From Solidesulfovibrio magneticus RS-1 (lineage in GTDB: Bacteria > Desulfobacterota > Desulfovibrionia > Desulfovibrionales > Desulfovibrionaceae): a stretch of 64,000 nt of DNA. Position 1 is the stretch's first letter; each line of letters starts with the position of its first letter. The position numbers and the translations under genes were made by a program. Shown piece by piece: positions 1 through 64,000 of this stretch. Below the pieces are notes generated by a model that was not told where the DNA came from, searched no databases, and saw nothing but the letters and a program-made list of their open reading frames with translations. The stretch covers positions 4,364,001 through 4,428,000 of the forward strand of contig NC_012796.1 of the NCBI RefSeq assembly GCF_000010665.1, written 5' to 3'.

Positions 1-42
1 GATCTGAGCGCCGCCGTGGTCGATGGGGCGAACCTGGGCTAG
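1..42 (+). CDS. C-terminal end of an upstream gene (partial)
   Basis: Frame 1 is open from the first base to a TAG at 40-42 and encodes 13 residues ending in VVDGANLG. A strong hairpin starts 53 nt later, which fits a real gene end. Nothing in 13 residues identifies the product, and the frame could be fortuitous. Confidence 0.4.
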   Translation, partial: DLSAAVVDGANLG

Positions 43-94
43 TGTTTTGGCGCTGCTTGGTCAAAGGCTACAACCAGGGCCAGGCCTTTACCGA

Positions 95-128
95 CCAAGG
101 GCCCGGGCGTTTTCGCCCGGGCCCTTGG
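95..128 (+). terminator. Perfect 15-bp hairpin after the upstream partial gene
   Basis: Arms at 95-109 and 114-128 are fully complementary and GC-rich around a TTTT loop. No T-run follows on the plus strand, so this is a stable 3'-end hairpin rather than a textbook intrinsic terminator. No gene is seen between 43 and 244. Confidence 0.5.
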
Positions 129-244
129 TTATGGAGCGCCGCCGACGGACTCATGCCCGCGAAGCAGTCGCACGCTTGCCGCAGCCGGCCTTCGGATCAA
201 AGCGGAAGTGGACTAACGCCAAGGGCTCCCGCTGCCAGGGGCGC

Positions 245-805
245 TCAAATGGCCTTGGGCCGGTTCATACCCAGGCCGGCGAGATAGCTTCTGGCTTCGA
301 CGCAACCCAGAAAGGCCGCCTTTTCGATGTAGGGCAGGGCCAATTGTCCCTTGCCCTGCATCAACAGGCTCGTTCCCACGCCGAAACAGGCCGTGCCGCT
401 GGTGTGGTTATGCCGCAAGACTGCCAGGAATTTCCGGCAGGACAGCTTGTAGTCGCCGTTCTCAGCCGCCTGGACCGCTTCAAGAACCAGCGCATTTTCA
501 GCATCCGCCGTTTTATCCCGGGCTGTTCTGTTGGCAAGGGCGACGCACAAGTCATCCAAGGCATACCGCACGCCAAAGCCGACAATAAGGTAAGAAAAAA
601 AAATGATGGTATAGCGATTGAATACCGCATCATGATCGTAGACAGAAACGAAGCACAAGGCCAGCTCGGCAAAGCCGGGCAGGGCCAGGCCGGCGATGGC
701 CCAGGATTGTCCGTGATGTTGATAAAGGTAATAGGCCGTATAGCCGTGCATGCCGGCTGCCAGCAGGATATTGATTATCAGGGCCAATCTTTTGAAGTAT
801 ATCAC
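245..805 (-). CDS. Membrane protein with a C-terminal TPR/Sel1-like region
   Basis: The 186-residue protein starts at GTG. Three hydrophobic segments (about residues 6-28, 34-56 and 65-86) suggest a small inner-membrane domain. The remaining 95 residues are soluble and helical, with an A-rich pattern (LPYIEKAAFLGCVEARSYLA) resembling one or two TPR/Sel1 repeats, usually protein-contact modules. I recognise no family. It stands alone, with opposite-facing or distant neighbours. The membrane topology is seen in the sequence; any role is unknown. Confidence 0.6.
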   Translation of the reverse strand: MIYFKRLALIINILLAAGMHGYTAYYLYQHHGQSWAIAGLALPGFAELALCFVSVYDHDAVFNRYTIIFFSYLIVGFGVRYALDDLCVALANRTARDKTADAENALVLEAVQAAENGDYKLSCRKFLAVLRHNHTSGTACFGVGTSLLMQGKGQLALPYIEKAAFLGCVEARSYLAGLGMNRPKAI

Positions 806-1027
806 GACTACTCCGCAGCGCTTACAGCTCTCGATAAGCCCTCAACAAGCCGCCATGCTTTCACTCCATCCCTTTCTGGCTTTCCACAATGAACCAGTGT
901 CAAACCATACCTCAATTCTCCGACGTGTTTTATGCCTATCAGACTTTGCCCATTTGCGCCAGCCGGGTCTGTGGCCGAACAGGCGTGCTAGCGCTCCCTT
1001 AGCTCACCGGGGAGTGTAGAAACGACG

Positions 1028-1080
1028 AAAACCGGCCGGTCGGGAAATCGGCAAAACATTGTGGATTCCCGACCGGCCGG
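1028..1080 (-). terminator. Minus-strand terminator of the UPF0251 gene
   Basis: Arms 1032-1046 and 1066-1080 form a perfect 15-bp GC-rich stem with a 19-nt loop. Reading the minus strand, the stem is followed by TTTT (1028-1031), 60 nt past the UPF0251 stop. The rest of the 806-1141 gap shows no gene. Confidence 0.6.
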
Positions 1081-1141
1081 CCCGACTGGATGTAACAGGC
1101 AGCCAGCTGCAGACGTGCTCCCCGTGCTATGGCCAGCCGCG

Positions 1142-1807
1142 TTACGCGCCCATGGCTGCGCCGCAGCCCGGGCAAAACGCTCCGGCGGAAGCCGCACCGC
1201 AGGCCGGGCACAGTCGTTCCAGGGACTTTTGCCCAAGCAACTCCTCGCCCACCGCCGCCTGTCCACGTCTGCGACCGGTTCCACGTCCTTGGCTCAGGCC
1301 ACGGCCCGGCCCGCCCCGGCCGCCTTGTCCCTGGCCGCCACAGCCGCCCAGACCGCCGCGCCCCTGTCCGCCGCGGCCGCAGCGACCACCTCGTCCTTGT
1401 CCTTGTCCTTGTCCTTGTCCTTGTCCTTGCATGTCCGTGTCCTCCTCGGCGGGGCCGGCAACGCCGCAACCGGCCGGTCCCGTCTGTTCGTTTTCAGGGT
1501 TGCGCGGGCCTTCGCCAGCCAACCGGTAACTGCCGCCCTCGATGCGAAGGGCCAGCCCGCCGACCAGGGCCGTGGCCGTGACGCGACGCGCCTCGGCCAA
1601 CACCCGCCCAAACGTATGGCGCGAAACACCCATGGCCTCGGCCGCCGCCTCGGCGCACAGGCCTTCCAGATCGGCCAGGCGCAGGGCCTCCAGCCCTTCC
1701 ACCGGCAACACCACCTCTTGGGTCTCCCGAAGCGATGCCCCCTGGGGCTTGAAAAACGTGGCCGCCGGCGCGGCCGCCACCCGGCGATGCTGGCGATGTC
1801 TGGGCAT
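1142..1807 (-). CDS. UPF0251/DUF134 predicted DNA-binding protein with Gly/Gln-rich tail and zinc ribbon
   Basis: Residues 1-100 match the UPF0251 (DUF134) pattern: a Phe-Lys-Pro-x-Gly start, EALRLADLEGL, then the helix-turn-helix stretch AAEAMGVSRHTFGRVLAEAR. This family is predicted to bind DNA. Unlike typical members of about 100-150 residues, the protein continues with a low-complexity Gly/Gln/Arg segment (about residues 125-175) and ends in a CPAC-x8-CPGC zinc-ribbon motif. The ATG at 1807 has AAAGGAG in front. A 20-bp palindrome lies 74 nt upstream and could be its own operator. The DNA-binding role is inferred from the family; the target is unknown. Confidence 0.75.
   Translation of the reverse strand: MPRHRQHRRVAAAPAATFFKPQGASLRETQEVVLPVEGLEALRLADLEGLCAEAAAEAMGVSRHTFGRVLAEARRVTATALVGGLALRIEGGSYRLAGEGPRNPENEQTGPAGCGVAGPAEEDTDMQGQGQGQGQGQGRGGRCGRGGQGRGGLGGCGGQGQGGRGGPGRGLSQGRGTGRRRGQAAVGEELLGQKSLERLCPACGAASAGAFCPGCGAAMGA
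1391..1430. repeat. Hexanucleotide tandem repeat inside the UPF0251 gene
   Basis: Five perfect copies of TTGTCC (1397-1426) with degenerate flanking units. On the coding strand these give alternating Gly-Gln residues. A change of unit number keeps the frame and would change only tail length. Confidence 0.85.
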
Positions 1808-1880
1808 GGTCGTCTCCTTTAAAATGCTTATATGAGCAAAATAAGCGCCGTCTCCCGAAGGTCAAGACCAATCGAGATTG

Positions 1881-1900
1881 TTTTGCTCAATTGCGCAAAA
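1881..1900. promoter_or_regulatory. 20-bp palindrome, candidate operator
   Basis: TTTTGCTCAATTGCGCAAAA is palindromic at 18 of 20 positions. It lies between the UPF0251 start (1807) and the DsrE-type gene end. A half-site, GAGCAAAA, recurs at 1832-1839 just upstream of the UPF0251 ribosome-binding site. Position and symmetry suggest an operator for the UPF0251 gene, possibly autoregulated. The binding protein is an inference. Confidence 0.45.
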
Positions 1901-1902
1901 AA

Positions 1903-1926
1903 AGGAGCCGGACCAAGCCGGCTCCT
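1903..1926 (-). terminator. Intrinsic terminator of the DsrE-family gene
   Basis: A 9-bp stem (1903-1911 with 1918-1926, 6-nt loop) is followed on the minus strand by a run of seven T. It lies 32 nt past the stop of the DsrE-type gene. Confidence 0.8.
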
Positions 1927-1958
1927 CAAAAAAATAAGCATTCCAGGCAGTAGTGAAG

Positions 1959-2327
1959 CTAGAAGGACAAACAGCTCACCCCGTCCTGGACCAGCAAGTC
2001 CATGGTCTGGCCGCCGGTACCCAACGCCCACATGGGGTCGAGATCCTCGGTCGTAACGCCCCGGGCGTGGCAACACGGCGTACAGACGTAAAACGGCAGG
2101 CCCTTGGCCTTCTCGCGCAACCAGCCGGCATGGTCGGCCAAGCTGTCGCCGGTGACGGCCCGCACCCGCTCGGCAATCTCGGGCTTGGCCAGATAGACCG
2201 CGTCGTCCACGAGCAACATCCCGGCCAGCGCCCCGCGCTCGGCCGCCAGTTTGGCGAACTGGAACGCGCGAGTGGCCTTGGATTGCTCGTCTGGTCCGCA
2301 AGACACCAGGAAAAACACCTTCTGCAT
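1959..2327 (-). CDS. DsrE-family protein (122 aa)
   Basis: The protein opens with the beta-strand pattern of DsrE/YchN-like folds (MQKVFFLVSCG), has a central MLLVDDAVYLA strand, and carries FYVCTPCCHARGV near residue 80, where DsrE relatives have their reactive cysteine. DsrE-family proteins are small cytoplasmic multimers in sulfur transfer or redox sensing. The ATG at 2327 follows a GGGGAGC ribosome-binding site, and a terminator follows the gene, so it is likely monocistronic. The CxxCC arrangement suggests thiol chemistry; the partner is unknown. A second DsrE-like gene, with a Sec codon, lies at 19342. Confidence 0.75.
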   Translation of the reverse strand: MQKVFFLVSCGPDEQSKATRAFQFAKLAAERGALAGMLLVDDAVYLAKPEIAERVRAVTGDSLADHAGWLREKAKGLPFYVCTPCCHARGVTTEDLDPMWALGTGGQTMDLLVQDGVSCLSF

Positions 2328-2362
2328 GGCAGCTCCCCCTCGAAAGCTCGGATGTTGTCGCC

Positions 2363-3133
2363 CTACTCCTCGCCCCCAGCGCCCAGATGGGTCAGAAAGG
2401 CCGTGAAGTTGCCCGTGAACTCAAAGGACCCTACATGGGTGAACACACTGTGCACATCGGCGAAAATCTCACCGCCCATGTCGGTCCAGCGTTTGCAAAA
2501 GGCATAGTCCTCGGGCAGATACTCCCGGTTCTCCACATCGATGGCCGTATCGAAGAAAGCGACGTTGTTGATGTTGTGATCATTGGTATGGGAATAATCA
2601 TAGCCAAGCTCGGGATAATGCGCCGCCATGCGTTCCAGGGTCTCGCGCTTGATCATCATGAACCCCGTGGCCCCGTACTCCACCGGCAATAGCCCCGTCA
2701 CCGGCTCGGGCCGGCCGCCCGGCTTGAGCTTGACCGCGTAGTGCATGGACGCCCCGGCCGCCACCCGTGAGAGCACCTTGTTGTCGATGCAGCGCAGCTT
2801 GTCGATATCCAGGTACTTGACCGGATAAATGCCGCAGACCACGTCCTTGTCGGCTTCCAGATACTTCAGCGGCAACTCCGGCGAAAAACCGATGTCCGCG
2901 TCAATGAACAGCAGGTGGGTATATTCCTTAAGCCGCAAAAATTCGTTGGCGATCAGGTTGCGCGCCCGGGGAATGAGGCTCTCCTGGGACGGCGTCAGCA
3001 TCCCGGTCTTGATGCCCTGGCTGTCCAGAAAACCGATGCACGACACCACCGCCCGCAAATACGCCACCGTCACCTGGCCGCTGTAGGCCGGCGTGCCGAT
3101 CATCAGCATCGGCTTTTTGCCATCCTCCATCAC
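2363..3133 (-). CDS. GT-A-fold glycosyltransferase-like protein
   Basis: The 256-residue soluble protein has a GT-A nucleotide-diphospho-sugar transferase layout. It begins with a beta strand and PAYSG, has the SLIPRARNLIANEFL helix, and then the metal-binding motif LLFIDADIGF (DxD around residues 78-80). A later acidic EDYAFCKRWTDMGGEIFADV resembles the catalytic-base region. Similar proteins occur in phages and bacterial polysaccharide loci. Acceptor and donor cannot be read from sequence. The next gene upstream on the strand points away, so it appears to be a single-gene unit. Confidence 0.65.
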   Translation of the reverse strand: MMEDGKKPMLMIGTPAYSGQVTVAYLRAVVSCIGFLDSQGIKTGMLTPSQESLIPRARNLIANEFLRLKEYTHLLFIDADIGFSPELPLKYLEADKDVVCGIYPVKYLDIDKLRCIDNKVLSRVAAGASMHYAVKLKPGGRPEPVTGLLPVEYGATGFMMIKRETLERMAAHYPELGYDYSHTNDHNINNVAFFDTAIDVENREYLPEDYAFCKRWTDMGGEIFADVHSVFTHVGSFEFTGNFTAFLTHLGAGGEE

Positions 3134-3276
3134 ATCTCCTCCCCAGGCCGCCCGTCAGGGGCGGCCGCTTTCCCGCTCTATCCGGCCAGCACGAAACAAA
3201 GTCAATTGCTTTTAGGCCCTTGGACAGCAACGACGACCTCGGTTACATTCTCCCGACCAGCAACAAGGCGGCAAGC

Positions 3277-4608
3277 ATGGCGCTCCCTCGCGACATTTTG
3301 TGCGAATCCATCATGGAATCCCTGGCCGATGGCGTCTTCACCGTGGACGCCGACTTCACCATCACGTCGTTTAACCGCGCCGCCGGAGCCATCGCCGGCA
3401 TCGCCCCCGAGCAGGCCCTGGGACGCAAATGCTGGGAGGTCTTCCACTCCAGCTTGTGCGACGGGGCCTGCGCCCTGGGCCACTGCATCGACAACGACGA
3501 CACGCTGCAAAACCAGTCCATCTTCATCGTGCGCCCCGACGGCGTCAAAGTGCCGGTCAGCATCAGCGCCGCGCCTCTGCGCGACGCTACGGGCCGCATC
3601 GTCGGCGGCGTCGAAAGCTTCCGCGACATTTCGGATTTAAGCCGGTTGCGCAAGGAACTCGAAGGCGTGCGCACCGTCGAGGACATCCTCACCAAAAACA
3701 AGGCCCTGGCCCACACTCTCGACCTGCTGCCGCCCATCGCCGAATCCGGCGCGGCCGTCCTTATTCTCGGCGAATCCGGCACCGGCAAGGAACTCTTCGC
3801 CCGGGCCATTCACAATCTGAGCCCTGCCGCCAAAGGCCCTTTCGTCGCCGTCAACTGCGGGGCCATCCCCGGCCAATTGCTGGAATCGGAGCTGTTTGGC
3901 CACGTGCGCGGCGCGTTCACCGACGCCAAGTCCGACCGCAAAGGCCGCTTCGCCATGGCCCAGGGCGGCACGCTGTTCCTCGACGAAATCGGCGAGCTGC
4001 CGCTGCCCCTGCAAGTCAAACTCCTGCGCGTGCTCCAGGAACACGCCTACGAACCGCTGGGGTCCGACACGTCCACCACCACCAACGCCCGCATCGTCGC
4101 CGCCACCAACCGCGACCTCGAAACCATGATCGCCGAAGGAACCTTCCGACGCGACCTCTTCTACCGCCTAAGCGTCGCCCGCATGGCCCTGCCGCCCCTG
4201 CGCAGCCGGCCCGAGGACATCCCGCTGCTGGCCCATGCCTTTATCGAACGCCAAAACCTCATCGGCCAAAAAGCCGTCACCGGCCTGTCCGACGCCGCCA
4301 CAAGGCGGTTGCTGCGCCACGACTACCCCGGCAACGTCCGCGAACTCCAAAACATCATCGAATACGCCTGCATCCTGTGCTCCGCCGGACGCATCACCCC
4401 CGAACACCTGCCTGACTACCTGCTCCCCAAACCCAACACCTCGGCCACGCCCGCCGCCAACGCCCCCACCACCATGCGGGCCGCCAAATACCACGCCGCC
4501 AAAGCCGCGCTGGCCCGGCACAACGGTAAAACCATGGCCGCCTGCCGCGAACTCGACATCACCAAGGACACCCTGCGCCGCATCCTGCAAGCCGGCCCCG
4601 GCGACTAA
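3277..4608 (+). CDS. PAS-domain sigma-54-dependent transcriptional activator
   Basis: The 443-residue bacterial enhancer-binding protein has an N-terminal PAS domain (about 10-125), an AAA+ domain (about 135-370) with Walker A GESGTGKE, Walker [11 protein letters not shown] and arginine-finger region, and a C-terminal Fis-type HTH. The sigma-54-contacting loop reads GAFTDA instead of the common GAFTGA. The PAS domain carries four cysteines ([19 protein letters not shown]), a pattern seen in other PAS activators and possibly a metal or redox site. I chose the ATG at 3277, preceded by AAGGCGG, over an in-frame TTG at 3220. No receiver domain is present, so it probably senses a ligand directly. 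Target genes are not evident. Confidence 0.85.
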
Positions 4609-4674
4609 CCCAAAAGGTCGGTTCAAGCTTGGCAGTCCCCACCTGTCCCGTGCCGGGTAGCCCCTGGCGAACCG

Positions 4675-4749
4675 GGTCGTTGGAATTTCGCGGGCTTCGA
4701 GCACCCGGCGACAGCCGGGCGCATCGAAGCCCGCGAAATTCCAACGACC
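4675..4749. repeat. 26-bp perfect inverted repeat with inner stem
   Basis: Arms 4675-4700 and 4724-4749 are perfectly complementary, and the loop holds a further 6-bp stem (4704-4709/4714-4719). It lies between the convergent ends of the sigma-54 activator and the cytochrome-b-like gene and could act as a two-way terminator or cruciform. No ORF in 4609-4902 looks coding. Confidence 0.85.
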
Positions 4750-4835
4750 TACGCGGCGCAGCCGCCAAGCGCGCCAGCGCTCAAAGCGCTTCAGGCACCT
4801 CCGCCCGCCGCTGCGCCCCCTTCCCTTACCATCCC

Positions 4836-4886
4836 CATCCGGGGTTTCCAAAGGGGGTCACCCCCTTTGGCAGCCGGAGGCACTCT
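4836..4886 (-). repeat. 3'-end palindromic element, copy A
   Basis: The hairpin at 4848-4870 is followed by CAGCCGGAGGCACTC. Read on the minus strand it lies 17 nt past the stop of the cytochrome-b-like gene. This is the most diverged of ten copies; it keeps the conserved GCCTCCGGC end but has a different hairpin stem. Confidence 0.65.
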
Positions 4887-4902
4887 TCCTCTCCATCTCC
4901 CT

Positions 4903-5364
4903 CTACCTCTCCCCGCCAACAACAACCGCCGCTTTACGGCCCGCCGCCATGGCGAAGGCCAGCAGCCCCATGGCCAGCCCCAGGTGCAGCCAATCCAAAT
5001 AGCGCACGTGCATCGGTCCGACCATGGCCCAGGACCCGTTTTGGATGACTCGCACGATGCCGGTGAGCGCCACTGCGCCGTAGAGGGCCACGCGCCATTT
5101 GCCGGCCGCGGTCAGCATGGGCCGTAGTCTGCCGGCGGCCAGCCAGGAGGTGGCGTAGCTGGCCAGGAGAAAGACGAGCGCCGCGCCCAGGGTGAGGTGC
5201 AGGGCGGCGGTGATCTGGTAATTGCCGAGCCAGCCCAGGCCGGGCAGGTCGGCGATGTAGTAGCGTGAGAAGATGGGCATTTGGCCCATGCCGGTCAGCG
5301 CCAGCCCTAGGGCGGCCATTAGGGTCAGGCGTTTTTGCCAGACCGGGAACAGCGGTTTAGACAT
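4903..5364 (-). CDS. Four-helix membrane subunit (cytochrome-b-like) of an Fe-S oxidoreductase
   Basis: The 153-residue protein has four hydrophobic helices (about 13-30, 49-68, 88-107 and 124-145). Several helices carry histidines (AALHLTLGAAL, PMHVRYLDWLHLGLAM) that could ligate heme b. It overlaps the 3' end of the Fe-S gene by 8 nt, indicating translational coupling, so the two products probably form an inner-membrane electron-transfer complex with the quinone pool. No large catalytic or multiheme subunit is encoded next to it. The heme role is inferred; the helices and histidines are seen. Confidence 0.7.
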   Translation of the reverse strand: MSKPLFPVWQKRLTLMAALGLALTGMGQMPIFSRYYIADLPGLGWLGNYQITAALHLTLGAALVFLLASYATSWLAAGRLRPMLTAAGKWRVALYGAVALTGIVRVIQNGSWAMVGPMHVRYLDWLHLGLAMGLLAFAMAAGRKAAVVVGGER

Positions 5365-6322
5365 GATCGTCCTCCTTGGCGGCCTTCCTGGCCCTGTTGG
5401 CCACCCGCAGGATGCCGGCGGCGATGCCGGCAAAGGGGGCCAGCAGCACGGCCGTGGCCAGGTTTTTCTCCTTGCCCATGACGTCGGCGGCGGCCTGCAA
5501 GCCGGGGTTGCCCGGGCCGGGTTGCAGGGCGGCGTGGAGTTCTTCGAAGGGAATGGGCGAGACGTAGAGAGTGTTTGTGCCGCCGTTTTCGGTTTCCCCG
5601 TAAATGAAACCGCCGGTCTGGCGGGCCAGGTCGTGGGCGGCGGCGATGATTTCACGACGGGGGCCGATGGTCTGAACGTCGTTGGGGCAGGCTTCGATGC
5701 AGGCGGGCTTGCCGCCGGCGGCCACGCGGCCGTGGCAGCGGTCGCACTTGTACATGACGCCGTTGCCGGCAAAGGCCGGCATGAGGTCGAGGTACAGCCC
5801 AACGCCGGTCTGGCGCTGGGGGATATGCCAGGGGCAGACGTCGCGGCATTTGGAGCCGCCCAGGCAGATGTTGGAATCGATGACCACCGCGCCGTCGTCG
5901 TGGCGCACGGCCGAGCCCCAGGGGCACAGCTCGGCGCAGGGCGGATGCACGCAGTGCATGCAGCGCCGGGGAATATTGAGGCTTATGGCCTTGCCGTTTC
6001 GCGTCACCGTGGCCGTCTGGATGAACAGCCAGTTGTACGGCGTCAGGCGGTCCTCGACGTCGCGCTTGTCCGAGAAATCCTCGACCTTGACGCGCGGCGG
6101 ATACATCTTGGGGAACGGCTTTCGCGGATTGGGGTAATCGGCGGCGTGGGCCTCGCGGCACCCGGCCACGCAAGCCCCGCAGCCCACGCACTTGGACAGA
6201 TCGAAAAGCGTGGCCAGTTGTTCGCCCGAGGCGGCGGCGGCGTCGCGGGCCAAAAGCGGCGCGGCCACGGGAGCGGCGGCCACGGCCGTGCCCAGGGATT
6301 TGAGGAAGGCGCGTCTGTTCAT
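5357..6322 (-). CDS. Tat-exported ferredoxin-like subunit with four Fe-S motifs and C-terminal anchor (HybA/NrfC-like)
   Basis: The 321-residue protein starts with the twin-arginine signal MNRRAFLKSLG. Cysteine motifs follow in the order CVGCGACVAGC, CMHCVHPPCAELCPW, CLGGSKCRDVCPW and CDRCHG...CIEACPND, the pattern of periplasmic 16Cys/4[4Fe-4S] electron-transfer subunits. The third motif has Gly where a cysteine is expected, so that cluster may be three-Cys or altered. A hydrophobic helix near residues 285-305 likely anchors it. It is the first gene of a two-gene operon, divergent from the Crp/Fnr gene across an FNR-type box. It presumably passes electrons between quinone and a redox partner encoded elsewhere. 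Confidence 0.85.
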   Translation of the reverse strand: MNRRAFLKSLGTAVAAAPVAAPLLARDAAAASGEQLATLFDLSKCVGCGACVAGCREAHAADYPNPRKPFPKMYPPRVKVEDFSDKRDVEDRLTPYNWLFIQTATVTRNGKAISLNIPRRCMHCVHPPCAELCPWGSAVRHDDGAVVIDSNICLGGSKCRDVCPWHIPQRQTGVGLYLDLMPAFAGNGVMYKCDRCHGRVAAGGKPACIEACPNDVQTIGPRREIIAAAHDLARQTGGFIYGETENGGTNTLYVSPIPFEELHAALQPGPGNPGLQAAADVMGKEKNLATAVLLAPFAGIAAGILRVANRARKAAKEDDHV

Positions 6323-6388
6323 GGGATGGTGCTCCTTTCCGGCGGACCGGACGCCTTGAGACTTAGCCCATGGACGGAGCCGGGCGCA

Positions 6389-6402
6389 TTGATGTGGATC
6401 AA
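6389..6402. promoter_or_regulatory. Perfect FNR-type box TTGAT-GTGG-ATCAA
   Basis: The 14-bp dyad matches the classical FNR half-sites exactly. It sits between divergent genes, 67 nt from the start of the Fe-S/cytochrome operon and 72 nt from the Crp/Fnr gene. The adjacent regulator carries E-x-x-S-R in its recognition helix, the residues FNR uses to read TTGAT. Control of one or both genes by that regulator is therefore likely. Confidence 0.75.
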
Positions 6403-6473
6403 CGCGGCGCGATTTTGCGGCTTGACGCAAGCATCCGCTCACCGCCACTGTGCCGGTTGAACAGGGGAAAAGC

Positions 6474-7229
6474 ATGGAACAGGTCGAGCGGATGGTGTTG
6501 TTGCGGTCGCTGCCGTTTTTCGGCGGCATGCCCGAGGAGCGGCTGGCCCGGATGGCGGCCGGGGCGGTGGTCTCGCGCCACGGGCCTGGAGAGCTCATCG
6601 CCGCCCGCTCCGACGCCGGCGAAGCCTTTTATCTGGTGGCCTCGGGCCGGGCCAAGCTCTACCAGATCGGCCCGGACGGCCGGGAGCAGACGCTCTATAT
6701 CTTAGGCCCCGGCGAACCGTTCTGCCTGTGTTCGCTGGTGGATGACGGGGAGTTTCCGGCCTTTGCCGCCGCCCTGGAAGATACGCGGGTGCTGGCTTTT
6801 CCGGCACGGACCCTGGCGGCGGCGGCCAGGGAAGACCCGGAAGTGCTCTTTGATCTGCTGCGGCTCATGTGCCGCCGCCTCAAGCAGACCCAGGCCATGG
6901 TCGAATCGTTGGCGCTTTTGCCGCTCACCGGCCGATTGGCCGGCTTTCTGCTCCACGAAGCGGACCGCTCCCCGGGCACAGGCCCCGTCCGCCTGGCCAT
7001 CAGCCACCGCGAACTGGCCAAGATCGTCGGCGCCACGCCCGAGGCGCTCTCCCGCGCCTTCCGCAAACTGGCCGAGGCGGGCCTGGTCACCGTCACCGGC
7101 CGCGACGTGGCCCTCCACGACCGCCCCGCCCTGGCCGCCGAGGCCGGGCGGGCGGAGGTGGAGGAGGAGGAGAAGAGTGCCTCCGGCGGCCGGGGGCCTG
7201 AGGCCCCCGGACCCCCCACCTGGGGTTAA
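6474..7229 (+). CDS. Crp/Fnr-family transcriptional regulator
   Basis: The 251-residue protein has an N-terminal cyclic-nucleotide-type beta barrel (about 10-125), a dimer helix and a C-terminal winged helix. The recognition helix ATPEALSRAFRKL contains E190, S193 and R194, matching the FNR E-x-x-S-R reading of TTGAT. There is no N-terminal cysteine cluster, so it is not an Fe-S oxygen sensor of the FNR kind and may bind heme or another ligand. The ATG at 6474 follows AGGGGAAAAGC; an in-frame GTG at 6450 is less likely. Residues from about 235 to the end are encoded by a copy of the genome's 3'-end palindromic element. Confidence 0.85.
   Translation: MEQVERMVLLRSLPFFGGMPEERLARMAAGAVVSRHGPGELIAARSDAGEAFYLVASGRAKLYQIGPDGREQTLYILGPGEPFCLCSLVDDGEFPAFAAALEDTRVLAFPARTLAAAAREDPEVLFDLLRLMCRRLKQTQAMVESLALLPLTGRLAGFLLHEADRSPGTGPVRLAISHRELAKIVGATPEALSRAFRKLAEAGLVTVTGRDVALHDRPALAAEAGRAEVEEEEKSASGGRGPEAPGPPTWG
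7177..7227 (+). repeat. 3'-end palindromic element, copy B (overlaps a coding 3' end)
   Basis: GTGCCTCCGGCGGC is followed by a GC-rich hairpin and CCGGACCCCCC. This copy is translated as the last residues of the Crp/Fnr protein, SASGGRGPEAPGPPTWG, so the ancestral stop codon was probably upstream of it. Confidence 0.8.
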
Positions 7230-7318
7230 GGGGACCGGCGGCGCGGCGGCGGTGAAGCGAGAGTATGAAAGACTGATTTTTCAAGGCGTTGCCGCGACGG
7301 CAACAACAGGAAGAAAAC

Positions 7319-7933
7319 GTGCAGCGTATTGAGCCGGCCGACGCCGGGGCGCTTTTGGGACTGATGCGCAAACTGCCCCTGTGGGCGGATTTCGCGGACG
7401 AGGACCTCGATCTGCTGCTGCGGGTCGGGGCGGTACGGCTGGCCCGCTACGCTTCGGGCGAGGCCATTGTCGAGGAAGGCAATTACGAAAAGACGTTTTT
7501 CGTGCTGCTGCGCGGCCAGGTGGCCGTGGTCCGGGCCGGAAAACACGTCGCCGACCTGGACGCGGCCGGCACGATCTTCGGCGAAATGAGCTTTGTCCTG
7601 GGCAAGGGCCGCACGGCCACGGTGACGGCGCAAACGCCCTGCGACTGTCTGGTGGTGGACATGGGCTATGTGGATTTCCTGCAAAGCCCCGAGCGCGAGG
7701 ATTTCCTCATCCGCATCTTCCGCCGCCTGGCCGAGGTGGTCCGGCAGCGGCTGGGCTCGGCCAACGCCCGCAAGGCGGTCATATTGACCGCCATCCGGGA
7801 GCGGCGCGAAGCCCTGGCCGCCCACATCGCCGTGGAGCGGGCGGCTCTGGCCGGGCTCAGGCAGGAACTGGCCGGCCTGGACACGGCTGACGACGAGGAA
7901 GTGCTGCGCCAGCTGCTTGACCGGCGGTTCTAG
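7319..7933 (+). CDS. Cyclic-nucleotide-binding-domain protein
   Basis: The 204-residue protein contains one cNMP-type beta barrel (about 10-125) with the phosphate-binding-cassette-like stretch AGTIFGEMSFVLGKGRTATVTA, including the FGE signature. A helical C-terminal part follows with no recognisable DNA-binding helix. It may be a stand-alone sensor rather than a transcription factor. The GTG start at 7319 is preceded by AGGAAG at good spacing, whereas the TTG at 7289 is not. It lies 90 nt after the Crp/Fnr gene in the same direction and may share its transcript. Confidence 0.75.
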   Translation: MQRIEPADAGALLGLMRKLPLWADFADEDLDLLLRVGAVRLARYASGEAIVEEGNYEKTFFVLLRGQVAVVRAGKHVADLDAAGTIFGEMSFVLGKGRTATVTAQTPCDCLVVDMGYVDFLQSPEREDFLIRIFRRLAEVVRQRLGSANARKAVILTAIRERREALAAHIAVERAALAGLRQELAGLDTADDEEVLRQLLDRRF

Positions 7934-8003
7934 CGGCGCGACCCTGGAAAAACACGACCGTACTTTTCAAGAAAAACCAATGGTTTTGGTCTGTTGCCCA
8001 CGA
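7931..8003 (+). repeat. Stop-codon-linked repeat, copy 1
   Basis: This stretch begins with the TAG of the cNMP-domain gene. Over about 75 nt it aligns with 17462-17535, sharing AACACGA-[C/G]-CGTA-[C/T]-TTTT, then ACC-nn-TGGTTTT and GCCC. It contains an AAAACC/GGTTTT dyad. The two copies follow unrelated genes. The rest of 7934-8103 shows no gene. Confidence 0.6.
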
Positions 8004-8103
8004 AACGCCAAAGCGGATCTTCGCGGGCGCGGCAGGAGCTGCCTGTCGCCTGCCCGGCCGGCCGGCGCGGCCGATCCCGACCGGCCTCGCGCCATTTCCT
8101 CGA

Positions 8104-9234
8104 TCAAACGCACTTCGAGGCTTTCTTCGACTTCTTGCCGCCCGCAAACGGCGCGTCGGCCAGCATGTCCGCCACCGATACCAGACGGCCGGCGGCGTGG
8201 TCGCCGGCGGGCGCTTGGGGCGCGTCCGGGGAGGCCGGTTCTTGGATCGCGGCAGCGGCGGCGGACGACGGGGCCACCGGCTCGCTGTACGCCTGGGCGG
8301 CGGCGGTCGGATTTTCGCCTTCGGCCGGCGCATCGACGGCCGAGGCCTTTTCGGACAGGGCCACATCCGCCTGGGCGGCGGGCCGCGTATCGGCCTTGGC
8401 TGGCGCAGCATCGCCCCTGACCATTTCCACCAAGTCCGCATCCGCTGGGACGGTCGGCCGCTTTCCGCCTCCGGCCGGCGCTGCGACGGCCAAGCCCCCT
8501 TCGGCCATGTCCGCATCGACCTGGGCGGCGGCGGACCGCTTCTGGGCCTCGGCCTCTTTGGCGATGTCCGCGCGGGCCCTGGCCACGAGTCGGGCCAGGG
8601 CCGCCGAAACGTCTTCGTCGTCGCCGGCCTCGGTTTCGCCGGCCGTACCGACGCCAGCCGCCGGGGCCGGCGCTTGGGCCGCTTCGGCCGCCTGGGGCGA
8701 AGGCGTCTCATCGGCGGCAGCGTCGGCAGCCGACGCTCCTTCCGGCTCCCCGGCCGGTTCCCCGGCCACGCTTTCGGCCTCCGGCGCTACCGTGGCAACG
8801 GCCTTGGCGGCCTTTTTCACCTTGCCGCCCCCGGCCAGGATCTCCAGCGTGTGCTGGGCCGCGGCCAAAAGCGCCGGCACGAACTTCGCCTTGCCCGGAT
8901 AGGCCATGGCCCCGAGAAAGGCCCGCACCGCCTCGAAATCGGCGCACACATGGGCGTATTCCTGGCGGCCGGCGATGTCCTCGGTTTCGGGGTAGGTGAC
9001 GATGTAGTAGCAGAAAAACCGGCCGGCCTGGGTGCGGATGACGGCGAAAAGCTCCACCCGCCCGCCTGACGGCGGCATGAGGCCGTCGGGCAGCACGTCG
9101 CGGCGATAATACGCCAACAGCGTTCCCGTGACGGCCACGGCCGACCCGTTGCGGGCCAGCCGGTATTTTTTCTGCTTTCCGACGAGCTTGTCGCCGATAT
9201 CCTTGTCGTTTTTGGGACGAAAAAAAGGCAGCAT
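8104..9234 (-). CDS. Hypothetical protein with Ala/Pro/Glu-rich tail
   Basis: The start MLPFFRPKND at 9234 has GGAGG upstream. Residues 1-150 look folded, with alternating hydrophobic strands such as FFCYYIVTYPE, and resemble no family I can name. From about residue 160 to 350 the sequence is an Ala/Pro/Glu/Asp-rich, probably disordered linker with Lys-Ala motifs. The end is KKSKKASKC, a basic Cys-containing tail. There is no signal peptide or membrane helix, so it is probably cytoplasmic. The folded N-domain may be the functional part. No operon partner is seen. Confidence 0.6.
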   Translation of the reverse strand: MLPFFRPKNDKDIGDKLVGKQKKYRLARNGSAVAVTGTLLAYYRRDVLPDGLMPPSGGRVELFAVIRTQAGRFFCYYIVTYPETEDIAGRQEYAHVCADFEAVRAFLGAMAYPGKAKFVPALLAAAQHTLEILAGGGKVKKAAKAVATVAPEAESVAGEPAGEPEGASAADAAADETPSPQAAEAAQAPAPAAGVGTAGETEAGDDEDVSAALARLVARARADIAKEAEAQKRSAAAQVDADMAEGGLAVAAPAGGGKRPTVPADADLVEMVRGDAAPAKADTRPAAQADVALSEKASAVDAPAEGENPTAAAQAYSEPVAPSSAAAAAIQEPASPDAPQAPAGDHAAGRLVSVADMLADAPFAGGKKSKKASKCV

Positions 9235-9453
9235 GGGACCAGGCCTCCGCAGGCGACGACATGCCCCGGCGTCGTCGCCGAAGCTGGCCGCATATAGCGC
9301 CAAGCCTTGTCCGGGTCAAAGGGTCGCGGGCCATGTCGGGGATGGTTTTTCTGCTTGCCGGGGCCGGGAAAAACGTGCATGGTAGAGGCGACGGGAAACA
9401 CCACCCCACTCTGGGCGCGCCGACTCCGGCGACGCCCTTTTTTATGGCCTGAC

Positions 9454-9473
9454 TTTGTGAAAATTATCACAAA
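9454..9473. promoter_or_regulatory. Rex/Crp-type palindrome upstream of the TauE gene
   Basis: TTTGTGA-AAATTA-TCACAAA is a perfect 7-bp dyad with a 6-bp spacer. TTGTGA-N6-TCACAA fits both the Rex (NADH-redox) consensus and the Crp TGTGA-N6-TCACA consensus. It lies about 100 nt before a plausible promoter and 361 nt before the TauE/SafE gene. A further TTGTGAAAA half-site occurs at 9519-9527. Which regulator binds is an inference. Confidence 0.6.
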
Positions 9474-9549
9474 GTTTCCTCTCCGGCCAGCCCCCTGCAT
9501 CGCCCTTTTCGCTCTTCATTGTGAAAAACAGTATAATAGCAGGAGTTTC

Positions 9550-9580
9550 TTGACATGACGAGGCTGTAATGGTCTATGCT
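9550..9580 (+). promoter_or_regulatory. Candidate sigma-70 promoter
   Basis: TTGACA (9550-9555) is a perfect -35 hexamer. The best -10 is TATGCT at 9575 (19-bp spacer) or TCTATG at 9573 (17 bp). It would give a leader of about 250 nt before the TauE gene. Confidence 0.45.
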
Positions 9581-9645
9581 GCGACAAAAGTCCCACGGCC
9601 CGGCAACGGGCCGGCAAGGCTTGGCCCAATGCTGATGCGGCCTTG

Positions 9646-9693
9646 CCGCGACACGTCGGATGCAGCCCTCCTGAACCGCATTGCGTGTCGCGG
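9646..9693 (+). promoter_or_regulatory. Leader hairpin before the TauE gene
   Basis: CCGCGACACG (9646-9655) pairs perfectly with CGTGTCGCGG (9684-9693) across a 28-nt loop. It lies in the long untranslated leader and could affect expression or stability. I do not recognise it as a known riboswitch. The remainder of 9304-9833 shows no gene. Confidence 0.5.
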
Positions 9694-9833
9694 CGAAGCC
9701 GTCAGCGTCCCGGCCAGCGGTGCGGCGGCAGGCTTCGCGTCTCCCCGCCAGCGGCAACAAGGCTTATGCGGCCACCTGGCCGCCGTATTTCACCCCGCGA
9801 CGCAGTTCGCCGCCAACGACAAGGAGGCCCGAC

Positions 9834-10988
9834 GTGAAAAACTGGAAATGGACCCTGCCTGTGGGGCTTATGGCCATCGTGGCCATCGCCCTGTGGTTCG
9901 AGCCGGCTTTTGCCGACAAACTCTCCGACGCCATCGCCAAGGCTCCCCAGGGAACCGAACCCGGCCAGATCGATCCGTCCAAGCCGGCCGGCTTCCTCGG
10001 CATTCCCGGCTCCCCGGTGGTCAACCCCATCCTGGCCTTCTGTTGGGCCGTGTGGGTCGGCTGGATCTTCTCCACCGTGGGCGCGTTCGGCGGCGTCATG
10101 GCCGGCGTGGGCCACATGAGCGTCTTCGGCTTCGGCACCTATGCCGGCAGCTTCAAGAAGACCGCGCCGGACCTCGGCAAGATCGTCACCGACTCCATCA
10201 AGGCCTCCAACCAGTTCCTGGTCGGTCTCTCCGCCGCCATCAGCTCGTTTAACTACCTCAAGATGAAACGTCTGGTCGTGCCCCTGGCCGTCACCCTGGG
10301 CCTGGGTTCGCTGCTCGGCGCCTGGCTGGCCCAGGAACTCTCGGCCGGCAAGCTCGATTTCAAGTCCTACCAGGGCTACTTTGGCCTCTTTGTCCTGCTG
10401 CTGGGCGGCTGGCTCCTCTACGAAACCACCCCGGCCGGCCAGGCCAAGAAGCAGACCGCCAAAAAGGCCGCCAAGGCCTTTGAGGACGCAGCCAAAAAGC
10501 AGGCCTCGGGCGAATCCGTCGATCCCACCAAGATCGGCCTGCACATCAACCATTTCTCCATCTCCAAGTGCGCCTTTACCTTCTACGGCGTGCCCTTCCA
10601 GTTCAATCCGCTGATCCCGTTCCTGGGCGGCATCGTCATCTCGGCCGTGGCCGCCTTCCTCGGCGTCGGCGGCGGCTTCCTGCTGGTGCCCTTCCTCACC
10701 AGCGTCACCCAGCTGCCCATGTACCTGGCCGCCGGCACCTCGGCCCTGGCCGTTCTGGTCAGCATGGTCACGAGCATCATCACCCTGCTCATGAAGGGCA
10801 CCCCCATCGAGTGGCACTTCATCGGCCTGGAAATGCTCGGCATCGCCGTGGGTTCCTTCGTCGGCCCCATGACCTCCAAGTACTTCTCCGATGTCTGGCT
10901 CAAGCGCCTGTTCATCGTGCTGTCCCTCTACGTCGGCATCGGCTACCTGCTGGCCGGCTTCTTCAACTACAAGATTCCCGGCGTGTAG
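9834..10988 (+). CDS. TauE/SafE-family sulfite/organosulfonate exporter-like permease
   Basis: The 384-residue membrane protein starts at GTG 9834, seven nt after AAGGAGG. It has about eight hydrophobic segments in two halves, each with the glycine-rich motif of the DUF81/TauE family (GAFGGVMAGVG and AFLGVGGGFLLVPFL). A Lys/Ala-rich hydrophilic loop of about 45 residues separates the halves. Family members export sulfite, sulfoacetate or related anions; in a sulfate reducer this could handle sulfur anions. It heads a long co-directional cluster, but a strong terminator-like hairpin follows it. A Rex/Crp-like palindrome lies upstream. Confidence 0.85.
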   Translation: MKNWKWTLPVGLMAIVAIALWFEPAFADKLSDAIAKAPQGTEPGQIDPSKPAGFLGIPGSPVVNPILAFCWAVWVGWIFSTVGAFGGVMAGVGHMSVFGFGTYAGSFKKTAPDLGKIVTDSIKASNQFLVGLSAAISSFNYLKMKRLVVPLAVTLGLGSLLGAWLAQELSAGKLDFKSYQGYFGLFVLLLGGWLLYETTPAGQAKKQTAKKAAKAFEDAAKKQASGESVDPTKIGLHINHFSISKCAFTFYGVPFQFNPLIPFLGGIVISAVAAFLGVGGGFLLVPFLTSVTQLPMYLAAGTSALAVLVSMVTSIITLLMKGTPIEWHFIGLEMLGIAVGSFVGPMTSKYFSDVWLKRLFIVLSLYVGIGYLLAGFFNYKIPGV

Positions 10989-11013
10989 AAATCTCTCGGA
11001 CTCCCTGGACACG

Positions 11014-11050
11014 GCTCCCCGTCCCGGCTACCTGGGGCGGGGAGCTTTTT
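11014..11050 (+). terminator. Intrinsic terminator/attenuator after the TauE gene
   Basis: GCTCCCCG (11014-11021) pairs with CGGGGAGC (11038-11045), followed by TTTTT. The next ATG is only 6 nt later, and the right arm GGGGAG is the only plausible ribosome-binding site for it, so the hairpin may also gate translation. Confidence 0.75.
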
Positions 11051-11055
11051 GGCCT

Positions 11056-11571
11056 ATGAACGACTTTTTATTGCACGCCTTTCTCGGCCTCGACGCCGTC
11101 TTGATCGCCCCGTTTCGGCTGGTGGACGACGCCAGGGCCGGCTTTGCCTGCGGCATCCTGGCCACGGCTCTGGGCGCAGCCCTTCTGGGCCGGGCCTGCG
11201 CCGCCGCCGTGGACCGGGTCCAGCGGGTCAAGAGAACCCGCCAGGAAGCCGAAATCAAACGCCACCAGGACACCTCCTTCTCGGCTCTGGCCGTCAAGGA
11301 TCGCGAAACCTACCTGGCCGCCAACCATCTGGCCCAGGAGGCCTACGGCAACGCCATGGCCCTGGCCGCCGGCCGGGCCGCCGCGCTCATTTGGCCGGCG
11401 CTCATGGTCCTGGCCTGGTCCACCTGGCGCTTTTCCGGCGTCCCCCTGCCCCTGGTGGGCGAGGCCGCCGGACCGGCCGTCTTTTTCATCCCCGCCTATC
11501 TCGTATTCCAGTGGGGCCTTGGCCGGGCGCGCCGCATCTGGGCCGCCCGCCGTGACCGGGCCGGGTCGTAA
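11056..11571 (+). CDS. Small membrane protein with central coiled coil
   Basis: The 171-residue protein has a hydrophobic segment near residues 30-52, a charged helical stretch (RVKRTRQEAEIKRHQD, about 55-95) and two further hydrophobic segments (about 105-130 and 135-155). The arrangement of one helix, a coiled coil and two helices faintly resembles EMC3/DUF106-type proteins, but I cannot confirm this. It sits between the TauE gene and the PhnD-like lipoprotein gene, so it may belong to the same transport or sensing unit. Function is unknown. Confidence 0.65.
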   Translation: MNDFLLHAFLGLDAVLIAPFRLVDDARAGFACGILATALGAALLGRACAAAVDRVQRVKRTRQEAEIKRHQDTSFSALAVKDRETYLAANHLAQEAYGNAMALAAGRAAALIWPALMVLAWSTWRFSGVPLPLVGEAAGPAVFFIPAYLVFQWGLGRARRIWAARRDRAGS

Positions 11572-11629
11572 CGACCCGCTTTCCTCCCGGCCCGAACTGA
11601 CGTATCCTCCCCGCCCGGGAGGGAAATGG

Positions 11630-12565
11630 ATGCGGCGACGCGACGTTTTGCTGGCGGGACTTTGCCTGCCGTTTCTCGCCGCCTGCGGCCGGGACGAGGA
11701 CGCCGTGCGCGTGGATCTTTCCCGCCGTGAGGAACCCGTGTTGCGCCAGCTCCCCCGGGCCGTCACCTACGCCTACCTCCCGCAGTACGCCCACACCGTC
11801 TCCTACGAACGCCACCGCCTGCTCCTCGACTACATCGGCCGGGCCACCGGCATCCCCCTGCGCCAGGTCTTCCCCGACACCTTCGAGGAACATGTGCGCA
11901 TGGTCGAGCGCGGCGAAATCGATATTTCTTTCTCCAACCCCTTCGCCTACATCCGCATGGCGGCCAGCGGCGCACGGGCCTTTGCCCGCATCATCGAACC
12001 CTCGGGCAAACCCGACTTCAAAAGCCAGATCATCTGCCGCCGCGACAACAAGGAACTCAAGACCCTGGCCGACTGCCGGGGCAAGCGCTGGATGGCCGTG
12101 GACCCGTCCTCGGCCGGCGGCTACATCTACGCCCTGGGGGAATTTTTCGACAACGGCATCCGCCGCTCGGATTTCGCCGAGATCACTTTTGCCCCGGGGC
12201 CGGGCGGCAAACAGGAAAAAGTCGTGCTGGCCGTGTTCGCCGGGGCCTGCGACATCGGCTCGGTGCGCGACGGCACCCTGGAGATCCTGCGCGGCCGCAT
12301 CGATCTGGGCCAGATCCGCGTCCTGGCCGAAAGCAAATCCTATCCCGGCTGGGTCTACTGCGCCCGGGCCGGCTTTTCGCCCGAGATCATCGAGAAAATC
12401 GCCCGGGCCATGTTCGCCCTGCGCTACGACCGCCCCGACGACGCCGCCATCCTGTCCGCCGCCGGCATGCGCGGCATCATTCCCGCCGTGGACGCCGACT
12501 ACGAATCCGTACGCCGGCTGGCTGAAAAACTCGGCCTCGACGCCCTGCCCGGAGGCGAGGAATGA
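11630..12565 (+). CDS. PhnD-like phosphate/phosphonate-type substrate-binding lipoprotein
   Basis: The 311-residue protein starts at ATG 11630. It has a signal of the form MRRRDVLLAG...LAAC with the lipobox cysteine at residue 19. The mature part matches the PhnD/periplasmic oxyanion-binding superfamily (TrmA-like YLPQYAHTVSYERHRLLLDYI, then ERGEIDISFSNPFAYI, then VDPSSAGGYIY). No ABC permease or ATPase is adjacent. Its stop overlaps the start of a sensor histidine kinase by 4 nt. This suggests that the binding protein feeds ligand information to the kinase rather than to a transporter. Ligand identity (phosphite, phosphonate, sulfite or other) is unknown. Confidence 0.8.
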   Translation: MRRRDVLLAGLCLPFLAACGRDEDAVRVDLSRREEPVLRQLPRAVTYAYLPQYAHTVSYERHRLLLDYIGRATGIPLRQVFPDTFEEHVRMVERGEIDISFSNPFAYIRMAASGARAFARIIEPSGKPDFKSQIICRRDNKELKTLADCRGKRWMAVDPSSAGGYIYALGEFFDNGIRRSDFAEITFAPGPGGKQEKVVLAVFAGACDIGSVRDGTLEILRGRIDLGQIRVLAESKSYPGWVYCARAGFSPEIIEKIARAMFALRYDRPDDAAILSAAGMRGIIPAVDADYESVRRLAEKLGLDALPGGEE

Positions 12566-14613
12566 TCCCGCGCCTTTCGGCCCTCAGCTTTCGCACGAAA
12601 ATCAACTGCGGCATCGTGCTCATCGTCGGGCTCATCGCCATTCCCCTGGCCTACCTCACCTGGCGGGCCGCCGCCGAATCCCTGCAAACCGAAACCCGCA
12701 AGCGCGGGTTGGTCCTGTCGGAAAACCTGGCCATGCGGGTCTCCGACGCCATGCTCTCCATGGACCTTTTGCGCATGAAGAACATGGTCGACGAGCTCAA
12801 AAAGGTCGACGACATCAGCTACGCCTTCATCCTCGACCGCCAGGGCAGCGTCCTGGTCCACACCTTCAGCGGCGGTTTTCCCGTGGAACTGGCCGAGGTC
12901 AACGCCCCGGACGGCCCCAAGCCCCACATCCGGCTCCTGGACACCGGCCGGGAACTGATCGACGACTTCGCCGCCCCCGTGACCATCGTCGGCACGCCCT
13001 TCGGCACGGCCCGCATCGGGCTGTCGCGCACCAAGGCCGAGGCCGCCGCCGACCGGCTGGCGCTCATGATCGTTTTTTATTCCGCCGCCGCCATGGTGGC
13101 CGCCCTGGCTCCGTCCACGCTGTTCGCCCGGCGCGTCACCGAGCGCATCAACCGTCTCAAGCGCCACGCCGAGGAGGTGGTCAAGGGCAACCTCGACCAC
13201 CGGGCCGGCCCGGTGACCGCCAAAGCCTGTTCCGACACCCTGTCCTGCGACAACACCCGCTGCCCGGCCCACGGCGACCGGGCCAGCCGCTGCTGGCTCA
13301 CCGCCTCCCCGGATCAGCGCGGCGAGGGTCCGGAGTCCTGCCGGGACTGCCCGGTCTACCGCGAACAAAAAGGCGACGAGATCCAGGACCTGGCCGAGAC
13401 CTTCGACGTCATGGCCGTGTCGCTCAAATCCCACCTCGACGAACTGCGCCGGGCCGAGCGCGTGCTGTCGCGCCAGGAGCGGCTGCTGCGCACCATCCTC
13501 GACGCCACCCCGGACCTTGTCTGCCTGGTCGACGAGAACGCCCGCTACCTGGCCGTCAACCGGGCTTTCGCCAATTTCCTGGGCCTGACCAGCGAAGAAA
13601 TCGTCGGCGCCAGCGACCGCGACGTCTTCCCCGAGGACGAGGGCCAGGCCATGCACGAGGAAAACAGCCGCGTGCTGGCCGCCGGCCGCCCCAGTGACCG
13701 CGAGGTGCGCTTGCGCCGGGGCGGCTCGCCGGTCTGGTTCCACGTCGTGCGCGTGCCCGTGGTCGACGCCTCGGGCCGGGTCATCGGGCTTTTGCGCACC
13801 GCCCGCGACGTCACCCAGCTCAAGCAGTTCCAGGAACAGCTCATCCAGTCCCAGAAGATGGAATCCCTGGGCAAACTGGCAGGCGGCGTGGCCCACGAAA
13901 TAAACACCCCCCTGGGCGTCATCCTGGGCTACTCCCAGCTCCTGCAGGAAGACGTGCCCGGCGGCAGCCAGATCCAGGCCGATTTGCAAACCATCGAGAA
14001 GCAGGCCAAGGTCTGCCGCAAGATCGTGGCCGACTTGCTCGGGTTTTCGCGCCAGGCCGAAAGCGCCAAGATCGAAATGTGCTTCAACAATTCGCTCATG
14101 GAAGCCATTACGCTGGTGCGCCACGCCCTGTCCCTGGAAAAGGTCGTCATCGCCACCGACCTCGACGAACGCATGCCCATCATCTACGGCGACCCCGAAA
14201 AGCTCAAACAGGTCTGGATCAACCTGCTTTCCAACGCCAGCGACGCCCTGGAGGGCCGGGGCGGCACCTTGCTCGTGCGTTCGCGCCTTTTCGCCCACGA
14301 GCAAAAAGTCACGGCCTGGTTCGCCGACGACGGCCCGGGCATCAGTCCCGACAACCTCGGGCGCGTCTTCGACCCCTTTTTCACCACCAAGCCCGTGGGC
14401 CAGGGCACGGGCCTGGGGCTTTCCGTGTCTTTCGGCATCATCAAGGACCACGGCGGTTCCATCCGGGTCGAAACCCCGGCACCGGAAGGCTTTTTCGACG
14501 CCCTCGACGACCCGGGCCATGATCGACCCGGCACGGTCTTCGTCATCGACCTGCCCCTTGACCACGAGGAAACCATCGGCGGCGGGCATCCCGCCAACGC
14601 TACGGAGGCATAA
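12562..14613 (+). CDS. Membrane sensor histidine kinase with Cys-rich (two-CW-like) insert and PAS domain
   Basis: The 683-residue protein has TM1 (about 16-36), a periplasmic sensor domain, TM2 (about 167-190) and a HAMP-like segment. A cysteine-rich insert follows (about 220-275: CSDTLSC, CPAHG, RCW, then SCRDCPVY). Next come a PAS domain (about 310-420), HisKA with the phospho-acceptor motif GVAHEINTPLGV, and HATPase (DDGPGI, GTGLGLS). The Cys insert resembles the two-CW motif found in other deltaproteobacterial signalling proteins and may bind metal or sense redox. ATGA overlap with the PhnD-like gene implies coupling. The next gene is its probable receiver partner. Confidence 0.88.
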   Translation: MIPRLSALSFRTKINCGIVLIVGLIAIPLAYLTWRAAAESLQTETRKRGLVLSENLAMRVSDAMLSMDLLRMKNMVDELKKVDDISYAFILDRQGSVLVHTFSGGFPVELAEVNAPDGPKPHIRLLDTGRELIDDFAAPVTIVGTPFGTARIGLSRTKAEAAADRLALMIVFYSAAAMVAALAPSTLFARRVTERINRLKRHAEEVVKGNLDHRAGPVTAKACSDTLSCDNTRCPAHGDRASRCWLTASPDQRGEGPESCRDCPVYREQKGDEIQDLAETFDVMAVSLKSHLDELRRAERVLSRQERLLRTILDATPDLVCLVDENARYLAVNRAFANFLGLTSEEIVGASDRDVFPEDEGQAMHEENSRVLAAGRPSDREVRLRRGGSPVWFHVVRVPVVDASGRVIGLLRTARDVTQLKQFQEQLIQSQKMESLGKLAGGVAHEINTPLGVILGYSQLLQEDVPGGSQIQADLQTIEKQAKVCRKIVADLLGFSRQAESAKIEMCFNNSLMEAITLVRHALSLEKVVIATDLDERMPIIYGDPEKLKQVWINLLSNASDALEGRGGTLLVRSRLFAHEQKVTAWFADDGPGISPDNLGRVFDPFFTTKPVGQGTGLGLSVSFGIIKDHGGSIRVETPAPEGFFDALDDPGHDRPGTVFVIDLPLDHEETIGGGHPANATEA

Positions 14614-14618
14614 CGTCC

Positions 14619-14981
14619 ATGGCCGAAATCATCGTTCTCGACGACGTCATCGACGCCGGCGTCGTCATCAAACGCATCCTGGAGCGCAAGGGCCACCGGG
14701 TGGCCGTTTTTACCGAGGAAGAAGAAGCTCTGGCCCATGTGGCCAAGAAACATCCCGACCTGGCCATCCTCGACATGAAGCTCAAAAAACTCAGCGGCGT
14801 GGAAGTGCTGGAGGAAATCCGCAAGCGCTCCCCGGAAACCCGCGTCATCATGCTGACCGGCTACCCGACCCTGGAGACCGCCCGGGAGTCCGTGCGCCTG
14901 GGGGCTTGCGAATACTGCGTCAAGCCCATCGACAAGGATGAGCTGGAGCGCAAGGTGGCCGAGGCCCTGGCCGCCGGCTAG
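14619..14981 (+). CDS. Single-domain response regulator receiver
   Basis: The 120-residue CheY-like receiver has acidic D8/D9, phospho-acceptor D52 (AILDMKLKK), T80 and K102 (CVKPID). There is no output domain. It starts 6 nt after the kinase stop and is followed 12 nt later by the PEP-synthase-like gene, so it most likely relays the kinase signal, perhaps onto the next gene's product by protein contact. Confidence 0.88.
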   Translation: MAEIIVLDDVIDAGVVIKRILERKGHRVAVFTEEEEALAHVAKKHPDLAILDMKLKKLSGVEVLEEIRKRSPETRVIMLTGYPTLETARESVRLGACEYCVKPIDKDELERKVAEALAAG

Positions 14982-14992
14982 ACGGAGAAACC

Positions 14993-17464
14993 GTGTTTTC
15001 CAAGGAGCTTTTCCGCCGCTGGACCTATCAGGTCTTTGCCCCGGGCGTGCTGTTGCGCGAGAAGTACAACGCCTTCCGGGAACTTTTGCGTTACGACGAC
15101 GCCTGCCTGGAACTCATCGCCGCCCTGGAGGACGTCCATTACGGCGGCGCGGCCGTGGACTGGACCCGGGTGGTCCATCTGACCCGGCGGCTGCGCACTT
15201 CCGTCAATGAGCTGGTGGAACGCCTGGCCCGCCTGTCTCCGGCCCGCCATCTCGATCTGCCCGAGTACGCCCGCAAGGTCGATTTCTACGTCCAGATGGC
15301 CCTGGACCTGCCGTCCGGCGACATGTCGCCGCCCTTTGTCCTGCCCCTGGCCGAGCTGGCCGGCGACGTGGCCCGGGCCGGCGGCAAGGCCGCCAACCTG
15401 GCCCGGGCCGTGGCCGAGGCCCGGGTTCCGGCCCCGGAGGGCTTCGTGGCCACCACCGGGGCCTTCCGCTACCTGCTTGAAGCCTGCGAACTGCGTCCGG
15501 CCATCGACCGCATCCTGCGCCGGGTGAACTTGGCCCGGCCGGGCGAGGTGGCCGAGGCCGCCGCTGCCGCCCGGGAACTCATTCTCGCCGCCCGGGTACC
15601 CGAAGAAGTGGCCGTGCCCCTGGCCGAGGCGGCCCGGCGGCTGGGGCGCGGCCCGGGCGGCCAGCCCATGCTCTTGGCCCTTCGCAGCTCGGCCGTGGCC
15701 GAGGACGGCCGGGCCTCGTTCGCCGGCCAGTACGAGAGCCTGCTTGGCGTGGAGCCGGAAAACGCCGTGGCCGCCTACCTGAGGGTCCTGGCCGGCAAGT
15801 ACACGGCCAAGGCCATCACCTATCGGGTGCTCACCGGCTACGCCGACGAGGAAACACCCATGGCCGTGCTCATGCTGCCCATGGTGCCGGCCGCCGCCTC
15901 AGGCGTGCTCTACACCCGCGACAGCGCCGACCCCGAGGCTCCCATGGCCGTCTACGCCGTGCCGGGCCTCGGCGGGGCCCTGGTCGAAGGAGCGGTCAGC
16001 CCGGAACGCCTGGCCCTGTCCCACACGCCGCCCCATTTTCTCCTCGACCGCCAGACCCTGGACGCCGAGGTGCTGTCCGAAGAAGCGGCCGGCCGGCTGG
16101 CCGCCCTGGCCCTGCGCCTGGAAAAGACCTTTGGCGCGCCCCAGGACGTGGAATGGGCCATCGACCAGGACGGCGCGCCCTTTATTCTCCAAACCCGGCC
16201 CATGGCCGTGGAAGCCAAGGCCGACGGCCTGCCCGAGCTGTCCTTGGGCGCCCGGCCGGCCGGCGCGCCCACGCCGCTTTTGTGCAACGGGATGCGGGCC
16301 TCGGGCGGCTGCGCCGCCGGCGTGGTCCGCCTGGCTTCGGCCGTCCTGGACATCGACGACATCGCCCCAGGCACGGTGCTTATTACCCACACCCTGCCCA
16401 CGGTTCTGGCCCGGGCCGTGGACCGGCTGGCCGCCGTGGTCGCCGTCTCGGGCAGCCGGGCCGGCCATTTCGCTTCGGTGGCCCGGGAGTTCGGCCTGCC
16501 GGTCATCACCGGCATGGCCGACGCCTTCGAAGCCCTGCCTGAGGGACTGGACGTCACCGTGGACGCCGACGCCGGCTGCGTCTATCCCGGCCGCGTGCCG
16601 GCCCTGCTCGACCGGCCGCCCGCGCCCCGGGCGGCGGCGGGTTCGCCCGTGGCCGAGCGCCTGGCCCGACTGATCCCGCTGGTGGCCGGACTGACGCTCA
16701 CCGACCCTTCCTCGCCCGATTTCGCCCCGGCCAAAGTGCGCTCGCTGCACGACATCGTGCGCTTTGCCCACGAAAAGGCCGTCACCGAGATGTTCTCCCT
16801 GGTCGGCGATTCCGGCCGGGGGCTGGCCTCGGCCAGACGGCTGCGCAGCCACCTGCCCCTGACCATGTACGTCCTGGACCTCGGCGGCGGCGTGTTCGAG
16901 TCGGCGGCCGGGGACAAGGAAATCCGCCCCGACCAGATCAAGTGCGCCCCCATGTGGGCCCTGTGGTCGGGGCTGGCCGCCGACGACGCCCCCTGGCCAG
17001 CCGGGCCGCCCATCACCGACGACGAAGCTTTCGACCGCACCAGCGCCGGCATCTTTTTCAACGACTCCAAGCATCTGGCCAGCTATGCCGTCATCTCCGA
17101 CGCCTACGCCCACGTCATGCTGCGCTTTGGCTACCATTTCACCGTGGTGGACGCCCTGTGCGGCCCGGACGACAGCCAGAACTACGTCAATTTCCGCTTC
17201 AAGGGCGGCGGCGCGGGCTTTGACCAGCGCTCCCTGCGCCTGTCCTGCGTGCGCCGGGTTCTGGCCCACTTCGGCTTCACCGTGCGGGCCGCCGGCGACC
17301 TGCTGGACGCCTCGCTGTCGCGCCTGCCCGAACACGTGGCCCAAAAACGGCTGGCCATGCTCGGCTGCCTGCTGGCCGCCACCCGGATGCTCGACATCCG
17401 GCTGGCCTCCGAGGCCGACGCCGACGCCTGGGTGGCCGGCTTTCTCGAACGAACGGACCGGTAG
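14993..17464 (+). CDS. PEP-synthase-like phosphotransfer protein lacking the PEP/pyruvate barrel
   Basis: The 823-residue protein begins at GTG 14993. After an N-terminal helical region (about 1-110) comes the ATP-grasp domain of pyruvate phosphate dikinase/PEP synthase (about 120-410), with LALRSSAVAEDGRASFAGQYE, SGVLYTRD and DVEWAIDQ...LQTRPM. The swivelling phosphohistidine domain follows (about 430-530), with the catalytic His in SGSRAGHFASVARE. The C-terminal 270 residues match no domain I know and replace the usual TIM barrel. It could phosphorylate a His or another acceptor from ATP without making PEP. It follows a kinase and receiver in what appears to be one operon. Confidence 0.75.
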   Translation: MFSKELFRRWTYQVFAPGVLLREKYNAFRELLRYDDACLELIAALEDVHYGGAAVDWTRVVHLTRRLRTSVNELVERLARLSPARHLDLPEYARKVDFYVQMALDLPSGDMSPPFVLPLAELAGDVARAGGKAANLARAVAEARVPAPEGFVATTGAFRYLLEACELRPAIDRILRRVNLARPGEVAEAAAAARELILAARVPEEVAVPLAEAARRLGRGPGGQPMLLALRSSAVAEDGRASFAGQYESLLGVEPENAVAAYLRVLAGKYTAKAITYRVLTGYADEETPMAVLMLPMVPAAASGVLYTRDSADPEAPMAVYAVPGLGGALVEGAVSPERLALSHTPPHFLLDRQTLDAEVLSEEAAGRLAALALRLEKTFGAPQDVEWAIDQDGAPFILQTRPMAVEAKADGLPELSLGARPAGAPTPLLCNGMRASGGCAAGVVRLASAVLDIDDIAPGTVLITHTLPTVLARAVDRLAAVVAVSGSRAGHFASVAREFGLPVITGMADAFEALPEGLDVTVDADAGCVYPGRVPALLDRPPAPRAAAGSPVAERLARLIPLVAGLTLTDPSSPDFAPAKVRSLHDIVRFAHEKAVTEMFSLVGDSGRGLASARRLRSHLPLTMYVLDLGGGVFESAAGDKEIRPDQIKCAPMWALWSGLAADDAPWPAGPPITDDEAFDRTSAGIFFNDSKHLASYAVISDAYAHVMLRFGYHFTVVDALCGPDDSQNYVNFRFKGGGAGFDQRSLRLSCVRRVLAHFGFTVRAAGDLLDASLSRLPEHVAQKRLAMLGCLLAATRMLDIRLASEADADAWVAGFLERTDR

Positions 17465-17535
17465 CGCGGCAACCCTTAAAGAACACGAGCGTATTTTTGA
17501 ATAAACACCGTGGTTTTCTCGCGTCGCCCGCCAAA
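17462..17535 (+). repeat. Stop-codon-linked repeat, copy 2
   Basis: This copy begins on the TAG stop of the PEP-synthase-like gene and aligns with 7931-8003, with the same order of AACACGA, CGTA, TTTT, ACC and GGTTTT blocks. No gene is seen between 17465 and 17619. Confidence 0.6.
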
Positions 17536-17619
17536 GGCCGCCGGCTCTTGGGAAGACGCGACCCAAGCCCCCGCGCCCTTTGACGCGGACAGGCCAGACT
17601 GACCAAAAAAGGGTGCTTC

Positions 17620-18669
17620 ATGGCCGATGTTCCCGCCTATCCCCTGACCTGGGTCACCGACCATCTGGCCGTGGGCGGCGCGCCCATGTCCTACGCCCAG
17701 CTGGATTCCCTGCGCGCCCAGGGCGTGACCGCCATCCTCAACCTGTGCGCGGAATTCTGCGACCTCCACGAAATCGAGGCCGCCGCCGGCTTCGAGGTGC
17801 ACTACCTGCCCATTCCCGACGAACACGCCCCGGACCTTCCCGCCCTGGAAGACGCCCTGGGCTGGCTCGACGAAGCCGTTTACCTGGGCAAGAAAGTGCT
17901 CATCCACTGCCGCCACGGCATCGGCCGCACCGGCACGGTCTTAAACGCCTACCTGCTGCGCCGGGGCCTGGGCCACATGGGCGCGGCCCGGGTACTGCGG
18001 CCGCTGCGGGCCAAGCCGGCCAATTTCAACCAATGGTGGACCATTCGCCGCTACGGCAAGGCGGCCGGCAAGCTCACCGTGCGCGAACCACGCCTGGAAG
18101 CCGGCAAACCCGTGGACCTGGGGCCGTTTCTGGCCGACTACGCCGGGCTGGCCGCCATGGCCCAGGAGGCGGCCGGGGACATCCCGGCCTGTGGCCGCGA
18201 CCACGACGCCTGCTGCCGCCGGCCCCTGTGGCTGTCGCTGATTGAAGCCGTGGCCCTGGCCCGGGCTATCGACGTGGGCCTGACGAGCCAAGTGCGCCAA
18301 TCCGTCATCGAGGACGCAGCCGGCGCGGCCCGGGAAATGGACGAGCTGACCCAGCGCTACGGCGACTCCCATGAGCTGTGCGTGTCGGGCTGGTCGCGGC
18401 GCTGTCCGCTGTCCCGCGACGGGGCCTGCCTGGTGTTCGATTCCCGGCCGGTGGCCTGCCGGCTGTTCGGCGCGCCGGCCGCGGCCCAGGCCGCGCTGTG
18501 GGACAAGACCTTGGAGCCGGCCCTGGGCGAACTGTCGCGCCAGGTGTTCGTGGCCCTGGCCGGCACGGCCGTGGGCGAGGCCCTGCCCCATTTCGCCCTG
18601 CCCGACGTGGCCTCGGGCCGCTACGTCTCGGCGGTCTTCAACTATCTGCTGGCCCTTTCCCGGCGTTGA
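17620..18669 (+). CDS. Dual-specificity protein phosphatase fused to a YkgJ-like cysteine-cluster domain
   Basis: Residues 1-160 form a protein tyrosine/dual-specificity phosphatase fold. The catalytic P-loop is HCRHGIGRTG (nucleophile C97, R103), and D67 in PIPDEHAP is a plausible general acid. Residues about 185-300 carry CGRDHDACC and then C-x7-CPLSRDGAC-x10-CRLFG, a pattern like YkgJ/UPF0153 zinc- or iron-binding domains. The fusion suggests phosphatase activity tied to a metal or redox state. It lies 155 nt after the PEP-synthase-like gene, same direction, and could oppose that signalling line. Substrate is unknown. Confidence 0.8.
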   Translation: MADVPAYPLTWVTDHLAVGGAPMSYAQLDSLRAQGVTAILNLCAEFCDLHEIEAAAGFEVHYLPIPDEHAPDLPALEDALGWLDEAVYLGKKVLIHCRHGIGRTGTVLNAYLLRRGLGHMGAARVLRPLRAKPANFNQWWTIRRYGKAAGKLTVREPRLEAGKPVDLGPFLADYAGLAAMAQEAAGDIPACGRDHDACCRRPLWLSLIEAVALARAIDVGLTSQVRQSVIEDAAGAAREMDELTQRYGDSHELCVSGWSRRCPLSRDGACLVFDSRPVACRLFGAPAAAQAALWDKTLEPALGELSRQVFVALAGTAVGEALPHFALPDVASGRYVSAVFNYLLALSRR

Positions 18670-18726
18670 CCCGGGCCGGGCGGGCGGGCTAGAAGACCTG
18701 TCCACATCTTGAAAGGAGAACCGCCC

Positions 18727-19101
18727 ATGGCCGAAGACTTCAGAACGCTTCTTATGGAATCGGACCGCCTGGAAGACGGCGACCGCTGGTTCGGCGACAT
18801 CCAGATCGGCGGCTGGTTCTATTTTTCGGCCCAGGCCGGCCCGTTCCACGCCTCCCGGCCCCAGGTCCTGCACGAAAACCCCATGGCCTACGAGTCCTTC
18901 GATCTGCGCCTGCAGACCGTCCAGGGCGTCATCAGCTACGGCCGCTACGGAGCCTGGGAAGATCTGAAAGGCAAACCCTGGGCCGCCCTGTTCAGCGAAG
19001 AGCGCCCCACCGTGCTGCACGCCCCGGACGTGCCCGTGGCCACCTGCCAGCAGATCTACGAAGACCTCCTCGCCTACGCCCGCAAAAATCCCGTGCCCTA
19101 G
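18727..19101 (+). CDS. Hypothetical protein, 124 aa
   Basis: The ATG at 18727 follows AAAGGAGAACC. The protein is soluble and mixed alpha/beta, with aromatic stretches (GGWFYFSAQAGPFHASRP, ISYGRYGAWEDLKG). It has no signal, membrane helix or Cys motif and resembles no family I can name. It lies 57 nt after the phosphatase fusion gene and may be cotranscribed with it. A 3'-end palindromic element and a terminator follow, so it probably ends the transcript. Confidence 0.65.
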   Translation: MAEDFRTLLMESDRLEDGDRWFGDIQIGGWFYFSAQAGPFHASRPQVLHENPMAYESFDLRLQTVQGVISYGRYGAWEDLKGKPWAALFSEERPTVLHAPDVPVATCQQIYEDLLAYARKNPVP

Positions 19102-19123
19102 TTCGGCGTTCGCACAAATAAGA

Positions 19124-19172
19124 GATGCCTCCGGCGGCCGGGGGGGATGATCCCCCCCGGACCCCCTCGACG
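19124..19172 (+). repeat. 3'-end palindromic element, copy C
   Basis: GATGCCTCCGGCGGC is followed by a stem centred on GGATGATCC and CCGGACCCCCT. It starts 22 nt after the stop of the 124-residue protein gene, in the same direction. Confidence 0.8.
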
Positions 19173-19248
19173 GGAAAAGTGGTAACGGGGGTTCGCCTTT
19201 GACGGAAACCACCGTGGTTCCGGCCTCCGCCTCTTTCACGAAATGATC

Positions 19249-19285
19249 GGCCGGTCACGCCCCGCTGGGCGCGGCCGGCCTTTTT
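19249..19285 (+). terminator. Intrinsic terminator before the DsrE-like selenoprotein gene
   Basis: GGCCGG (19249-19254) pairs with CCGGCC (19275-19280), an inner CGCCC/GGGCG stem fills the loop, and TTTTT follows. It separates the upstream transcript from the selenoprotein gene. Confidence 0.75.
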
Positions 19286-19301
19286 CACGGCTTGCTTCTG
19301 C

Positions 19302-19322
19302 AATCGATTTTATCTATCGATT
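19302..19322. promoter_or_regulatory. AATCGAT/ATCGATT inverted repeat before the selenoprotein gene
   Basis: Seven-base arms (19302-19308 and 19316-19322) flank a T-rich 7-nt centre, ending 5 nt before the AGGAGG ribosome-binding site. It could be an operator. No regulator is identified. Confidence 0.35.
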
Positions 19323-19341
19323 TAGGCAGGAGGCATCAGCA

Positions 19342-19662
19342 ATGCAAATACTTATCGTGCTCTCCAGCCCCGAGCCCGAGATCAAATGGAACGCCGTGCG
19401 TTTCGGCAACTTCCTGCTCAACGAAGGCGAGGACGTCACCATCTTCTTAAATGGCCCGGCCGTGGACCTGACCGCCGGCGACAGCCCGACCTTCCCCATC
19501 GCCGAGCAGGCCAAGCTTTTTGGCTTAAGCGAAGGCGTGCTCGCCGCCTGAGGCAAGTGCCTGGGCCTCCACGGCGTGGAGGCGAAAGCGCCGGTGACCC
19601 TGTCCAATATGCCCTTCCTCTACGCGGCCATGAAGGCCGCCGACCGCATCCTCAATTTCTAG
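19342..19662 (+). CDS. DsrE-like selenoprotein (Sec encoded by in-frame TGA at 19549)
   Basis: Starting at ATG 19342 (AGGAGG, 8-nt spacer), the frame hits TGA at codon 70 and then stays open for 36 codons to TAG (19660-19662), with about 33 of 36 third positions G or C. The joined 106-residue protein has the DsrE beginning MQILIVLSS and the ending AADRILNF. Where relatives carry the reactive cysteine it reads VLAA-U-GKC, a UxxC redox motif. A perfect hairpin with G at the loop start lies 13 nt after TGA, as expected for a bacterial SECIS. Sec-containing DsrE-like proteins have been described from deltaproteobacteria. A plain stop giving a 69-residue product would remove the active site and is less likely. 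Confidence 0.85.
19552..19592 (+). promoter_or_regulatory. SECIS-like hairpin directly after the in-frame TGA
   Basis: GCCTCCAC (19565-19572) pairs perfectly with GTGGAGGC (19576-19583) around loop GGC. The loop starts 22 nt after the TGA, inside the 16-37 nt window known for bacterial SECIS elements, and its first two bases are G, as SelB recognition requires. Confidence 0.75.
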
Positions 19663-19787
19663 CGCCGCGTCCACGAAAAGCGGCGGGGGTGTTTCGTGGG
19701 CAACAGCCTGGAACCATTATTGTTCAGGACCGAGGCTATCGCGCCCCGGCGGGCCGGCCCCTTCCCCTGGGCCGCCCGCCGCGTTAT

Positions 19788-20987
19788 ATGGCAAGGATGA
19801 TGCGCCACAACACGCCCCCCGCCCGCCTGTCGACCCTGGCCCTGTGTCTTGCCGCCCTGCTTTGCCTGACCGCCTGCGCCGGCGTGGAGGACGTGCCGCC
19901 AGCCGCGCCGGCCAGACCCGGACCGGCCCAGGCCGCGCCAGGGACAGCCCCGGCCGGCGCGCCGCCCCAGATGCGCGCCCCGGTCGCGCCGGCTCCGACC
20001 ACGCCCTGGAACACCCGCGTCAGCCCGGCCAGCCAGCAAATCCCAAGCTTCGCCTCCCTGGCCCCGGCCGTGGACCGCTCCATCGCCTTTGTCGCCCGCA
20101 AGCCGGCCGGAAACGTCGCCATCGACCAGCCCGGCGTGCGCCTGACCTGGGGCCAGCTCCACCAGGGACTGACCACTTTCCGCCGCATCCTGCCCGAACT
20201 GGACCGTGATCCGTCGGTGCTGTCCAAATACTTCACCTGGGTTCCGCTCTCCACCGATACCCTGCTCACCGGCTACTACGAACCCACCATCGAGGTTTCG
20301 CGCACCAAGCACGGCCCCTACGTCTGGGGCATCTACCGCAACCCCGGAGGGGCCGGCAAACACCACAGCCGCGACGCCATCGACTACGCCGGCGCGCTTT
20401 CCGGCAAAGGCCTGGAGCTGGGCTTTGCCAAGGACCCCATCGCTGTCTTTTTCCTGCATGTCCAAGGCTCGGGCAAGCTGAGCTACATCGAGGACGGCTC
20501 CACGGTCTACGCCCTCTACGACGGCAAAAACGCCCACCGCTACGTGGGCGTGGGCCGCGTCATGGTGGAACGGGGCTGCTTCCCCGAGGAAGAGATGAGC
20601 ATGCAGCGCATCCGTCGCTACCTGGAAGAAAACCCGACCCAGGTGCGCGAATATCTGACTAAAAATCCGAGTTATATCTTTTTCAAGGCCTCCCAGACCA
20701 CACCGGTGGGGGCCATGGGCGTGCCCGTCACCCCCCACGCCAGCGTGGCCGTGGACCCGGGATTCATGCCCTACGGCTCGCTTCTGGCTGTTGACGGCGA
20801 CCTGCCCGGCTACCCGCCCGGCACGGGGCCCGGCGTCGAACGCTTCACCGGCTTCGTCATGGCCCAGGACACCGGCTGCATGCGGGGCAACCACTTCGAC
20901 CTCTACCTCGGCCCGGGCGAAAAAGCCGCCCACCAGGCCGGCCTCATGAAGGGCACGGCCAAGGCTTACGTGTTGGTGCCGAAGTAG
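19788..20987 (+). CDS. mltA: MltA-type membrane-bound lytic murein transglycosylase
   Basis: The 399-residue lipoprotein has the lipobox LTAC (Cys about 30), a Pro/Ala-rich linker (about 35-75), the MltA domain (about 130-290, LTGYYEPTIEVSRT) and the C-terminal 3D domain. The catalytic Asp is in FVMAQDTG, and AHQAGLMKGTAKAYVLVP closes the protein. Family members cleave peptidoglycan glycans with anhydromuramyl ends at the outer membrane. ATGs at 19788, 19797 and 19800 are all possible starts. It lies 125 nt after the selenoprotein gene, and a 3'-end element follows the stop. Confidence 0.88.
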   Translation: MARMMRHNTPPARLSTLALCLAALLCLTACAGVEDVPPAAPARPGPAQAAPGTAPAGAPPQMRAPVAPAPTTPWNTRVSPASQQIPSFASLAPAVDRSIAFVARKPAGNVAIDQPGVRLTWGQLHQGLTTFRRILPELDRDPSVLSKYFTWVPLSTDTLLTGYYEPTIEVSRTKHGPYVWGIYRNPGGAGKHHSRDAIDYAGALSGKGLELGFAKDPIAVFFLHVQGSGKLSYIEDGSTVYALYDGKNAHRYVGVGRVMVERGCFPEEEMSMQRIRRYLEENPTQVREYLTKNPSYIFFKASQTTPVGAMGVPVTPHASVAVDPGFMPYGSLLAVDGDLPGYPPGTGPGVERFTGFVMAQDTGCMRGNHFDLYLGPGEKAAHQAGLMKGTAKAYVLVPK

Positions 20988-21010
20988 GAAAAGAGAACGA
21001 GCAAGAGGAA

Positions 21011-21066
21011 GATGCCTCCGGCGGCCGGGGGCCTGAGGCCCCCGGACCCCCCAATGGGGGAAAGGG
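21011..21066 (+). repeat. 3'-end palindromic element, copy D
   Basis: GATGCCTCCGGCGGC, then GGGGGCCTGAGGCCCCC, then GGACCCCCC. It starts 24 nt after the mltA stop in the same direction and is close to the consensus form. Confidence 0.85.
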
Positions 21067-21102
21067 GGTGGGACATGTTTTGGAGCGACACAAGGCGAAG
21101 CC

Positions 21103-22245
21103 ATGACGCAGGTGCTCATCGCCGACGACAACGCGATCTTCCGGGAAGTGCTCAAACGGCACGTGGCCTCGCTGTTCGGCTATGACGTCATCGAGGCCGC
21201 CACGGGCCTGGACGCCGTCGATTTGGCCGAAACCCGCCATCCCGACCTGATTTTGCTTGATCTGGTCATGCCGGGCCTGGACGGCATCGAGGTCATCCGC
21301 CGCATCCGGGCCAATCCGCGCCTGGCCGACGTGCCCATCATCTTCCTGTCCGCCGAGACCGACCGGCGCGTCTGGGCCGAGGCCCTGTCGGCCGGGGCCA
21401 ACGACTTCATGCCCAAGCCTTACCACCGCTCGGAACTGGCCGCCCGCATCAACCTGCACCTCAAGCTCGCCAGCCTCGGCCAGGAACTGCGCCGTCAAAA
21501 TGACCTGCTCACCCGGGAGCGCTATCTGGCCGGCTGCGTCCAGCGCCAGCTGTTGCCCCGGGATCTGGAATTTTCGGGTCTGGAATCGGCAGCGGTGTAC
21601 CAGGCCCAGGAGCAGGTGGGCGGCGATTTCTACGACGCCTGGGACGACGGCGCGGCCGTGTACGTGCTCATGGCCGACATCTCCGGCCACGGGGCCTCGG
21701 CGGCCATGCTCATGGCCGCCTGCAAGGGCTATCTGGTATCCCTGCGCCAGGCCGGGCTGGGGCCGGTGGAACTGGTGGCTTCGCTCAACGCCATGCTGTG
21801 CGACCTGCTGCTGGGCGGCGATCTCGACAACATGTTCATGACCATGGCCCTGTGCCGCATCGACCGGGCCGCGCCGCTTTTGACGGTGGTCTCGGCCGGC
21901 CATGTGCCGGTCTACGTCCTTGGGCGCTCGGGGCTGACCGAGCTGCCGTCCCAGGGGCCGGCCCTGGGCATCCTGCCGGACTGCGCCTGGACGCCGCAAA
22001 CCACGACCTTCGCGCCTGGGGACACGTTGTTTCTCTACACCGACGGCTTGACCGAACTGCGTTCGCCGGAAGGGGAATTTTTCGGGGAGGAGCGGGTGCT
22101 CGGCAAGCTGCGGCCGGGCACGGCCCCGCGCGATCTCATCGGCGAGATCATCGAAACGGCCCTGCCCTTTTGCATGGGCATTCTCCACGACGACCTGGCC
22201 ATGGTGGCCGTGCGCCGCCTGGCTCCGGGCGACCGCCTAGCGTAA
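21103..22245 (+). CDS. Receiver-PP2C (SpoIIE/RsbU-type) phosphatase response regulator
   Basis: The 380-residue protein has a receiver domain (1-120; phospho-acceptor D53 in LILLDLVMPGLDG), a short linker and a SpoIIE-type PPM phosphatase domain (about 150-375). The latter shows GGDFYDAWDD, ADISGHGASAAMLMA and DTLFLYTDGLTE with the metal-binding aspartates. Such proteins dephosphorylate STAS anti-anti-sigma factors after phosphorylation by a kinase. A STAS protein is encoded convergently at 22417-22758 and is the probable substrate. No anti-sigma kinase is seen nearby. Confidence 0.9.
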   Translation: MTQVLIADDNAIFREVLKRHVASLFGYDVIEAATGLDAVDLAETRHPDLILLDLVMPGLDGIEVIRRIRANPRLADVPIIFLSAETDRRVWAEALSAGANDFMPKPYHRSELAARINLHLKLASLGQELRRQNDLLTRERYLAGCVQRQLLPRDLEFSGLESAAVYQAQEQVGGDFYDAWDDGAAVYVLMADISGHGASAAMLMAACKGYLVSLRQAGLGPVELVASLNAMLCDLLLGGDLDNMFMTMALCRIDRAAPLLTVVSAGHVPVYVLGRSGLTELPSQGPALGILPDCAWTPQTTTFAPGDTLFLYTDGLTELRSPEGEFFGEERVLGKLRPGTAPRDLIGEIIETALPFCMGILHDDLAMVAVRRLAPGDRLA

Positions 22246-22346
22246 CTGGAGGCATTTCCAGTCGCCGTTGCAGGGACCGGAAAGCCTCGCCTCCGGACGC
22301 CCTCACCATCCGGCCAAAGTGCCAACCACCCCCTTGAAACACTTTC

Positions 22347-22399
22347 CCCGGCTGGGGGGTCTGGGGGCCTCAGGCCCCCAGCCGCCGGAGGCCTCTTCC
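22347..22399 (-). repeat. 3'-end palindromic element, copy E
   Basis: On the minus strand this reads GAGGCCTCCGGCGGC, a GC hairpin, then AGACCCCCC. It lies 17 nt past the stop of the STAS gene, in that gene's direction, not that of the plus-strand phosphatase gene. Confidence 0.85.
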
Positions 22400-22416
22400 T
22401 CTTCCCGTCTTCATCC

Positions 22417-22758
22417 TCACCGATACTGGGCCAAGCCCTGATCGGCGTCGGCGAAGACGTCGAAGATCGCGCCGAGGGTGACCACGCGTACGATCTTGGC
22501 GACGTGGGGGTGCAAGCCGCACAGCCCCATGCGCCCGTCCTTGGCGGCCACGGCTTTGCGCACCGACACCATGGCTCCGATGGCCTTGCTGTCCATAAAG
22601 GCCACCTGGGTCAGGTCCAGGAGCAGATCGACGGCCCCGGCGCGCTCGTAGCGGGACAGCAGCGCGTCGCGGAAGTCGTCGCTGACGGTATGGTCCACTT
22701 CGGACACGCCGACCGTCGCCACCAGGCAGGTTCCAGACAGTTGCGCGGACAGTTCCAT
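22417..22758 (-). CDS. STAS-domain anti-anti-sigma factor
   Basis: The 113-residue STAS domain has the conserved phosphorylatable serine S57 in FMDSKAIGAM. Such proteins switch partners: dephosphorylated, they bind an anti-sigma kinase. The convergent receiver-PP2C phosphatase is the likely activator. The kinase and sigma factor are elsewhere, or the system acts on a non-sigma target. Confidence 0.88.
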   Translation of the reverse strand: MELSAQLSGTCLVATVGVSEVDHTVSDDFRDALLSRYERAGAVDLLLDLTQVAFMDSKAIGAMVSVRKAVAAKDGRMGLCGLHPHVAKIVRVVTLGAIFDVFADADQGLAQYR

Positions 22759-22861
22759 GGCTCCCCCGCCGCCTGGCCGACGACGGCCGCAGCGTGGTTT
22801 CAGGTTTGCGGACTCGCTTAGCCCGTCGCGATACCACCTGCCCCCCTTGTTACCCTTTATT

Positions 22862-22908
22862 CGGGGGGTCTGGGGGCCTCAGGCCCCCAGCCGCCGGAGG
22901 CATCTTCC
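22862..22908 (-). repeat. 3'-end palindromic element, copy F
   Basis: On the minus strand it reads GATGCCTCCGGCGGC, the GC hairpin, then AGACCCCCC. It lies 36 nt past the stop of the HDOD receiver gene. Confidence 0.85.
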
Positions 22909-22944
22909 TTTTCTCTCTTCTCGCGTTCCCGCTTTCGCTCCCGC

Positions 22945-24165
22945 TCAGTCCTCGTCGCGGCCGGGCTGGTCCAGGACGGCCTGGCAGGCGGCGCGCCATT
23001 CGGGCATCCGGGCGTCGAGCCCCGAGGCCATGAGGTAGAGTTCGTCCAGGGGATTGATGGCGTAGCCGGGGCTTAGGATCACCATTTCGTGTTCCAGGCG
23101 GTTGGCCACGTGCACGGCGGCCAGGGGCGAAAATCCGGCCCGGCGGTCGCGGCCCGGTTCGTGGTGCAGGTAGACCGCCCGCACCACCTCGTCCTCCACG
23201 CCCCATAGCCCGAGCAGATAGGCCCCGACCTCGGCGTGGGAGGCGCCGAAAATGTGGTGCTCCATGTCGAGGATGGTGCCTTCGCCGGCCTGGCAGGCCC
23301 GGATGACTTCCTGGTAGCGCTCGGGAAAGTTGGTGGCCATGACGAGTTTGCCGACGTCGTGCAGGAGTCCGGCGATGTAGCAGTGTTCGCGCGTGGCGGC
23401 CTGGGCGGCCTCGGTCTCGGCGATGGCCCGGGCGAAACGGGCCGTGCCCAGACAGTGGCTCCAGAGTTTTTCCAGATCGAAGTCGCGGAAGGCTTCCTTG
23501 TCGAAGCGGTCGAAAAGCCCAATGCCGAGCACCAGGGCCTTGACCACTTCCAGGCCCAGCAGGTTGACGGCGTGGGCCGGGCTGGAGACGTGGACGCGCA
23601 GCCCGAAAAAGGCCGAGTTGACGAGTTTGAGCACGCCGGCCGACATGCCCACGTCCTGGGCGATGAGTCCGGACACCTCGCGCATGGACGGGTCTTCCTT
23701 GGACAGCACGTCCAGCAGCGCGGCGTAGAGGCGCGGGACGGTGGGCAGCCGGTCCAGGCGGGCCACCACATTTTTCACCCGGTCGTCGAGGAAGACTTCG
23801 CGCAGCGACAGGCCCCGGGCGATGACGGCCTTGAGTTCGGCCGGCTGACAGGGTTTTTGCAGGAACTGGTGGGCCGGGCGCACGGTCTGCAGGATCATGT
23901 CCCGGTCGGAGTGGCCCGACAGCACGATGCGGATGGCCCCGGGATTGTGGACCTGGGCTTCGCGCAAAAACATGGCCCCGTCCATGCCGGGCATGCGCAT
24001 GTCGGCCACCACCACGTCGTAGGGCTGCTCGGCGATCATGGCCAGTCCCGACGGGCCGTCCGAGGCGAAATCCATCTCCCACTCCCCGCGCATGTCGTGG
24101 AACATGCGGCGCAGGGCGGAGAGCACGTTGGGTTCGTCGTCAACGAAAAGGATGCGGGTTTTCAC
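22945..24165 (-). CDS. Response regulator with HDOD output domain
   Basis: The 406-residue protein has a receiver (1-125; D55 in VVVADMRMPGMDG, K about 105) and an HDOD domain (about 150-350; LPTVPRLYAALLDVL, AQDVGMSAGVLKLVNSAFFG, HCLGTARFARAIAE, AGLLHDVGKL). HDOD is an HD-related domain without full metal sites, found in signalling proteins. It starts with GTG overlapping the kinase stop by 4 nt, so the upstream PAS histidine kinase is its cognate partner. The output target is unknown. Confidence 0.88.
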   Translation of the reverse strand: MKTRILFVDDEPNVLSALRRMFHDMRGEWEMDFASDGPSGLAMIAEQPYDVVVADMRMPGMDGAMFLREAQVHNPGAIRIVLSGHSDRDMILQTVRPAHQFLQKPCQPAELKAVIARGLSLREVFLDDRVKNVVARLDRLPTVPRLYAALLDVLSKEDPSMREVSGLIAQDVGMSAGVLKLVNSAFFGLRVHVSSPAHAVNLLGLEVVKALVLGIGLFDRFDKEAFRDFDLEKLWSHCLGTARFARAIAETEAAQAATREHCYIAGLLHDVGKLVMATNFPERYQEVIRACQAGEGTILDMEHHIFGASHAEVGAYLLGLWGVEDEVVRAVYLHHEPGRDRRAGFSPLAAVHVANRLEHEMVILSPGYAINPLDELYLMASGLDARMPEWRAACQAVLDQPGRDED

Positions 24166-26138
24166 GACAATTCCCCTGGCGCGCCGGGGGCGGGCGGCGG
24201 CGCCCCGAACGGCACGCGCACCGTGAAGGTGGTCCCTTTGCCCGGCTCGGATTCAAAATCGATGGAGCCGCCGTGTTTGGTCACCACGATGTTGTGGGTG
24301 ATGGCCAGGCCCTGGCCTGTGCCCTTGCCCACCTCCTTGGTGGTGAAGAAGGGGTCGAAGATCTTGCGCCGGTGTTCGGCCGGGATGCCGGTCCCGGTAT
24401 CGGCCACGGACAGCTTGAAGGCGTCGCCGTCGGCCTCGGTGCGGATGACGATGCGGCCCTTGTCGGTGGTGCCCTTGACCTTTGCCGCCACGGCGTGGGC
24501 GGCGTTGACGAGGATATTGAGGATGACCTGATTGAAATCGCCGGGATGGCAGTAGACCGGCGGCAGGGTCCTGTCCAGTTCGAGGATCACGTCGCTGGTA
24601 TACTTCCACTCGTTCTTGGCCACGGTGACGGTGTTTTCCACGGCGGCGTTGAGGTCCACGGCGGTTTTTTCCTCGCCACCGGGATGGGAGAATTTCTTCA
24701 TGGCCGAGACGATGGCCGTGACCCGGGCCACGCCTTCCACGGACTGTTCCAGGGCGTGGGGGGCCTCGTCGAGAAGGAAATCCACATCGGCCTCGGCCCG
24801 GGCCGCCTCGACGGCGGCCAGCGCGGCGGCGTCGCCGGCCCCTTCGGCCAGCCGGCGGGCCACGGCCTCGACCTTGGCCAGGGCTTGGCTCACGCCGTCA
24901 AAGGCGGTGGAAAGAAAATGCAGGTTGTCGCCGATGTACTGGGTGGGGGTGTTGATTTCGTGGGCGATGCCGGCGGCCAGTTCGCCGATGGATTCGAGCT
25001 TCTGGGCCACGGCCAGCTGGCGTTCCAGGGCCTTGCGTTCACTGACGTCGAAGACGATCTCAAAAAGGCGCAGTTCGCCCCGGCGTTTGGCCGTGACCAC
25101 GGTCTTGATGACCGGCAGGATGCGGCCGTCGGGGCGCGCCAGGCGCATTTCCTCATTGAGGATGTTGCGCTCGGCCAGCACCGAGCAGGTGGGCAGGGGC
25201 CGGCCTTCGGGATCGCTCCAGGCGATGTCGCCGCAGCGTCTGCCGACGAGCTCCTCCCGGGCGCGGCCGCACAGCTCCTCGGCCATGGGATTGACGTCCT
25301 CCACCACCTGGGTGCGCGGGTCGATGATGAAAATGCCGGCCCGGATGCCCGCCAGGATGCGGCGCAGCACTTCCTGCTCGTCGCGCAGGTCCTTTTCCAC
25401 CCGTTTGCTGTCGGTAACGTCGGTGGCCACGCCGACGATCCCTTGGGGAACGCCGGCAGCGTCCTCGAACCGGGCCCGGTGAAAGACCAGATGGCGCTCC
25501 CGGCCCCAGGCGTCCTCCAGGGCCACCTCGAACTGCTGCACTCCGCCCTGGGCCAGGATCTCCCGGTCGCGTTCGGCCAGGTAGTCGCCGATCTCGTCGG
25601 AAAAAATCGCCCCGGCCGTAAGCCCCTGGGCGCTTTCGATGGTGACGCCGAGAAAGGCGGCAAAGGCGCGGTTGACGCCGATGTAGTGGCCGGCGGCGTC
25701 CTGGACGTAGATGGGATTGACGGCGGCGTCCATGAGGCTTTTGAGCACGGCCAGCCGCTCGCCCACATCCTCGCCGCATTGGCTGGCGGCCCCGGCCAGG
25801 GCCACGGCCAGGACCGGGCGGGACACCGGCAGGGGGAGCAGGGCGGCGGGCTTCAAGTCGGCCAGGGCGGACAAAAAGGCCGCGTCGCCGCCGTCGGCCA
25901 GACACACGGCGGCCAGCCCGCGCAACCGCCAGTCGCGCAGGATGCCTTCGGCCGCTTCCAGGCCGCCCGGGGCCGCCGCCAACACGCCGGCCACGGGCCG
26001 GGCCGGGGGGGCTTCCAGGGAACCGACAACATGGCCCAGGGCCGCGAGCTCACCGGCCAGCCCGTCCGGAACCCGGGTCCCGGCCGCTGCCAGCAGCACG
26101 CCTGCGCCGTCGTCGTTTCCGCCGTTCATGCCTCGCAT
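24162..26138 (-). CDS. Soluble PAS sensor histidine kinase, partner of the HDOD regulator
   Basis: The 658-residue protein has no clear membrane helix. A receiver-like or unknown N-terminal region (about 1-130) is followed by two PAS domains (about 135-255 and 265-380), HisKA with GIAHEINTPTQYIGDN, and HATPase (NILVNAAHAV, DTGTGIP, GTGQGLA). The kinase class with HEINTP and a long insert before the N-box is common in deltaproteobacteria. I chose ATG 26138; ATG 26129 is equally possible and an upstream start at 26186 is less likely. It is cotranscribed with the HDOD regulator. Confidence 0.85.
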   Translation of the reverse strand: MRGMNGGNDDGAGVLLAAAGTRVPDGLAGELAALGHVVGSLEAPPARPVAGVLAAAPGGLEAAEGILRDWRLRGLAAVCLADGGDAAFLSALADLKPAALLPLPVSRPVLAVALAGAASQCGEDVGERLAVLKSLMDAAVNPIYVQDAAGHYIGVNRAFAAFLGVTIESAQGLTAGAIFSDEIGDYLAERDREILAQGGVQQFEVALEDAWGRERHLVFHRARFEDAAGVPQGIVGVATDVTDSKRVEKDLRDEQEVLRRILAGIRAGIFIIDPRTQVVEDVNPMAEELCGRAREELVGRRCGDIAWSDPEGRPLPTCSVLAERNILNEEMRLARPDGRILPVIKTVVTAKRRGELRLFEIVFDVSERKALERQLAVAQKLESIGELAAGIAHEINTPTQYIGDNLHFLSTAFDGVSQALAKVEAVARRLAEGAGDAAALAAVEAARAEADVDFLLDEAPHALEQSVEGVARVTAIVSAMKKFSHPGGEEKTAVDLNAAVENTVTVAKNEWKYTSDVILELDRTLPPVYCHPGDFNQVILNILVNAAHAVAAKVKGTTDKGRIVIRTEADGDAFKLSVADTGTGIPAEHRRKIFDPFFTTKEVGKGTGQGLAITHNIVVTKHGGSIDFESEPGKGTTFTVRVPFGAPPPAPGAPGELS

Positions 26139-26205
26139 CGCCTCACGGGTTGCGTCTTTGGGACACTTCCCGATACTAGGCCACAATGGCGGCTTCGTTC
26201 AAGCG

Positions 26206-26652
26206 TTATATGGCGACCGCTTCCGCGTTCGCGCCCAGGGCGCAGCCCGTGGCCCCGGCCACCAAGTCGGCCAGGGTGATGGAATCAAGCTTTTCGTGCA
26301 TGGCCCGGGCCGCCTCCATCCACACGCCGCGCGTGAGGCAGTCGGCCTGGCGTGGACAAGGGCCGGTCTCGTCGCCGCACTCCACCAGCGACAGGTCGCC
26401 TTCCAGGGCCCGCACGATGTCGCCCACGGAAATGGCGTCCAGGGGCTTGTCGAGTTCGTGGCCGCCGCGCGGCCCGCGCCGGCTGCGCACGAAACCGGCC
26501 TCCTTGAGGTCGCGCACGAGTTTCTCCAGGTATTTCACGGACACGCCCTGGCGGGCGGCGATGTCCTTGATGCGCACCGGACCGTTTTGCCCGTGCAGGG
26601 CCATGTCGAGGATCATGCGCGTGCCGTAGCGGCTTCGCGTGGTGAGTTTCAT
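26206..26652 (-). CDS. Rrf2-family Fe-S transcriptional regulator (IscR-like)
   Basis: The 148-residue protein starts MKLTTRSRYGTRMILDMA, the typical Rrf2 opening, with a winged helix (about 25-60) and three cysteines C92, C99 and C105 spaced C-x6-C-x5-C, as in [2Fe-2S] IscR/NsrR. It probably senses Fe-S status, nitric oxide or redox. The start is ATG 26652; an in-frame start at 26697 adds an unlikely leader. No isc or suf genes are nearby. A CCAT-N6-ATGG dyad lies 56 nt upstream. Confidence 0.85.
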   Translation of the reverse strand: MKLTTRSRYGTRMILDMALHGQNGPVRIKDIAARQGVSVKYLEKLVRDLKEAGFVRSRRGPRGGHELDKPLDAISVGDIVRALEGDLSLVECGDETGPCPRQADCLTRGVWMEAARAMHEKLDSITLADLVAGATGCALGANAEAVAI

Positions 26653-26707
26653 GGGGTAAGGCCTCCTGCGGTGTTGCGGCCAAAGCGCCGCAGGCATGGA
26701 GCGGCAT

Positions 26708-26721
26708 CCATACGTAGATGG
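26708..26721. promoter_or_regulatory. CCAT-N6-ATGG dyad upstream of the Rrf2 gene
   Basis: A 14-bp inverted repeat with an ACGT core lies in the divergent region between the Rrf2 gene and the cytidylate-kinase-like gene. Autoregulation by the Rrf2 protein is plausible but unproven. The rest of 26653-26978 shows no gene. Confidence 0.3.
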
Positions 26722-26978
26722 TAGACAAACGGCGCGCAGGCGTCAACGCAAAGGCCATCGGTCGAGACAACGGCTCCCAAAATCGGTCCATGCTCTTGGC
26801 CCTCCACGCGCGAACCGCGCAAACGGCCCGGAGCGCTTACTGCCGCCGGTCTTGACAACGCGGACCGCCGGGTGAAGGAATCAGCCCCCGGCGGCCCATG
26901 CCGCCCAGGTCCGCTCCCGCAAGCGGGACGCTGTTGTCGTTTGGCCCCCGGCCGCCGGGCGGCCGTCAAGGAGTCGCC

Positions 26979-28214
26979 ATGCCCGTTGTTTCCCTGTTTC
27001 ACGGCGCGTTTTGCCAGGAAAAAGCCGTGGCCGACGCCCTGGCGGCGGCCGCGAACCTGACCGTCGTCACAGATGATGCCTGCATCCGCCAGGCCGGGGA
27101 GCGCTCGGGCCTGGGGCCGGCCGCCGTGGCCCGGGCCTTTGCCGCCAAGGTCTCGGTTTTTGACCGCTTCACCCACGAAACCAACCAGGCTCTGGCCTGG
27201 CTGCGTCTGGTCCTGGCCGAACGGCTGGCCGAAAACGACGCGCTGCTTTTGGTCGGCGGCTGCGCCCTGCTGCCGCCGCGCGCCATCGGCCACATCCTGC
27301 GGGCCTGCCTGATCGCCGACGCCCCGGCCAGACGCCGTCTGGCCGCCGAGGCCGGCCACGACGCCCAGAGCGCGCGCAAACTTTTGGCCGCAGCCGACGC
27401 CGACCGGGTCGCCTTGGCCGCCCGGGCCACGGGGTCGGCCGATCCCTGGGACCCCATGCTCTTCGACATGGTCCTGCCCATGGACAAGCTGCCCCTGGCG
27501 GCCGCCGTGGACTGCCTCGTCGGGCATCTGGGCGACGCCGCCGTGCAGCCCACCGAGGCCACCCGGGCCGCCGCGGCCGATTTTCTCCTGGCCGCCAAGG
27601 TCCAGACCGCCCTGGCCGCCAAGGGCCACGACGTGCGCGTGGCCGCCCACGACGGGCTGGTGAGCCTCACCATCGAACGCAAGGTGCTGCTGTTGTCGAG
27701 CCTGGAGCGGGAGCTGCGGGCCATCGCCGCCGCCGTGCCCGGCGTGGCCGACGTGCTGGTCAAGGTGGGCAAGGGCTTCTACCAGTCCGACATTTATCGG
27801 CGGGCGGATTTCGACATGCCGTCCCGGGTGCTGCTGGTGGATGATGAGCGGGATTTCGTCCAGACGCTGTCCGACCGCCTGAGCCTGCGCCAGATCGGGG
27901 TCCATGTCGTGTTCGACGGCGAGACGGCCCTGGCCGCCGTGGCCGGGGAGGCCCCGGACGTGCTGGTGCTGGACCTGCGGCTGCCGGGCATAAACGGCCT
28001 CGAAGCCCTGCGCCGGGCCAAGGCCGCCCGGCCCGACCTGGAAGTGGTGGTGCTTTCGGGAGCGGCCGGCCCGGCAGAACGCCAGGCCTGCCTGGCCCTT
28101 GGCGCCTTCGCCGTGCTGGACAAGCCGGCCGACGTCGATGCCCTGGCCGAGGTTCTGCGCCAGGCTGGGAAGAAGGCCAGAGCCAATCAATCGGCGGCCG
28201 CAACCGGGGCGTGA
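26979..28214 (+). CDS. Cytidylate-kinase-like protein fused to a response-regulator receiver
   Basis: The ATG at 26979 follows AAGGAG. Residues 1-195 resemble cytidylate-kinase-like (Cmk2-type) proteins, but the phosphate loop GAFCQEKA is degenerate. A middle BON-like region (about 205-275) precedes a complete receiver (about 282-400; phospho-acceptor D332 in LVLDLRLPG, K about 375). The 411-residue fusion links nucleotide-kinase-like chemistry to phosphorelay input. No adjacent kinase is an obvious partner. The degenerate loop suggests binding rather than catalysis. It is divergent from the Rrf2 gene. Confidence 0.7.
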   Translation: MPVVSLFHGAFCQEKAVADALAAAANLTVVTDDACIRQAGERSGLGPAAVARAFAAKVSVFDRFTHETNQALAWLRLVLAERLAENDALLLVGGCALLPPRAIGHILRACLIADAPARRRLAAEAGHDAQSARKLLAAADADRVALAARATGSADPWDPMLFDMVLPMDKLPLAAAVDCLVGHLGDAAVQPTEATRAAAADFLLAAKVQTALAAKGHDVRVAAHDGLVSLTIERKVLLLSSLERELRAIAAAVPGVADVLVKVGKGFYQSDIYRRADFDMPSRVLLVDDERDFVQTLSDRLSLRQIGVHVVFDGETALAAVAGEAPDVLVLDLRLPGINGLEALRRAKAARPDLEVVVLSGAAGPAERQACLALGAFAVLDKPADVDALAEVLRQAGKKARANQSAAATGA

Positions 28215-28239
28215 GAAAACAAGTTTCCCGTTCTAACCG

Positions 28240-28276
28240 CCCCGACTTGAAGGAAAGAAAAAAAATCACGTCGGGG
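28240..28276 (+). repeat. Inverted repeat in the nhaB leader
   Basis: CCCCGAC (28240-28246) pairs with GTCGGGG (28270-28276) around an A-rich 23-nt loop, 112 nt before the nhaB start. It could be the terminator of the preceding gene or a leader structure. It has no T-run. Confidence 0.4.
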
Positions 28277-28388
28277 CAGCGTGTTGGCAAAGCTGTCCCG
28301 CAAGTCCGAGCGCCTTGGACTTGGCGGCGGCCTGGGCTAGGATGCGGCGGTTTTTCCCCGCCACCGCCAACGCCAAGGAGCCTCGCCC

Positions 28389-29999
28389 ATGCCGCGGACA
28401 CTGCCCCGGGCCTTTCTCGCCAACGTGCTTGGCAACGCGCCGGACTGGTACAAGCTGACCATCCTTGCCTTTTTGGTCATAAACCCCATCCTGCTGGCCG
28501 CCGCCGGCCCCTTTGCCGCCGGCTGGCTGCTCATTGCCGAATTCATTTTCACCCTGGCCATGGCCCTGTCCTGCTATCCGCTGCCGGCCGGAGGCTTGCT
28601 CGCCCTGGAAGCCGTGCTCATGGGGCTGACCACGCCCCAGGCCCTCTACGATGAGACCGCCCACAATTTCCCGGTGATCCTGCTTTTGATCTTCATGGTG
28701 GCCGGCATCTACTTCATGAAGGACATGCTCCAGTACGTGTTCACCAAGATTCTCATGAAGGTGCGGGGAAAAATCGCCCTGTCGTTGCTCTTTTGCTTCG
28801 CCGGGGCCTTTCTTTCGGCCTTCCTCGACGCGCTCACCGTCACCGCCGTCATCATGGCCGTGGCTTACGGCTTTTACGAGGTCTACCACCGCCACGCCTC
28901 GGCCGGGAAATGCCGGCTGGGCGAGGAAGCGGCCATGGACGAGGCCTGCCGCCGGGATCTGGCCCAGTTTCGCGGCTTTTTGCGCAACCTCATGATGCAC
29001 GGCGCGGTGGGCACGGCCCTTGGCGGCGTGTGCACCCTGGTCGGCGAACCGCAGAATCTGCTCATTGCCCATGAAATGGGCTGGCATTTCGGGGAGTTTT
29101 TTCTCAAGGTCGCGCCGGTGTCCATGCCGGTGCTGTTCGTGGGCCTGGCCACCACCGTCCTGGTCGAACGCTTCGCCCTGTGCGGCTACGGTTTCAAGCT
29201 GCCGGCCGAGGTGCGCCGGGTGCTGGCCGCCGAAGACGCCCGACGCGACGCGGCCATGACCCAGCGCCAGCGGGCCAGCCTCTATGTCCAGGGCGCGGCC
29301 GCCGTCTATCTCGTGGCCGCCCTGGCCCTGCACCTGGCCGAGGTCGGGGTCATCGGCCTGTCCATCATCATCCTGCTCACCGCCTTTTGCGGCGTGACCG
29401 AAGAGCACCGCATCGGCCACGCCTTTGTCGAAGCCCTGCCCTTTACCGCCCTGCTCGTGGTCTTTTTCGCCGTGGTGGCGGTCATCCACGACCAGCACCT
29501 GTTCGCCCCGGTGACGAACTTCGTGTTGTCGCTTTCCGGCCGCACCCAGACCGCCGCCTACTACCTGGCCAACGGCCTGCTCTCCATGATCAGCGACAAC
29601 GTGTTCGTGGCCACGGTCTATATCACCGAGACCAAGGCCCATTTCGTAAAGCTCCTGGATGCCGTGCCCGGCCTGGGCCTGTCCGGGGCCGATTTCCTGG
29701 CCCGGCTGGCCGATCCGGCCGTGGGCCGACAGGCCGCCCTGGCCGGACTGCCCGAGGCCGCCCGGCCGGCCGTTGTCGCCGCCCTGGCTCACTTCGACCG
29801 GCTGGCCGTGGCCATCAACACCGGCACCAACATCCCCAGCGTGGCCACGCCCAACGGCCAGGCCGCGTTCCTGTTTCTTTTGACCTCGGCCCTGGCCCCG
29901 CTGATTCGCCTGTCCTACGGCGAAATGGTCAAGCAAGCCCTGCCCTATACCATCACCATGAGCCTGTCGGGCCTGGCCGCCGTCTGGCTTTTCCTGTGA
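28389..29999 (+). CDS. nhaB: NhaB-type Na+/H+ antiporter
   Basis: The 536-residue membrane protein matches NhaB closely at the N terminus ([59 protein letters not shown]) and the core ([18 protein letters not shown]). About 11-12 hydrophobic segments agree with the family. It exchanges cytoplasmic Na+ for H+ and helps pH and salt homeostasis. It starts at ATG 28389 after CAAGGAGCC. It stands between signalling genes and is probably its own transcript. Confidence 0.92.
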
Positions 30000-30125
30000 G
30001 GAACGGGCCATCCAACCAATCCCCTTGCCACGCGCCGGCCGCCGAGGCTATGGTTTCCCATGCTGCGGGGTCCGTGCCGCCCGGGCCGGCCCCCCTTTTC
30101 GCGGCAGGGAGGAGACGTTTCCCGC

Positions 30126-33100
30126 ATGGTCAAGGCCCGCCTCAGGACGGTGATCTGCGCCGCCGTTGCCCTGGCGGGCGCGGCTCTGGCCACGCTGCCG
30201 GCCGGCCTGCTCATCTACGGGGCCCAGGCCGACCGTTACGCCGCTGAGAAACGCGCCGACGCGAGTCTGCTCCTGTCCGAGACCCGGCTCGCCCTGGACG
30301 CCGCCCTGGCCGGCCGCCTGGTCATCCTGCGCGCCCTGGCCGCCCTGGCCGCCGCCCGGCCGGAGGTGGGCGAAAAAGATTTTTCCGTCTTTGCCTCGGG
30401 ACTGGCCGCCGGCCTGCCCGATGTGCGCTCCTTGCAGCTCGCCCGCGACCTGACCGTGTCCCACGTCTACCCGACCATCAATAACGGCGGCATCCTGGGC
30501 CTGCGTCTGGCCGACAGCCTGCCCAGGGTCCAGATGCTGGCCCTGCATCGGGCCATCGACAACAACGCCCCGGTCCTCGACGGCCCTGTGCCCCTGCTCC
30601 AAGGCGGCACGGGCCTCATTTTGCGCCTGCCGGTCCGGCTGCCGGGCGAAAACGACGCGCCGCCCAGGCTGTGGGGCCTGGCCACAGCCATTCTCGACGC
30701 CAAGGAATTTTTCCAGCTGGCCGCTTCCCCGGCCTCGGGGCTGCGGCTGGCCGTGCGGGCCACCGATCCCGACACAGGAACCACACGACTCCTGGCTGGC
30801 GACCCTTCCGTATTTCATGACAACCCGGTCCTGGCGCAATTGGAGACCCCGGGCGGCCCCTGGGAACTGGCCGCCGTGCCGGCCGGCGGCTGGACGCGGC
30901 TGCCCGTGCCGCCGCCGCTGTTGGCCGGTGGTTTCGCTTCGTGGGTCGTGCTGTCGGCGGCGCTGTTCCTGCTCCTGTCCTGGCCGGCCCGGCTGGCCGA
31001 GGCCGTGGCCCGGGCCACGGCCGCCCTGGACGCCGCCAAGGAAGACCTGGAACGCACCGTGGCCGAGCGCACCGCCGCCCTGACCACGGCCAACGAGGCC
31101 CTGCGCGCAAGCGATGCCCGCTACCGGGCCTTCATCGACGCCACCAGCGGCATGGCTTTTTTCAAGGACGAAAACCTGCGCTACCTGGTGGTCAACCGCA
31201 ACCTGTGCGAATTCTACGGATTGCCTCCCGAGGCCGTCATCGGCCGCGACGACGCCGCCGTCATGCCGCCGGAGCTGCTCGCCGAATGCCGCCGTTCGGA
31301 TCTGGCCGCCCAGCAAGGGACGGCCATGCTCACCGCCCTGGAAACCCTGGGCGACCGGGTGTTCGAGGTGCGCAAGTTCCCCGTGCCCCTGCCCGGCGGG
31401 CAGACAGGGGTCGGCGGCTACGTCTACGACGTCACCGACCGCCTGGTCGCCGAAAACGCCCTGCGCCAAAGCGAGCAGTCCCTGCGCGACCTTTACGACA
31501 ACGCGCCCATCGGCATTTTCACCTCCCTGCCCACGGGCCGCTATCTCACGGTCAACGCCTGCATGGCCCGCATGTACGGCTACGCCGACCCCGAGGACAT
31601 GCTGCGCCAGGTGACGGACATCGAAAGCCAGATGTACGTCGACCCGGCCGACCGGCGGCGGCTGATGGCCTTGCTAACGCAGCGCGGCTCCCTGTCCGGC
31701 CACGAGACCCGCCGCCGGACCCGGGATGGCCGCGTCATCTGGGTGTCGCTGCACGCCCGGGCCGTGCGCGACGCCGCCGGCAAGACCGTGCGTCTGGAAG
31801 GCTTTTGCATCGATGTCACCAGCCGCAACCAGGCCGAGCAGGCCCTGGCCGAGCAGGAAAGCACCCTGCGCATTATTTTCGACAACTCGCCCCTGGGCCT
31901 TGTGGCCTTCGCCCCGGACGGCGCCATCCTCAAATGCAACGCCCGCTTCCTGGAAATCATCGGCACAACCGAAGACATGGCCCGAGGGGCCAACGTCCTG
32001 GCCCGGATGCCCGAGACCGCCCGCCAGGCCCTGGCTGCCGCCCTGGCCGGAAGCGCGACCCGGATGGAAGGCCCCTACACTTCGGTCCTGGGCGGCCGCA
32101 CCCGGGTACTGCGGGCCATGTTCAACCCTGTCGCGGCCGGCCAAGCCCCCACCCCGGTCATCGCCTCGGTGGAAGACGTGACCCTCCAGCACGAACAGGA
32201 ACGCAGCCTGCGCCTGCTGCGCGCCGCCGTGGAACAGTCCCCGGCCTCCATCGTCATCACCGACGCCGACGGCGCCATCGAATACGTCAACCCCTTTTTT
32301 ACGGCGCTGACCGGCTACAGCGCCGAGGAAGCCCTGGGCGAAACGCCCCGGGTCTTAAGCAGCGGCGTCCACGACCGGGCCTTTTTCCAGGCCATGTGGG
32401 ACACCCTCCGGACCGGCGGCATCTGGCGCGGGGAACTGTGCAACCGCAAGCGCAACGGCGAACTGTACTGGGAAGATTCGTCGATCTCCCCCATCCGCGA
32501 CGACCAGGGGGTCGTCACCCACTACGTGGCGGTCAAGGAGGACATCACCGAGCAAAAGGCCCGCGAAGAACGCCTGGCCCGGCTCATGTCCGAGCTGGAG
32601 GCCATCTTCAACGCCTCGTCGGTGGGCATCGTGCACCTGGGCCACGACGGCCGGGTGATCCGGGCCAACGCCCGGTTCGGCGCGCTTTTCGCACTGGACC
32701 CGGACGGCTTGGCCGGCCGCCCCCTGGAGGACATCCACGAAAACGAACAGCGCCGTAGCGCGCTGCGCCGGGAAATTCTGGCCGCCGTGGCCGCCGGGCA
32801 GGAAGCCTCGGTGGAGGAACGCTTCCGCAACCGCGACGGCCGCACGCTGTGGTGCGCCGTCCACGGCCGCCTCATCGATCCGGCCGCCCCCCAGGCCGGC
32901 TCCATCTGGATTTTCGACGACATCACCGCCCGCAAGGAACTGGAAAACGTGCGCGAGGACGTGGAGCGCATCATGCGCCACGACCTCAAAGCGCCCCTTG
33001 GCAGCATCGTCAATCTGCCCGAACTGGTGGCCGCCCTGGGCGACGTCAACGAGGAGCAGCGCGACATCCTGGCCGAGATCGAGCAGGCCGGACGGTTCAT

Positions 33101-33605
33101 GCTCGAACAGATCGACCTTTCCCTGGACCTCTACAAGATGGAAACCGGAACCTTCCGGCCTGAGCTGCAGCGCATCGATCTGGCCCGCATCGTGGCCACG
33201 GTGGTGGACATGCTCGCCCCCCTGGCCCGGACCCGGGGCGTCGCCGTCGCCTTCCCGCCGGCTCAGCCGCCGGTCTTTGCCCTGGGCAATGCGCTGCTCG
33301 TCCAGACCACGGCCGGCAACCTGCTCAAAAACGCCCTGGAAGCCGAAGCGGCCGGGGCCACGGTTGTGGTGGGCTTTTTCGCCGCCGGCGATCAGGCCGG
33401 CTTCGCCATCGCCAACCCTAGCCCCCCGCCGGCCGAAATCATCCCGATCTTTTTCGAGAAATACGCCACCGCCGGCAAAACCAAGGGCAATGGCCTGGGC
33501 ACCTACTCGGCCCGGCTCATGACCGAATGCCAGGGCGGGACCATCCGCCTCGACGTGTCCGAAGCCGCCGGCACCACCGTCAGCGTGGCCCTGCCCCGGG
33601 AATAG
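30126..33605 (+). CDS. CHASE-multi-PAS sensor histidine kinase
   Basis: The 1159-residue protein has an N-terminal membrane helix (about 8-30), a periplasmic CHASE-like domain (SLQLARDLTVSHVYP, then PVPLLQGGTGLILRLPV), a second helix (about 260-290) and a coiled coil. About five PAS domains follow, then HisKA (IMRHDLKAPLGSIVNL) and an HATPase region with a reduced G-box (KTKGNGLGTYSAR). Neither a receiver nor an Hpt domain is present. It probably integrates an external ligand with cytoplasmic cues. The start chosen is ATG 30126 (GGGAGGAG upstream at longish spacing). No cognate regulator is adjacent. Confidence 0.88.
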   Translation: MVKARLRTVICAAVALAGAALATLPAGLLIYGAQADRYAAEKRADASLLLSETRLALDAALAGRLVILRALAALAAARPEVGEKDFSVFASGLAAGLPDVRSLQLARDLTVSHVYPTINNGGILGLRLADSLPRVQMLALHRAIDNNAPVLDGPVPLLQGGTGLILRLPVRLPGENDAPPRLWGLATAILDAKEFFQLAASPASGLRLAVRATDPDTGTTRLLAGDPSVFHDNPVLAQLETPGGPWELAAVPAGGWTRLPVPPPLLAGGFASWVVLSAALFLLLSWPARLAEAVARATAALDAAKEDLERTVAERTAALTTANEALRASDARYRAFIDATSGMAFFKDENLRYLVVNRNLCEFYGLPPEAVIGRDDAAVMPPELLAECRRSDLAAQQGTAMLTALETLGDRVFEVRKFPVPLPGGQTGVGGYVYDVTDRLVAENALRQSEQSLRDLYDNAPIGIFTSLPTGRYLTVNACMARMYGYADPEDMLRQVTDIESQMYVDPADRRRLMALLTQRGSLSGHETRRRTRDGRVIWVSLHARAVRDAAGKTVRLEGFCIDVTSRNQAEQALAEQESTLRIIFDNSPLGLVAFAPDGAILKCNARFLEIIGTTEDMARGANVLARMPETARQALAAALAGSATRMEGPYTSVLGGRTRVLRAMFNPVAAGQAPTPVIASVEDVTLQHEQERSLRLLRAAVEQSPASIVITDADGAIEYVNPFFTALTGYSAEEALGETPRVLSSGVHDRAFFQAMWDTLRTGGIWRGELCNRKRNGELYWEDSSISPIRDDQGVVTHYVAVKEDITEQKAREERLARLMSELEAIFNASSVGIVHLGHDGRVIRANARFGALFALDPDGLAGRPLEDIHENEQRRSALRREILAAVAAGQEASVEERFRNRDGRTLWCAVHGRLIDPAAPQAGSIWIFDDITARKELENVREDVERIMRHDLKAPLGSIVNLPELVAALGDVNEEQRDILAEIEQAGRFMLEQIDLSLDLYKMETGTFRPELQRIDLARIVATVVDMLAPLARTRGVAVAFPPAQPPVFALGNALLVQTTAGNLLKNALEAEAAGATVVVGFFAAGDQAGFAIANPSPPPAEIIPIFFEKYATAGKTKGNGLGTYSARLMTECQGGTIRLDVSEAAGTTVSVALPRE

Positions 33606-33670
33606 GCCAGAGCGCGCAGGCCCGCCTCTTTCCGCGCCCGGCGCTTTCCGGGGACCTTGCCCGGCCCCCA

Positions 33671-33722
33671 ATCAGGGAGGGTCCGGGAGGGGGTTACCCC
33701 CTCCCGGCCGCCGGAGGCATCC
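33671..33722 (-). repeat. 3'-end palindromic element, copy G
   Basis: On the minus strand, GATGCCTCCGGCGGC is followed by a variant hairpin centred on GGGGTAACCCC and GGACCCTCC. It lies 16 nt past the phoH stop. Confidence 0.8.
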
Positions 33723-33738
33723 CCAGTCTTCCCTCTCC

Positions 33739-34947
33739 CTACAACTTCGACTTCAAAACCATATCGGTAATGGGGCCGCGCGAGCGCTCGCCCTTGAGCA
33801 CGATGTGGGCGTAGTTGGGGAATCCCTTGAACTTGCGCACGATCCAGTTCAGCCCGTTGTTGGCTTCGTTGAGATACGGGTTGTCCACCTGCGAGGTGTC
33901 GCCAAGGACCACGCATTTGACGCCCTCGCCCATGCGGGTCAGAAGCGCCCGCACTTCCGAGCGGGCCAGGTTCTGGGCCTCGTCGATGACCACGAAGGCG
34001 TTTTCGATGTTCATGCCGCGCACGTAGGCCAGGGGCAGGATCTCGAACTTCTTGGGATTGACCCGCAGCATTTCGTCGTTGGGGTTGAGGAACACCTTGT
34101 TGGCCGCCCGGCAGCGGTGGAGCTTGACCAGCAGGTCGAAGACGTATTTCACGTAGGGTTCCATCTTTTCCGAGACGTCGCCGGGCAGGTAGCCGAGCTT
34201 GGCCCCGATCTCGATGGTGGGCTTTAAGACGAAAATCTTGTCGTACTGCTTTTTCTCCTGCACGGCGTAGAGGGCGGCGGCCAGGGCCAGGAAGGTCTTG
34301 CCGTAGCCGGCCTCGCTTTGGATGGAGACAAGGTCGATGTGGGGCGCCATGATGAGCTCCAGGGCCAGGTTCTGGTAGACCGTGCGCGGGCGCACGTTCC
34401 AGACGTCGCAGGTGTGGCTGATGACCCGTTCGCCGTCCGGGGCGTGGAGCACGGGCTTGCCCTCGCGCCAGCTGAAGCAGTTGGGCACGGGTTCCTCGCC
34501 CTCTTCCACGAAGCCGGTGTAGCGCTGGGATTCGGATTCGAAGGGCTTGGAATCGCGCAGTTCCTCGCTTTTGATGCCGCGCAGCTCGGCCTGGAGCTTG
34601 AGGATCCGGTCGTTGGTGACGAGCACCGGATCGTCGATGGTGGAGGCCTGGATTTCGTCGAGGATGTGGTTGTCGACGATGTCGGTGAAGGCCGAGTGGC
34701 TCTTGTCGTTCTGGATGAAATGGATGCGGTCGCGGTTGTCGCTTAAAACGCCGATGACGTTGGCCACGATATGGCGCAGCTTGGGCGTTTTTTTGAGCGC
34801 CTCCAACTCCATGAGCACGTGGTAGGGGATGTGGATGGCGTTTTCCACGCCGTTTCGCAGCTTGAGCACGCATTGCGGGTTTTCGATGAGCACGTTGGTG
34901 TCCAGGACGTAGTTCTTGCGTCCCGTCGCGTCGCCGCCATCGGTCAT
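33739..34947 (-). CDS. PIN-domain PhoH-family ATPase (PhoH2-like)
   Basis: The 402-residue protein has an N-terminal PIN domain (about 10-140; YVLDTNVLIENP, acidic D residues, DDPVLVTND) and a C-terminal PhoH ATPase (about 195-395; Walker A SEAGYGKTFLAL, Walker B VVIDEAQNL, then GDTSQVDN). PhoH2-type fusions are RNA helicase/ribonucleases. The ATG at 34947 follows GGGAGG. It lies downstream of pstA in the same direction, but a terminator and a 3'-end element separate them. Linkage to phosphate starvation is suggested by the family name and the location only. Confidence 0.88.
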   Translation of the reverse strand: MTDGGDATGRKNYVLDTNVLIENPQCVLKLRNGVENAIHIPYHVLMELEALKKTPKLRHIVANVIGVLSDNRDRIHFIQNDKSHSAFTDIVDNHILDEIQASTIDDPVLVTNDRILKLQAELRGIKSEELRDSKPFESESQRYTGFVEEGEEPVPNCFSWREGKPVLHAPDGERVISHTCDVWNVRPRTVYQNLALELIMAPHIDLVSIQSEAGYGKTFLALAAALYAVQEKKQYDKIFVLKPTIEIGAKLGYLPGDVSEKMEPYVKYVFDLLVKLHRCRAANKVFLNPNDEMLRVNPKKFEILPLAYVRGMNIENAFVVIDEAQNLARSEVRALLTRMGEGVKCVVLGDTSQVDNPYLNEANNGLNWIVRKFKGFPNYAHIVLKGERSRGPITDMVLKSKL

Positions 34948-35063
34948 GGGAAGCCTCCCTGGTTCGCCGGGCCGACGATCTGGCCGGCCGCCCCCCGGCG
35001 ACCGGCGGCCCCATCGGACCGGCGTTTGCGGACAAGTCCCGGCCCGGAGTCCCGGGCCAAACC

Positions 35064-35097
35064 AAAAGCGGCGGAACGCCTTATGCGTCCACGCCGC
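35064..35097 (-). terminator. Candidate terminator of the pst operon
   Basis: GCGGCG (35068-35073) pairs with CGCCGC (35092-35097), and on the minus strand TTTT follows (35064-35067). A second GC hairpin lies at 35041-35058. Both are between pstA and phoH, in a 312-nt stretch with no gene. Confidence 0.45.
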
Positions 35098-35189
35098 CTT
35101 TTTTCATCTTTTCCGGCTCGTTGCCGTGCCGGTTCGGACCAACCTACCGTCCAAACGCACCCTCCTGCCTCCCCCCTTATCCCCTTTCT

Positions 35190-35240
35190 TCAACTGGGGG
35201 GTCCGGGGGCCTCAGGCCCCCGGCCGCCGGAGGCATCTTT
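35190..35240 (-). repeat. 3'-end palindromic element, copy H
   Basis: On the minus strand, GATGCCTCCGGCGGC, the GC hairpin and GGACCCCCC. It lies 19 nt past the pstA stop. Confidence 0.85.
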
Positions 35241-35259
35241 CTGGCTTTCTCTTCGCGTA

Positions 35260-36138
35260 CTACCGCTTCTTTTGCAGCTTGGCCCGGTAGAGGATGGCCC
35301 CGAGGTTCATGCCCAGCACCAGGACGATGAGCACCAGCGCCGTGCCGTATTGCAGGGGGCGGGTCTTGTCGATGTCGGTGCCGGCCGTGGCCAGGACGTA
35401 GATGTGGTACGGCAGGGCCATGACCGAATCGGTGATGTTGGTGGGCAGGTAGGGCGTGAAAAAGACCGAGGCCGTGAACATGATGGCGGCGGTTTCGCCG
35501 GCCACCCGGGAAAGGCCCAGGATCGCGCCGGTGAGCATGCCGGGCATGGCCGCCGGCAGGACCACCAGCCGGATGGTCTGCCACTTGGTGGCCCCAAGGC
35601 CCAGCGAGGCTTCGCGGTAGGTCTGGGGCACGGACTTGAGCGCCTCCTCGGCCGTGCCGATGATGACCGGCAACACGAGGATGGACAGGGTCAGGATGCC
35701 CGACAAGAGGCTGACGCCCAGGCCGAAGAAGGTGACGAAAAAGGCCAGGCCAAAAAGGCCGAAGACCACCGAGGGCACGCCGGCCAGGTTGTTGATCCCC
35801 AGGCGGATCAGCCGCAGGGTGCGGCCGGGCCGGGCGTATTCGTTGAGGTAGACGGCCGAGGCCACGCCGAGGGGAAAGGCGACGCACATGGTTCCCAGGC
35901 TTAAGTAGATGGTGCCCAGGATGCAGGGCAGGATGCCGCCGGCGGTCATGGAGTCGCGGGGCATCTCGGTTAAAAACGACCAGCTGATGGCGGGCAGGCC
36001 CTTGACGAGGAGAAAGCCGCAGATGAGCACCAGGGCGGCCATGTTGATGAGCGAGGAGGCCCCGAAAACGCCCCACATGATTTTTTGGGTGCGGTGGCGG
36101 CGGGCCAGCCCGGCATGGGTGAGGGCGGTCTGGTTCAT
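35260..36138 (-). CDS. pstA: Phosphate ABC transporter permease PstA
   Basis: The 292-residue membrane protein has about six helices and the permease EAA-type loop (EEALKSVPQTYREASLGLGATKWQTIRLVVLP). It pairs with PstC to form the phosphate channel. It is third in the pstSCA order, 18 nt after pstC, with AGGAG before its ATG. The operon ends here: no pstB or phoU follows. Confidence 0.92.
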   Translation of the reverse strand: MNQTALTHAGLARRHRTQKIMWGVFGASSLINMAALVLICGFLLVKGLPAISWSFLTEMPRDSMTAGGILPCILGTIYLSLGTMCVAFPLGVASAVYLNEYARPGRTLRLIRLGINNLAGVPSVVFGLFGLAFFVTFFGLGVSLLSGILTLSILVLPVIIGTAEEALKSVPQTYREASLGLGATKWQTIRLVVLPAAMPGMLTGAILGLSRVAGETAAIMFTASVFFTPYLPTNITDSVMALPYHIYVLATAGTDIDKTRPLQYGTALVLIVLVLGMNLGAILYRAKLQKKR

Positions 36139-36156
36139 GATGTCGCTCCTGGTCGC

Positions 36157-37050
36157 TTACAGGGTGGCCGCGCCGACCTGCTTGTGCTTTTCGGCCACGT
36201 GACTGGCGATGAGATTAAAGGCCAGAGTGAAAAGGAACAGCACGATGCCGATGGCGAAAAGCGCCCGGTAGTGGTCGCCGCGAAAGGAGGCCTCGGCCAT
36301 TTCGGCGGCGATGCTCGACGGCATGGGCCGCACCGGGGAGAAAATCGAGTTGGGGATCATGGCCGCGCCGCCGGCCACCATGAGGACGACCATGGTCTCG
36401 CCGATGGCCCGGGACATGCCGAGCATGACGGCGGTGGAGATGCCTGACAGCGAGGCCGGCAACACCACTTTGGAGATGGTCTCGAAATGGGTGGCCCCCA
36501 GGGCCAGGGAGGCTTCCTTGAGTTCCCGGGGCACGGCGTAGATGGCGTCCTCGGACACCGAGCAGATGGTGGGCACGGACATAAACGCCAGCATGATGGC
36601 GGCGTTGAAAAGATTAAGCCCGGTGGCCAGGTCGAAGGTTTCCTGGATAAAGGGCGCAACCACCACCATGCCGAAAAAGCCGATGACCACGGACGGCAGG
36701 GCGGCCAGCAGCTCCACGATGGGCTTGAAGATGTCGCGGGTGCGGCGGCTGGCGATTTCGGCCAGGTAGATGGCAGTCATGACGCCCAGGGGGATGGCGA
36801 TGGCCGAGGACAGGGCCGTGACGGCCAGCGAGGCCACGATGAGCGGAAAGATGCCGAACTCATGGGGTTCGGAAGTGGGATACCAGTAGTGGCCGAAAAG
36901 GAAGTCCGTCACCGAGACGATCTTGAAGATCGGCAGGCCCTCGATGAAGAGGTAGAGCATGATCAAGGCCAGGGCCACGATGGAGCTTAAGGCCGTGAGG
37001 AAAAAGGCGTTGCGGATCAGGTTGTCCTTGGACTGGCGCGACATGGCCAT
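36157..37050 (-). CDS. pstC: Phosphate ABC transporter permease PstC
   Basis: The 297-residue membrane protein has a cytoplasmic N-terminus, helix 1 at about 15-38, and the permease loop EDAIYAVPRELKEASLALGATHFETI. It lies 78 nt after pstS and 18 nt before pstA on the same strand. With PstA it forms the inner-membrane phosphate channel. The required ATPase PstB is not encoded in this window. Confidence 0.92.
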   Translation of the reverse strand: MAMSRQSKDNLIRNAFFLTALSSIVALALIMLYLFIEGLPIFKIVSVTDFLFGHYWYPTSEPHEFGIFPLIVASLAVTALSSAIAIPLGVMTAIYLAEIASRRTRDIFKPIVELLAALPSVVIGFFGMVVVAPFIQETFDLATGLNLFNAAIMLAFMSVPTICSVSEDAIYAVPRELKEASLALGATHFETISKVVLPASLSGISTAVMLGMSRAIGETMVVLMVAGGAAMIPNSIFSPVRPMPSSIAAEMAEASFRGDHYRALFAIGIVLFLFTLAFNLIASHVAEKHKQVGAATL

Positions 37051-37128
37051 GGCGTCTCTCCCGGGAGCGCGCCCCGGCCCGCTTTGGCGGTCCGGGGCGC
37101 GAAGGGTTCTTCGTGGGGCGGGCGGGGT

Positions 37129-37932
37129 TTAGTTGATCGAGACGAAGCCGGCTTCCTTGACGAGCTTCTGGCCTTCGGCGCCAAGCAGGAAGTCGATCAA
37201 GCCCTTGACCGCGCCGGCGGGCTCGCCGTTGGTATAGATGTAGAGGTCGCGGGAGACGGGGAACTTCTTGGCCTTGGCGTTTTCGGCCGTGGGCTCGACG
37301 CCGTTGACCTTCAGCGCCTTGGTGGAGGCGTCGAGATAGCCGATGCCGACGTAGCCCAGGGCGTTCTTGTTCTTGCTCACGGCCTGAACCACGGCGCCGC
37401 TGGAAGCCTGCATGAGGGCGCCGGGGAACACGCGCTCCTTCTTCATGACCAGCTCTTCCCAGCTCTCGTAGGTGCCCGAGGAGGTGTCGCGGGAGATGAC
37501 GACCACCGGGCCGTCGCCGCCCAGGTCCTTCCAGGAGGTGATCTTGCCCATGTAGAGGTCCTTGAGCTGGTCGGTGGTGATCTCGGTGAGCTTGTTGGCC
37601 GGGTTGACCACGGGCACGATGGCGTCGACGGCGCACACGATCTGCTTGGGCGCGATGTTCTTGGTTTTGGCCAGGTCGAGTTCCTTGGGCTGCATGGCGC
37701 GGGAGGCCATGGCCACGTCGGTGGCGCCGTCGATGAGCGCCTTGATGCCGTTGCCCGAGCCGCCGCCGGAAACCGAGATCTTCACGTCGGGATGGGCCTT
37801 CATGTAGGCTTCGACGACTTTCTGCATGATGGGCAGGACGGTGGTGGAACCATCGACCTTGATGGTGGTGTCGGCCAGAGCGGTAGAGGCCATCATCAGA
37901 AACGCGGCCACGATGCCAATAAGCTTTTTCAT
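37129..37932 (-). CDS. pstS: Phosphate-binding periplasmic protein PstS
   Basis: The 267-residue protein has a signal peptide (MKKLIGIVAAFLMMASTALA) and PstS signatures KVDGSTTVLPIMQKVVEAY, SGGGSGNGIKALIDG and SRDTSSGTYESW, which contribute the phosphate-binding Ser, Arg and Asp residues. The ATG at 37932 follows GGAGG. It is the first gene of the pst unit, with a weak Pho-box-like repeat upstream. It delivers phosphate to PstC/PstA. Confidence 0.93.
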   Translation of the reverse strand: MKKLIGIVAAFLMMASTALADTTIKVDGSTTVLPIMQKVVEAYMKAHPDVKISVSGGGSGNGIKALIDGATDVAMASRAMQPKELDLAKTKNIAPKQIVCAVDAIVPVVNPANKLTEITTDQLKDLYMGKITSWKDLGGDGPVVVISRDTSSGTYESWEELVMKKERVFPGALMQASSGAVVQAVSKNKNALGYVGIGYLDASTKALKVNGVEPTAENAKAKKFPVSRDLYIYTNGEPAGAVKGLIDFLLGAEGQKLVKEAGFVSIN

Positions 37933-38014
37933 GAGAATCCTCCGTATAAAAGTGATGGTCGCGCAAGGTTGGCGCGAATTGCCCCAGGTGACGTGGTGAA
38001 GGTAGAAAGGCTCC

Positions 38015-38032
38015 GTTACGGTCCGGTGACGC
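38015..38032 (-). promoter_or_regulatory. Weak Pho-box-like repeat upstream of pstS
   Basis: On the minus strand GCGTCAC-CGGA-CCGTAAC holds two 7-bp units at 11-bp spacing, as in the CTGTCAT-N4-CTGTCAT Pho box, but with several mismatches. It lies about 85 nt before the pstS start. The rest of 37933-38224 shows no gene. Confidence 0.3.
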
Positions 38033-38224
38033 GGGGGACAAGAACGCGTGACGTCGGTTCCGCCGTCCGTTTCCGCGCCATTTCCGGCATACGCCTCGGG
38101 CGGATTTGTGACAACGGTCCCGAACGGCCCGCCGCCACCTCGCCTGCCTTGACCCGGAACGGCCGGCGGTCTATCCATGGGATCAAGACGCCGTGCGCGT
38201 CACAATCCTTCAGCCGGAGCCGCC

Positions 38225-38899
38225 ATGACGCCGCCGTTTATTTTGTCGCCCTCGCTTCTGTCCTCGGATTTCGCCCGGCTGGCCGACGAACTGGCCGCCC
38301 TGGAAGCGGCCGGATTATCCTGGGTCCACCTTGACGTCATGGACGGGCAGTTCGTGCCCAACATCACCTTCGGGCCGCCGCTTATCGCCGCCATGCGCAA
38401 AACGAGCCGGCTGTATTTCGACACCCACCTCATGATCGAGCGGCCCGAGCGCTATCTGGCCGAATTCCGGGCGGCCGGCTCGGACCTTATCTGCGTCCAC
38501 GCCGAGGCCACCGTCCACCTGGAACGGGCCGTGGCCGAGATCGCCCGCCTGGGCGCGGCCCCGGCCGTGGCGCTCAATCCGGCCACGCCGCTTTCGGCCG
38601 TGGAATGGCTGCTGCCCCAGCTGGACATGGTGCTCATCATGACCGTCAACCCGGGATTCGGCGGCCAGTCCTTCATCCCCTTCTGCCTGGACAAGATCCG
38701 GGCCTTAAGCGCCCTGCGCCGGGAGCGGGGACTGGCGTTCCGCATCCAAGTCGACGGCGGCGTGACCCCGGACAACACGGCCGCCCTGCTGGCCGCCGGA
38801 GCCGATGTCCTAGTTTCGGGCTCGGCCTTTTTCGGACACCCTCCTTACAAGGAACGCCTCGATGTCTTTCACGCGGCGGCCGACTCCAAACCGGCCTAG
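38225..38899 (+). CDS. rpe: Ribulose-phosphate 3-epimerase
   Basis: The 224-residue TIM-barrel enzyme has the family motifs ILSPSLLSSDFARL, HLDVMDGQFVPNITFGP, DTHLMIERPERYL, LIMTVNPGFGGQSFI and IQVDGGVTPDN, including the metal-binding His and Asp residues. It interconverts ribulose-5-phosphate and xylulose-5-phosphate in the pentose phosphate pathway. Its 3' end overlaps the next gene by 38 nt, an unusual tie to a sensor kinase. Confidence 0.95.
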   Translation: MTPPFILSPSLLSSDFARLADELAALEAAGLSWVHLDVMDGQFVPNITFGPPLIAAMRKTSRLYFDTHLMIERPERYLAEFRAAGSDLICVHAEATVHLERAVAEIARLGAAPAVALNPATPLSAVEWLLPQLDMVLIMTVNPGFGGQSFIPFCLDKIRALSALRRERGLAFRIQVDGGVTPDNTAALLAAGADVLVSGSAFFGHPPYKERLDVFHAAADSKPA

Positions 38900-40871
38900 C
38901 CGCCCCAGTCGCCGTCGGGCGGCCTCTCCGCCCGGCGCACGCCCGGTCCGGGCCGGACAAAACGCCACGTCCGACAAACGCCTGGCCCGGCTCACCTCCA
39001 TCATCGCCGCCCTGGACCAGGCCATCGCCTTTATCGCGCCCTCGGGCGTCATCGCCGAAATAAACGACCGTTACCTGACCTGGCTCGGGCGCTCCCGGGC
39101 CGAAGTGCTGGGCGCGCGCCTCGAAGTCCTCGACCTGGATACCGAGGACTACCAGGCCGCCGCCTTCCTCGACCTCTTCCGCCGCGGCGTGGCCCATGCG
39201 CCGGTCTCCTTCGAAAGCCGGATCGGGGCGCGCGACGTCACGGTCAAGCTCCAGCCCGTCATTGAGGACGGCATGTTCGCCGGCCTCATTGTCTCGCTCA
39301 TCGACGTCACCCCGCTGGTCGAGGCGAGGCTTGGCGTGGAGCGCGAAAAACGCTTCCTGGAACAAGTCATCACCATCGCCGGCGCGGCCATCTGCATCGT
39401 CAACCGCGACGATGTGGTGGTGACGATAAACGACGAATTCACGGCCATCACCGGTTATACCCGGGACCAGGCCCTGGGCCGGCCCCGGGTCCAGCTGCTG
39501 CGCGAATCGCCGCTCTCCCCCTGCTCGACCGCCCCCGGCGACGGCGCGGTGCAAAAACGTCAATCCACCATCGCCGCCCGAGGCGGCAAGCGTCTCACCA
39601 TCCTCAAAAACGCCGCCCCCATCCTGGGCGCCGACGGCCAGATCACCGGCGGCATCGAATCCTTCGTGGACGTCTCCGACCTCATCCGGGCCCAGGTTCA
39701 GGCCGAGGAAGCCAGCCGTATGAAATCGGCCTTCCTGGCCAACATGAGCCACGAAATCCGCACGCCGCTCAATGCCATCATGGGCCTGTCCCAACTGCTG
39801 CTGCGGGCCAATCTTCCCCCGCAACAGCGGGAATGCGTCGAAACCATGCGGGCCGCCGGCGAGGGTCTGCTCGTCATCTTAAACGACATCCTGGACTTTT
39901 CCCGCATCGAGATGGGCCGCCTGGAAATCCGGCCCGCGCCCATGGACATCGACCGGCTCCTGGAGGAAGTCCGCCGGGTCATGGCCCAGGCCGCCGACCA
40001 GCAGGGGCTGACCCTGGCCATCGAACGCGACCCGTCCCTGCCCCGGGTGGTGCTGTGCGATCCGGTGCGCCTGAAACAGATATTGCTCAACCTGTTGTCC
40101 AATGCCATCAAGTTCACGCCCAGCGGCCGTGTGACCCTGTCGGCCAGGCGCGCCACGGCCAACCTGGGCCACGAGGGTCCCCCGCGCGTCACCTTCGCCG
40201 TGCACGACACCGGCCCCGGCATCACCCCCGAGGTTCGGGAACGCATCTTCGAGCCCTTTGTCCAGACCGATGACGCCGTGGCCCGCAACCCCGGCGGCAC
40301 GGGCCTGGGGCTGTCCATTTCCAACCGGCTGGTGGAGCTGCTCGGCGGATCGGGCCTGGAGCTGGACACGAGCCCCGGGCGCGGCAGCGTCTTCTCCTTC
40401 ACCCTGGCCCTGCCCGAGCCCCAGGCCGCCCACACCCGGCCGGAGCTGCCCCTGCCCTCGGCCGCCGACTTCGGGGGGCTGCGCGCCCTGGTGGCCGAGG
40501 ACAACCCCTACAACCGTTTTTTGCTGCAAAAAATCCTGCAAAAACTTGGCGTGGGCCAAGCCGACTTCGCCAGCGACGGCCAGGAAGCCGTGCGTCTGGT
40601 GCTGGCCGCCCGGGATGCCGACGCTCCCTACCATGTCGTGTTCATGGACGTGCGCATGCCCATCCTCGACGGCCTGGAAGCCTCCCGCCGGCTGCGGGAG
40701 CACGGCGTGACGACGCCCATCATCGCCCTGACCGCCCAGGCCACCGAAGACGACGACGCCCAGTGCCGCCAGGCCGGGATGAACGCCTATTTCTCCAAGC
40801 CCTACCGCATAAACGACCTTGAGGCCGTGCTGGCCGAAATCGCCGCCGCGCCCAACCGGACCTGGACATAA
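38862..40871 (+). CDS. Soluble hybrid histidine kinase (PAS-PAS-HisKA-HATPase-REC)
   Basis: The 669-residue protein has no membrane helix. Two PAS domains (about 50-165 and 170-285) precede HisKA with MSHEIRTPLNAIMGL, HATPase (NLLSNAIKFTP, DTGPGI, GGTGLGLSIS) and a C-terminal receiver (about 535-655; FMDVRMPILDG, K in FSKPYRIND). The start at 38862 lies inside the rpe end and has AAGGA at good spacing. The stop overlaps the Hpt gene start by 1 nt, so kinase, receiver and Hpt probably form one phosphorelay. The final regulator is unknown. Confidence 0.9.
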   Translation: MSFTRRPTPNRPSRPSRRRAASPPGARPVRAGQNATSDKRLARLTSIIAALDQAIAFIAPSGVIAEINDRYLTWLGRSRAEVLGARLEVLDLDTEDYQAAAFLDLFRRGVAHAPVSFESRIGARDVTVKLQPVIEDGMFAGLIVSLIDVTPLVEARLGVEREKRFLEQVITIAGAAICIVNRDDVVVTINDEFTAITGYTRDQALGRPRVQLLRESPLSPCSTAPGDGAVQKRQSTIAARGGKRLTILKNAAPILGADGQITGGIESFVDVSDLIRAQVQAEEASRMKSAFLANMSHEIRTPLNAIMGLSQLLLRANLPPQQRECVETMRAAGEGLLVILNDILDFSRIEMGRLEIRPAPMDIDRLLEEVRRVMAQAADQQGLTLAIERDPSLPRVVLCDPVRLKQILLNLLSNAIKFTPSGRVTLSARRATANLGHEGPPRVTFAVHDTGPGITPEVRERIFEPFVQTDDAVARNPGGTGLGLSISNRLVELLGGSGLELDTSPGRGSVFSFTLALPEPQAAHTRPELPLPSAADFGGLRALVAEDNPYNRFLLQKILQKLGVGQADFASDGQEAVRLVLAARDADAPYHVVFMDVRMPILDGLEASRRLREHGVTTPIIALTAQATEDDDAQCRQAGMNAYFSKPYRINDLEAVLAEIAAAPNRTWT

Positions 40872-41197
40872 TGCAAGATCCCAGACGCCGCGCCCTGGTC
40901 TTCCTGCTTGGGGAACACGAGCTGCTCGCGGCCGAGGCCGAAGAAGCCCTGGCTGTGGCCGGACCGGTCCTGGCCGAGACCCTGGCCCGCCTGGACCAGG
41001 CCGCGGCCAGCCATAACCCCGCCGCCTGCGCCGAGGCCGCCCATGACCTCAAGGGCAATCTGTTGAACCTCGGCCTGGCCGAGCTAGCCCAGACCGCCGA
41101 GCACGCCTGTGCCGCCGCCCGCCAAGGCGAAATTGCCCCGGCCAGACGCGCCGCCGCGACCTTGCGCCAGACGCTGGCCACGCTGCTGCCCGGCTGA
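40871..41197 (+). CDS. Hpt (histidine phosphotransfer) protein
   Basis: The 108-residue helical protein has the Hpt motif AAHDLKGNLLNLG, with the phospho-accepting His near residue 59. It begins on the last base of the hybrid kinase stop codon, so it most likely takes phosphate from that kinase's receiver and passes it to a response regulator elsewhere. Confidence 0.85.
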   Translation: MQDPRRRALVFLLGEHELLAAEAEEALAVAGPVLAETLARLDQAAASHNPAACAEAAHDLKGNLLNLGLAELAQTAEHACAAARQGEIAPARRAAATLRQTLATLLPG

Positions 41198-41263
41198 TTC
41201 GGCGAGATTTTCCCCGACCGGCGGTCTAGGCAGCCCGGCCCGGTCGTGCTACCTGTCGCGTCC

Positions 41264-42220
41264 ATGAAAACGCCCCATGAAGCCGCCGCCGGCCCCATTT
41301 TCGTCGCCGGCCACCGGGGCCTTGTCGGCTCCGCCATCGCCAAGGTTCTCGCCGCCAAAGGCCACGACGTCCTCACCCGCACCCATCGGGAACTCGACCT
41401 GACCAGCCAGGCCGACGTCCGCGCCTTTTTTGCGGCCGCCAAGCCGGCCGCCGTGTTCCTGGCCGCGGCCAAGGTCGGCGGCATCCACGCCAACAGCGCC
41501 TATCCGGCCGATTTCATCCGCGACAATCTGCTCATCCAGACCAACGTCATTGACGCGGCCTACAAAAGCGGCGCGCAAAAGCTCGTGTTCCTCGGCTCAT
41601 CCTGCATCTACCCCAAATTCGCCCCGCAACCCATGCCGGAATCGGCGCTCTTGACCGGCCCCCTGGAAGAAACCAACCAGTGGTACGCCATCGCCAAGAT
41701 CGCCGGCATCAAAATGTGCCAGGCCTACCGCCGCCAATACGGCTTTGACGCCATAAGCCTCATGCCAACCAACCTCTACGGCCCCGGCGACAACTTCACG
41801 CCGGTCAATTCCCATGTCATCCCGGCGCTCATGCGCCGCTTCCACGAAGCCAAGACGCGCGGCGACGCGGCAGTCACGGTCTGGGGCACGGGCAAGGCGC
41901 TTCGCGAATTTCTCCACGTGCGCGACATGGCCGAGGCGGCCGTGGCCTGTTTCGAGCGCTACGACGACGAGGAGATCATCAACATCGGCACCGGCCAGGA
42001 AATCGCCATCGCCGATCTGGCCCGGCTTATGGCCAAGGTCACCGGGTTCGCCGGCAACATCGTTTTCGACCCGTCCCGGCCCGACGGCACGCCCCGCAAA
42101 CTCGTGGACATAAGCCGCTTAAAGGCCCTGGGCTGGACCCCCACCATCAGTCTGGAAGCCGGATTGGCCGAAACCTACCAGTGGTTCCTCGACAACATCG
42201 AATCCGCCCGGCTAGCCTAA
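41264..42220 (+). CDS. fcl: GDP-L-fucose synthase
   Basis: The 318-residue SDR-family protein has the nucleotide-binding [12 protein letters not shown], the conserved [18 protein letters not shown] and the catalytic [10 protein letters not shown] (Tyr-x3-Lys). It reduces and epimerises GDP-4-keto-6-deoxymannose to GDP-L-fucose for polysaccharide synthesis. No gmd is adjacent. The start is ATG 41264; there is an in-frame GTG at 41246. It is followed by two very long hairpins. Confidence 0.92.
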
Positions 42221-42240
42221 CAGATCCGTCTTCTCCCTAT

Positions 42241-42298
42241 GCGAAAAGGGCTGTTTTGGGCGCGAGGCTTTGCTCGCGCCCAAAACAGCCCTTTTCGC
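42241..42298. repeat. 26-bp perfect hairpin after fcl
   Basis: Arms 42241-42266 and 42273-42298 are perfectly complementary with a 6-nt loop. It lies 20 nt after the fcl stop and is followed directly by a second giant hairpin. Confidence 0.85.
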
Positions 42299-42307
42299 TG
42301 GCGAGTT

Positions 42308-42378
42308 GGGGGCCGGAATTTGGCCTTCCTCCCCCAGGTGGCTTCCGCCTGGGGGAGGAAGGCCAAATTCCGGCCCCC
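42308..42378. repeat. 31-bp perfect hairpin between fcl and the glycosidase gene
   Basis: Arms 42308-42338 and 42348-42378 are perfectly complementary with a 9-nt loop. Together with 42241-42298 and copy I it fills the 292-nt gap between convergent genes. No ORF here looks coding. Confidence 0.85.
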
Positions 42379-42430
42379 TTTGCTCTCGTGCCGCGCCCGC
42401 CGACGCATCCCCGCCCGACCGACAGCCCCC

Positions 42431-42481
42431 CATACCAGGGGTCCGGGGGGCTGAGCCCCCCGGCCGCCGGAGGCCTCTTCC
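42431..42481 (-). repeat. 3'-end palindromic element, copy I
   Basis: On the minus strand, GAGGCCTCCGGCGGC, a hairpin centred on GGGGCTCAGCCCC, then GGACCCCTGG. It lies 31 nt past the stop of the glycosidase gene. Confidence 0.8.
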
Positions 42482-42512
42482 TCCCCGTCAAACCCCATGC
42501 CAACGCCCCCCC

Positions 42513-44054
42513 CTACGACACCGGCACCGTCAAAATCGTCAACGACACCGCCGGCAGGGCCACGGTCACTTCGTTGCCGGCCACAGGCGCGGCGTTGCGC
42601 CAGACCAGGCGCGGCGCCTTGTCGTCCGGCCCTGCGCCGCTCCAGACGGCGTGGGCGGCGGCCTTGCCGGGCTTGGCTCCGGCGACGCGCACGGCGACGG
42701 TTCGGGCCGTGTCTTTGTTGATGAGAAAGACGGAGAGGGTCTTGCGTTTGTCGTCGCGGGTGGCGAAGGCCCGAACGCCCGGGGCGTCGGTTGCGGCCAC
42801 GACGCGGGTTCCCAGGCGCTCGGCCAGCAGCTTGAGGGCTGTGCCGGTCGGCAGCGGGTTGTTATGGCTGTCCAGGGCGTCCCAGAGTTCAGGGGCTTGG
42901 TTGTTGCCCAGCCAGCGGGTGGCCCAAATCTGCGTGGTGACGACCCGGGGGTCGCTTAGGGCCTGGGCCAGCATGTCGGTGAGCACCAGCGCGTGGCCGA
43001 GGGTGTTTTCGTGCTTCCAGCCGAGGTTTTTGGGGTGCCCGGACCAGTCGGCGGAGTTGATTTCGGTGAGCAGATAGCGCAGGCGCCCGGCCAATCCGGG
43101 CGGTCCCCAGGCCCGTGCGGCCTTGTCGATTTCGCCCACGCCGAGCATGGGCGCGCTCTGGGTGCGGTAGGGATCGTAGCCGCCCCATTCGTAGCAGGGG
43201 TATTCGTGGACCGAGACGAAGTCGATATTCCGGCCGGCCTCGGCAAAGACGGCCTGCCACCAGACGGTGGGGTCGCCCATCATGTTGTCCAGGCTGCCGA
43301 CGTCGTTTGCTCCCACCGGACCGTTGGCCCCGATGAAAATGGAGGGATCGACGCCTTTCATGGCGGCGGCGAACAGGTTGAGGTCCCGGGCGTAGTCCTT
43401 GGCCCGCGAACCGCCGTCATAAACGTAGAAATAAGACTCATTGCCGATTTCGAAATATTTGACGCCGTAGCCGCGCTCGATGTTGGCGTAGCGCACCAGC
43501 GACACGGCGTTTTGCAACAGCGTGGCCATGTCCGGGGCCACGGAGCCGGGGGCGGGAGGCTTGTACATGGCGTCGTGGGGGATGACCACCACGGGTTCGG
43601 CTCCGGTTTTGCGGCAAAGGGCCATGAAGGCGTCAAAATCCAGCGGCGTGGTATTGAAGCGATGCTCGGCCAGATTGTAGACGCGGCGGTCGCTGGCCGG
43701 CCATTCGTCCGGCCCCAGGCGGGCCAGGGTCGGGTGGGGTTTGCGGTAGGGCGGCGCGGCCCAGAGGGTGATATCGGACTTGGCCCCGCCGGGGTAGCGC
43801 AGCGAGCCCACGCCAAGCTCGGCCAGTGCGTTGGCCAGGGGCCGCGCGCCCTGAGGGCGGTTGGCGTCGTGGTCGATGAAATAGTCGAGGTTGATGCCGA
43901 GCAGGCGACGGTCGGTTTTGCGCAGGGTCTGGTCGGCGGCCACGGTGACGGTCTCGGCCGGGGCCGGCAGGTCGGCGGCGGGGGCCGGGATCGAGGCGAA
44001 CAGGAGCATGGGCAAGAGCGCCAAGGCGGCAGTCAAGGGCAGGAAGCGGGACAT
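42513..44054 (-). CDS. Secreted glycoside hydrolase, arabinofuranosidase-like
   Basis: The 513-residue protein has a signal peptide (MSRFLPLTAALALLPMLLFA...APAAD). The catalytic domain resembles clan GH-A enzymes such as GH51 or GH39: RRLLGINLDYF, GVGSLRYPGGA, YFEIGNESYF (probable acid/base Glu) and LLTEINSADW (probable nucleophile Glu). A beta-sandwich C-terminal domain follows (about 420-510). The substrate is unknown; plant or bacterial polysaccharide is possible. The start ATG at 44054 has a distant GGAGG. It converges on fcl, and a Pho-box-like site lies upstream. Confidence 0.75.
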   Translation of the reverse strand: MSRFLPLTAALALLPMLLFASIPAPAADLPAPAETVTVAADQTLRKTDRRLLGINLDYFIDHDANRPQGARPLANALAELGVGSLRYPGGAKSDITLWAAPPYRKPHPTLARLGPDEWPASDRRVYNLAEHRFNTTPLDFDAFMALCRKTGAEPVVVIPHDAMYKPPAPGSVAPDMATLLQNAVSLVRYANIERGYGVKYFEIGNESYFYVYDGGSRAKDYARDLNLFAAAMKGVDPSIFIGANGPVGANDVGSLDNMMGDPTVWWQAVFAEAGRNIDFVSVHEYPCYEWGGYDPYRTQSAPMLGVGEIDKAARAWGPPGLAGRLRYLLTEINSADWSGHPKNLGWKHENTLGHALVLTDMLAQALSDPRVVTTQIWATRWLGNNQAPELWDALDSHNNPLPTGTALKLLAERLGTRVVAATDAPGVRAFATRDDKRKTLSVFLINKDTARTVAVRVAGAKPGKAAAHAVWSGAGPDDKAPRLVWRNAAPVAGNEVTVALPAVSLTILTVPVS

Positions 44055-44123
44055 AGGAACGGGCAACCTCCGGGGGGCGAGGCCGGGGTAGCCCGCAACG
44101 CCGCCCGAGGCAAGGGGCTTGGC

Positions 44124-44141
44124 GCGACATTTTTGTGACAC
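44124..44141 (-). promoter_or_regulatory. Pho-box-like site upstream of the glycosidase gene
   Basis: On the minus strand GTGTCAC-AAAA-ATGTCGC is two TGTC units at 11-bp spacing, close to the CTGTCAT-N4-CTGTCAT consensus. It is 70 nt before the gene start. A phosphate-regulated promoter is possible. The rest of 44055-44362 shows no gene. Confidence 0.4.
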
Positions 44142-44362
44142 TTCAAGCCATGTAACCAAAAGCCTTCGCCAACGACGCCTGGCGGTGTAACCGAAGACGG
44201 CCGGCGACGACTGCACGGAAACCGGACCCGGGAAACAGCGCCGCCAGCCCTTGCAAGGCCAGCGGCATGATAGTATTGCAGGCCTCGCGGCGTACCGGCC
44301 TGTCCCGGCCGCAGCCGTATCCCCGGACAACACGGTCCCCAAGCGGACCCGGAGGAACCCTT

Positions 44363-46030
44363 ATGACGCTTTTTCGTCGCCTTGTCCTGCTGGTCGCGGC
44401 CTTGACGTGCCTGCCGGCGACTGCCCTGGCCGCTGAGGTCAAGACCTTTGCCGTGGCCCCGTTTACGGTGCACGGCCCCGAGAAATACCAGTATCTGAGC
44501 CAGGGCGTGCAGAGCATGCTCGAATCCCGGATGAACTGGCCGGGCCATCTGGCCCCCATGGACAAGGCCAAGGCCGGCGCCAAGCTGGCCAAGGCTCCGG
44601 CCTCGGAGGCCGAAGCGAAAAAGACCGCCGCCGAACTCGGCGTGGACTTTCTGGCCTACGGCTCGGTGACCATCTCGGGCGAACAGGCCAGCGTGGACAT
44701 CATGGTGGTGGGGCGCGACGGCAAGAAATGGCCCAAGTCCCTGTCCGCCAAGATCGCCGACCTGATCCCGGCCATGGAGCGCACGGCCCAGGCCCTCAAC
44801 AACGAGATTTTCCAGCGCCCGTCCCAGGCCGCCTCCGGCTCCCAGGGCGGCGCGCCAGGCAGCCAGCTCAACTCGGACTTCGTGGTCAACCAGACCGGGG
44901 CCGACGGCCAGAAGGCCTATCTCAACCCGAGCTTCCGCTACGCCGGCCCCACCGAAACCGCCGGCGTGTGGCGCAGCCAGTCCATGCCGCTGGTCTCGCG
45001 CGGCATCGCCATCGCCGACTTCAACGGCGACGGGCAGCAGGAAGTGGCCATCCTGGCCCAGAATTCCGTGGAGGTCTTCAACTACAAAGACCGCCAGCTC
45101 ATGCCCATCGCCAAGTACGCGACCTCGCCGAACCTCAATCTGCTCAACATCAGCGCCATGGACATCAATGGCGACGGCAAGGCCGAGATCATCGTCTCCA
45201 CCAGCTACTTCAAGGAACCGCGCTCGTTTATCCTGTCCCTGGAAGGCAACAAGCTGACGGAACTCTACAAAGACATCAAACTCTACCTCAACGTGGCCGC
45301 CGTGGCCCCGGACTTCAACCGCCAGCTCGTGGGTTCCAAGGGCGAAACCAAGGAACTGTTCCTTCCCGGCGTGCACAACGTCATCTTTGCCGGCGGCCAG
45401 CCCCAGCTGTCCACCCGCCTGCCCCTGCCCACCAAGGCCAACCCCTTCAACTTCGCCTATCTGCCGGAAAAGAGCGGCTACAAGGTCATCATCAACGACG
45501 ACCAGGACCGCATCGTGGTCTACACGGCCAAGGGCGAGCGCATCGCCGCCACCGAAGAGCAGTACTGCGGCTCGGCCATCGGGCTGGAATACGACCCGCT
45601 CATGGCCCCCATGGAAAAGCCCAAGACCGACCACCTCTGGACCTACTACTACATTCCGCTGCCCATGATCGTGGCCAACCTGGACAAGGACGACCGCTAC
45701 GAAGTGCTGGTCAGCAAGAACATCTCCCTGGCCGCCCAGTTCTTCGAGACCTTCCGCACCTTCTCCCAGGGCGAAATCCACGCCCTGTACTGGGACGGCG
45801 TGGGCATGAACCTGCTGTGGAAGACCCGCCGCATCAAGGGCACGGTCACCGGTTACGCCCTGGCCGACATCGACAACGACGGCCAGAAGGAAATGGTGGT
45901 GTGCCTCAACACCTGGCCGGGCGCGGCCGGCGTCTACGCCCGCCGCACCATCGTGCTGGCCTACAAGCTCGACGCCTCGGGCATGAGCCAGCCGGGCGAG
46001 TTCGGCATCGACAAGGAAGCCGGCGAATAG
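44363..46030 (+). CDS. Exported FG-GAP/VCBS-repeat protein
   Basis: The 555-residue protein starts at ATG 44363 after GGAGG, with a signal peptide (MTLFRRLVLLVAALTCLPATALA). An N-terminal domain (VAPFTVHGPEKYQYLSQGVQSMLESRM) resembles the curli-assembly/TolB-N-type fold. FG-GAP-like repeats follow with Ca-binding-type loops (ADFNGDGQQEVAI, DINGDGKAEI, DIDNDGQKEMVV), predicting a beta-propeller. It is probably periplasmic or outer-membrane associated. The partner is unknown. A strong terminator follows. Confidence 0.75.
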   Translation: MTLFRRLVLLVAALTCLPATALAAEVKTFAVAPFTVHGPEKYQYLSQGVQSMLESRMNWPGHLAPMDKAKAGAKLAKAPASEAEAKKTAAELGVDFLAYGSVTISGEQASVDIMVVGRDGKKWPKSLSAKIADLIPAMERTAQALNNEIFQRPSQAASGSQGGAPGSQLNSDFVVNQTGADGQKAYLNPSFRYAGPTETAGVWRSQSMPLVSRGIAIADFNGDGQQEVAILAQNSVEVFNYKDRQLMPIAKYATSPNLNLLNISAMDINGDGKAEIIVSTSYFKEPRSFILSLEGNKLTELYKDIKLYLNVAAVAPDFNRQLVGSKGETKELFLPGVHNVIFAGGQPQLSTRLPLPTKANPFNFAYLPEKSGYKVIINDDQDRIVVYTAKGERIAATEEQYCGSAIGLEYDPLMAPMEKPKTDHLWTYYYIPLPMIVANLDKDDRYEVLVSKNISLAAQFFETFRTFSQGEIHALYWDGVGMNLLWKTRRIKGTVTGYALADIDNDGQKEMVVCLNTWPGAAGVYARRTIVLAYKLDASGMSQPGEFGIDKEAGE

Positions 46031-46053
46031 CCCGTTCCACTTGACGTCTCGAC

Positions 46054-46092
46054 GGGGGAACCGCATTGTGCGGCGGTTCCCCCGTTTTTTTT
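46054..46092 (+). terminator. Intrinsic terminator of the FG-GAP gene
   Basis: GGGGGAACCGC (46054-46064) pairs perfectly with GCGGTTCCCCC (46073-46083), followed by G and eight T. It lies 24 nt past the stop. Confidence 0.92.
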
Positions 46093-46119
46093 CGTCCACC
46101 CCTGGTTTTCGAGGTTGCC

Positions 46120-46986
46120 TTGCTCGCCTTGTATCTGGCCCAGATCGTCAATTCCGGACTGGCCCTGGGGGCCGTCTACGGCGTCATGGCCCTGGGCTTT
46201 TCGCTGATCTTTTCGGCCAGCCGGCTGATCAACTTCGCCCAGGGAGAGCTTTTGCTCCTGGGCGGGTTGACCATCATGAGCCTGGCCGGCGTCATGCAGC
46301 TGCCACCGGCCGCCGCCCTCTTGGCCGCCGCCGTGGCCGGCTTTCTCTTGGGGCGCACGCTTTTCTCCACCACCCTGGGGCTGACCCTGCGGGCCACGCC
46401 CTTGCGCCAGCTCATGCTCACCGTGGCGGCAAGCCTCGTCTTCCAGGGCGTGGCCATCCTGTGCTGGGGCAAAAATCCCCTCATGCCGCCGCGCCTGCTG
46501 CCTCTGCCCGACCTGCGGCTAGGCCTGTTTTTTCTCGGCCGCGACACCGTCACCGCCCTGGCCCTGGCCGTGGCCGCCGTGATCGTGCTGGGGCTGTTTC
46601 TGGGCCGCACGCGCCTGGGCCGGGCGCTTCGGGCCACCTCCCAAAACGCCGTGGCCGCCAGGCTCCAGGGCGTGGACACGGTCTTTTGCCATGCCCTGTC
46701 CTTTGCCCTGGCCGGAGCGTTGGCCTCCCTGGCCGCCCTGGCCGTGGGGCCGCAGACCGGGCTGCGCTACGACATGGGCCTGGGACTTGGCCTCAAGGGC
46801 TTCGCCGCGGCCACCATCGGCGGCTACACCTCCCTGGGCCGGGTGTTTGCCGGCGGCATCATTCTGGGGTTGGCCGAGGCGGCCATGGTGCTGACCGTCT
46901 CGGGCGAATTCAAGGAAACCGCCATTTACGTGCTTATCACCATCCTCCTCGTGGCCGCGCCGCGAGAACACGACGAACGCCCCTGA
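46120..46986 (+). CDS. livH: Branched-chain-amino-acid-type ABC permease LivH
   Basis: The 288-residue membrane protein has about eight helices and the LivH/LivM family motifs GLALGAVYGVMALGFSLIF, NFAQGELLLLGG, and GLGLKGFAAATIGGYTSLGRVFAGG. I place the start at TTG 46120 (CGAGG upstream) because the upstream GTG at 46066 lies inside the terminator hairpin. It starts 28 nt past that hairpin and is 4 nt before livM. Confidence 0.88.
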   Translation: MLALYLAQIVNSGLALGAVYGVMALGFSLIFSASRLINFAQGELLLLGGLTIMSLAGVMQLPPAAALLAAAVAGFLLGRTLFSTTLGLTLRATPLRQLMLTVAASLVFQGVAILCWGKNPLMPPRLLPLPDLRLGLFFLGRDTVTALALAVAAVIVLGLFLGRTRLGRALRATSQNAVAARLQGVDTVFCHALSFALAGALASLAALAVGPQTGLRYDMGLGLGLKGFAAATIGGYTSLGRVFAGGIILGLAEAAMVLTVSGEFKETAIYVLITILLVAAPREHDERP

Positions 46987-46990
46987 CGCC

Positions 46991-47896
46991 ATGACCGTGC
47001 CCAGAAATCTCTCCCTTGGCCTGTTTTTCGCCGCCTTGGCCGTGGTCGGCCTGGCCACGCCCGGCTTTCAGCTCCTGGCCGTCAACCAGCACCTGTTTTT
47101 GGCGGTCAATGTCCTGGCGCTCAATTTCTGCTTGGGCCTTGGCGGCCAGATTTCCCTGGCCCAGGCCGCCTTCGCCGGCCTGGGAGCGTTCGGCTCGGTG
47201 CTGCTCCACGACCGCTTCCCCGAGGCGACCCTTGTTATCGTCCCGGCCGTGGTGCTGGGCACGGGCCTTTTGGCCGCCATGCTCAGCCGCCCCATGGAAC
47301 GGCTAGGCGAAGGCTTCCTGGCCATGGCCACGCTGTGCGTGTCGCTGGTTTTCACCAACCTCGTGCTGACCCTGGAAAGCGTCACCGGCGGTTCGGCCGG
47401 ACACATGGCCAACGCCCGTCTGGCCCTGCCGCTTCTGGGCTCCCTTTCCGGCGACCGGGCCACGTTTTTCTGCTTCGCCGGCCTGCTGGCCCTGGGTTCC
47501 TATATTTTCCTGGCCCTTCGCGACAGCCGGCTCGGCCGGGCCCTGGCCGCCTGCCGTGGCGACGCCCAGGCGGCGTCGAGCCTGGGGGTGGACCGGGCCG
47601 CCGTGCGCTCCCTGTCCTTTGGTCTGGGGGGAGGGCTGTCGGCCGCCGCCGGGGTGATCCACGGCCACTACACCGGCTTTATCAGCCCCGAGCAGTACCA
47701 TCTGGAACTCTCGCTCAAGGCCTTGCTGTTCCTGGTCATCGGCGGCCCGGGCAATCTCCTGCGGCCCATCCTGGCCGCCCTTGTCCTGGAGACGGCCATG
47801 AGCTGGCTGTCGGTCCTGGGCGACGCCCGCACCCTGGTCAACGGGCTACTTTTGGGCGCGGCGCTGCTCGCCGGCTACTGGCGTGCCTCGCGCTAA
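46991..47896 (+). CDS. livM: Branched-chain-amino-acid-type ABC permease LivM
   Basis: The 301-residue membrane protein has family motifs LGLGGQISLAQAAFAGLGA, GLFGALLSRP-like loops and the permease segment GRALAACRGDAQAASSLGVDRAAVRSLSFGLGGGL. It pairs with LivH. No livG or livF ATPase gene is present, so the ATPase must come from elsewhere. Confidence 0.88.
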   Translation: MTVPRNLSLGLFFAALAVVGLATPGFQLLAVNQHLFLAVNVLALNFCLGLGGQISLAQAAFAGLGAFGSVLLHDRFPEATLVIVPAVVLGTGLLAAMLSRPMERLGEGFLAMATLCVSLVFTNLVLTLESVTGGSAGHMANARLALPLLGSLSGDRATFFCFAGLLALGSYIFLALRDSRLGRALAACRGDAQAASSLGVDRAAVRSLSFGLGGGLSAAAGVIHGHYTGFISPEQYHLELSLKALLFLVIGGPGNLLRPILAALVLETAMSWLSVLGDARTLVNGLLLGAALLAGYWRASR

Positions 47897-48022
47897 GTTT
47901 TTTTCGCCCCCCCACAGGGCCGCCGGCCCAGACCTTGCCGAAAAATCATTTACAACAGCCTCCGATGCGGTAAAAATTCCCTGCCGCTTTCGATCAGACC
48001 AGACCGCACCGGAGGCTTCCCC

Positions 48023-49192
48023 ATGGCCAAATTTCTCCTGCTCGTCGCTGCCCTTCTGCTTTGCCCGGCAGCTGCCCACGCCGCCGCGCCAGCCGGCGAA
48101 CCCATCGTCGTCGGCGGACTTTTCGCCCAGTCCGGACCAGCCGCCGTGGTCGGCACCCCGAGCAAACTCGTGGCCGAAATGACCGTCAAACAAATCAACG
48201 ATATGGGCGGCATCCTCGGCCGGCCCGTGAAGCTCGTCGCCTACGACACCGAATCCTCCCCAGACGTGGCCCTGCGCCAGGCCCGCCAGCTCGTCGAGGG
48301 CGACAAGGTGCTGGCGATCATCGGTCCCACCTCCACGGGCGAAGGACTGGCCGTCAAAAAGTACACCGAGGAAAAGCACGTCCCGGTCATCATGACCGTG
48401 GGCGGCGACGCCGTGGTGGCCGGCGGCAAGTTCGGCCCCTACGACTGGACCTTCAAGGCCCCCCAGCGCACCGCCACGGCCGTGGCCAAGATCTACGACT
48501 ACCTCAAAGGCAAGAACATCTCGAAAATCGCGGTGTTAAGCTCCAAGGACGCCTTCGGCCAGGACGGCCTGACCGAGCTTAAGGACAACGCCGCCAAGTA
48601 CGGCATCGAGATCATCGCCGAGGAAACCTTCGATCCCAAGGGCACGGATTTCTCGGCCCAGGCCTTCAAGCTGCAAGCCGCCAAGCCGCAGGCCGCCGTG
48701 GTCTGGACCATCGGACCGGCGGGGTCCATCGCCGCCAAGAACTTCGCCGCCCTGCCCGGCGAACGGCCGCTTCTGGTGCAGTGCCACGGCCAGCCCGGCC
48801 CCACCTACCTGGAACTGGCCGGCGAGGCCGCCGGCGGCACGGTCATGCCCGGCACCAAGCTCATGGCCCCGGAATCCCTGCCCGACGAAGATCCCCAGAA
48901 AATTGTCATCGAAGCCTTCATCAAGGCCTACAAGGATAACGGCATCCAGGAGAAGTTCCCGCTCAACACCCACTCGGGCTACGCCTACGACGCCCTGACC
49001 CTGCTGCGGGCCGGCCTGGAAAAGGCCGGCAAGGCCGAGCCCGAGGCGCTGCGGGCGGCTCTGGAAAAGCTCGAACGCGTGGTCGGCGTCTCCGGCGTCT
49101 ACACCATGTCCTCCCAGGACCATAACGGCCTGGGACCGGACTCCATGGTCATGCTCATCGTGGACAGCAACCGCTACAAGCTGGCGCCGTAG
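48023..49192 (+). CDS. Leu/Ile/Val-type ABC substrate-binding protein
   Basis: The 389-residue periplasmic protein has a signal peptide (MAKFLLLVAALLLCPAAAHAA) and a type-I periplasmic binding fold: VGGLFAQSGPAAVVG, QINDMGGILGRPVKLVAYD, IGPTSTGEGLAV and FGQDGLTELKDNAAKYG. It follows livM by 126 nt with CACCGGAGG before its ATG. It likely delivers an amino acid or related ligand to LivHM. Exact ligand is unknown. Confidence 0.88.
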   Translation: MAKFLLLVAALLLCPAAAHAAAPAGEPIVVGGLFAQSGPAAVVGTPSKLVAEMTVKQINDMGGILGRPVKLVAYDTESSPDVALRQARQLVEGDKVLAIIGPTSTGEGLAVKKYTEEKHVPVIMTVGGDAVVAGGKFGPYDWTFKAPQRTATAVAKIYDYLKGKNISKIAVLSSKDAFGQDGLTELKDNAAKYGIEIIAEETFDPKGTDFSAQAFKLQAAKPQAAVVWTIGPAGSIAAKNFAALPGERPLLVQCHGQPGPTYLELAGEAAGGTVMPGTKLMAPESLPDEDPQKIVIEAFIKAYKDNGIQEKFPLNTHSGYAYDALTLLRAGLEKAGKAEPEALRAALEKLERVVGVSGVYTMSSQDHNGLGPDSMVMLIVDSNRYKLAP

Positions 49193-49223
49193 AGAGCGAA
49201 AAGAAGAGAAAGAAGATGACGAT

Positions 49224-49263
49224 GCGAGAGGAACCCCTTTTTGAAAAAAGGGGTTCCTCTCGC
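49224..49263. repeat. 19-bp hairpin with T/A tract, after the binding-protein gene
   Basis: Arms 49224-49242 and 49245-49263 form a stem around TTTTT/AAAAA. It lies 31 nt past the stop of the binding-protein gene and could terminate it. The remaining 49264-49346 shows no gene. Confidence 0.7.
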
Positions 49264-49346
49264 GCTCTCCTCCCCAAAAACTTTCCAAGGGGGAGATGCG
49301 TTAAGCCGGAAGGATTGCGCCGTGGTCGTGCCGGCGGCGCGCTTGC

Positions 49347-50366
49347 ATGAAAACACCCGTCCAGCACATCACCGTCACCGCCGCCGAGGCCGGACAGAAG
49401 CTGCTCCAGTATCTGGCCCGGCGTCTTGGTCCTGGCCTGCCCCTGGCCGCGCTCCAGAAATGCATCCGCACCGGCCAGGTGCGCCTGGACGGCAAACGCT
49501 GCAAACCCTTTGACCGCGTGGCCCAAGGGCAGGTCGTACGCGTGCCGCCCTTCGAGCTGGACGAAGCCGGCCCGGCCGGCGGCGCTCTGGGCGCGCCCGA
49601 GCTGGCCGCCGTGCCGACCGGCCGGCCAAAGCCCGGCCCCTTGTCGGTGAAGACCTCCCCGTCGGCAGCCCACCGGACCGGCGGCCGGGCCATGCCGGCC
49701 CTCGAAATCCTGCACGAGGACGACGAACTGCTCGTGGTCGTCAAACCGGCCGGCCTGCCCGTGCATCCCGGCTCGGGGCACACCTTCGCCCTGACCACCC
49801 TGCTCCACGCCCACGCCCCCCACGCGCCCTTCAAACCCACGCCGGCCCACCGTCTGGACCGCGACACCACCGGGCTGCTGCTTGTCGCCAAGTCGTACCG
49901 CCGGTTGCGCGCCCTGCACGAGGCCATGCAGGACGGCACCCTGCGCAAGGACTATTTCGCCTGGGTCTGGGGCAAGTGGCTTTTAGGCGAGGAAAACGAG
50001 TGGGTGACCATGCGCGACGCCTTGGCCAAGTCGGGCGGGCCGGGCCGCGAGCGGGTCACGGCCGGTGAGGACGGCAAGGAGGCCGTGGCCAAGGTTCGGC
50101 TGATCAGTCGCGCGCCCACGGCAAGCCTTGTCGAAGTGCGGTTGGAGACCGGGCGCACCCATCAGATTCGCGCCCAGCTGGCCTCCCGGGGCTATCCCCT
50201 GGTCGGCGACGCCAAGTACGGCGGCGGGCCGACGCCGCTGCGGCTACACGCCTGGCGGGTCATCCTGCCCGAGGAAGCGTACTGCGTGCCGCCGGACTGG
50301 GAAGCGCCCTGGACGGTCCAACGCCCGCGCCGCGCCGCCTCCCTGGCCGAGTGCGGCGACGACTGA
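49347..50366 (+). CDS. RluA-family 23S rRNA pseudouridine synthase
   Basis: The 339-residue protein has an N-terminal S4 domain (about 10-70), a 40-residue linker and a pseudouridine synthase domain (about 115-330) with catalytic Asp in AHRLDRDTTGLLL, then ETGRTHQIRAQL and YPLVGDAKYGG. It isomerises uridine in rRNA (RluC/RluD-type; which positions cannot be told). The ATG is at 49347. It ends with a short acidic tail. Confidence 0.9.
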   Translation: MKTPVQHITVTAAEAGQKLLQYLARRLGPGLPLAALQKCIRTGQVRLDGKRCKPFDRVAQGQVVRVPPFELDEAGPAGGALGAPELAAVPTGRPKPGPLSVKTSPSAAHRTGGRAMPALEILHEDDELLVVVKPAGLPVHPGSGHTFALTTLLHAHAPHAPFKPTPAHRLDRDTTGLLLVAKSYRRLRALHEAMQDGTLRKDYFAWVWGKWLLGEENEWVTMRDALAKSGGPGRERVTAGEDGKEAVAKVRLISRAPTASLVEVRLETGRTHQIRAQLASRGYPLVGDAKYGGGPTPLRLHAWRVILPEEAYCVPPDWEAPWTVQRPRRAASLAECGDD

Positions 50367-50489
50367 CGCTGACGGCGGCACGGCCGCCGGAACGACGGTG
50401 TTACCTGTCAGCGCCATAAACGTCCATTCGAGCTTCCCGACGCCCAGAGGGCCGCTCCTCGTCGAAACCCCTTTCACCATTTTCTTCAG

Positions 50490-50570
50490 ATGGGGGGTCT
50501 GGGGGCCTCAGGCCCCCAGCGGAGAGGTCAAGGAGAGGCAGCGCCTCTCCTGGCCGCCGGAGGCACTCCC
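50490..50570 (-). repeat. 3'-end palindromic element, copy J (with inserted hairpin)
   Basis: On the minus strand, GTGCCTCCGGCGGC, then an extra AGGAGAGGC/GCCTCTCCT hairpin, then the GC hairpin and AGACCCCCC. The inserted hairpin makes it the longest copy. It ends 5 nt past the RlmB-type gene stop. Confidence 0.75.
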
Positions 50571-50575
50571 CCGTC

Positions 50576-51952
50576 TTACCCCTCTCCCATTCCCAAAAAC
50601 GCGGCCATCCGCCCCATCATGATCGCACCGGCCTGGGCGACGTTGAGGGAATCGATGGGCCGGGCCTGGGGAATGCGCCACAGGGCGTCGCAGCGTTTGC
50701 GGATGCCCGGGCGGATGCCTTCTTCTTCGCTGCCCAGCACCAGGGCCAGGGGGAACGGCGGTTTGGCGAGGTGGACGTTTTGCGCCTCTTCCTCGCCGGC
50801 CGCGCCGATGACGGTGTAGCCGGCTTCCTTGGCCGCATCCAGGGCCTGGGAGAGGTTGGTGACCTTGGCCAGGGGCAGCCGGGCCAGGGTTCCGGCCGAG
50901 GCCTTGGCCGCGCCCGGTCCCAGGCGCGCGCCTTCGTGCTTGGGCACGAGGATGCCGCCGCCGCCCAGGGCGTAGAGGGTGCGGACCAGGGCGCCGACGT
51001 TGCCCGGGTCCTGGACCCGGTCGAGGACGAGGATCACTTGGAGCGGCGCGTCCAGGCCGGCGGCCAGCACGTCTTCCAGGCTGACCAGGGGGCCGGCGGC
51101 CAACCGGGCCATGACGCCCTGGTGGTTGCCGGGATAGAGGCGGTCCATGTCCAGGCCGGGCATGAAGCGGTAGCGCACGCCGGCCGCTTCGCAGGCCCGC
51201 ACGATGGCGTCCACGTCAGCGCCGCGAAGGCCCTGGCGCAGGAGCACGTCGTCCACGGATTTGGGGCTTTGCTCGACGAGTTCGCGCACGGGTTTGCGGC
51301 CGGGCAGGATGTCCTCGGGCAGTTCGACCGGAGCCGTCGGCGCGACCGAACGCGGCGCGGGCCGGTCGTCCTCGAAGCGTTCGGGACGCGGCGGACGGCG
51401 GTCGTTTTCGAACCGGTCCTGGCGCGGCGGGCGGCGGTCGTCGTCGCGGTCGAAGCGGGGCTTGCCCGGGCCCTGGGGACGGTCCTGGCCGGAGCGACGG
51501 TCATCGGAGCGGGGCGGACGCCCCTGGCCGCGCGGCCCGGACGGACGGCCGGACCGGTCGTCGTCGCGACGCGGACGCCCCTGACCGCCTTGGGAACGGT
51601 CGTCATCGCGACGGGGACGGCCCTGGCCGCCTTGGCCGCCCTGACCGGGCCGGTCGTCGTTGCGGCGCGGGCGACCCTGGCCGCCCTGGGAGCGGTCGTC
51701 ATCGCGGCGCGGACGCCCCTGGCCGCCCGAACCCGAGCGGTCATCGTCGCGGCGGGGACGGCCCTGGCCGCTCTGGCCGCCTTGGCCGGGACGGCCGGCG
51801 GGACGCGGTCCGCTGGGGCGGCCGGAGCCGCCCTTGGAGCCGGCAAGAGCAGCAGAGCGGCGCTGGCCGCGTTCCCCGGAGGGGGTGGACAGGACATCGG
51901 CAAAAGACCGGCGGTCTGTGGACGGCCGGCGGGAGGTTTCATTTTTGATCAT
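50576..51952 (-). CDS. RlmB/TrmH-type (SpoU) rRNA methyltransferase with long Arg/Gly/Asp-rich N-terminus
   Basis: The 458-residue protein has a C-terminal SpoU methylase domain (about 300-455; LDRVQDPGNVGALVRTLYALG, LVLGSEEEGIRP, SLNVAQAGAIMMG) preceded by an RNA-binding substrate domain (about 225-290; RKPVRELVEQSPKSVDDVLLRQGLRG). Residues about 25-200 are tandem-like GQGRPRRDDDRS repeats, likely disordered and RNA-binding. The family 2'-O-methylates 23S rRNA. I start at ATG 51952 (MIKNETSRRPST); an upstream in-frame start is at 52015. Confidence 0.85.
   Translation of the reverse strand: MIKNETSRRPSTDRRSFADVLSTPSGERGQRRSAALAGSKGGSGRPSGPRPAGRPGQGGQSGQGRPRRDDDRSGSGGQGRPRRDDDRSQGGQGRPRRNDDRPGQGGQGGQGRPRRDDDRSQGGQGRPRRDDDRSGRPSGPRGQGRPPRSDDRRSGQDRPQGPGKPRFDRDDDRRPPRQDRFENDRRPPRPERFEDDRPAPRSVAPTAPVELPEDILPGRKPVRELVEQSPKSVDDVLLRQGLRGADVDAIVRACEAAGVRYRFMPGLDMDRLYPGNHQGVMARLAAGPLVSLEDVLAAGLDAPLQVILVLDRVQDPGNVGALVRTLYALGGGGILVPKHEGARLGPGAAKASAGTLARLPLAKVTNLSQALDAAKEAGYTVIGAAGEEEAQNVHLAKPPFPLALVLGSEEEGIRPGIRKRCDALWRIPQARPIDSLNVAQAGAIMMGRMAAFLGMGEG
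51480..51810. repeat. Tandem-like coding repeats in the methyltransferase gene
   Basis: Imperfect units of 33-48 bp coding for GGQGRPRRDDDRS-like blocks recur about eight times in frame. This is an unstable, length-variable region typical of disordered linkers. Confidence 0.75.
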
Positions 51953-52132
51953 GCCACAAAATGTCTCAAACTGGCCGGGACCACAAGACTTTTTTTTCCT
52001 TGCATTTTCGTCCACTTTGGACTAAATAGTTTGGAATTGTTAGTCTTTTTGGACCGTTACGACCTTCGTCGATCCCCATACAGGGCCGGCCGCGTCCGCC
52101 CGCCGGTCTTTTTTCCTTTTGGAGTAAGGTGC

Positions 52133-54277
52133 ATGGGCCGATACCTCCTGCTTTTCGTCCTCCTGCCTGCCTTTTTGCTGTCAGCCGGCTGCGCCGACAA
52201 GCAATACGACAAATCCAACGCCGACATGAAAGCCAACCTGGAGCCCGAGCTCTGGGACACCTCGCAGATTCTGAAAAATCTCCAGCGCGGCCGGCCGCTG
52301 ACCGAACAGGAGAAAAAAGCCCTGGCCTCCCGCGGGGCCATTCAGTTCGACCTCGACGTCAAGGAAAACGAGGAAGTGCAGGTCTTCCTCCAGTACTTCT
52401 CCATCGACAAACGCGGCTCCATGGACACCTGGCTGCGCCGGGCCGAACCGCACCTGCCCTACGTGCGCGCCGTGCTGGCCAGCTACAACCTGCCGCCCGA
52501 CCTCATTGCCCTGCCGTTCATCGAATCCGGCTACAACACCATGGCCTACTCCCCGGTCGGAGCCGGCGGCATGTGGCAGTTCATGCCCTACACCGGCCGC
52601 CGTTTTGGCCTCACCGTGGACTGGTGGGTGGACGAACGTCGCGACCCCTACAAATCCACCGTGGCCGCCGCCAAATACCTGACCAAGCTCTATCAGATGT
52701 TCGGCGATTGGAATCTGGCCCTGGCCGCCTACAACGCCGGAGAAGGCAAGATCTCCCGAGTCATGGCCGCCAGCGGCCAGTGCGACTTCTTCGACATCGC
52801 CAAGGACCCCAAGCTGCTCAAGGAAGAAACCCGGCACTACGTGCCCAAGTTCTTGGCCGTGCTCAAAATCTTCCAGAACCTGGAGACCCTGGGCTTTAAA
52901 AAGGTCAACTGGCAGGCCGGCCCCAACCTCAAGGAAGTGCCGGCCCCGGGGGGCACCGACCTGGCCGCCCTGGCCCAGGCCTGCAACATGCCCTGGGAAC
53001 AGTTCCGCGAATACAACCCTGGCTTTCGCCGCCAGATCAGCCCGCCGGACATGACCGTCAACGTCTACGTGCCCGTGGCCAAGGAGCAAGTCGCCCTGGC
53101 CTTCCTGCAAAATCCCGGCAACTACCCGTCCTCCGGCGCGCAAACCCTGACCGCCCAGGCCGGCGACACCTGGTGGGCCATCGCCCGGCGCACCGGCATG
53201 CCCGTGGCCGAACTGCGCCAGCTAAACGCCTCCCTGCCCGAGACCCTGCCGCCCGGACAAACCGTGCGCGTGGCCCTTAGCGCCTCCGGAGCCGACAACT
53301 CCGCCCTGGCCGAAGGCCCCGACGCCTGCGCCCCCAAACCCGTGGTCGCCTCGTCCAAACCCATCAAACACCGCGTCTCCAAGGGCGATTCCGTGGACAG
53401 CGTGGCCCGCAAATACGGCGTCTCCACCAAGGACTTGCTGGCCGCCAACAAAATGAAGCACGCCGGCCGCCTCACGCTTGGCTCCTGGATCGTCGTGCCC
53501 GGCGCGCCCGTTCCGGCCGCGCCCGCCGCCAAGCCTGCCCCAGCCCTGGCCGAGGCCGCCCCCAGCGCCACCCATACCGTGGCCAAGGGCGAAACCTTCG
53601 GCTCCATCGCCGCCAAATACGGCGTCTCGCCCCAGGAACTCATGGCCGCCAACAACATGCGCTCGGCCAAGGATCTCCTGGTCGGCAAACGCCTCACCGT
53701 GCCCGGCAAGGCGGCCAAGGCAGCCCCGGCCGCGCCCCAGCTCGCCGCCGCCCTGCCCCAGCCCGCGCCGGCCCCTGCCTCGGCCAGCTACACCGTCAAA
53801 GCCGGCGACACCTTGCACGCCATCGCCCGGGCAAACGGCCTCGATCCCAAACAAGTCGTCGCCGCCAACGGCGGCAAAGACAAACTGCGCCCCGGCGACA
53901 AACTCGCGCTGCCCGGCAAGACGGCCGCCCCAGCCCAGATAGCAGCCGCGCCCCAGACGCCCACCGCCAAAGGCGCGCCCCAACCCGTCGCCGCCAAAAC
54001 CTTCGGCCAGCCCGCCCCGGCTCCGGCCGCCTCCAAAGCCTTTGCCCAGGCCGCGCCCCAGCCGACCGCAGCCGCCCCGACCGCCAAGCAACAGGCTACC
54101 GAAAAACAAACCAAGCCCGCCGGCAAATCCGTCAACTACAAAGTCGGCCCCGGCGATACGCTCTGGGGTATCGCCAAGAAGTTCAACGTGGACCCGTCCT
54201 CGCTCATGGCCTGGAACAACATCAAAAGCGGCGGCGCGCTCCAAGCCGGGTCGCAGTTGACCATTCACAGCCAGTAG
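52133..54277 (+). CDS. mltD: LysM-rich lytic transglycosylase (MltD-like) lipoprotein
   Basis: The 714-residue protein starts at ATG 52133 after GGAGTAAGG and has a lipobox LSAGC (Cys20). A SLT domain (about 100-250) has the catalytic Glu in LPFIESGYNTMAYSPVGAGGMWQ and the AAYNAGEGKI motif. Five LysM-like repeats follow (about 345-390, 415-460, 480-525, 555-600 and 665-712), separated by Ala/Pro-rich linkers. It cleaves peptidoglycan and binds it through LysM domains. The intergenic region upstream is AT-rich with a GACTAA-N15-TTAGTC inverted repeat. Confidence 0.9.
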   Translation: MGRYLLLFVLLPAFLLSAGCADKQYDKSNADMKANLEPELWDTSQILKNLQRGRPLTEQEKKALASRGAIQFDLDVKENEEVQVFLQYFSIDKRGSMDTWLRRAEPHLPYVRAVLASYNLPPDLIALPFIESGYNTMAYSPVGAGGMWQFMPYTGRRFGLTVDWWVDERRDPYKSTVAAAKYLTKLYQMFGDWNLALAAYNAGEGKISRVMAASGQCDFFDIAKDPKLLKEETRHYVPKFLAVLKIFQNLETLGFKKVNWQAGPNLKEVPAPGGTDLAALAQACNMPWEQFREYNPGFRRQISPPDMTVNVYVPVAKEQVALAFLQNPGNYPSSGAQTLTAQAGDTWWAIARRTGMPVAELRQLNASLPETLPPGQTVRVALSASGADNSALAEGPDACAPKPVVASSKPIKHRVSKGDSVDSVARKYGVSTKDLLAANKMKHAGRLTLGSWIVVPGAPVPAAPAAKPAPALAEAAPSATHTVAKGETFGSIAAKYGVSPQELMAANNMRSAKDLLVGKRLTVPGKAAKAAPAAPQLAAALPQPAPAPASASYTVKAGDTLHAIARANGLDPKQVVAANGGKDKLRPGDKLALPGKTAAPAQIAAAPQTPTAKGAPQPVAAKTFGQPAPAPAASKAFAQAAPQPTAAAPTAKQQATEKQTKPAGKSVNYKVGPGDTLWGIAKKFNVDPSSLMAWNNIKSGGALQAGSQLTIHSQ

Positions 54278-54304
54278 CCCGGCACAACGACACCTTACTG
54301 TTCC

Positions 54305-54329
54305 GGCGGCCCTGGAGACCAGGGCCGCC
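54305..54329. terminator. 11-bp hairpin after the MltD-like gene
   Basis: GGCGGCCCTGG (54305-54315) pairs perfectly with CCAGGGCCGCC (54319-54329) around loop AGA. There is no T-run, so it may be a stability hairpin. Confidence 0.5.
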
Positions 54330-54822
54330 CTATCCGCGCCCTATCCGCGTCTTGTCCCAATTCCGGCCCCATTTTGGCCGTACGCCGCTTGTGTGGCCTT
54401 GCCCTGCCCTGGTCATGTCTCTGCGCCTGAATCCCCTATGGCCCGTCCCAGGGCAGCCCTGTCGCCGCGTTCCCTCCAGCCCAAAAACGTTAGCACCCTG
54501 CCGCCTTCCCGATCTCTTCACCGGCTCGTCCGGGCATTCCTGGTGCTACGAGACTGCCTCCCAACGGTTACCGCGTTCCTGATTGTCGGCATGCGCACGT
54601 CGTGTTCCTGGCTCTGGCCAATGCTCTGCCTCCATTTCCGCCCGTCGTGTTCCTTTACGCAGAAAAGGCCGAAATCGCGCGCCAGGCTGCCTGACGGCCT
54701 GTCATGCCAGCGCGTGACGGTTTTCCTGGCGTCGGGTTCGCCATGGCAGTGAACTAGGAGGCGGACGCCGGCTGCGGGAAATGCCCTTGGCGGGGGAGAC
54801 TGCCGTGCCTTGAGCCTGGCGG
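54330..54822. other. 490-nt gap without a credible gene
   Basis: The stretch is less GC-rich than its surroundings. No ORF has a ribosome-binding site or recognisable protein. CGTCGTGTTCCT occurs twice (54597-54608 and 54643-54654), and its complement AGGAACACGACG resembles the AACACGA block of the stop-codon-linked repeat. It may be a decayed region. Confidence 0.5.
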
Positions 54823-54853
54823 AAAAAAAGGGCGCGTCCTTGCGGACGCGCCC
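54823..54853 (-). terminator. Intrinsic terminator of the aconitase-ppiD operon
   Basis: GGGCGCGTCC (54830-54839) pairs with GGACGCGCCC (54844-54853) around a 4-nt loop. On the minus strand seven T follow (54823-54829). It lies 25 nt past the ppiD stop. Confidence 0.9.
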
Positions 54854-54878
54854 ACGGTCTGGTCGAGAGAAACAGACG

Positions 54879-56831
54879 CTACTGGAGTTGGACGGTCTTG
54901 CCGCCGCCGCCCTGGGCCGGACGCGGTCCCAGGATGGCGTCGTTGACGATCTCCACCCGGGCGGCTTCCTGCAGGGTCTGCAGGTAGGCGCGGAAGAGCT
55001 CGGTCTGCTTGGACTGGGTCAGGGTGGCCACCCAGCGTTCCTTTTCCTTGTCCCACAGCGAGATGTCGGCCGGCACGGTCTTGTCCAGACCAGCGACGAC
55101 ATAGGCCCCGGACACGCCAAAGGCCGTCTTGAACCAGCCCGGCCCCTTGGCCTCGAAGGCTGTCTGGGCCAGCACCGGCGACATGCCAAGGCCGGGAATG
55201 AAGCCCTGGCGGGTGAACGGCGCGGAGGTCTGGATCTTGTCCTTGTAGTCGGCCAGGACCTTTTTGAGGCCGTCCTCGGTCTCCATGGCCTTGGCCGTTT
55301 CCTCGGCCTTGGCCTTGGCCAGCTTCATGGCCTCTTCATCGGTCAGGCGGCCCTTGATGACGCTCTTGACGGCGTCCAGAGGCTCGAACCCGGGCTCCTT
55401 GACCTCGGCGGCCCGCACCACCACGAAGCCGTCCTGGGTGGACAGGGGCGCGTCGGCGGTCTGGCCTTTTTTCAGGGCGAAGATGGCTTCCACGGCCGGC
55501 TCGGACAGGCCCAGCTCGGCCGGGGGGGCGTCCTTGGCAAAAAAGGCCGAGGTCTTGACGGCCAGCTTCTCGGCGGCCACGGCGGCCTCCAGGGGTTCGC
55601 CCGAGGACAGCTTCTCCTGGATCGCGTCCAGGGACTTGGTCAGCTTGTCGGCGGCGCGCTGTTCGGCCAGATCGGCCCGGATTTCGTCCTTGACCTCGGC
55701 CAGGGCGCGCTGGCCGGAGGCCTGCTTCTCGCCGCCCTGGATGAGGTGCAGGCCCAGGCTCGTACGCACCGGGTCGCTGACTTCATCCTTTTTGAGCGTA
55801 AAGGCCTTTTCCTCGAAGGGCGCGAATTCCTTGGGCAGGCTGCCCTTGGGCAACCAAGCCCAGTCCTCGCCGATGATGCCGTCGGCGTTGGCCGGGTCCT
55901 TGGGAATGAGCGTGGCGAAGTCCTTGCCCTTGCGCACGTCGTCGGCCATGGCCTTCAGGCGCTTCTCGGCCGCGTCCACCACTTCCTGGGGGGCGTCGGG
56001 GGGCAGCATCATGAGGATGTGGCGCACGCGCACCTGTTCGGGGCGCTCGTACTTCTTCTGGTTGGCCTTGAAGTCGGCCTCGATGTCGGTGTCGGTGATC
56101 TCGGCCGGCTTGGCCATGGCCTTGGGCGTGAACTCCACGAAGTCGATCTTGACCTGGGCCGGGGTGGCGAACTCGTCCTTGCGGGCCTCGTAATACTTGG
56201 CGATCTGTTCGTCGGAGATGGTCACGCCCTTGGTGAAGTCGGTGGCGGCAAAGGGGATGTACTTGATGATGGCCTGTTCGCGCATGAAGTCGAAGATGGA
56301 GCGGGCTTCGGCCTCAGCCACCTGGGCCGGCAGGCCGACAAAGGCGGCCAGCTTTTCCAGCAGCAGCTGCTGGCGGAAATCGGCCTCGAACTCGCCGGGG
56401 CTGACGTCGTTGGCCTTGAGCAGATTCTCGTAGCGCTTGGCGTCGAACTGCTTGGACTCGTTCTGGAAGGCCGGAATCTTGGCGATCTCGGACCGCAGTT
56501 CGCCTGCGGTCACGGCGATGCCCAGGGTCTTGGCCTGGTCTTCCAGCAGCTTGGTGGTCACCATGTTGGTGAAGACCTGCCAGCGGAAACCGCCGTCCTG
56601 CAGATCCTTGTCCGTGACGTTGGGATTCTTGTTTTTGACCAGGCGCAAATTCTCCTGGTACTGCTTTTCGTAGTCCTTGATCAGGATCGGCTGGCCGTTC
56701 ACCGTGGCCAGGACCGTGGCCCTGTCGCCGTTGAAATTGCCCACGCCCCAAAAGACGAAGACAATGATGATAAGACCGAAGACGATCTTGATGCCCCAGG
56801 ATTGGGCATATTTCCGCATGGGATCAAGCAT
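54879..56831 (-). CDS. ppiD: PpiD-type membrane-anchored periplasmic peptidyl-prolyl isomerase/chaperone
   Basis: The 650-residue protein has an N-terminal anchor (about 14-31, IKIVFGLIIIVFVFWGVGNF), a SurA-N-like chaperone region (about 35-240), and a parvulin PPIase domain (about 265-380; VRVRHILMMLPPDAPQ, EFAPFEEKAFTLKKDEVSDPVRTSLGLHLIQ). A second folded domain follows. PpiD assists folding of envelope proteins after translocation. It follows aconitase by 30 nt on the same strand, so the two are likely cotranscribed. A terminator ends the operon. Confidence 0.9.
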   Translation of the reverse strand: MLDPMRKYAQSWGIKIVFGLIIIVFVFWGVGNFNGDRATVLATVNGQPILIKDYEKQYQENLRLVKNKNPNVTDKDLQDGGFRWQVFTNMVTTKLLEDQAKTLGIAVTAGELRSEIAKIPAFQNESKQFDAKRYENLLKANDVSPGEFEADFRQQLLLEKLAAFVGLPAQVAEAEARSIFDFMREQAIIKYIPFAATDFTKGVTISDEQIAKYYEARKDEFATPAQVKIDFVEFTPKAMAKPAEITDTDIEADFKANQKKYERPEQVRVRHILMMLPPDAPQEVVDAAEKRLKAMADDVRKGKDFATLIPKDPANADGIIGEDWAWLPKGSLPKEFAPFEEKAFTLKKDEVSDPVRTSLGLHLIQGGEKQASGQRALAEVKDEIRADLAEQRAADKLTKSLDAIQEKLSSGEPLEAAVAAEKLAVKTSAFFAKDAPPAELGLSEPAVEAIFALKKGQTADAPLSTQDGFVVVRAAEVKEPGFEPLDAVKSVIKGRLTDEEAMKLAKAKAEETAKAMETEDGLKKVLADYKDKIQTSAPFTRQGFIPGLGMSPVLAQTAFEAKGPGWFKTAFGVSGAYVVAGLDKTVPADISLWDKEKERWVATLTQSKQTELFRAYLQTLQEAARVEIVNDAILGPRPAQGGGGKTVQLQ

Positions 56832-56861
56832 GGATTCTCCTTGGCGCGGGGGCGGCGCGCG

Positions 56862-58784
56862 TTAGGCCTGGGCCCTGCGCGCCTGGTTGAGCAGGCCGCC
56901 GGCTTTGATGATGTCGAGTTCCTTGGCGGTCAGGTCGTTTATGACCATGACTTCGCCCACGCCGGCCACGGTCATGGGGCAAGGCTGGCCCGGGGCGATG
57001 GCGGCGGTTTCGAGGCGGATGTCGGCTCCGGCCGGGATGCGGTCGTAGTCGGCCTTGTCCACGAGCAGAAGCGGCAGGATGCCGAAGTTGACCAGGTTGG
57101 CCCGGTGGATGCGGGCCAGGGACTTGGCCACCACGGCGGCCACGCCCAGGTAACGGGGGCCAAGGGCGGCGTGTTCGCGGCTGGAGCCCTGGCCGTAGTT
57201 TTCGCCGCCCAGGATCACGCCCTTGCCGAGCTTTTTGATGCGCGACACGAAGTCGGCGTCCACCCGGCTGAAGATGTATTCGCTAATGGCCGGGATGTTG
57301 GAGCGCAGGGCCGTGATCTGGGCCCCGGCCGGCAGGATGTGGTCGGTGGTGATGTCGTCGCCGACCTTGAGGGCCACGGGAGCCTCGATGGCGGCCGGCA
57401 GCGCCCCAAAGGGCGGCAGCGGGGCGATGTTGGGGCCGCGCTGGATGGCCACGTCCGAGCCGTCGGCCGGGGGCGTCAGGAACAGGTGGCGGATGCTGGG
57501 GACCTCGGCCGGAAACTCGGCCTTTTGCGGGGCCTCGCCCCAGGTGGCCGGATCGGTGAAGGCCCCGCGCAGGGCGGCCATGGCCGCCGTCTGGGGGCTG
57601 ACCAGATAGACCTGACCGTCCTGGGTGCCGGAGCGGCCTTCGAAGTTGCGGTTAAAGGTGCGGGCCGAGACGCCGGCCGAAGTGGGCGAGCCGCCCATGC
57701 CGATGCACGGGCCGCAGGAACACTCGAGCAAGCGCGCGCCGGCGTCCAGCAGCGGATCAATGAGGCCCTCGGCGGCCAGCATCTTGAGCACCTGCTTGGA
57801 ACCCGGGGAGATGAGCAGGTCCGTGGTCGGATCGATGCGCTTGCCGGCCAGGATCTGGGCCACGGCCTTGAGGTCGGCGTAGGAGGAGTTGGTGCACGAG
57901 CCGATGCAGACCTGATCGACCTTCATGCCGTCGAGGTCGGCGATGCGCACCATGCGGTCGGGCATGTGGGGCGCGGCGGCCAGGGGCTCCAGGGCGGACA
58001 GGTCGATCTCCACCACTTCGTCATACGTGGCGTCGGGGTCGGCGGTGAGCGGCACGTAGTCCTCGGGCCGGCCCATGGCCGTGAAAAAGGCCTTGGTGAC
58101 CTCGTCGGACGGGAAGATCGAGGTGGTGGCCCCGAGTTCCGCGCCCATGTTGGTGATGACGGCGCGCTCGGGCACGGACAGGGTGGCCACGCCAGGCCCG
58201 GCGTATTCCATGACCTTGCCCACGCCGCCCTTGACGGTGAGCTTGCCCAAAAGATGCAGGATGACGTCCTTGCCCGTGGCCCAGCCCGGCAGTTTGCCGG
58301 TCAGGTGGATCTTGACCACCTTGGGCATGGCGATGACGTAGGGTTCGCCGGCCATGGCCAGGGCCACGGACAGGCCGCCGGCGCCCATGGCCATTGAGCC
58401 CACGCCGCCGGCCGTGGGGGTGTGGGAGTCGGAGCCGACCAGAGTCTTGCCCGGCTTGGCGAAATTCTCCAGGTGCAGCTGGTGGCAGATGCCCGTGCCG
58501 GCCGGGGAGAAGGTGATGCCGTATTTGGCGGCCACGGTGCGCAGGTAGGCGTGGTCGTCGGGGTTGCGGAAACCCATTTGCAGGGTGTTGTGGTCCACAT
58601 AGCTCACGGACAGTTCGGTGCGCACCCGGGGCAGCCCGATGGCCTCGAACTGGAGATAGGCCATGGTGCCGGTGGCGTCCTGGGTCAGCGTCTGGTCGAT
58701 GCGCAGCGCGATCTCGCCGCCCGGGATCATCTCGCCGGAAACAAGGTGGTCCTTGATGATCTTCTGGGTCACGTTGAGGGCCAT
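56862..58784 (-). CDS. Aconitate hydratase (Aquifex-type, about 640 aa)
   Basis: The 640-residue [4Fe-4S] aconitase has the cluster cysteines in CIGSCTNSSYADL and CSCGPCIGMGGSPTSAGV and the substrate-binding SREHAALGPRYLGVAAVVAKS in the swivel domain. Residue count fits the short aconitase family, not the 900-residue AcnA. It isomerises citrate and isocitrate in the (often incomplete) TCA cycle. The start is ATG 58784 with a GGAGGAG box. It shares a transcript with ppiD. Confidence 0.93.
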   Translation of the reverse strand: MALNVTQKIIKDHLVSGEMIPGGEIALRIDQTLTQDATGTMAYLQFEAIGLPRVRTELSVSYVDHNTLQMGFRNPDDHAYLRTVAAKYGITFSPAGTGICHQLHLENFAKPGKTLVGSDSHTPTAGGVGSMAMGAGGLSVALAMAGEPYVIAMPKVVKIHLTGKLPGWATGKDVILHLLGKLTVKGGVGKVMEYAGPGVATLSVPERAVITNMGAELGATTSIFPSDEVTKAFFTAMGRPEDYVPLTADPDATYDEVVEIDLSALEPLAAAPHMPDRMVRIADLDGMKVDQVCIGSCTNSSYADLKAVAQILAGKRIDPTTDLLISPGSKQVLKMLAAEGLIDPLLDAGARLLECSCGPCIGMGGSPTSAGVSARTFNRNFEGRSGTQDGQVYLVSPQTAAMAALRGAFTDPATWGEAPQKAEFPAEVPSIRHLFLTPPADGSDVAIQRGPNIAPLPPFGALPAAIEAPVALKVGDDITTDHILPAGAQITALRSNIPAISEYIFSRVDADFVSRIKKLGKGVILGGENYGQGSSREHAALGPRYLGVAAVVAKSLARIHRANLVNFGILPLLLVDKADYDRIPAGADIRLETAAIAPGQPCPMTVAGVGEVMVINDLTAKELDIIKAGGLLNQARRAQA

Positions 58785-58947
58785 GGAGGAGTCCTTTTTG
58801 TCTGGGGGAAAAGAGAAAAGTCCGCCCTGCATGCCTCCCCCCGCCGCATTAGTCAAGTGGCGCGCGCGGTAGCGTCAGTCCGCTTGCGGCCTTGACGCGG
58901 GCGCTTTCCCGGCGCACATAGGCAGCATCCCGAAAAAGGAGGGAGAC

Positions 58948-59586
58948 ATGGATTTCAAAGACGTCATGACGGCCCGCCGGGCCATCAATTTCTTCGACAC
59001 CAAGGCCGACGTGCCCAAGGATACCCTGGACGCGCTGCTGGAAACCGCCGCCCGCTCGCCGTCGAGCTTCAATCTCCAGCCCTGGCGGGTGGCCGTGCTG
59101 CGCGATCCTGCCCAGAAAGCCAAGCTGCGCGCCCTGGCCTGGGACCAGCCCAAGGTCACCGAAGCCCCGGTCATCTTGCTATTTCTGGCCGACCGGGAGG
59201 CCTGGAAGATGTATTCGCCGTCCTTCGAGCGCCAGTTCTCGTACCTGATGCAGTCCGGGGCCTACACGCCCGAGCAGCGCGGCGAATTCGCCGGGGCCAC
59301 GGAAAGCCTCTACGGCGCGACGCCGGACAAGTCCCTGGCCTTTGCCGTCAAAAACACGGCTTTTTTCGCCATGTCCTTCATGTACGCCGCCGCCGACGCC
59401 GGTTATGCCACCCATCCCATGGACGGCTTCGATCACGACGCGGTCAAGGCGGCCTTCGGCGTGCCTGACCAGTTTTGGATTCCGCTCATCATGGCCGTGG
59501 GCCGGCTGCGCCCCGGCGTCGCCGTCGCCCCGCCCAAGTGGCGGTTTGCGGCCCAGGATATCCTTTTCACGCTCCCGGAAACCTAA
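58948..59586 (+). CDS. Nitroreductase-family flavoprotein
   Basis: The 212-residue FMN-dependent oxidoreductase fold has MTARRAINFFDTKADV (FMN-binding), AARSPSSFNLQPWRVAVL and the C-terminal VPDQFWIPLIMAVGRLRPG. Members reduce nitro or quinone compounds with NAD(P)H. GGAGGGAGAC precedes the ATG at 58948. It is divergent from the aconitase operon and 13 nt before yceI. Substrate is unknown. Confidence 0.85.
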   Translation: MDFKDVMTARRAINFFDTKADVPKDTLDALLETAARSPSSFNLQPWRVAVLRDPAQKAKLRALAWDQPKVTEAPVILLFLADREAWKMYSPSFERQFSYLMQSGAYTPEQRGEFAGATESLYGATPDKSLAFAVKNTAFFAMSFMYAAADAGYATHPMDGFDHDAVKAAFGVPDQFWIPLIMAVGRLRPGVAVAPPKWRFAAQDILFTLPET

Positions 59587-59599
59587 AGGAGGCGCTTTC

Positions 59600-60343
59600 A
59601 TGTCGTATTGTCGCACCATCGTTGCCTTTGCCCTGGCCGTTCTGGCGCTGACGGCCATGCCTGCCTCGGCCCAGGCCGGGCCGGCCGCCGACTTCCTGTT
59701 GCTGGCGGCCGCCGAGACTCCGGCCCCGACCGACGCGCCAGCCGCCCCGGCCAAGCCCGAAGCCAAGCCCGAAGCCGGGCCGGTGGTGGACGGCGCGACC
59801 CTGGACAGCGCCCACACCTCGGCCACCTTCTGGATACGCCACATCGTGGCCCCGGTGGCCGGCCGGTTTGACGCCGTGTCCGGTGTCGTCGCCATCCCGC
59901 CGCGCAAGCCGGCCGACGGGCGCATCGCCTTTAGCGTCAAGACCGACAGCGTGGACACGGGCGTGGCCGCCCGGGACAAGCACCTGCGCACGGCGGATTT
60001 CCTGGATACGGCCGTCTACCCGGAAATGCGTTTCGAGAGCAGCCGCATCGTCTCGGCCGGCACGCGGCTGGCCCGGGTCACCGGCAAGCTGACCATCAAG
60101 GACGTGACCAGGGAGGTGACCATTCCGGTGCGCCTGCTCGGGACCAAGCCCCATCCCATGATGCCCTGCGTGGACGTCACCGGCTACGAGGCCCAGTTCG
60201 CCATCAACCGTCTGGAGTATCATGTGGGCACGGGCAAGTTCTTCAAGATGGGGGCGGTGGGCGACGCCACGGACATCCGCATCGCCGGCGAGACCCTGGC
60301 CGCCCGGCCGGGCTGCGTCCAGCCGGCCAAAACCGGCGAGTAG
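59600..60343 (+). CDS. YceI-family periplasmic lipid-binding-type protein
   Basis: The 247-residue protein has a signal peptide (about 1-27), a Pro/Ala linker and a YceI lipocalin-like beta barrel (about 60-235; HTSATFWIRHIVAPVAGRFDAVSGVV, FSVKTDSVDTGVAARDKHLRTADFL, LTIKDVTREVTIPV). Members bind isoprenoid-like lipids. It follows the nitroreductase gene by 13 nt (AAGGAGG), likely cotranscribed. A terminator follows. Confidence 0.88.
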   Translation: MSYCRTIVAFALAVLALTAMPASAQAGPAADFLLLAAAETPAPTDAPAAPAKPEAKPEAGPVVDGATLDSAHTSATFWIRHIVAPVAGRFDAVSGVVAIPPRKPADGRIAFSVKTDSVDTGVAARDKHLRTADFLDTAVYPEMRFESSRIVSAGTRLARVTGKLTIKDVTREVTIPVRLLGTKPHPMMPCVDVTGYEAQFAINRLEYHVGTGKFFKMGAVGDATDIRIAGETLAARPGCVQPAKTGE

Positions 60344-60363
60344 CTCTGGGCCATCGTAAGACG

Positions 60364-60402
60364 ACCGCCGCCGTCCCGGACAGGGGCGGCGGCGGTTTCT
60401 TG
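60364..60402 (+). terminator. Intrinsic terminator of the yceI gene
   Basis: ACCGCCGCCG (60364-60373) pairs perfectly with CGGCGGCGGT (60387-60396), followed by a T-rich TTCTTGTT. It lies 20 nt past the stop, between convergent genes. Confidence 0.75.
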
Positions 60403-60448
60403 TTGTCCGGCCGTGGAACGACCGGCGCGGCGTGAGGCGTTGGGCGGT

Positions 60449-62401
60449 TCAGGCCGGCTGGTCCTGGCCGTCCTCGGCGGGCGGCGGTCCGGCCAGGGGC
60501 AGCTCCAGAATGAACGTGCTGCCGCGCCCAAGCTCGGATTCGGCCCAGACCCGGCCCTTGTAGTGCTCGACGATCTGGCGGCAGATGGCCAGGCCCAGGC
60601 CCGTGCCCTGGCGGCGGCCGTGTTCCTCCATGGTGTCGCCGATTTGCGCCTGATGGAATTTGTCGAAGATCTTTTCCAGCGATTCCCTGGGGATGCCATG
60701 GCCCGTGTCCGTGACCACCACCCGTAGCAGGCCGTCCGACGCGGCGGCGGCCAGTTTGACTTCGCCCTGGTCGGTGAACTTGGCCGCGTTGCCAAGCAGG
60801 TTCACGAGCACCTGGGTCAGCCGGTCGGGGTCGATGTAAAGCGGCGGCAAGCCGCCTTCGAGGGCCATGGTGAAGCGCACCTCGGGCTTGGCCGCGAAAT
60901 CGGCGCTGACAGCATTGGCCGCCCGGGACAGGGCAGCCGAGACGTCCACTTCGGTGTCGCGCCACTGAGCCCGGCCGGACTCGATCTTGGACAGGTCGAG
61001 AAAGTCATTGATCAGCCGTGTGAGGCGTTCGCCTTCGTTTTCGATGATGCCGAGGTTAGCGGTGATGCGCTCGGCCTGCCGGGTCAGGCGCTCGTGGCCC
61101 GGGGCGAAGGGGGCGAAGAATTTGTTGAAATCCCTGGAAATGAGTTTGGCGAAGCCCATGATCGAAGTCAGCGGGGTGCGCAGGTCGTGGGAGACCGTGG
61201 CCAGGAAGCCGGATTTGAGGCGGTCGAGCTCTTGCAGGCGCTCGTTGGCCGCTTCCAGCTCGGCGGCCTTGACGGCCAAGCGGCCGGTGCGCTCCTTGAC
61301 GGCTTCGCGCAGGTGGCGATTGAGGATTTCCAGCCTCCGCTCGGCCCGCACCCGGGCCGTGACGTCCACCACCGTGCCTTCATTATACAACGGCCGCCCG
61401 TCGGCGTCGCGCACCAGCCGGATATTGACCAGCACCCAGATGGTCTGCTTGTCGCGGCGCATGAACCGGGTCTGGAAACCGGCCACCGCGCCTTCGGCCA
61501 GGAGCTGGTCGAGGAGCCGGGCACGGTCCTTGGGGTCCTGGTACAGCTCCCGGGAAAGATCGGTGATCGAGGCCATGGCCTCCTGGGGCGTGGCGTAGCC
61601 GATCATGCGGGCCAGGGCGGCGTTGGCGGCCAGGAGCCGGCCGTCAAAGGTGGTCTGGAAGATGCCCTCGGTGGCGTTTTCGAAGATGGACCGATACTTG
61701 TCCTGGGCGGCGGTGAGCTGGCGGACCATGTCCTGCATGGCGGCGGACAAGCTGCCGAGTTCGCCGCGAAGCCCCTCGGGGTGCACGGCCGTCTCGCCGC
61801 GACCGGCGGCCTCGACGGCGTAGCGTTCCAGGCTGGCCAGGGGACGGATGAGCTGGCGGCGCAGCACCAGGACCAAGGCGGCGGCCAGGGCGGCGTTTAA
61901 GGCCAGGATGCGCAGGACCACCCGCCAAAGCGTCTGCCTGAGGGCGTCATCCATATAGCGCCGGGTCATCTGGACCTCGACGGCGCCGACCAGGGCCTCG
62001 CCGAAATAGACCGGCCGGCTGTCGATGATGACGTTGTCCAGGGCCGGCCTGGCCGTCACGGCCGAGGCGCGCCAGCTCCGGTCGCGGCTGCGCCCGGCCA
62101 GAAAATCGCCGTCGTCCGCTTCATAGACCACCACGGCGGCCAACCGGTCGTTTTTCATGGCCGCGTCCAACAGCCGGGCGAGGTTGCCAGACTCCAGGAA
62201 CCACAGGGGTTCGGCCATGTTGGCCGACAATTGTTCGGCAACGACCCGGAGATCGTAACGTAATTCGTCTTCCAGCCGCTGTCTTTCCCCATAATAGTCG
62301 ATGCAGCCGAAGACGGCCAACAGCAGCGTGTTGACGCACACCAGCGTCATGAGCACCGCGCCGCCCACGGAGCGGGTCTGGAAGTACCGGGGAAGTTTCA
62401 T
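60449..62401 (-). CDS. Membrane PAS sensor histidine kinase
   Basis: The 650-residue protein starts MKLPRYFQTRSVGGAVL and has a membrane helix (about 10-32), a periplasmic domain (about 35-155), a second helix (about 158-185) and HAMP. A PAS domain (about 235-350), a coiled coil, HisKA (TVSHDLRTPLTSIMGF) and HATPase (NLLGNAAKFTD, DTGHGIP, GTGLGLAIC) follow. ATG 62401 is my choice; ATG 62431 and a TTG at 62440 are also in frame. No cognate regulator is adjacent. It diverges from comM. Confidence 0.85.
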   Translation of the reverse strand: MKLPRYFQTRSVGGAVLMTLVCVNTLLLAVFGCIDYYGERQRLEDELRYDLRVVAEQLSANMAEPLWFLESGNLARLLDAAMKNDRLAAVVVYEADDGDFLAGRSRDRSWRASAVTARPALDNVIIDSRPVYFGEALVGAVEVQMTRRYMDDALRQTLWRVVLRILALNAALAAALVLVLRRQLIRPLASLERYAVEAAGRGETAVHPEGLRGELGSLSAAMQDMVRQLTAAQDKYRSIFENATEGIFQTTFDGRLLAANAALARMIGYATPQEAMASITDLSRELYQDPKDRARLLDQLLAEGAVAGFQTRFMRRDKQTIWVLVNIRLVRDADGRPLYNEGTVVDVTARVRAERRLEILNRHLREAVKERTGRLAVKAAELEAANERLQELDRLKSGFLATVSHDLRTPLTSIMGFAKLISRDFNKFFAPFAPGHERLTRQAERITANLGIIENEGERLTRLINDFLDLSKIESGRAQWRDTEVDVSAALSRAANAVSADFAAKPEVRFTMALEGGLPPLYIDPDRLTQVLVNLLGNAAKFTDQGEVKLAAAASDGLLRVVVTDTGHGIPRESLEKIFDKFHQAQIGDTMEEHGRRQGTGLGLAICRQIVEHYKGRVWAESELGRGSTFILELPLAGPPPAEDGQDQPA

Positions 62402-62548
62402 TGTCGTTGGCCGTTTGCCGTCCCGTGTCATGCAGAACAATTTACTGTCGCGGCATAACAGGTAGCATCGCCAGTATAAAATGAAAAGCCCGGGCCGGCG
62501 AAAACCTTGCCTGGAGCGTCCAGGCGCGGTATCGGTTTTCCAACGCTT

Positions 62549-64000
62549 ATGAGCCTTTCCTCTATCCGAACAGCCGCACTGCTTGGCGTCGAGGCCTATC
62601 CCGTGTCTCTGGAAGTCGATCTGTCGCGCCAGGGCATGCCGTCGTTTTCCATGGTCGGCCTGGCCGAGGGCGCGGTGCGGGAGAGCAAGGAGCGGGTGCT
62701 GGCCGCGCTACGAAACGCGGGCCTCAAGCTCCCGCCGGCCCGCATCACGGTCAATCTGGCTCCGGCCGACATGCGCAAGGAAGGTTCGGCCTACGACCTG
62801 CCCCTGGCCATGGCGCTTTTGGCTGCCACCGGCGCGTTTTCCCCGGAGGCCGCAGCCGGCTATTTCATGGCCGGCGAACTGTCGCTGACCGGCGAACTGC
62901 GGTCCGTGCCTGGGGTATTGCCCCTGGCCGCCCTGGCCCGTCGGCTGGGGGCGCGGGGGCTTATCGCGCCGGCGGCCAACGCCGCCGAGGCGGCGGTGGT
63001 GGAAGGCCTGGACGTCTTTGCCCCGGCCACGCTTCTGGAAGCCCTGCATTTTTTCACTGGCGAGGAGAAACTGTCGCCAGTGGCCCCCAAGCCGTTCGCC
63101 CCGGCCGCGCCCGGCCTGGAGGGGCTGCTGGATTTCAGCGAGGTCAAGGGCCAGGACCATGCCAAGCGGGCGGTGGAGATCGCGGCGGCCGGGGGCCACA
63201 ACCTGCTGTTTATCGGCCCGCCCGGCTCGGGCAAGACCATGCTGGCCAAGCGCCTGCCCACGGTGCTGCCGCCCCTGTCCTTCGAGGAGGCCCTGGAGGT
63301 CACGACCATCTATTCGGTGTCCGGCCGCCTGGACGGCGAGGGGCTTTTGACACTGCGCCCTTTTCGCAGCCCCCACCACACCATTTCCGACGCCGGGCTG
63401 ATTGGCGGCGGCTCCTACCCCCGGCCAGGCGAGGTGTCCATGGCCCACCGGGGGGTGCTTTTTCTCGACGAACTGCCGGAATTCAAGAAGTCCGTGCTGG
63501 AAGTGCTGCGCCAGCCCCTGGAAGACGGCAAGGTGACCATCGCCCGGGCGGCGGTGTCGCTGGCCTACCCGGCCGACGTGATGCTGGTGTGCGCCATGAA
63601 CCCATGCCCCTGCGGCTATCTGGGCGACGAGCGCCATGCCTGCACCTGCGGCGAGGCCGAGGTGCGGCGCTACCGGTCGCGGCTGTCCGGGCCGCTTTTG
63701 GATCGCATCGATTTGCAGGTGGAAGTGCCGGCGGTGCCGTATAAGGAACTGCGGGCCGAGGCTTCGCCCACAACCTCGGCCACCATGCGGAAGCGGGTGT
63801 TGGCCGCCCGCGAGGTGCAGGCGGCGCGCTACGCCGGGCTGCCGTTTACGGTCAACGGCCGGCTGTCCGGGCGGCATCTCTCGGCCCATTGCCGGCTGTC
63901 GGAAGAGGGTCACGGCTTCATGGAGGGTGCTGTGCGGCGCTTGGGCTTGTCGGCCCGGTCGCATACCCGGGTGCTACGCATCGCGCGCACCATCGCCGAT
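62549..64000 (+). CDS. comM: ComM/YifB-family Mg-chelatase-like AAA+ ATPase (partial)
   Basis: The ATG at 62549 opens a frame that runs off the window at 484 residues, so the C-terminus is missing (family length about 500-510). Residues 1-165 form the Lon-protease-like S16/chelatase-II domain (ADMRKEGSAYDLPLAMALLAATG). The AAA+ domain has Walker A IGPPGSGKTMLAKRLP and Walker B GVLFLDELPEF. A CPCGYLGDERHACTCG zinc-like motif precedes the sensor region. ComM acts as a branch-migration helicase in natural transformation. Confidence 0.93.
   Translation, partial: MSLSSIRTAALLGVEAYPVSLEVDLSRQGMPSFSMVGLAEGAVRESKERVLAALRNAGLKLPPARITVNLAPADMRKEGSAYDLPLAMALLAATGAFSPEAAAGYFMAGELSLTGELRSVPGVLPLAALARRLGARGLIAPAANAAEAAVVEGLDVFAPATLLEALHFFTGEEKLSPVAPKPFAPAAPGLEGLLDFSEVKGQDHAKRAVEIAAAGGHNLLFIGPPGSGKTMLAKRLPTVLPPLSFEEALEVTTIYSVSGRLDGEGLLTLRPFRSPHHTISDAGLIGGGSYPRPGEVSMAHRGVLFLDELPEFKKSVLEVLRQPLEDGKVTIARAAVSLAYPADVMLVCAMNPCPCGYLGDERHACTCGEAEVRRYRSRLSGPLLDRIDLQVEVPAVPYKELRAEASPTTSATMRKRVLAAREVQAARYAGLPFTVNGRLSGRHLSAHCRLSEEGHGFMEGAVRRLGLSARSHTRVLRIARTIAD

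Follow-up and report, generated by a model that had tools for sequence, protein, structure and literature searches.

A predicted DsrE-family selenoprotein of Solidesulfovibrio magneticus RS-1, its selenocysteine codon and its variable partner cysteine

In the sulfate reducer Solidesulfovibrio magneticus RS-1, a reading frame of the DsrE family is interrupted by a TGA codon and then stays open. This raises the question of whether the codon ends the protein or is read as selenocysteine (Sec) and, in the latter case, what the residue might do. The frame lies on the forward strand of a 64,000-nucleotide stretch (G000:C2:4364001-4428000) of a 5.3-Mb genome. We call this stretch, whose G+C content is 67%, the window, and positions refer to it unless a contig is named.

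The in-frame TGA in the gene and its relatives

The gene extends from an ATG at 19342 to a TAG at 19660-19662, and its 106-residue read-through product would carry Sec at residue 70, encoded by the TGA at 19549-19551. Eight nucleotides upstream of the ATG is a GGAGG resembling a ribosome-binding site (19329..19333). The sole Cys of the protein besides Sec is Cys-73 (codon at 19558..19560), which completes a UGKC motif. Ordinary ORF calling (table 11, where TGA is a stop) terminates the frame at 19549. The 36 codons beyond the TGA are open and have G or C at the third position in 33 cases, in agreement with the roughly 90% given in a preliminary description of this locus, whose coordinates for the gene, the TGA and the downstream hairpin also proved exact on rechecking. 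Between 18600 and 19900, a promoter scan found no promoter, and two terminator-like sites were found where 1.2 were expected.

The preliminary description had counted homologues ending at the TGA position as evidence against a selenoprotein. A genome scan, which may leave out records of the window's own genome, returned 16 relatives that are 46-99% identical, the nearest named one being a Solidesulfovibrio magneticus metagenome assembly (protein 99% identical). In every one of them codon 70 is TGA, and the frame stays open beyond it. In a 16-row alignment of the window's protein and 15 relatives, G71, K72, H77, G78 and V79, all 3' of the TGA, are invariant. For a wider set we fetched 111 loci, which gave 115 hit rows and 107 distinct proteins. 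Codons were inspected in these loci; for phylum and family matches outside them we used only the stop count reported with the match. Defining the window gene's subfamily by the motif U-G-K or U-G-R, we counted 62 distinct Sec members, with the TGA followed by conserved open sequence. They include a fragment (L095) and two apparently decaying copies with an additional TAG each (L078 and L092), the latter also having a second TGA according to its match listing. Among the close members fetched, Sec is replaced by Cys in only one (L091), and in relatives that lack the TGA the column holds Cys rather than Trp. On a 103-row tree, which is built from few columns and has 27 open forks, the labels Sec and Cys need at least six changes; this tree and the 61-row tree used below omit rows shorter than 95 residues or with another stop.

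The preliminary description had also proposed a search of the genome for selA, selB, selC and selD, the absence of selB/selC counting against its reading. All four were found: SelA at 606.7 bits, SelB at 359.1 bits, SelD at 332.3 bits and a tRNA-Sec at 84 bits, to which ARAGORN assigns the anticodon TCA. Three further tRNA-Sec matches of 48-49 bits, above the cut-off of 47, are probably tRNA-Ser. As controls we used 14 known genomes, where selA exceeded its cut-off in one, selB in two, selD in two and tRNA-Sec in five. The SelD gene (G000:C2:2361940-2362866, minus strand, read in L137) itself appears by its sequence to encode a selenoprotein, with a TGA in the motif AAGUAAK.

In a sample of the taxonomic family, 44 of 149 genomes gave matches at E 1e-8, and a TGA lies inside 44 of the 48 matches listed, spanning 42 genomes; in a phylum sample searched at E 1e-5, 77 of 395 genomes matched, and in 64 of these a match contains a TGA. 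SelA is present in 64/64 phylum genomes with a TGA-bearing match versus 291/331 others (Fisher p 0.0006), and in 39/42 such genomes of the family versus 85/107 others (p 0.04). These statistics ignore kinship and rest on genomes sorted by reading listings. Among the family genomes with a TGA-bearing match and no SelA, G124 and G136 are fragmented assemblies that have SelB and tRNA-Sec. In the remaining one, G008 (3 contigs, 95% complete), the member L068 bears the TGA and is equipped with a good SECIS-like hairpin, but the searches gave no match for SelA, none above the cut-off for SelB and a best tRNA-Sec of 47.9 bits, which may reflect either an incomplete assembly or a loss of Sec decoding. 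Genome G426, in which the single match is a Cys form (L105), does not figure among the selA-positive genomes, nor does its SelB search exceed the cut-off. Within the genus, the gene occurs in 5 of 9 sampled genomes, and because of this patchy distribution we do not consider it central to sulfate reduction.

A hairpin of the bacterial SECIS type

Bacterial SECIS elements are described as hairpins just 3' of the Sec codon whose small apical loop includes G (PMC1088965, in the portion available to us). A hairpin with these features lies at 19565..19583 on the forward strand, inside the coding sequence. It has a perfect 8-bp stem, GCCTCCAC-GGC-GTGGAGGC, whose three-nucleotide loop at 19573-19575 begins with GG; the stem starts 13 nt 3' of the TGA, and the loop lies 21 nt from it. 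Taken alone, such a hairpin is unconvincing. A comparable stem follows six distinct TGAs of the 1,233 on both strands of the window, this gene's included. The other five TGAs, at 27310, 48996 and 49217 on the forward strand and at 50530 and 20562 on the reverse strand, likewise precede a perfect 8-bp stem whose loop includes G; by eye we recognised no coding frame across any of them and take them as chance. When the codons of this gene were shuffled synonymously, 43 of 300 shuffles were as stable as the native sequence (z -1.01).

A SECIS-like role, as had been proposed from the single sequence, is instead supported by covariation of the stem. We assembled 53 distinct 39-nt segments from the 62 distinct Sec proteins, L078, L092 and L095 included. 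The inner seven stem positions are paired in 48 to 53 of these segments and the eighth in only 22, while shifted registers of the stem keep only scattered paired positions. The most variable of the inner seven is the sixth pair, formed by the first base of codon 76 and the third base of codon 80, which is paired in 48/53 segments. When one side of this pair was shuffled, a mean of 22.9 segments were paired and none of 10,000 shuffles was as high as 48, a comparison from which kinship was not removed. The commonest combinations of codons 76 and 80 are ATC/GAT (19 segments), CTC/GAG (17) and GTC/GAC (4), with others besides; the five unpaired exceptions are ATC/GAA (3) and GTC/GAG (2). It follows from the covariation that Ile tends to accompany Asp, and Leu to accompany Glu, at residues 76 and 80. 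We regard these pairings, Val with Asp included, as a clean case of an RNA signal that steers the choice of amino acids. Codon usage also bears its mark at Val-79, which is encoded by GTG in 50/53 segments versus 169/369 valines elsewhere in the same genes.

Synonymous shuffling across the family gave a mean z of -1.46 for the 62 Sec members of the subfamily, with only 28 of them below -1.5. The corresponding means are -1.68 for a second group of 25 Sec proteins, mostly UGVC (14 below -1.5), -1.94 for three Sec proteins of unusual type and -0.05 for the 16 proteins with Cys (one below -1.5). L091, the sole Cys member close to the subfamily, has a z of -1.2. The loop region contains GGTC in 19 of the 25 proteins of the second group and so resembles the E. 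coli fdhF element. A search of the window with Rfam returned no match at the gathering threshold among 4,227 families; to our knowledge, Rfam has no general model for the bacterial SECIS, and this null result therefore says little.

These observations bear on whether the TGA is a true stop. In that case the gene would yield a truncated protein of 69 residues, be decaying, or reflect a sequencing error. TGA is indeed a stop in table 11, and this is where ordinary ORF calling ends the frame. However, the identical codon in 16/16 relatives, the conservation of both the protein and the hairpin downstream of it, and the complete Sec machinery in the genome make this explanation very improbable, and we reject a truncated gene or pseudogene because both the TGAs and the protein sequence beyond them are conserved. 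An open and conserved frame beyond the TGA would also be expected if the codon were read without selenium as another residue, e.g., Trp. This is less probable still, since relatives without TGA have Cys at the column, a real tRNA-Sec with anticodon TCA is present, and the hairpin is conserved in Sec members and, on average, not in Cys members; we accordingly reject Trp. The observation stands above chance because the TGA is conserved in relatives and the stem covaries. At the level of sequence, the Sec codon, the conservation of the SECIS, the Sec machinery, the class of fold and the position in the active site are established. We thus predict with high confidence that the gene at 19342-19662 encodes a selenoprotein with UGA codon 70 specifying Sec, and Sec itself is almost certainly inserted at this codon. 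Mechanistically, SelB and tRNA-Sec would decode the UGA, directed by the hairpin 13 nt 3' of it within the coding sequence.

Fold, active site and known relatives

The assignment to the DsrE class, also made in the preliminary description, is borne out by Pfam. Residues 1-106 of the read-through product match DsrE (PF02635) with 31.8 bits against a curated cut-off of 22.7; in the search of the genome with PF02635, the same locus, with one TGA inside, scored 22.7 bits, just at the cut-off. An AlphaFold2 model with Cys in place of Sec has a mean pLDDT of 90.9, and in it residue 70 ends a strand (66-70) and precedes a helix (71-76). The best Foldseek match in the PDB is YchN of E. coli (1jx7, TMq 0.86), followed by DsrE-like proteins and a DsrEFH chain. 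Eight PDB chains have E <= 0.001, of which six are of the YchN/DsrE type, one is a conserved hypothetical protein and one is a designed cage. Both the Pfam score and the fold thus place the protein in the DsrE/DsrF-like family. When the PDB was searched with a 27-row profile, YchN (E 2.4e-7) was the only match within E 0.01. A search with the single sequence returned only pilus-type proteins (best E 0.00095), which we treat as chance.

The 27-row profile aligns Sec-70 with Cys78 of YchN and Cys-73 with Cys81, so that YchN has Cys where the window's protein has Sec. Together with the Cys of distant relatives, this agrees with the earlier suggestion that the TGA falls at the reactive cysteine of DsrE proteins. 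In the DsrE/TusD proteins of DsrEFH and TusBCD, which belong to the same superfamily, the one essential residue is described as Cys78, which carries sulfane sulfur (PMC3397948). According to the part of that work available to us, Cys78 of A. vinosum DsrE binds sulfur and hands it on to DsrC, and the authors postulate that the active site of the whole superfamily lies at residue 78 of DsrE/TusD (PMC3397948). The present protein differs in having Sec at this place and in its surroundings, as none of five scanned neighbouring proteins is of the DsrE type.

That DsrE-like selenoproteins are not a new class, as the preliminary description stated, is confirmed by catalogues insofar as their text was available. 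They are listed with the motif UXXC for the Sargasso Sea in 2005 (PMC1088965), for Desulfovibrio vulgaris in 2006, with no motif given (PMC1794560), as DsrE 1 and DsrE 2 with UxxC in the Global Ocean Sampling data in 2008 (PMC2398784), and as UxxC in reviews (PMC9312934, PMC13188914). The gene is a member of this known class. Compared by published description only, it shares with the catalogued proteins the DsrE domain, Sec in the active site, the UxxC motif, a SECIS element just 3' of the codon and a Desulfovibrio-type host. However, while those descriptions give only UxxC, the relatives of the window gene include UxxL and UxxS forms, and three have no Cys. The passages of text searched yielded no earlier mention of UxxL or UxxS DsrE selenoproteins. 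A DsrE-like part is also shared with YedF (TIGR03527), a protein of selenium metabolism with SirA and DsrE-like domains; membership was rejected, as the profile match is weak (E 0.12) and its 12.2 bits fall far short of the cut-off of 110.

The neighbourhood gives no guidance on function. Among the five neighbouring proteins scanned, none is a dsrF/dsrH or tusC/tusB partner: they are a 124-residue ORF without a Pfam match, an MltA/3D protein, a phosphatase, a PPDK_N protein and a SpoIIE regulator. We also compared 70 subfamily loci, using at most 1.5 to 3 kb of flanking sequence and mechanical, unfiltered ORFs, and found no conserved neighbour that ties the gene to a sulfur pathway. The largest cluster of neighbours, which looks GGDEF-type by eye, occurs at 12/70 loci on either side and strand, and the next-largest clusters track groups of near relatives. 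Other DsrE genes occur in and beyond the window: one of 122 residues at 1959-2327 on the minus strand (PF02635, 46.5 bits) has no TGA and contains the segment CTPCC in the latter half, and a further match lies about 7.6 kb past the end of the window (G000:C2:4435614-4435835, minus strand). Adjacent copies were also seen among the fetched loci, namely UGVC and CGTC copies side by side (L107), a CGTC copy with a neighbouring unusual UKKA copy (L104 and L127) and two neighbouring Sec copies, ULTC and UGAC (L134).

The +3 cysteine and a possible mode of action

Given a Sec residue in the active site, we considered which residues it might act with. The UGKC of the window gene agrees with the UxxC of catalogued DsrE-like selenoproteins, and the preliminary description had called it a redox motif. 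The motif is present in this gene, but it overstates the role of the Cys at +3: of the 62 Sec members, 49 have Cys there, 10 have Leu and 3 have Ser, one of the 13 without Cys (L095) being a fragment. Three complete Sec members (L084, L089 and L090) have no Cys anywhere between the ATG and the stop, and the others lacking the +3 Cys have Cys elsewhere, at matched positions 7, 8, 18, 42, 84 or 105. A quick 61-row tree requires at least five changes of the +3 Cys label, whether gains or losses. Thus, the residue held by selection appears to be Sec, and not a pair of Sec and Cys. This non-conservation is less expected, and it is absent from the catalogue descriptions as far as these were available.

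The same counts bear on the main competing explanation, namely that the protein is a thiol/disulfide oxidoreductase in which Sec-70 and Cys-73 form a selenenylsulfide. Its strengths are the +3 Cys of 49/62 members and the listing of DsrE-like proteins as UxxC in the catalogue descriptions. However, the Leu or Ser found in the 13 remaining members, the repeated changes of the label on the tree and the three complete proteins without any Cys do not fit well with an obligatory partner at +3, and we hold this explanation to be plausible, yet doubtful. For those members that lack the +3 Cys and have a Cys elsewhere, a different redox partner is possible.

Because Sec is kept while the +3 Cys is not, we favor Sec as a lone nucleophile. 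The most far-reaching version of this view, to which we give a probability of roughly 0.45, is that in this DsrE subfamily, which occurs in bacteria of the Desulfovibrio type and their relatives, Sec is the lone redox or sulfur-carrying residue, that the +3 Cys has been lost or regained several times while Sec was retained, and that the protein is a selenium-based carrier of sulfane sulfur (or selenium) and not a UxxC redox enzyme. By analogy with Cys78 of DsrE/TusD, Sec-70, which occupies the position of Cys78 in YchN, would most likely be the single nucleophile that takes up sulfane sulfur (or selenium) and passes it on, with Cys-73 assisting without being essential. The chances that Sec-70 is a lone nucleophile carrying sulfane sulfur or selenium are about even, and a role in sulfur relay may be put at much the same odds.

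A gene caller that ends the frame at TGA leaves out the active-site residue and all that follows it, and members of this family are therefore readily overlooked. If Sec does act alone, the UxxC motif of the catalogues should be revised, and some members would have Sec as their sole chalcogen nucleophile. The family-wide retention of Sec, but not of its partner Cys, offers a direct test of whether Sec performs sulfur-carrier chemistry alone in organisms sustained by sulfur compounds.
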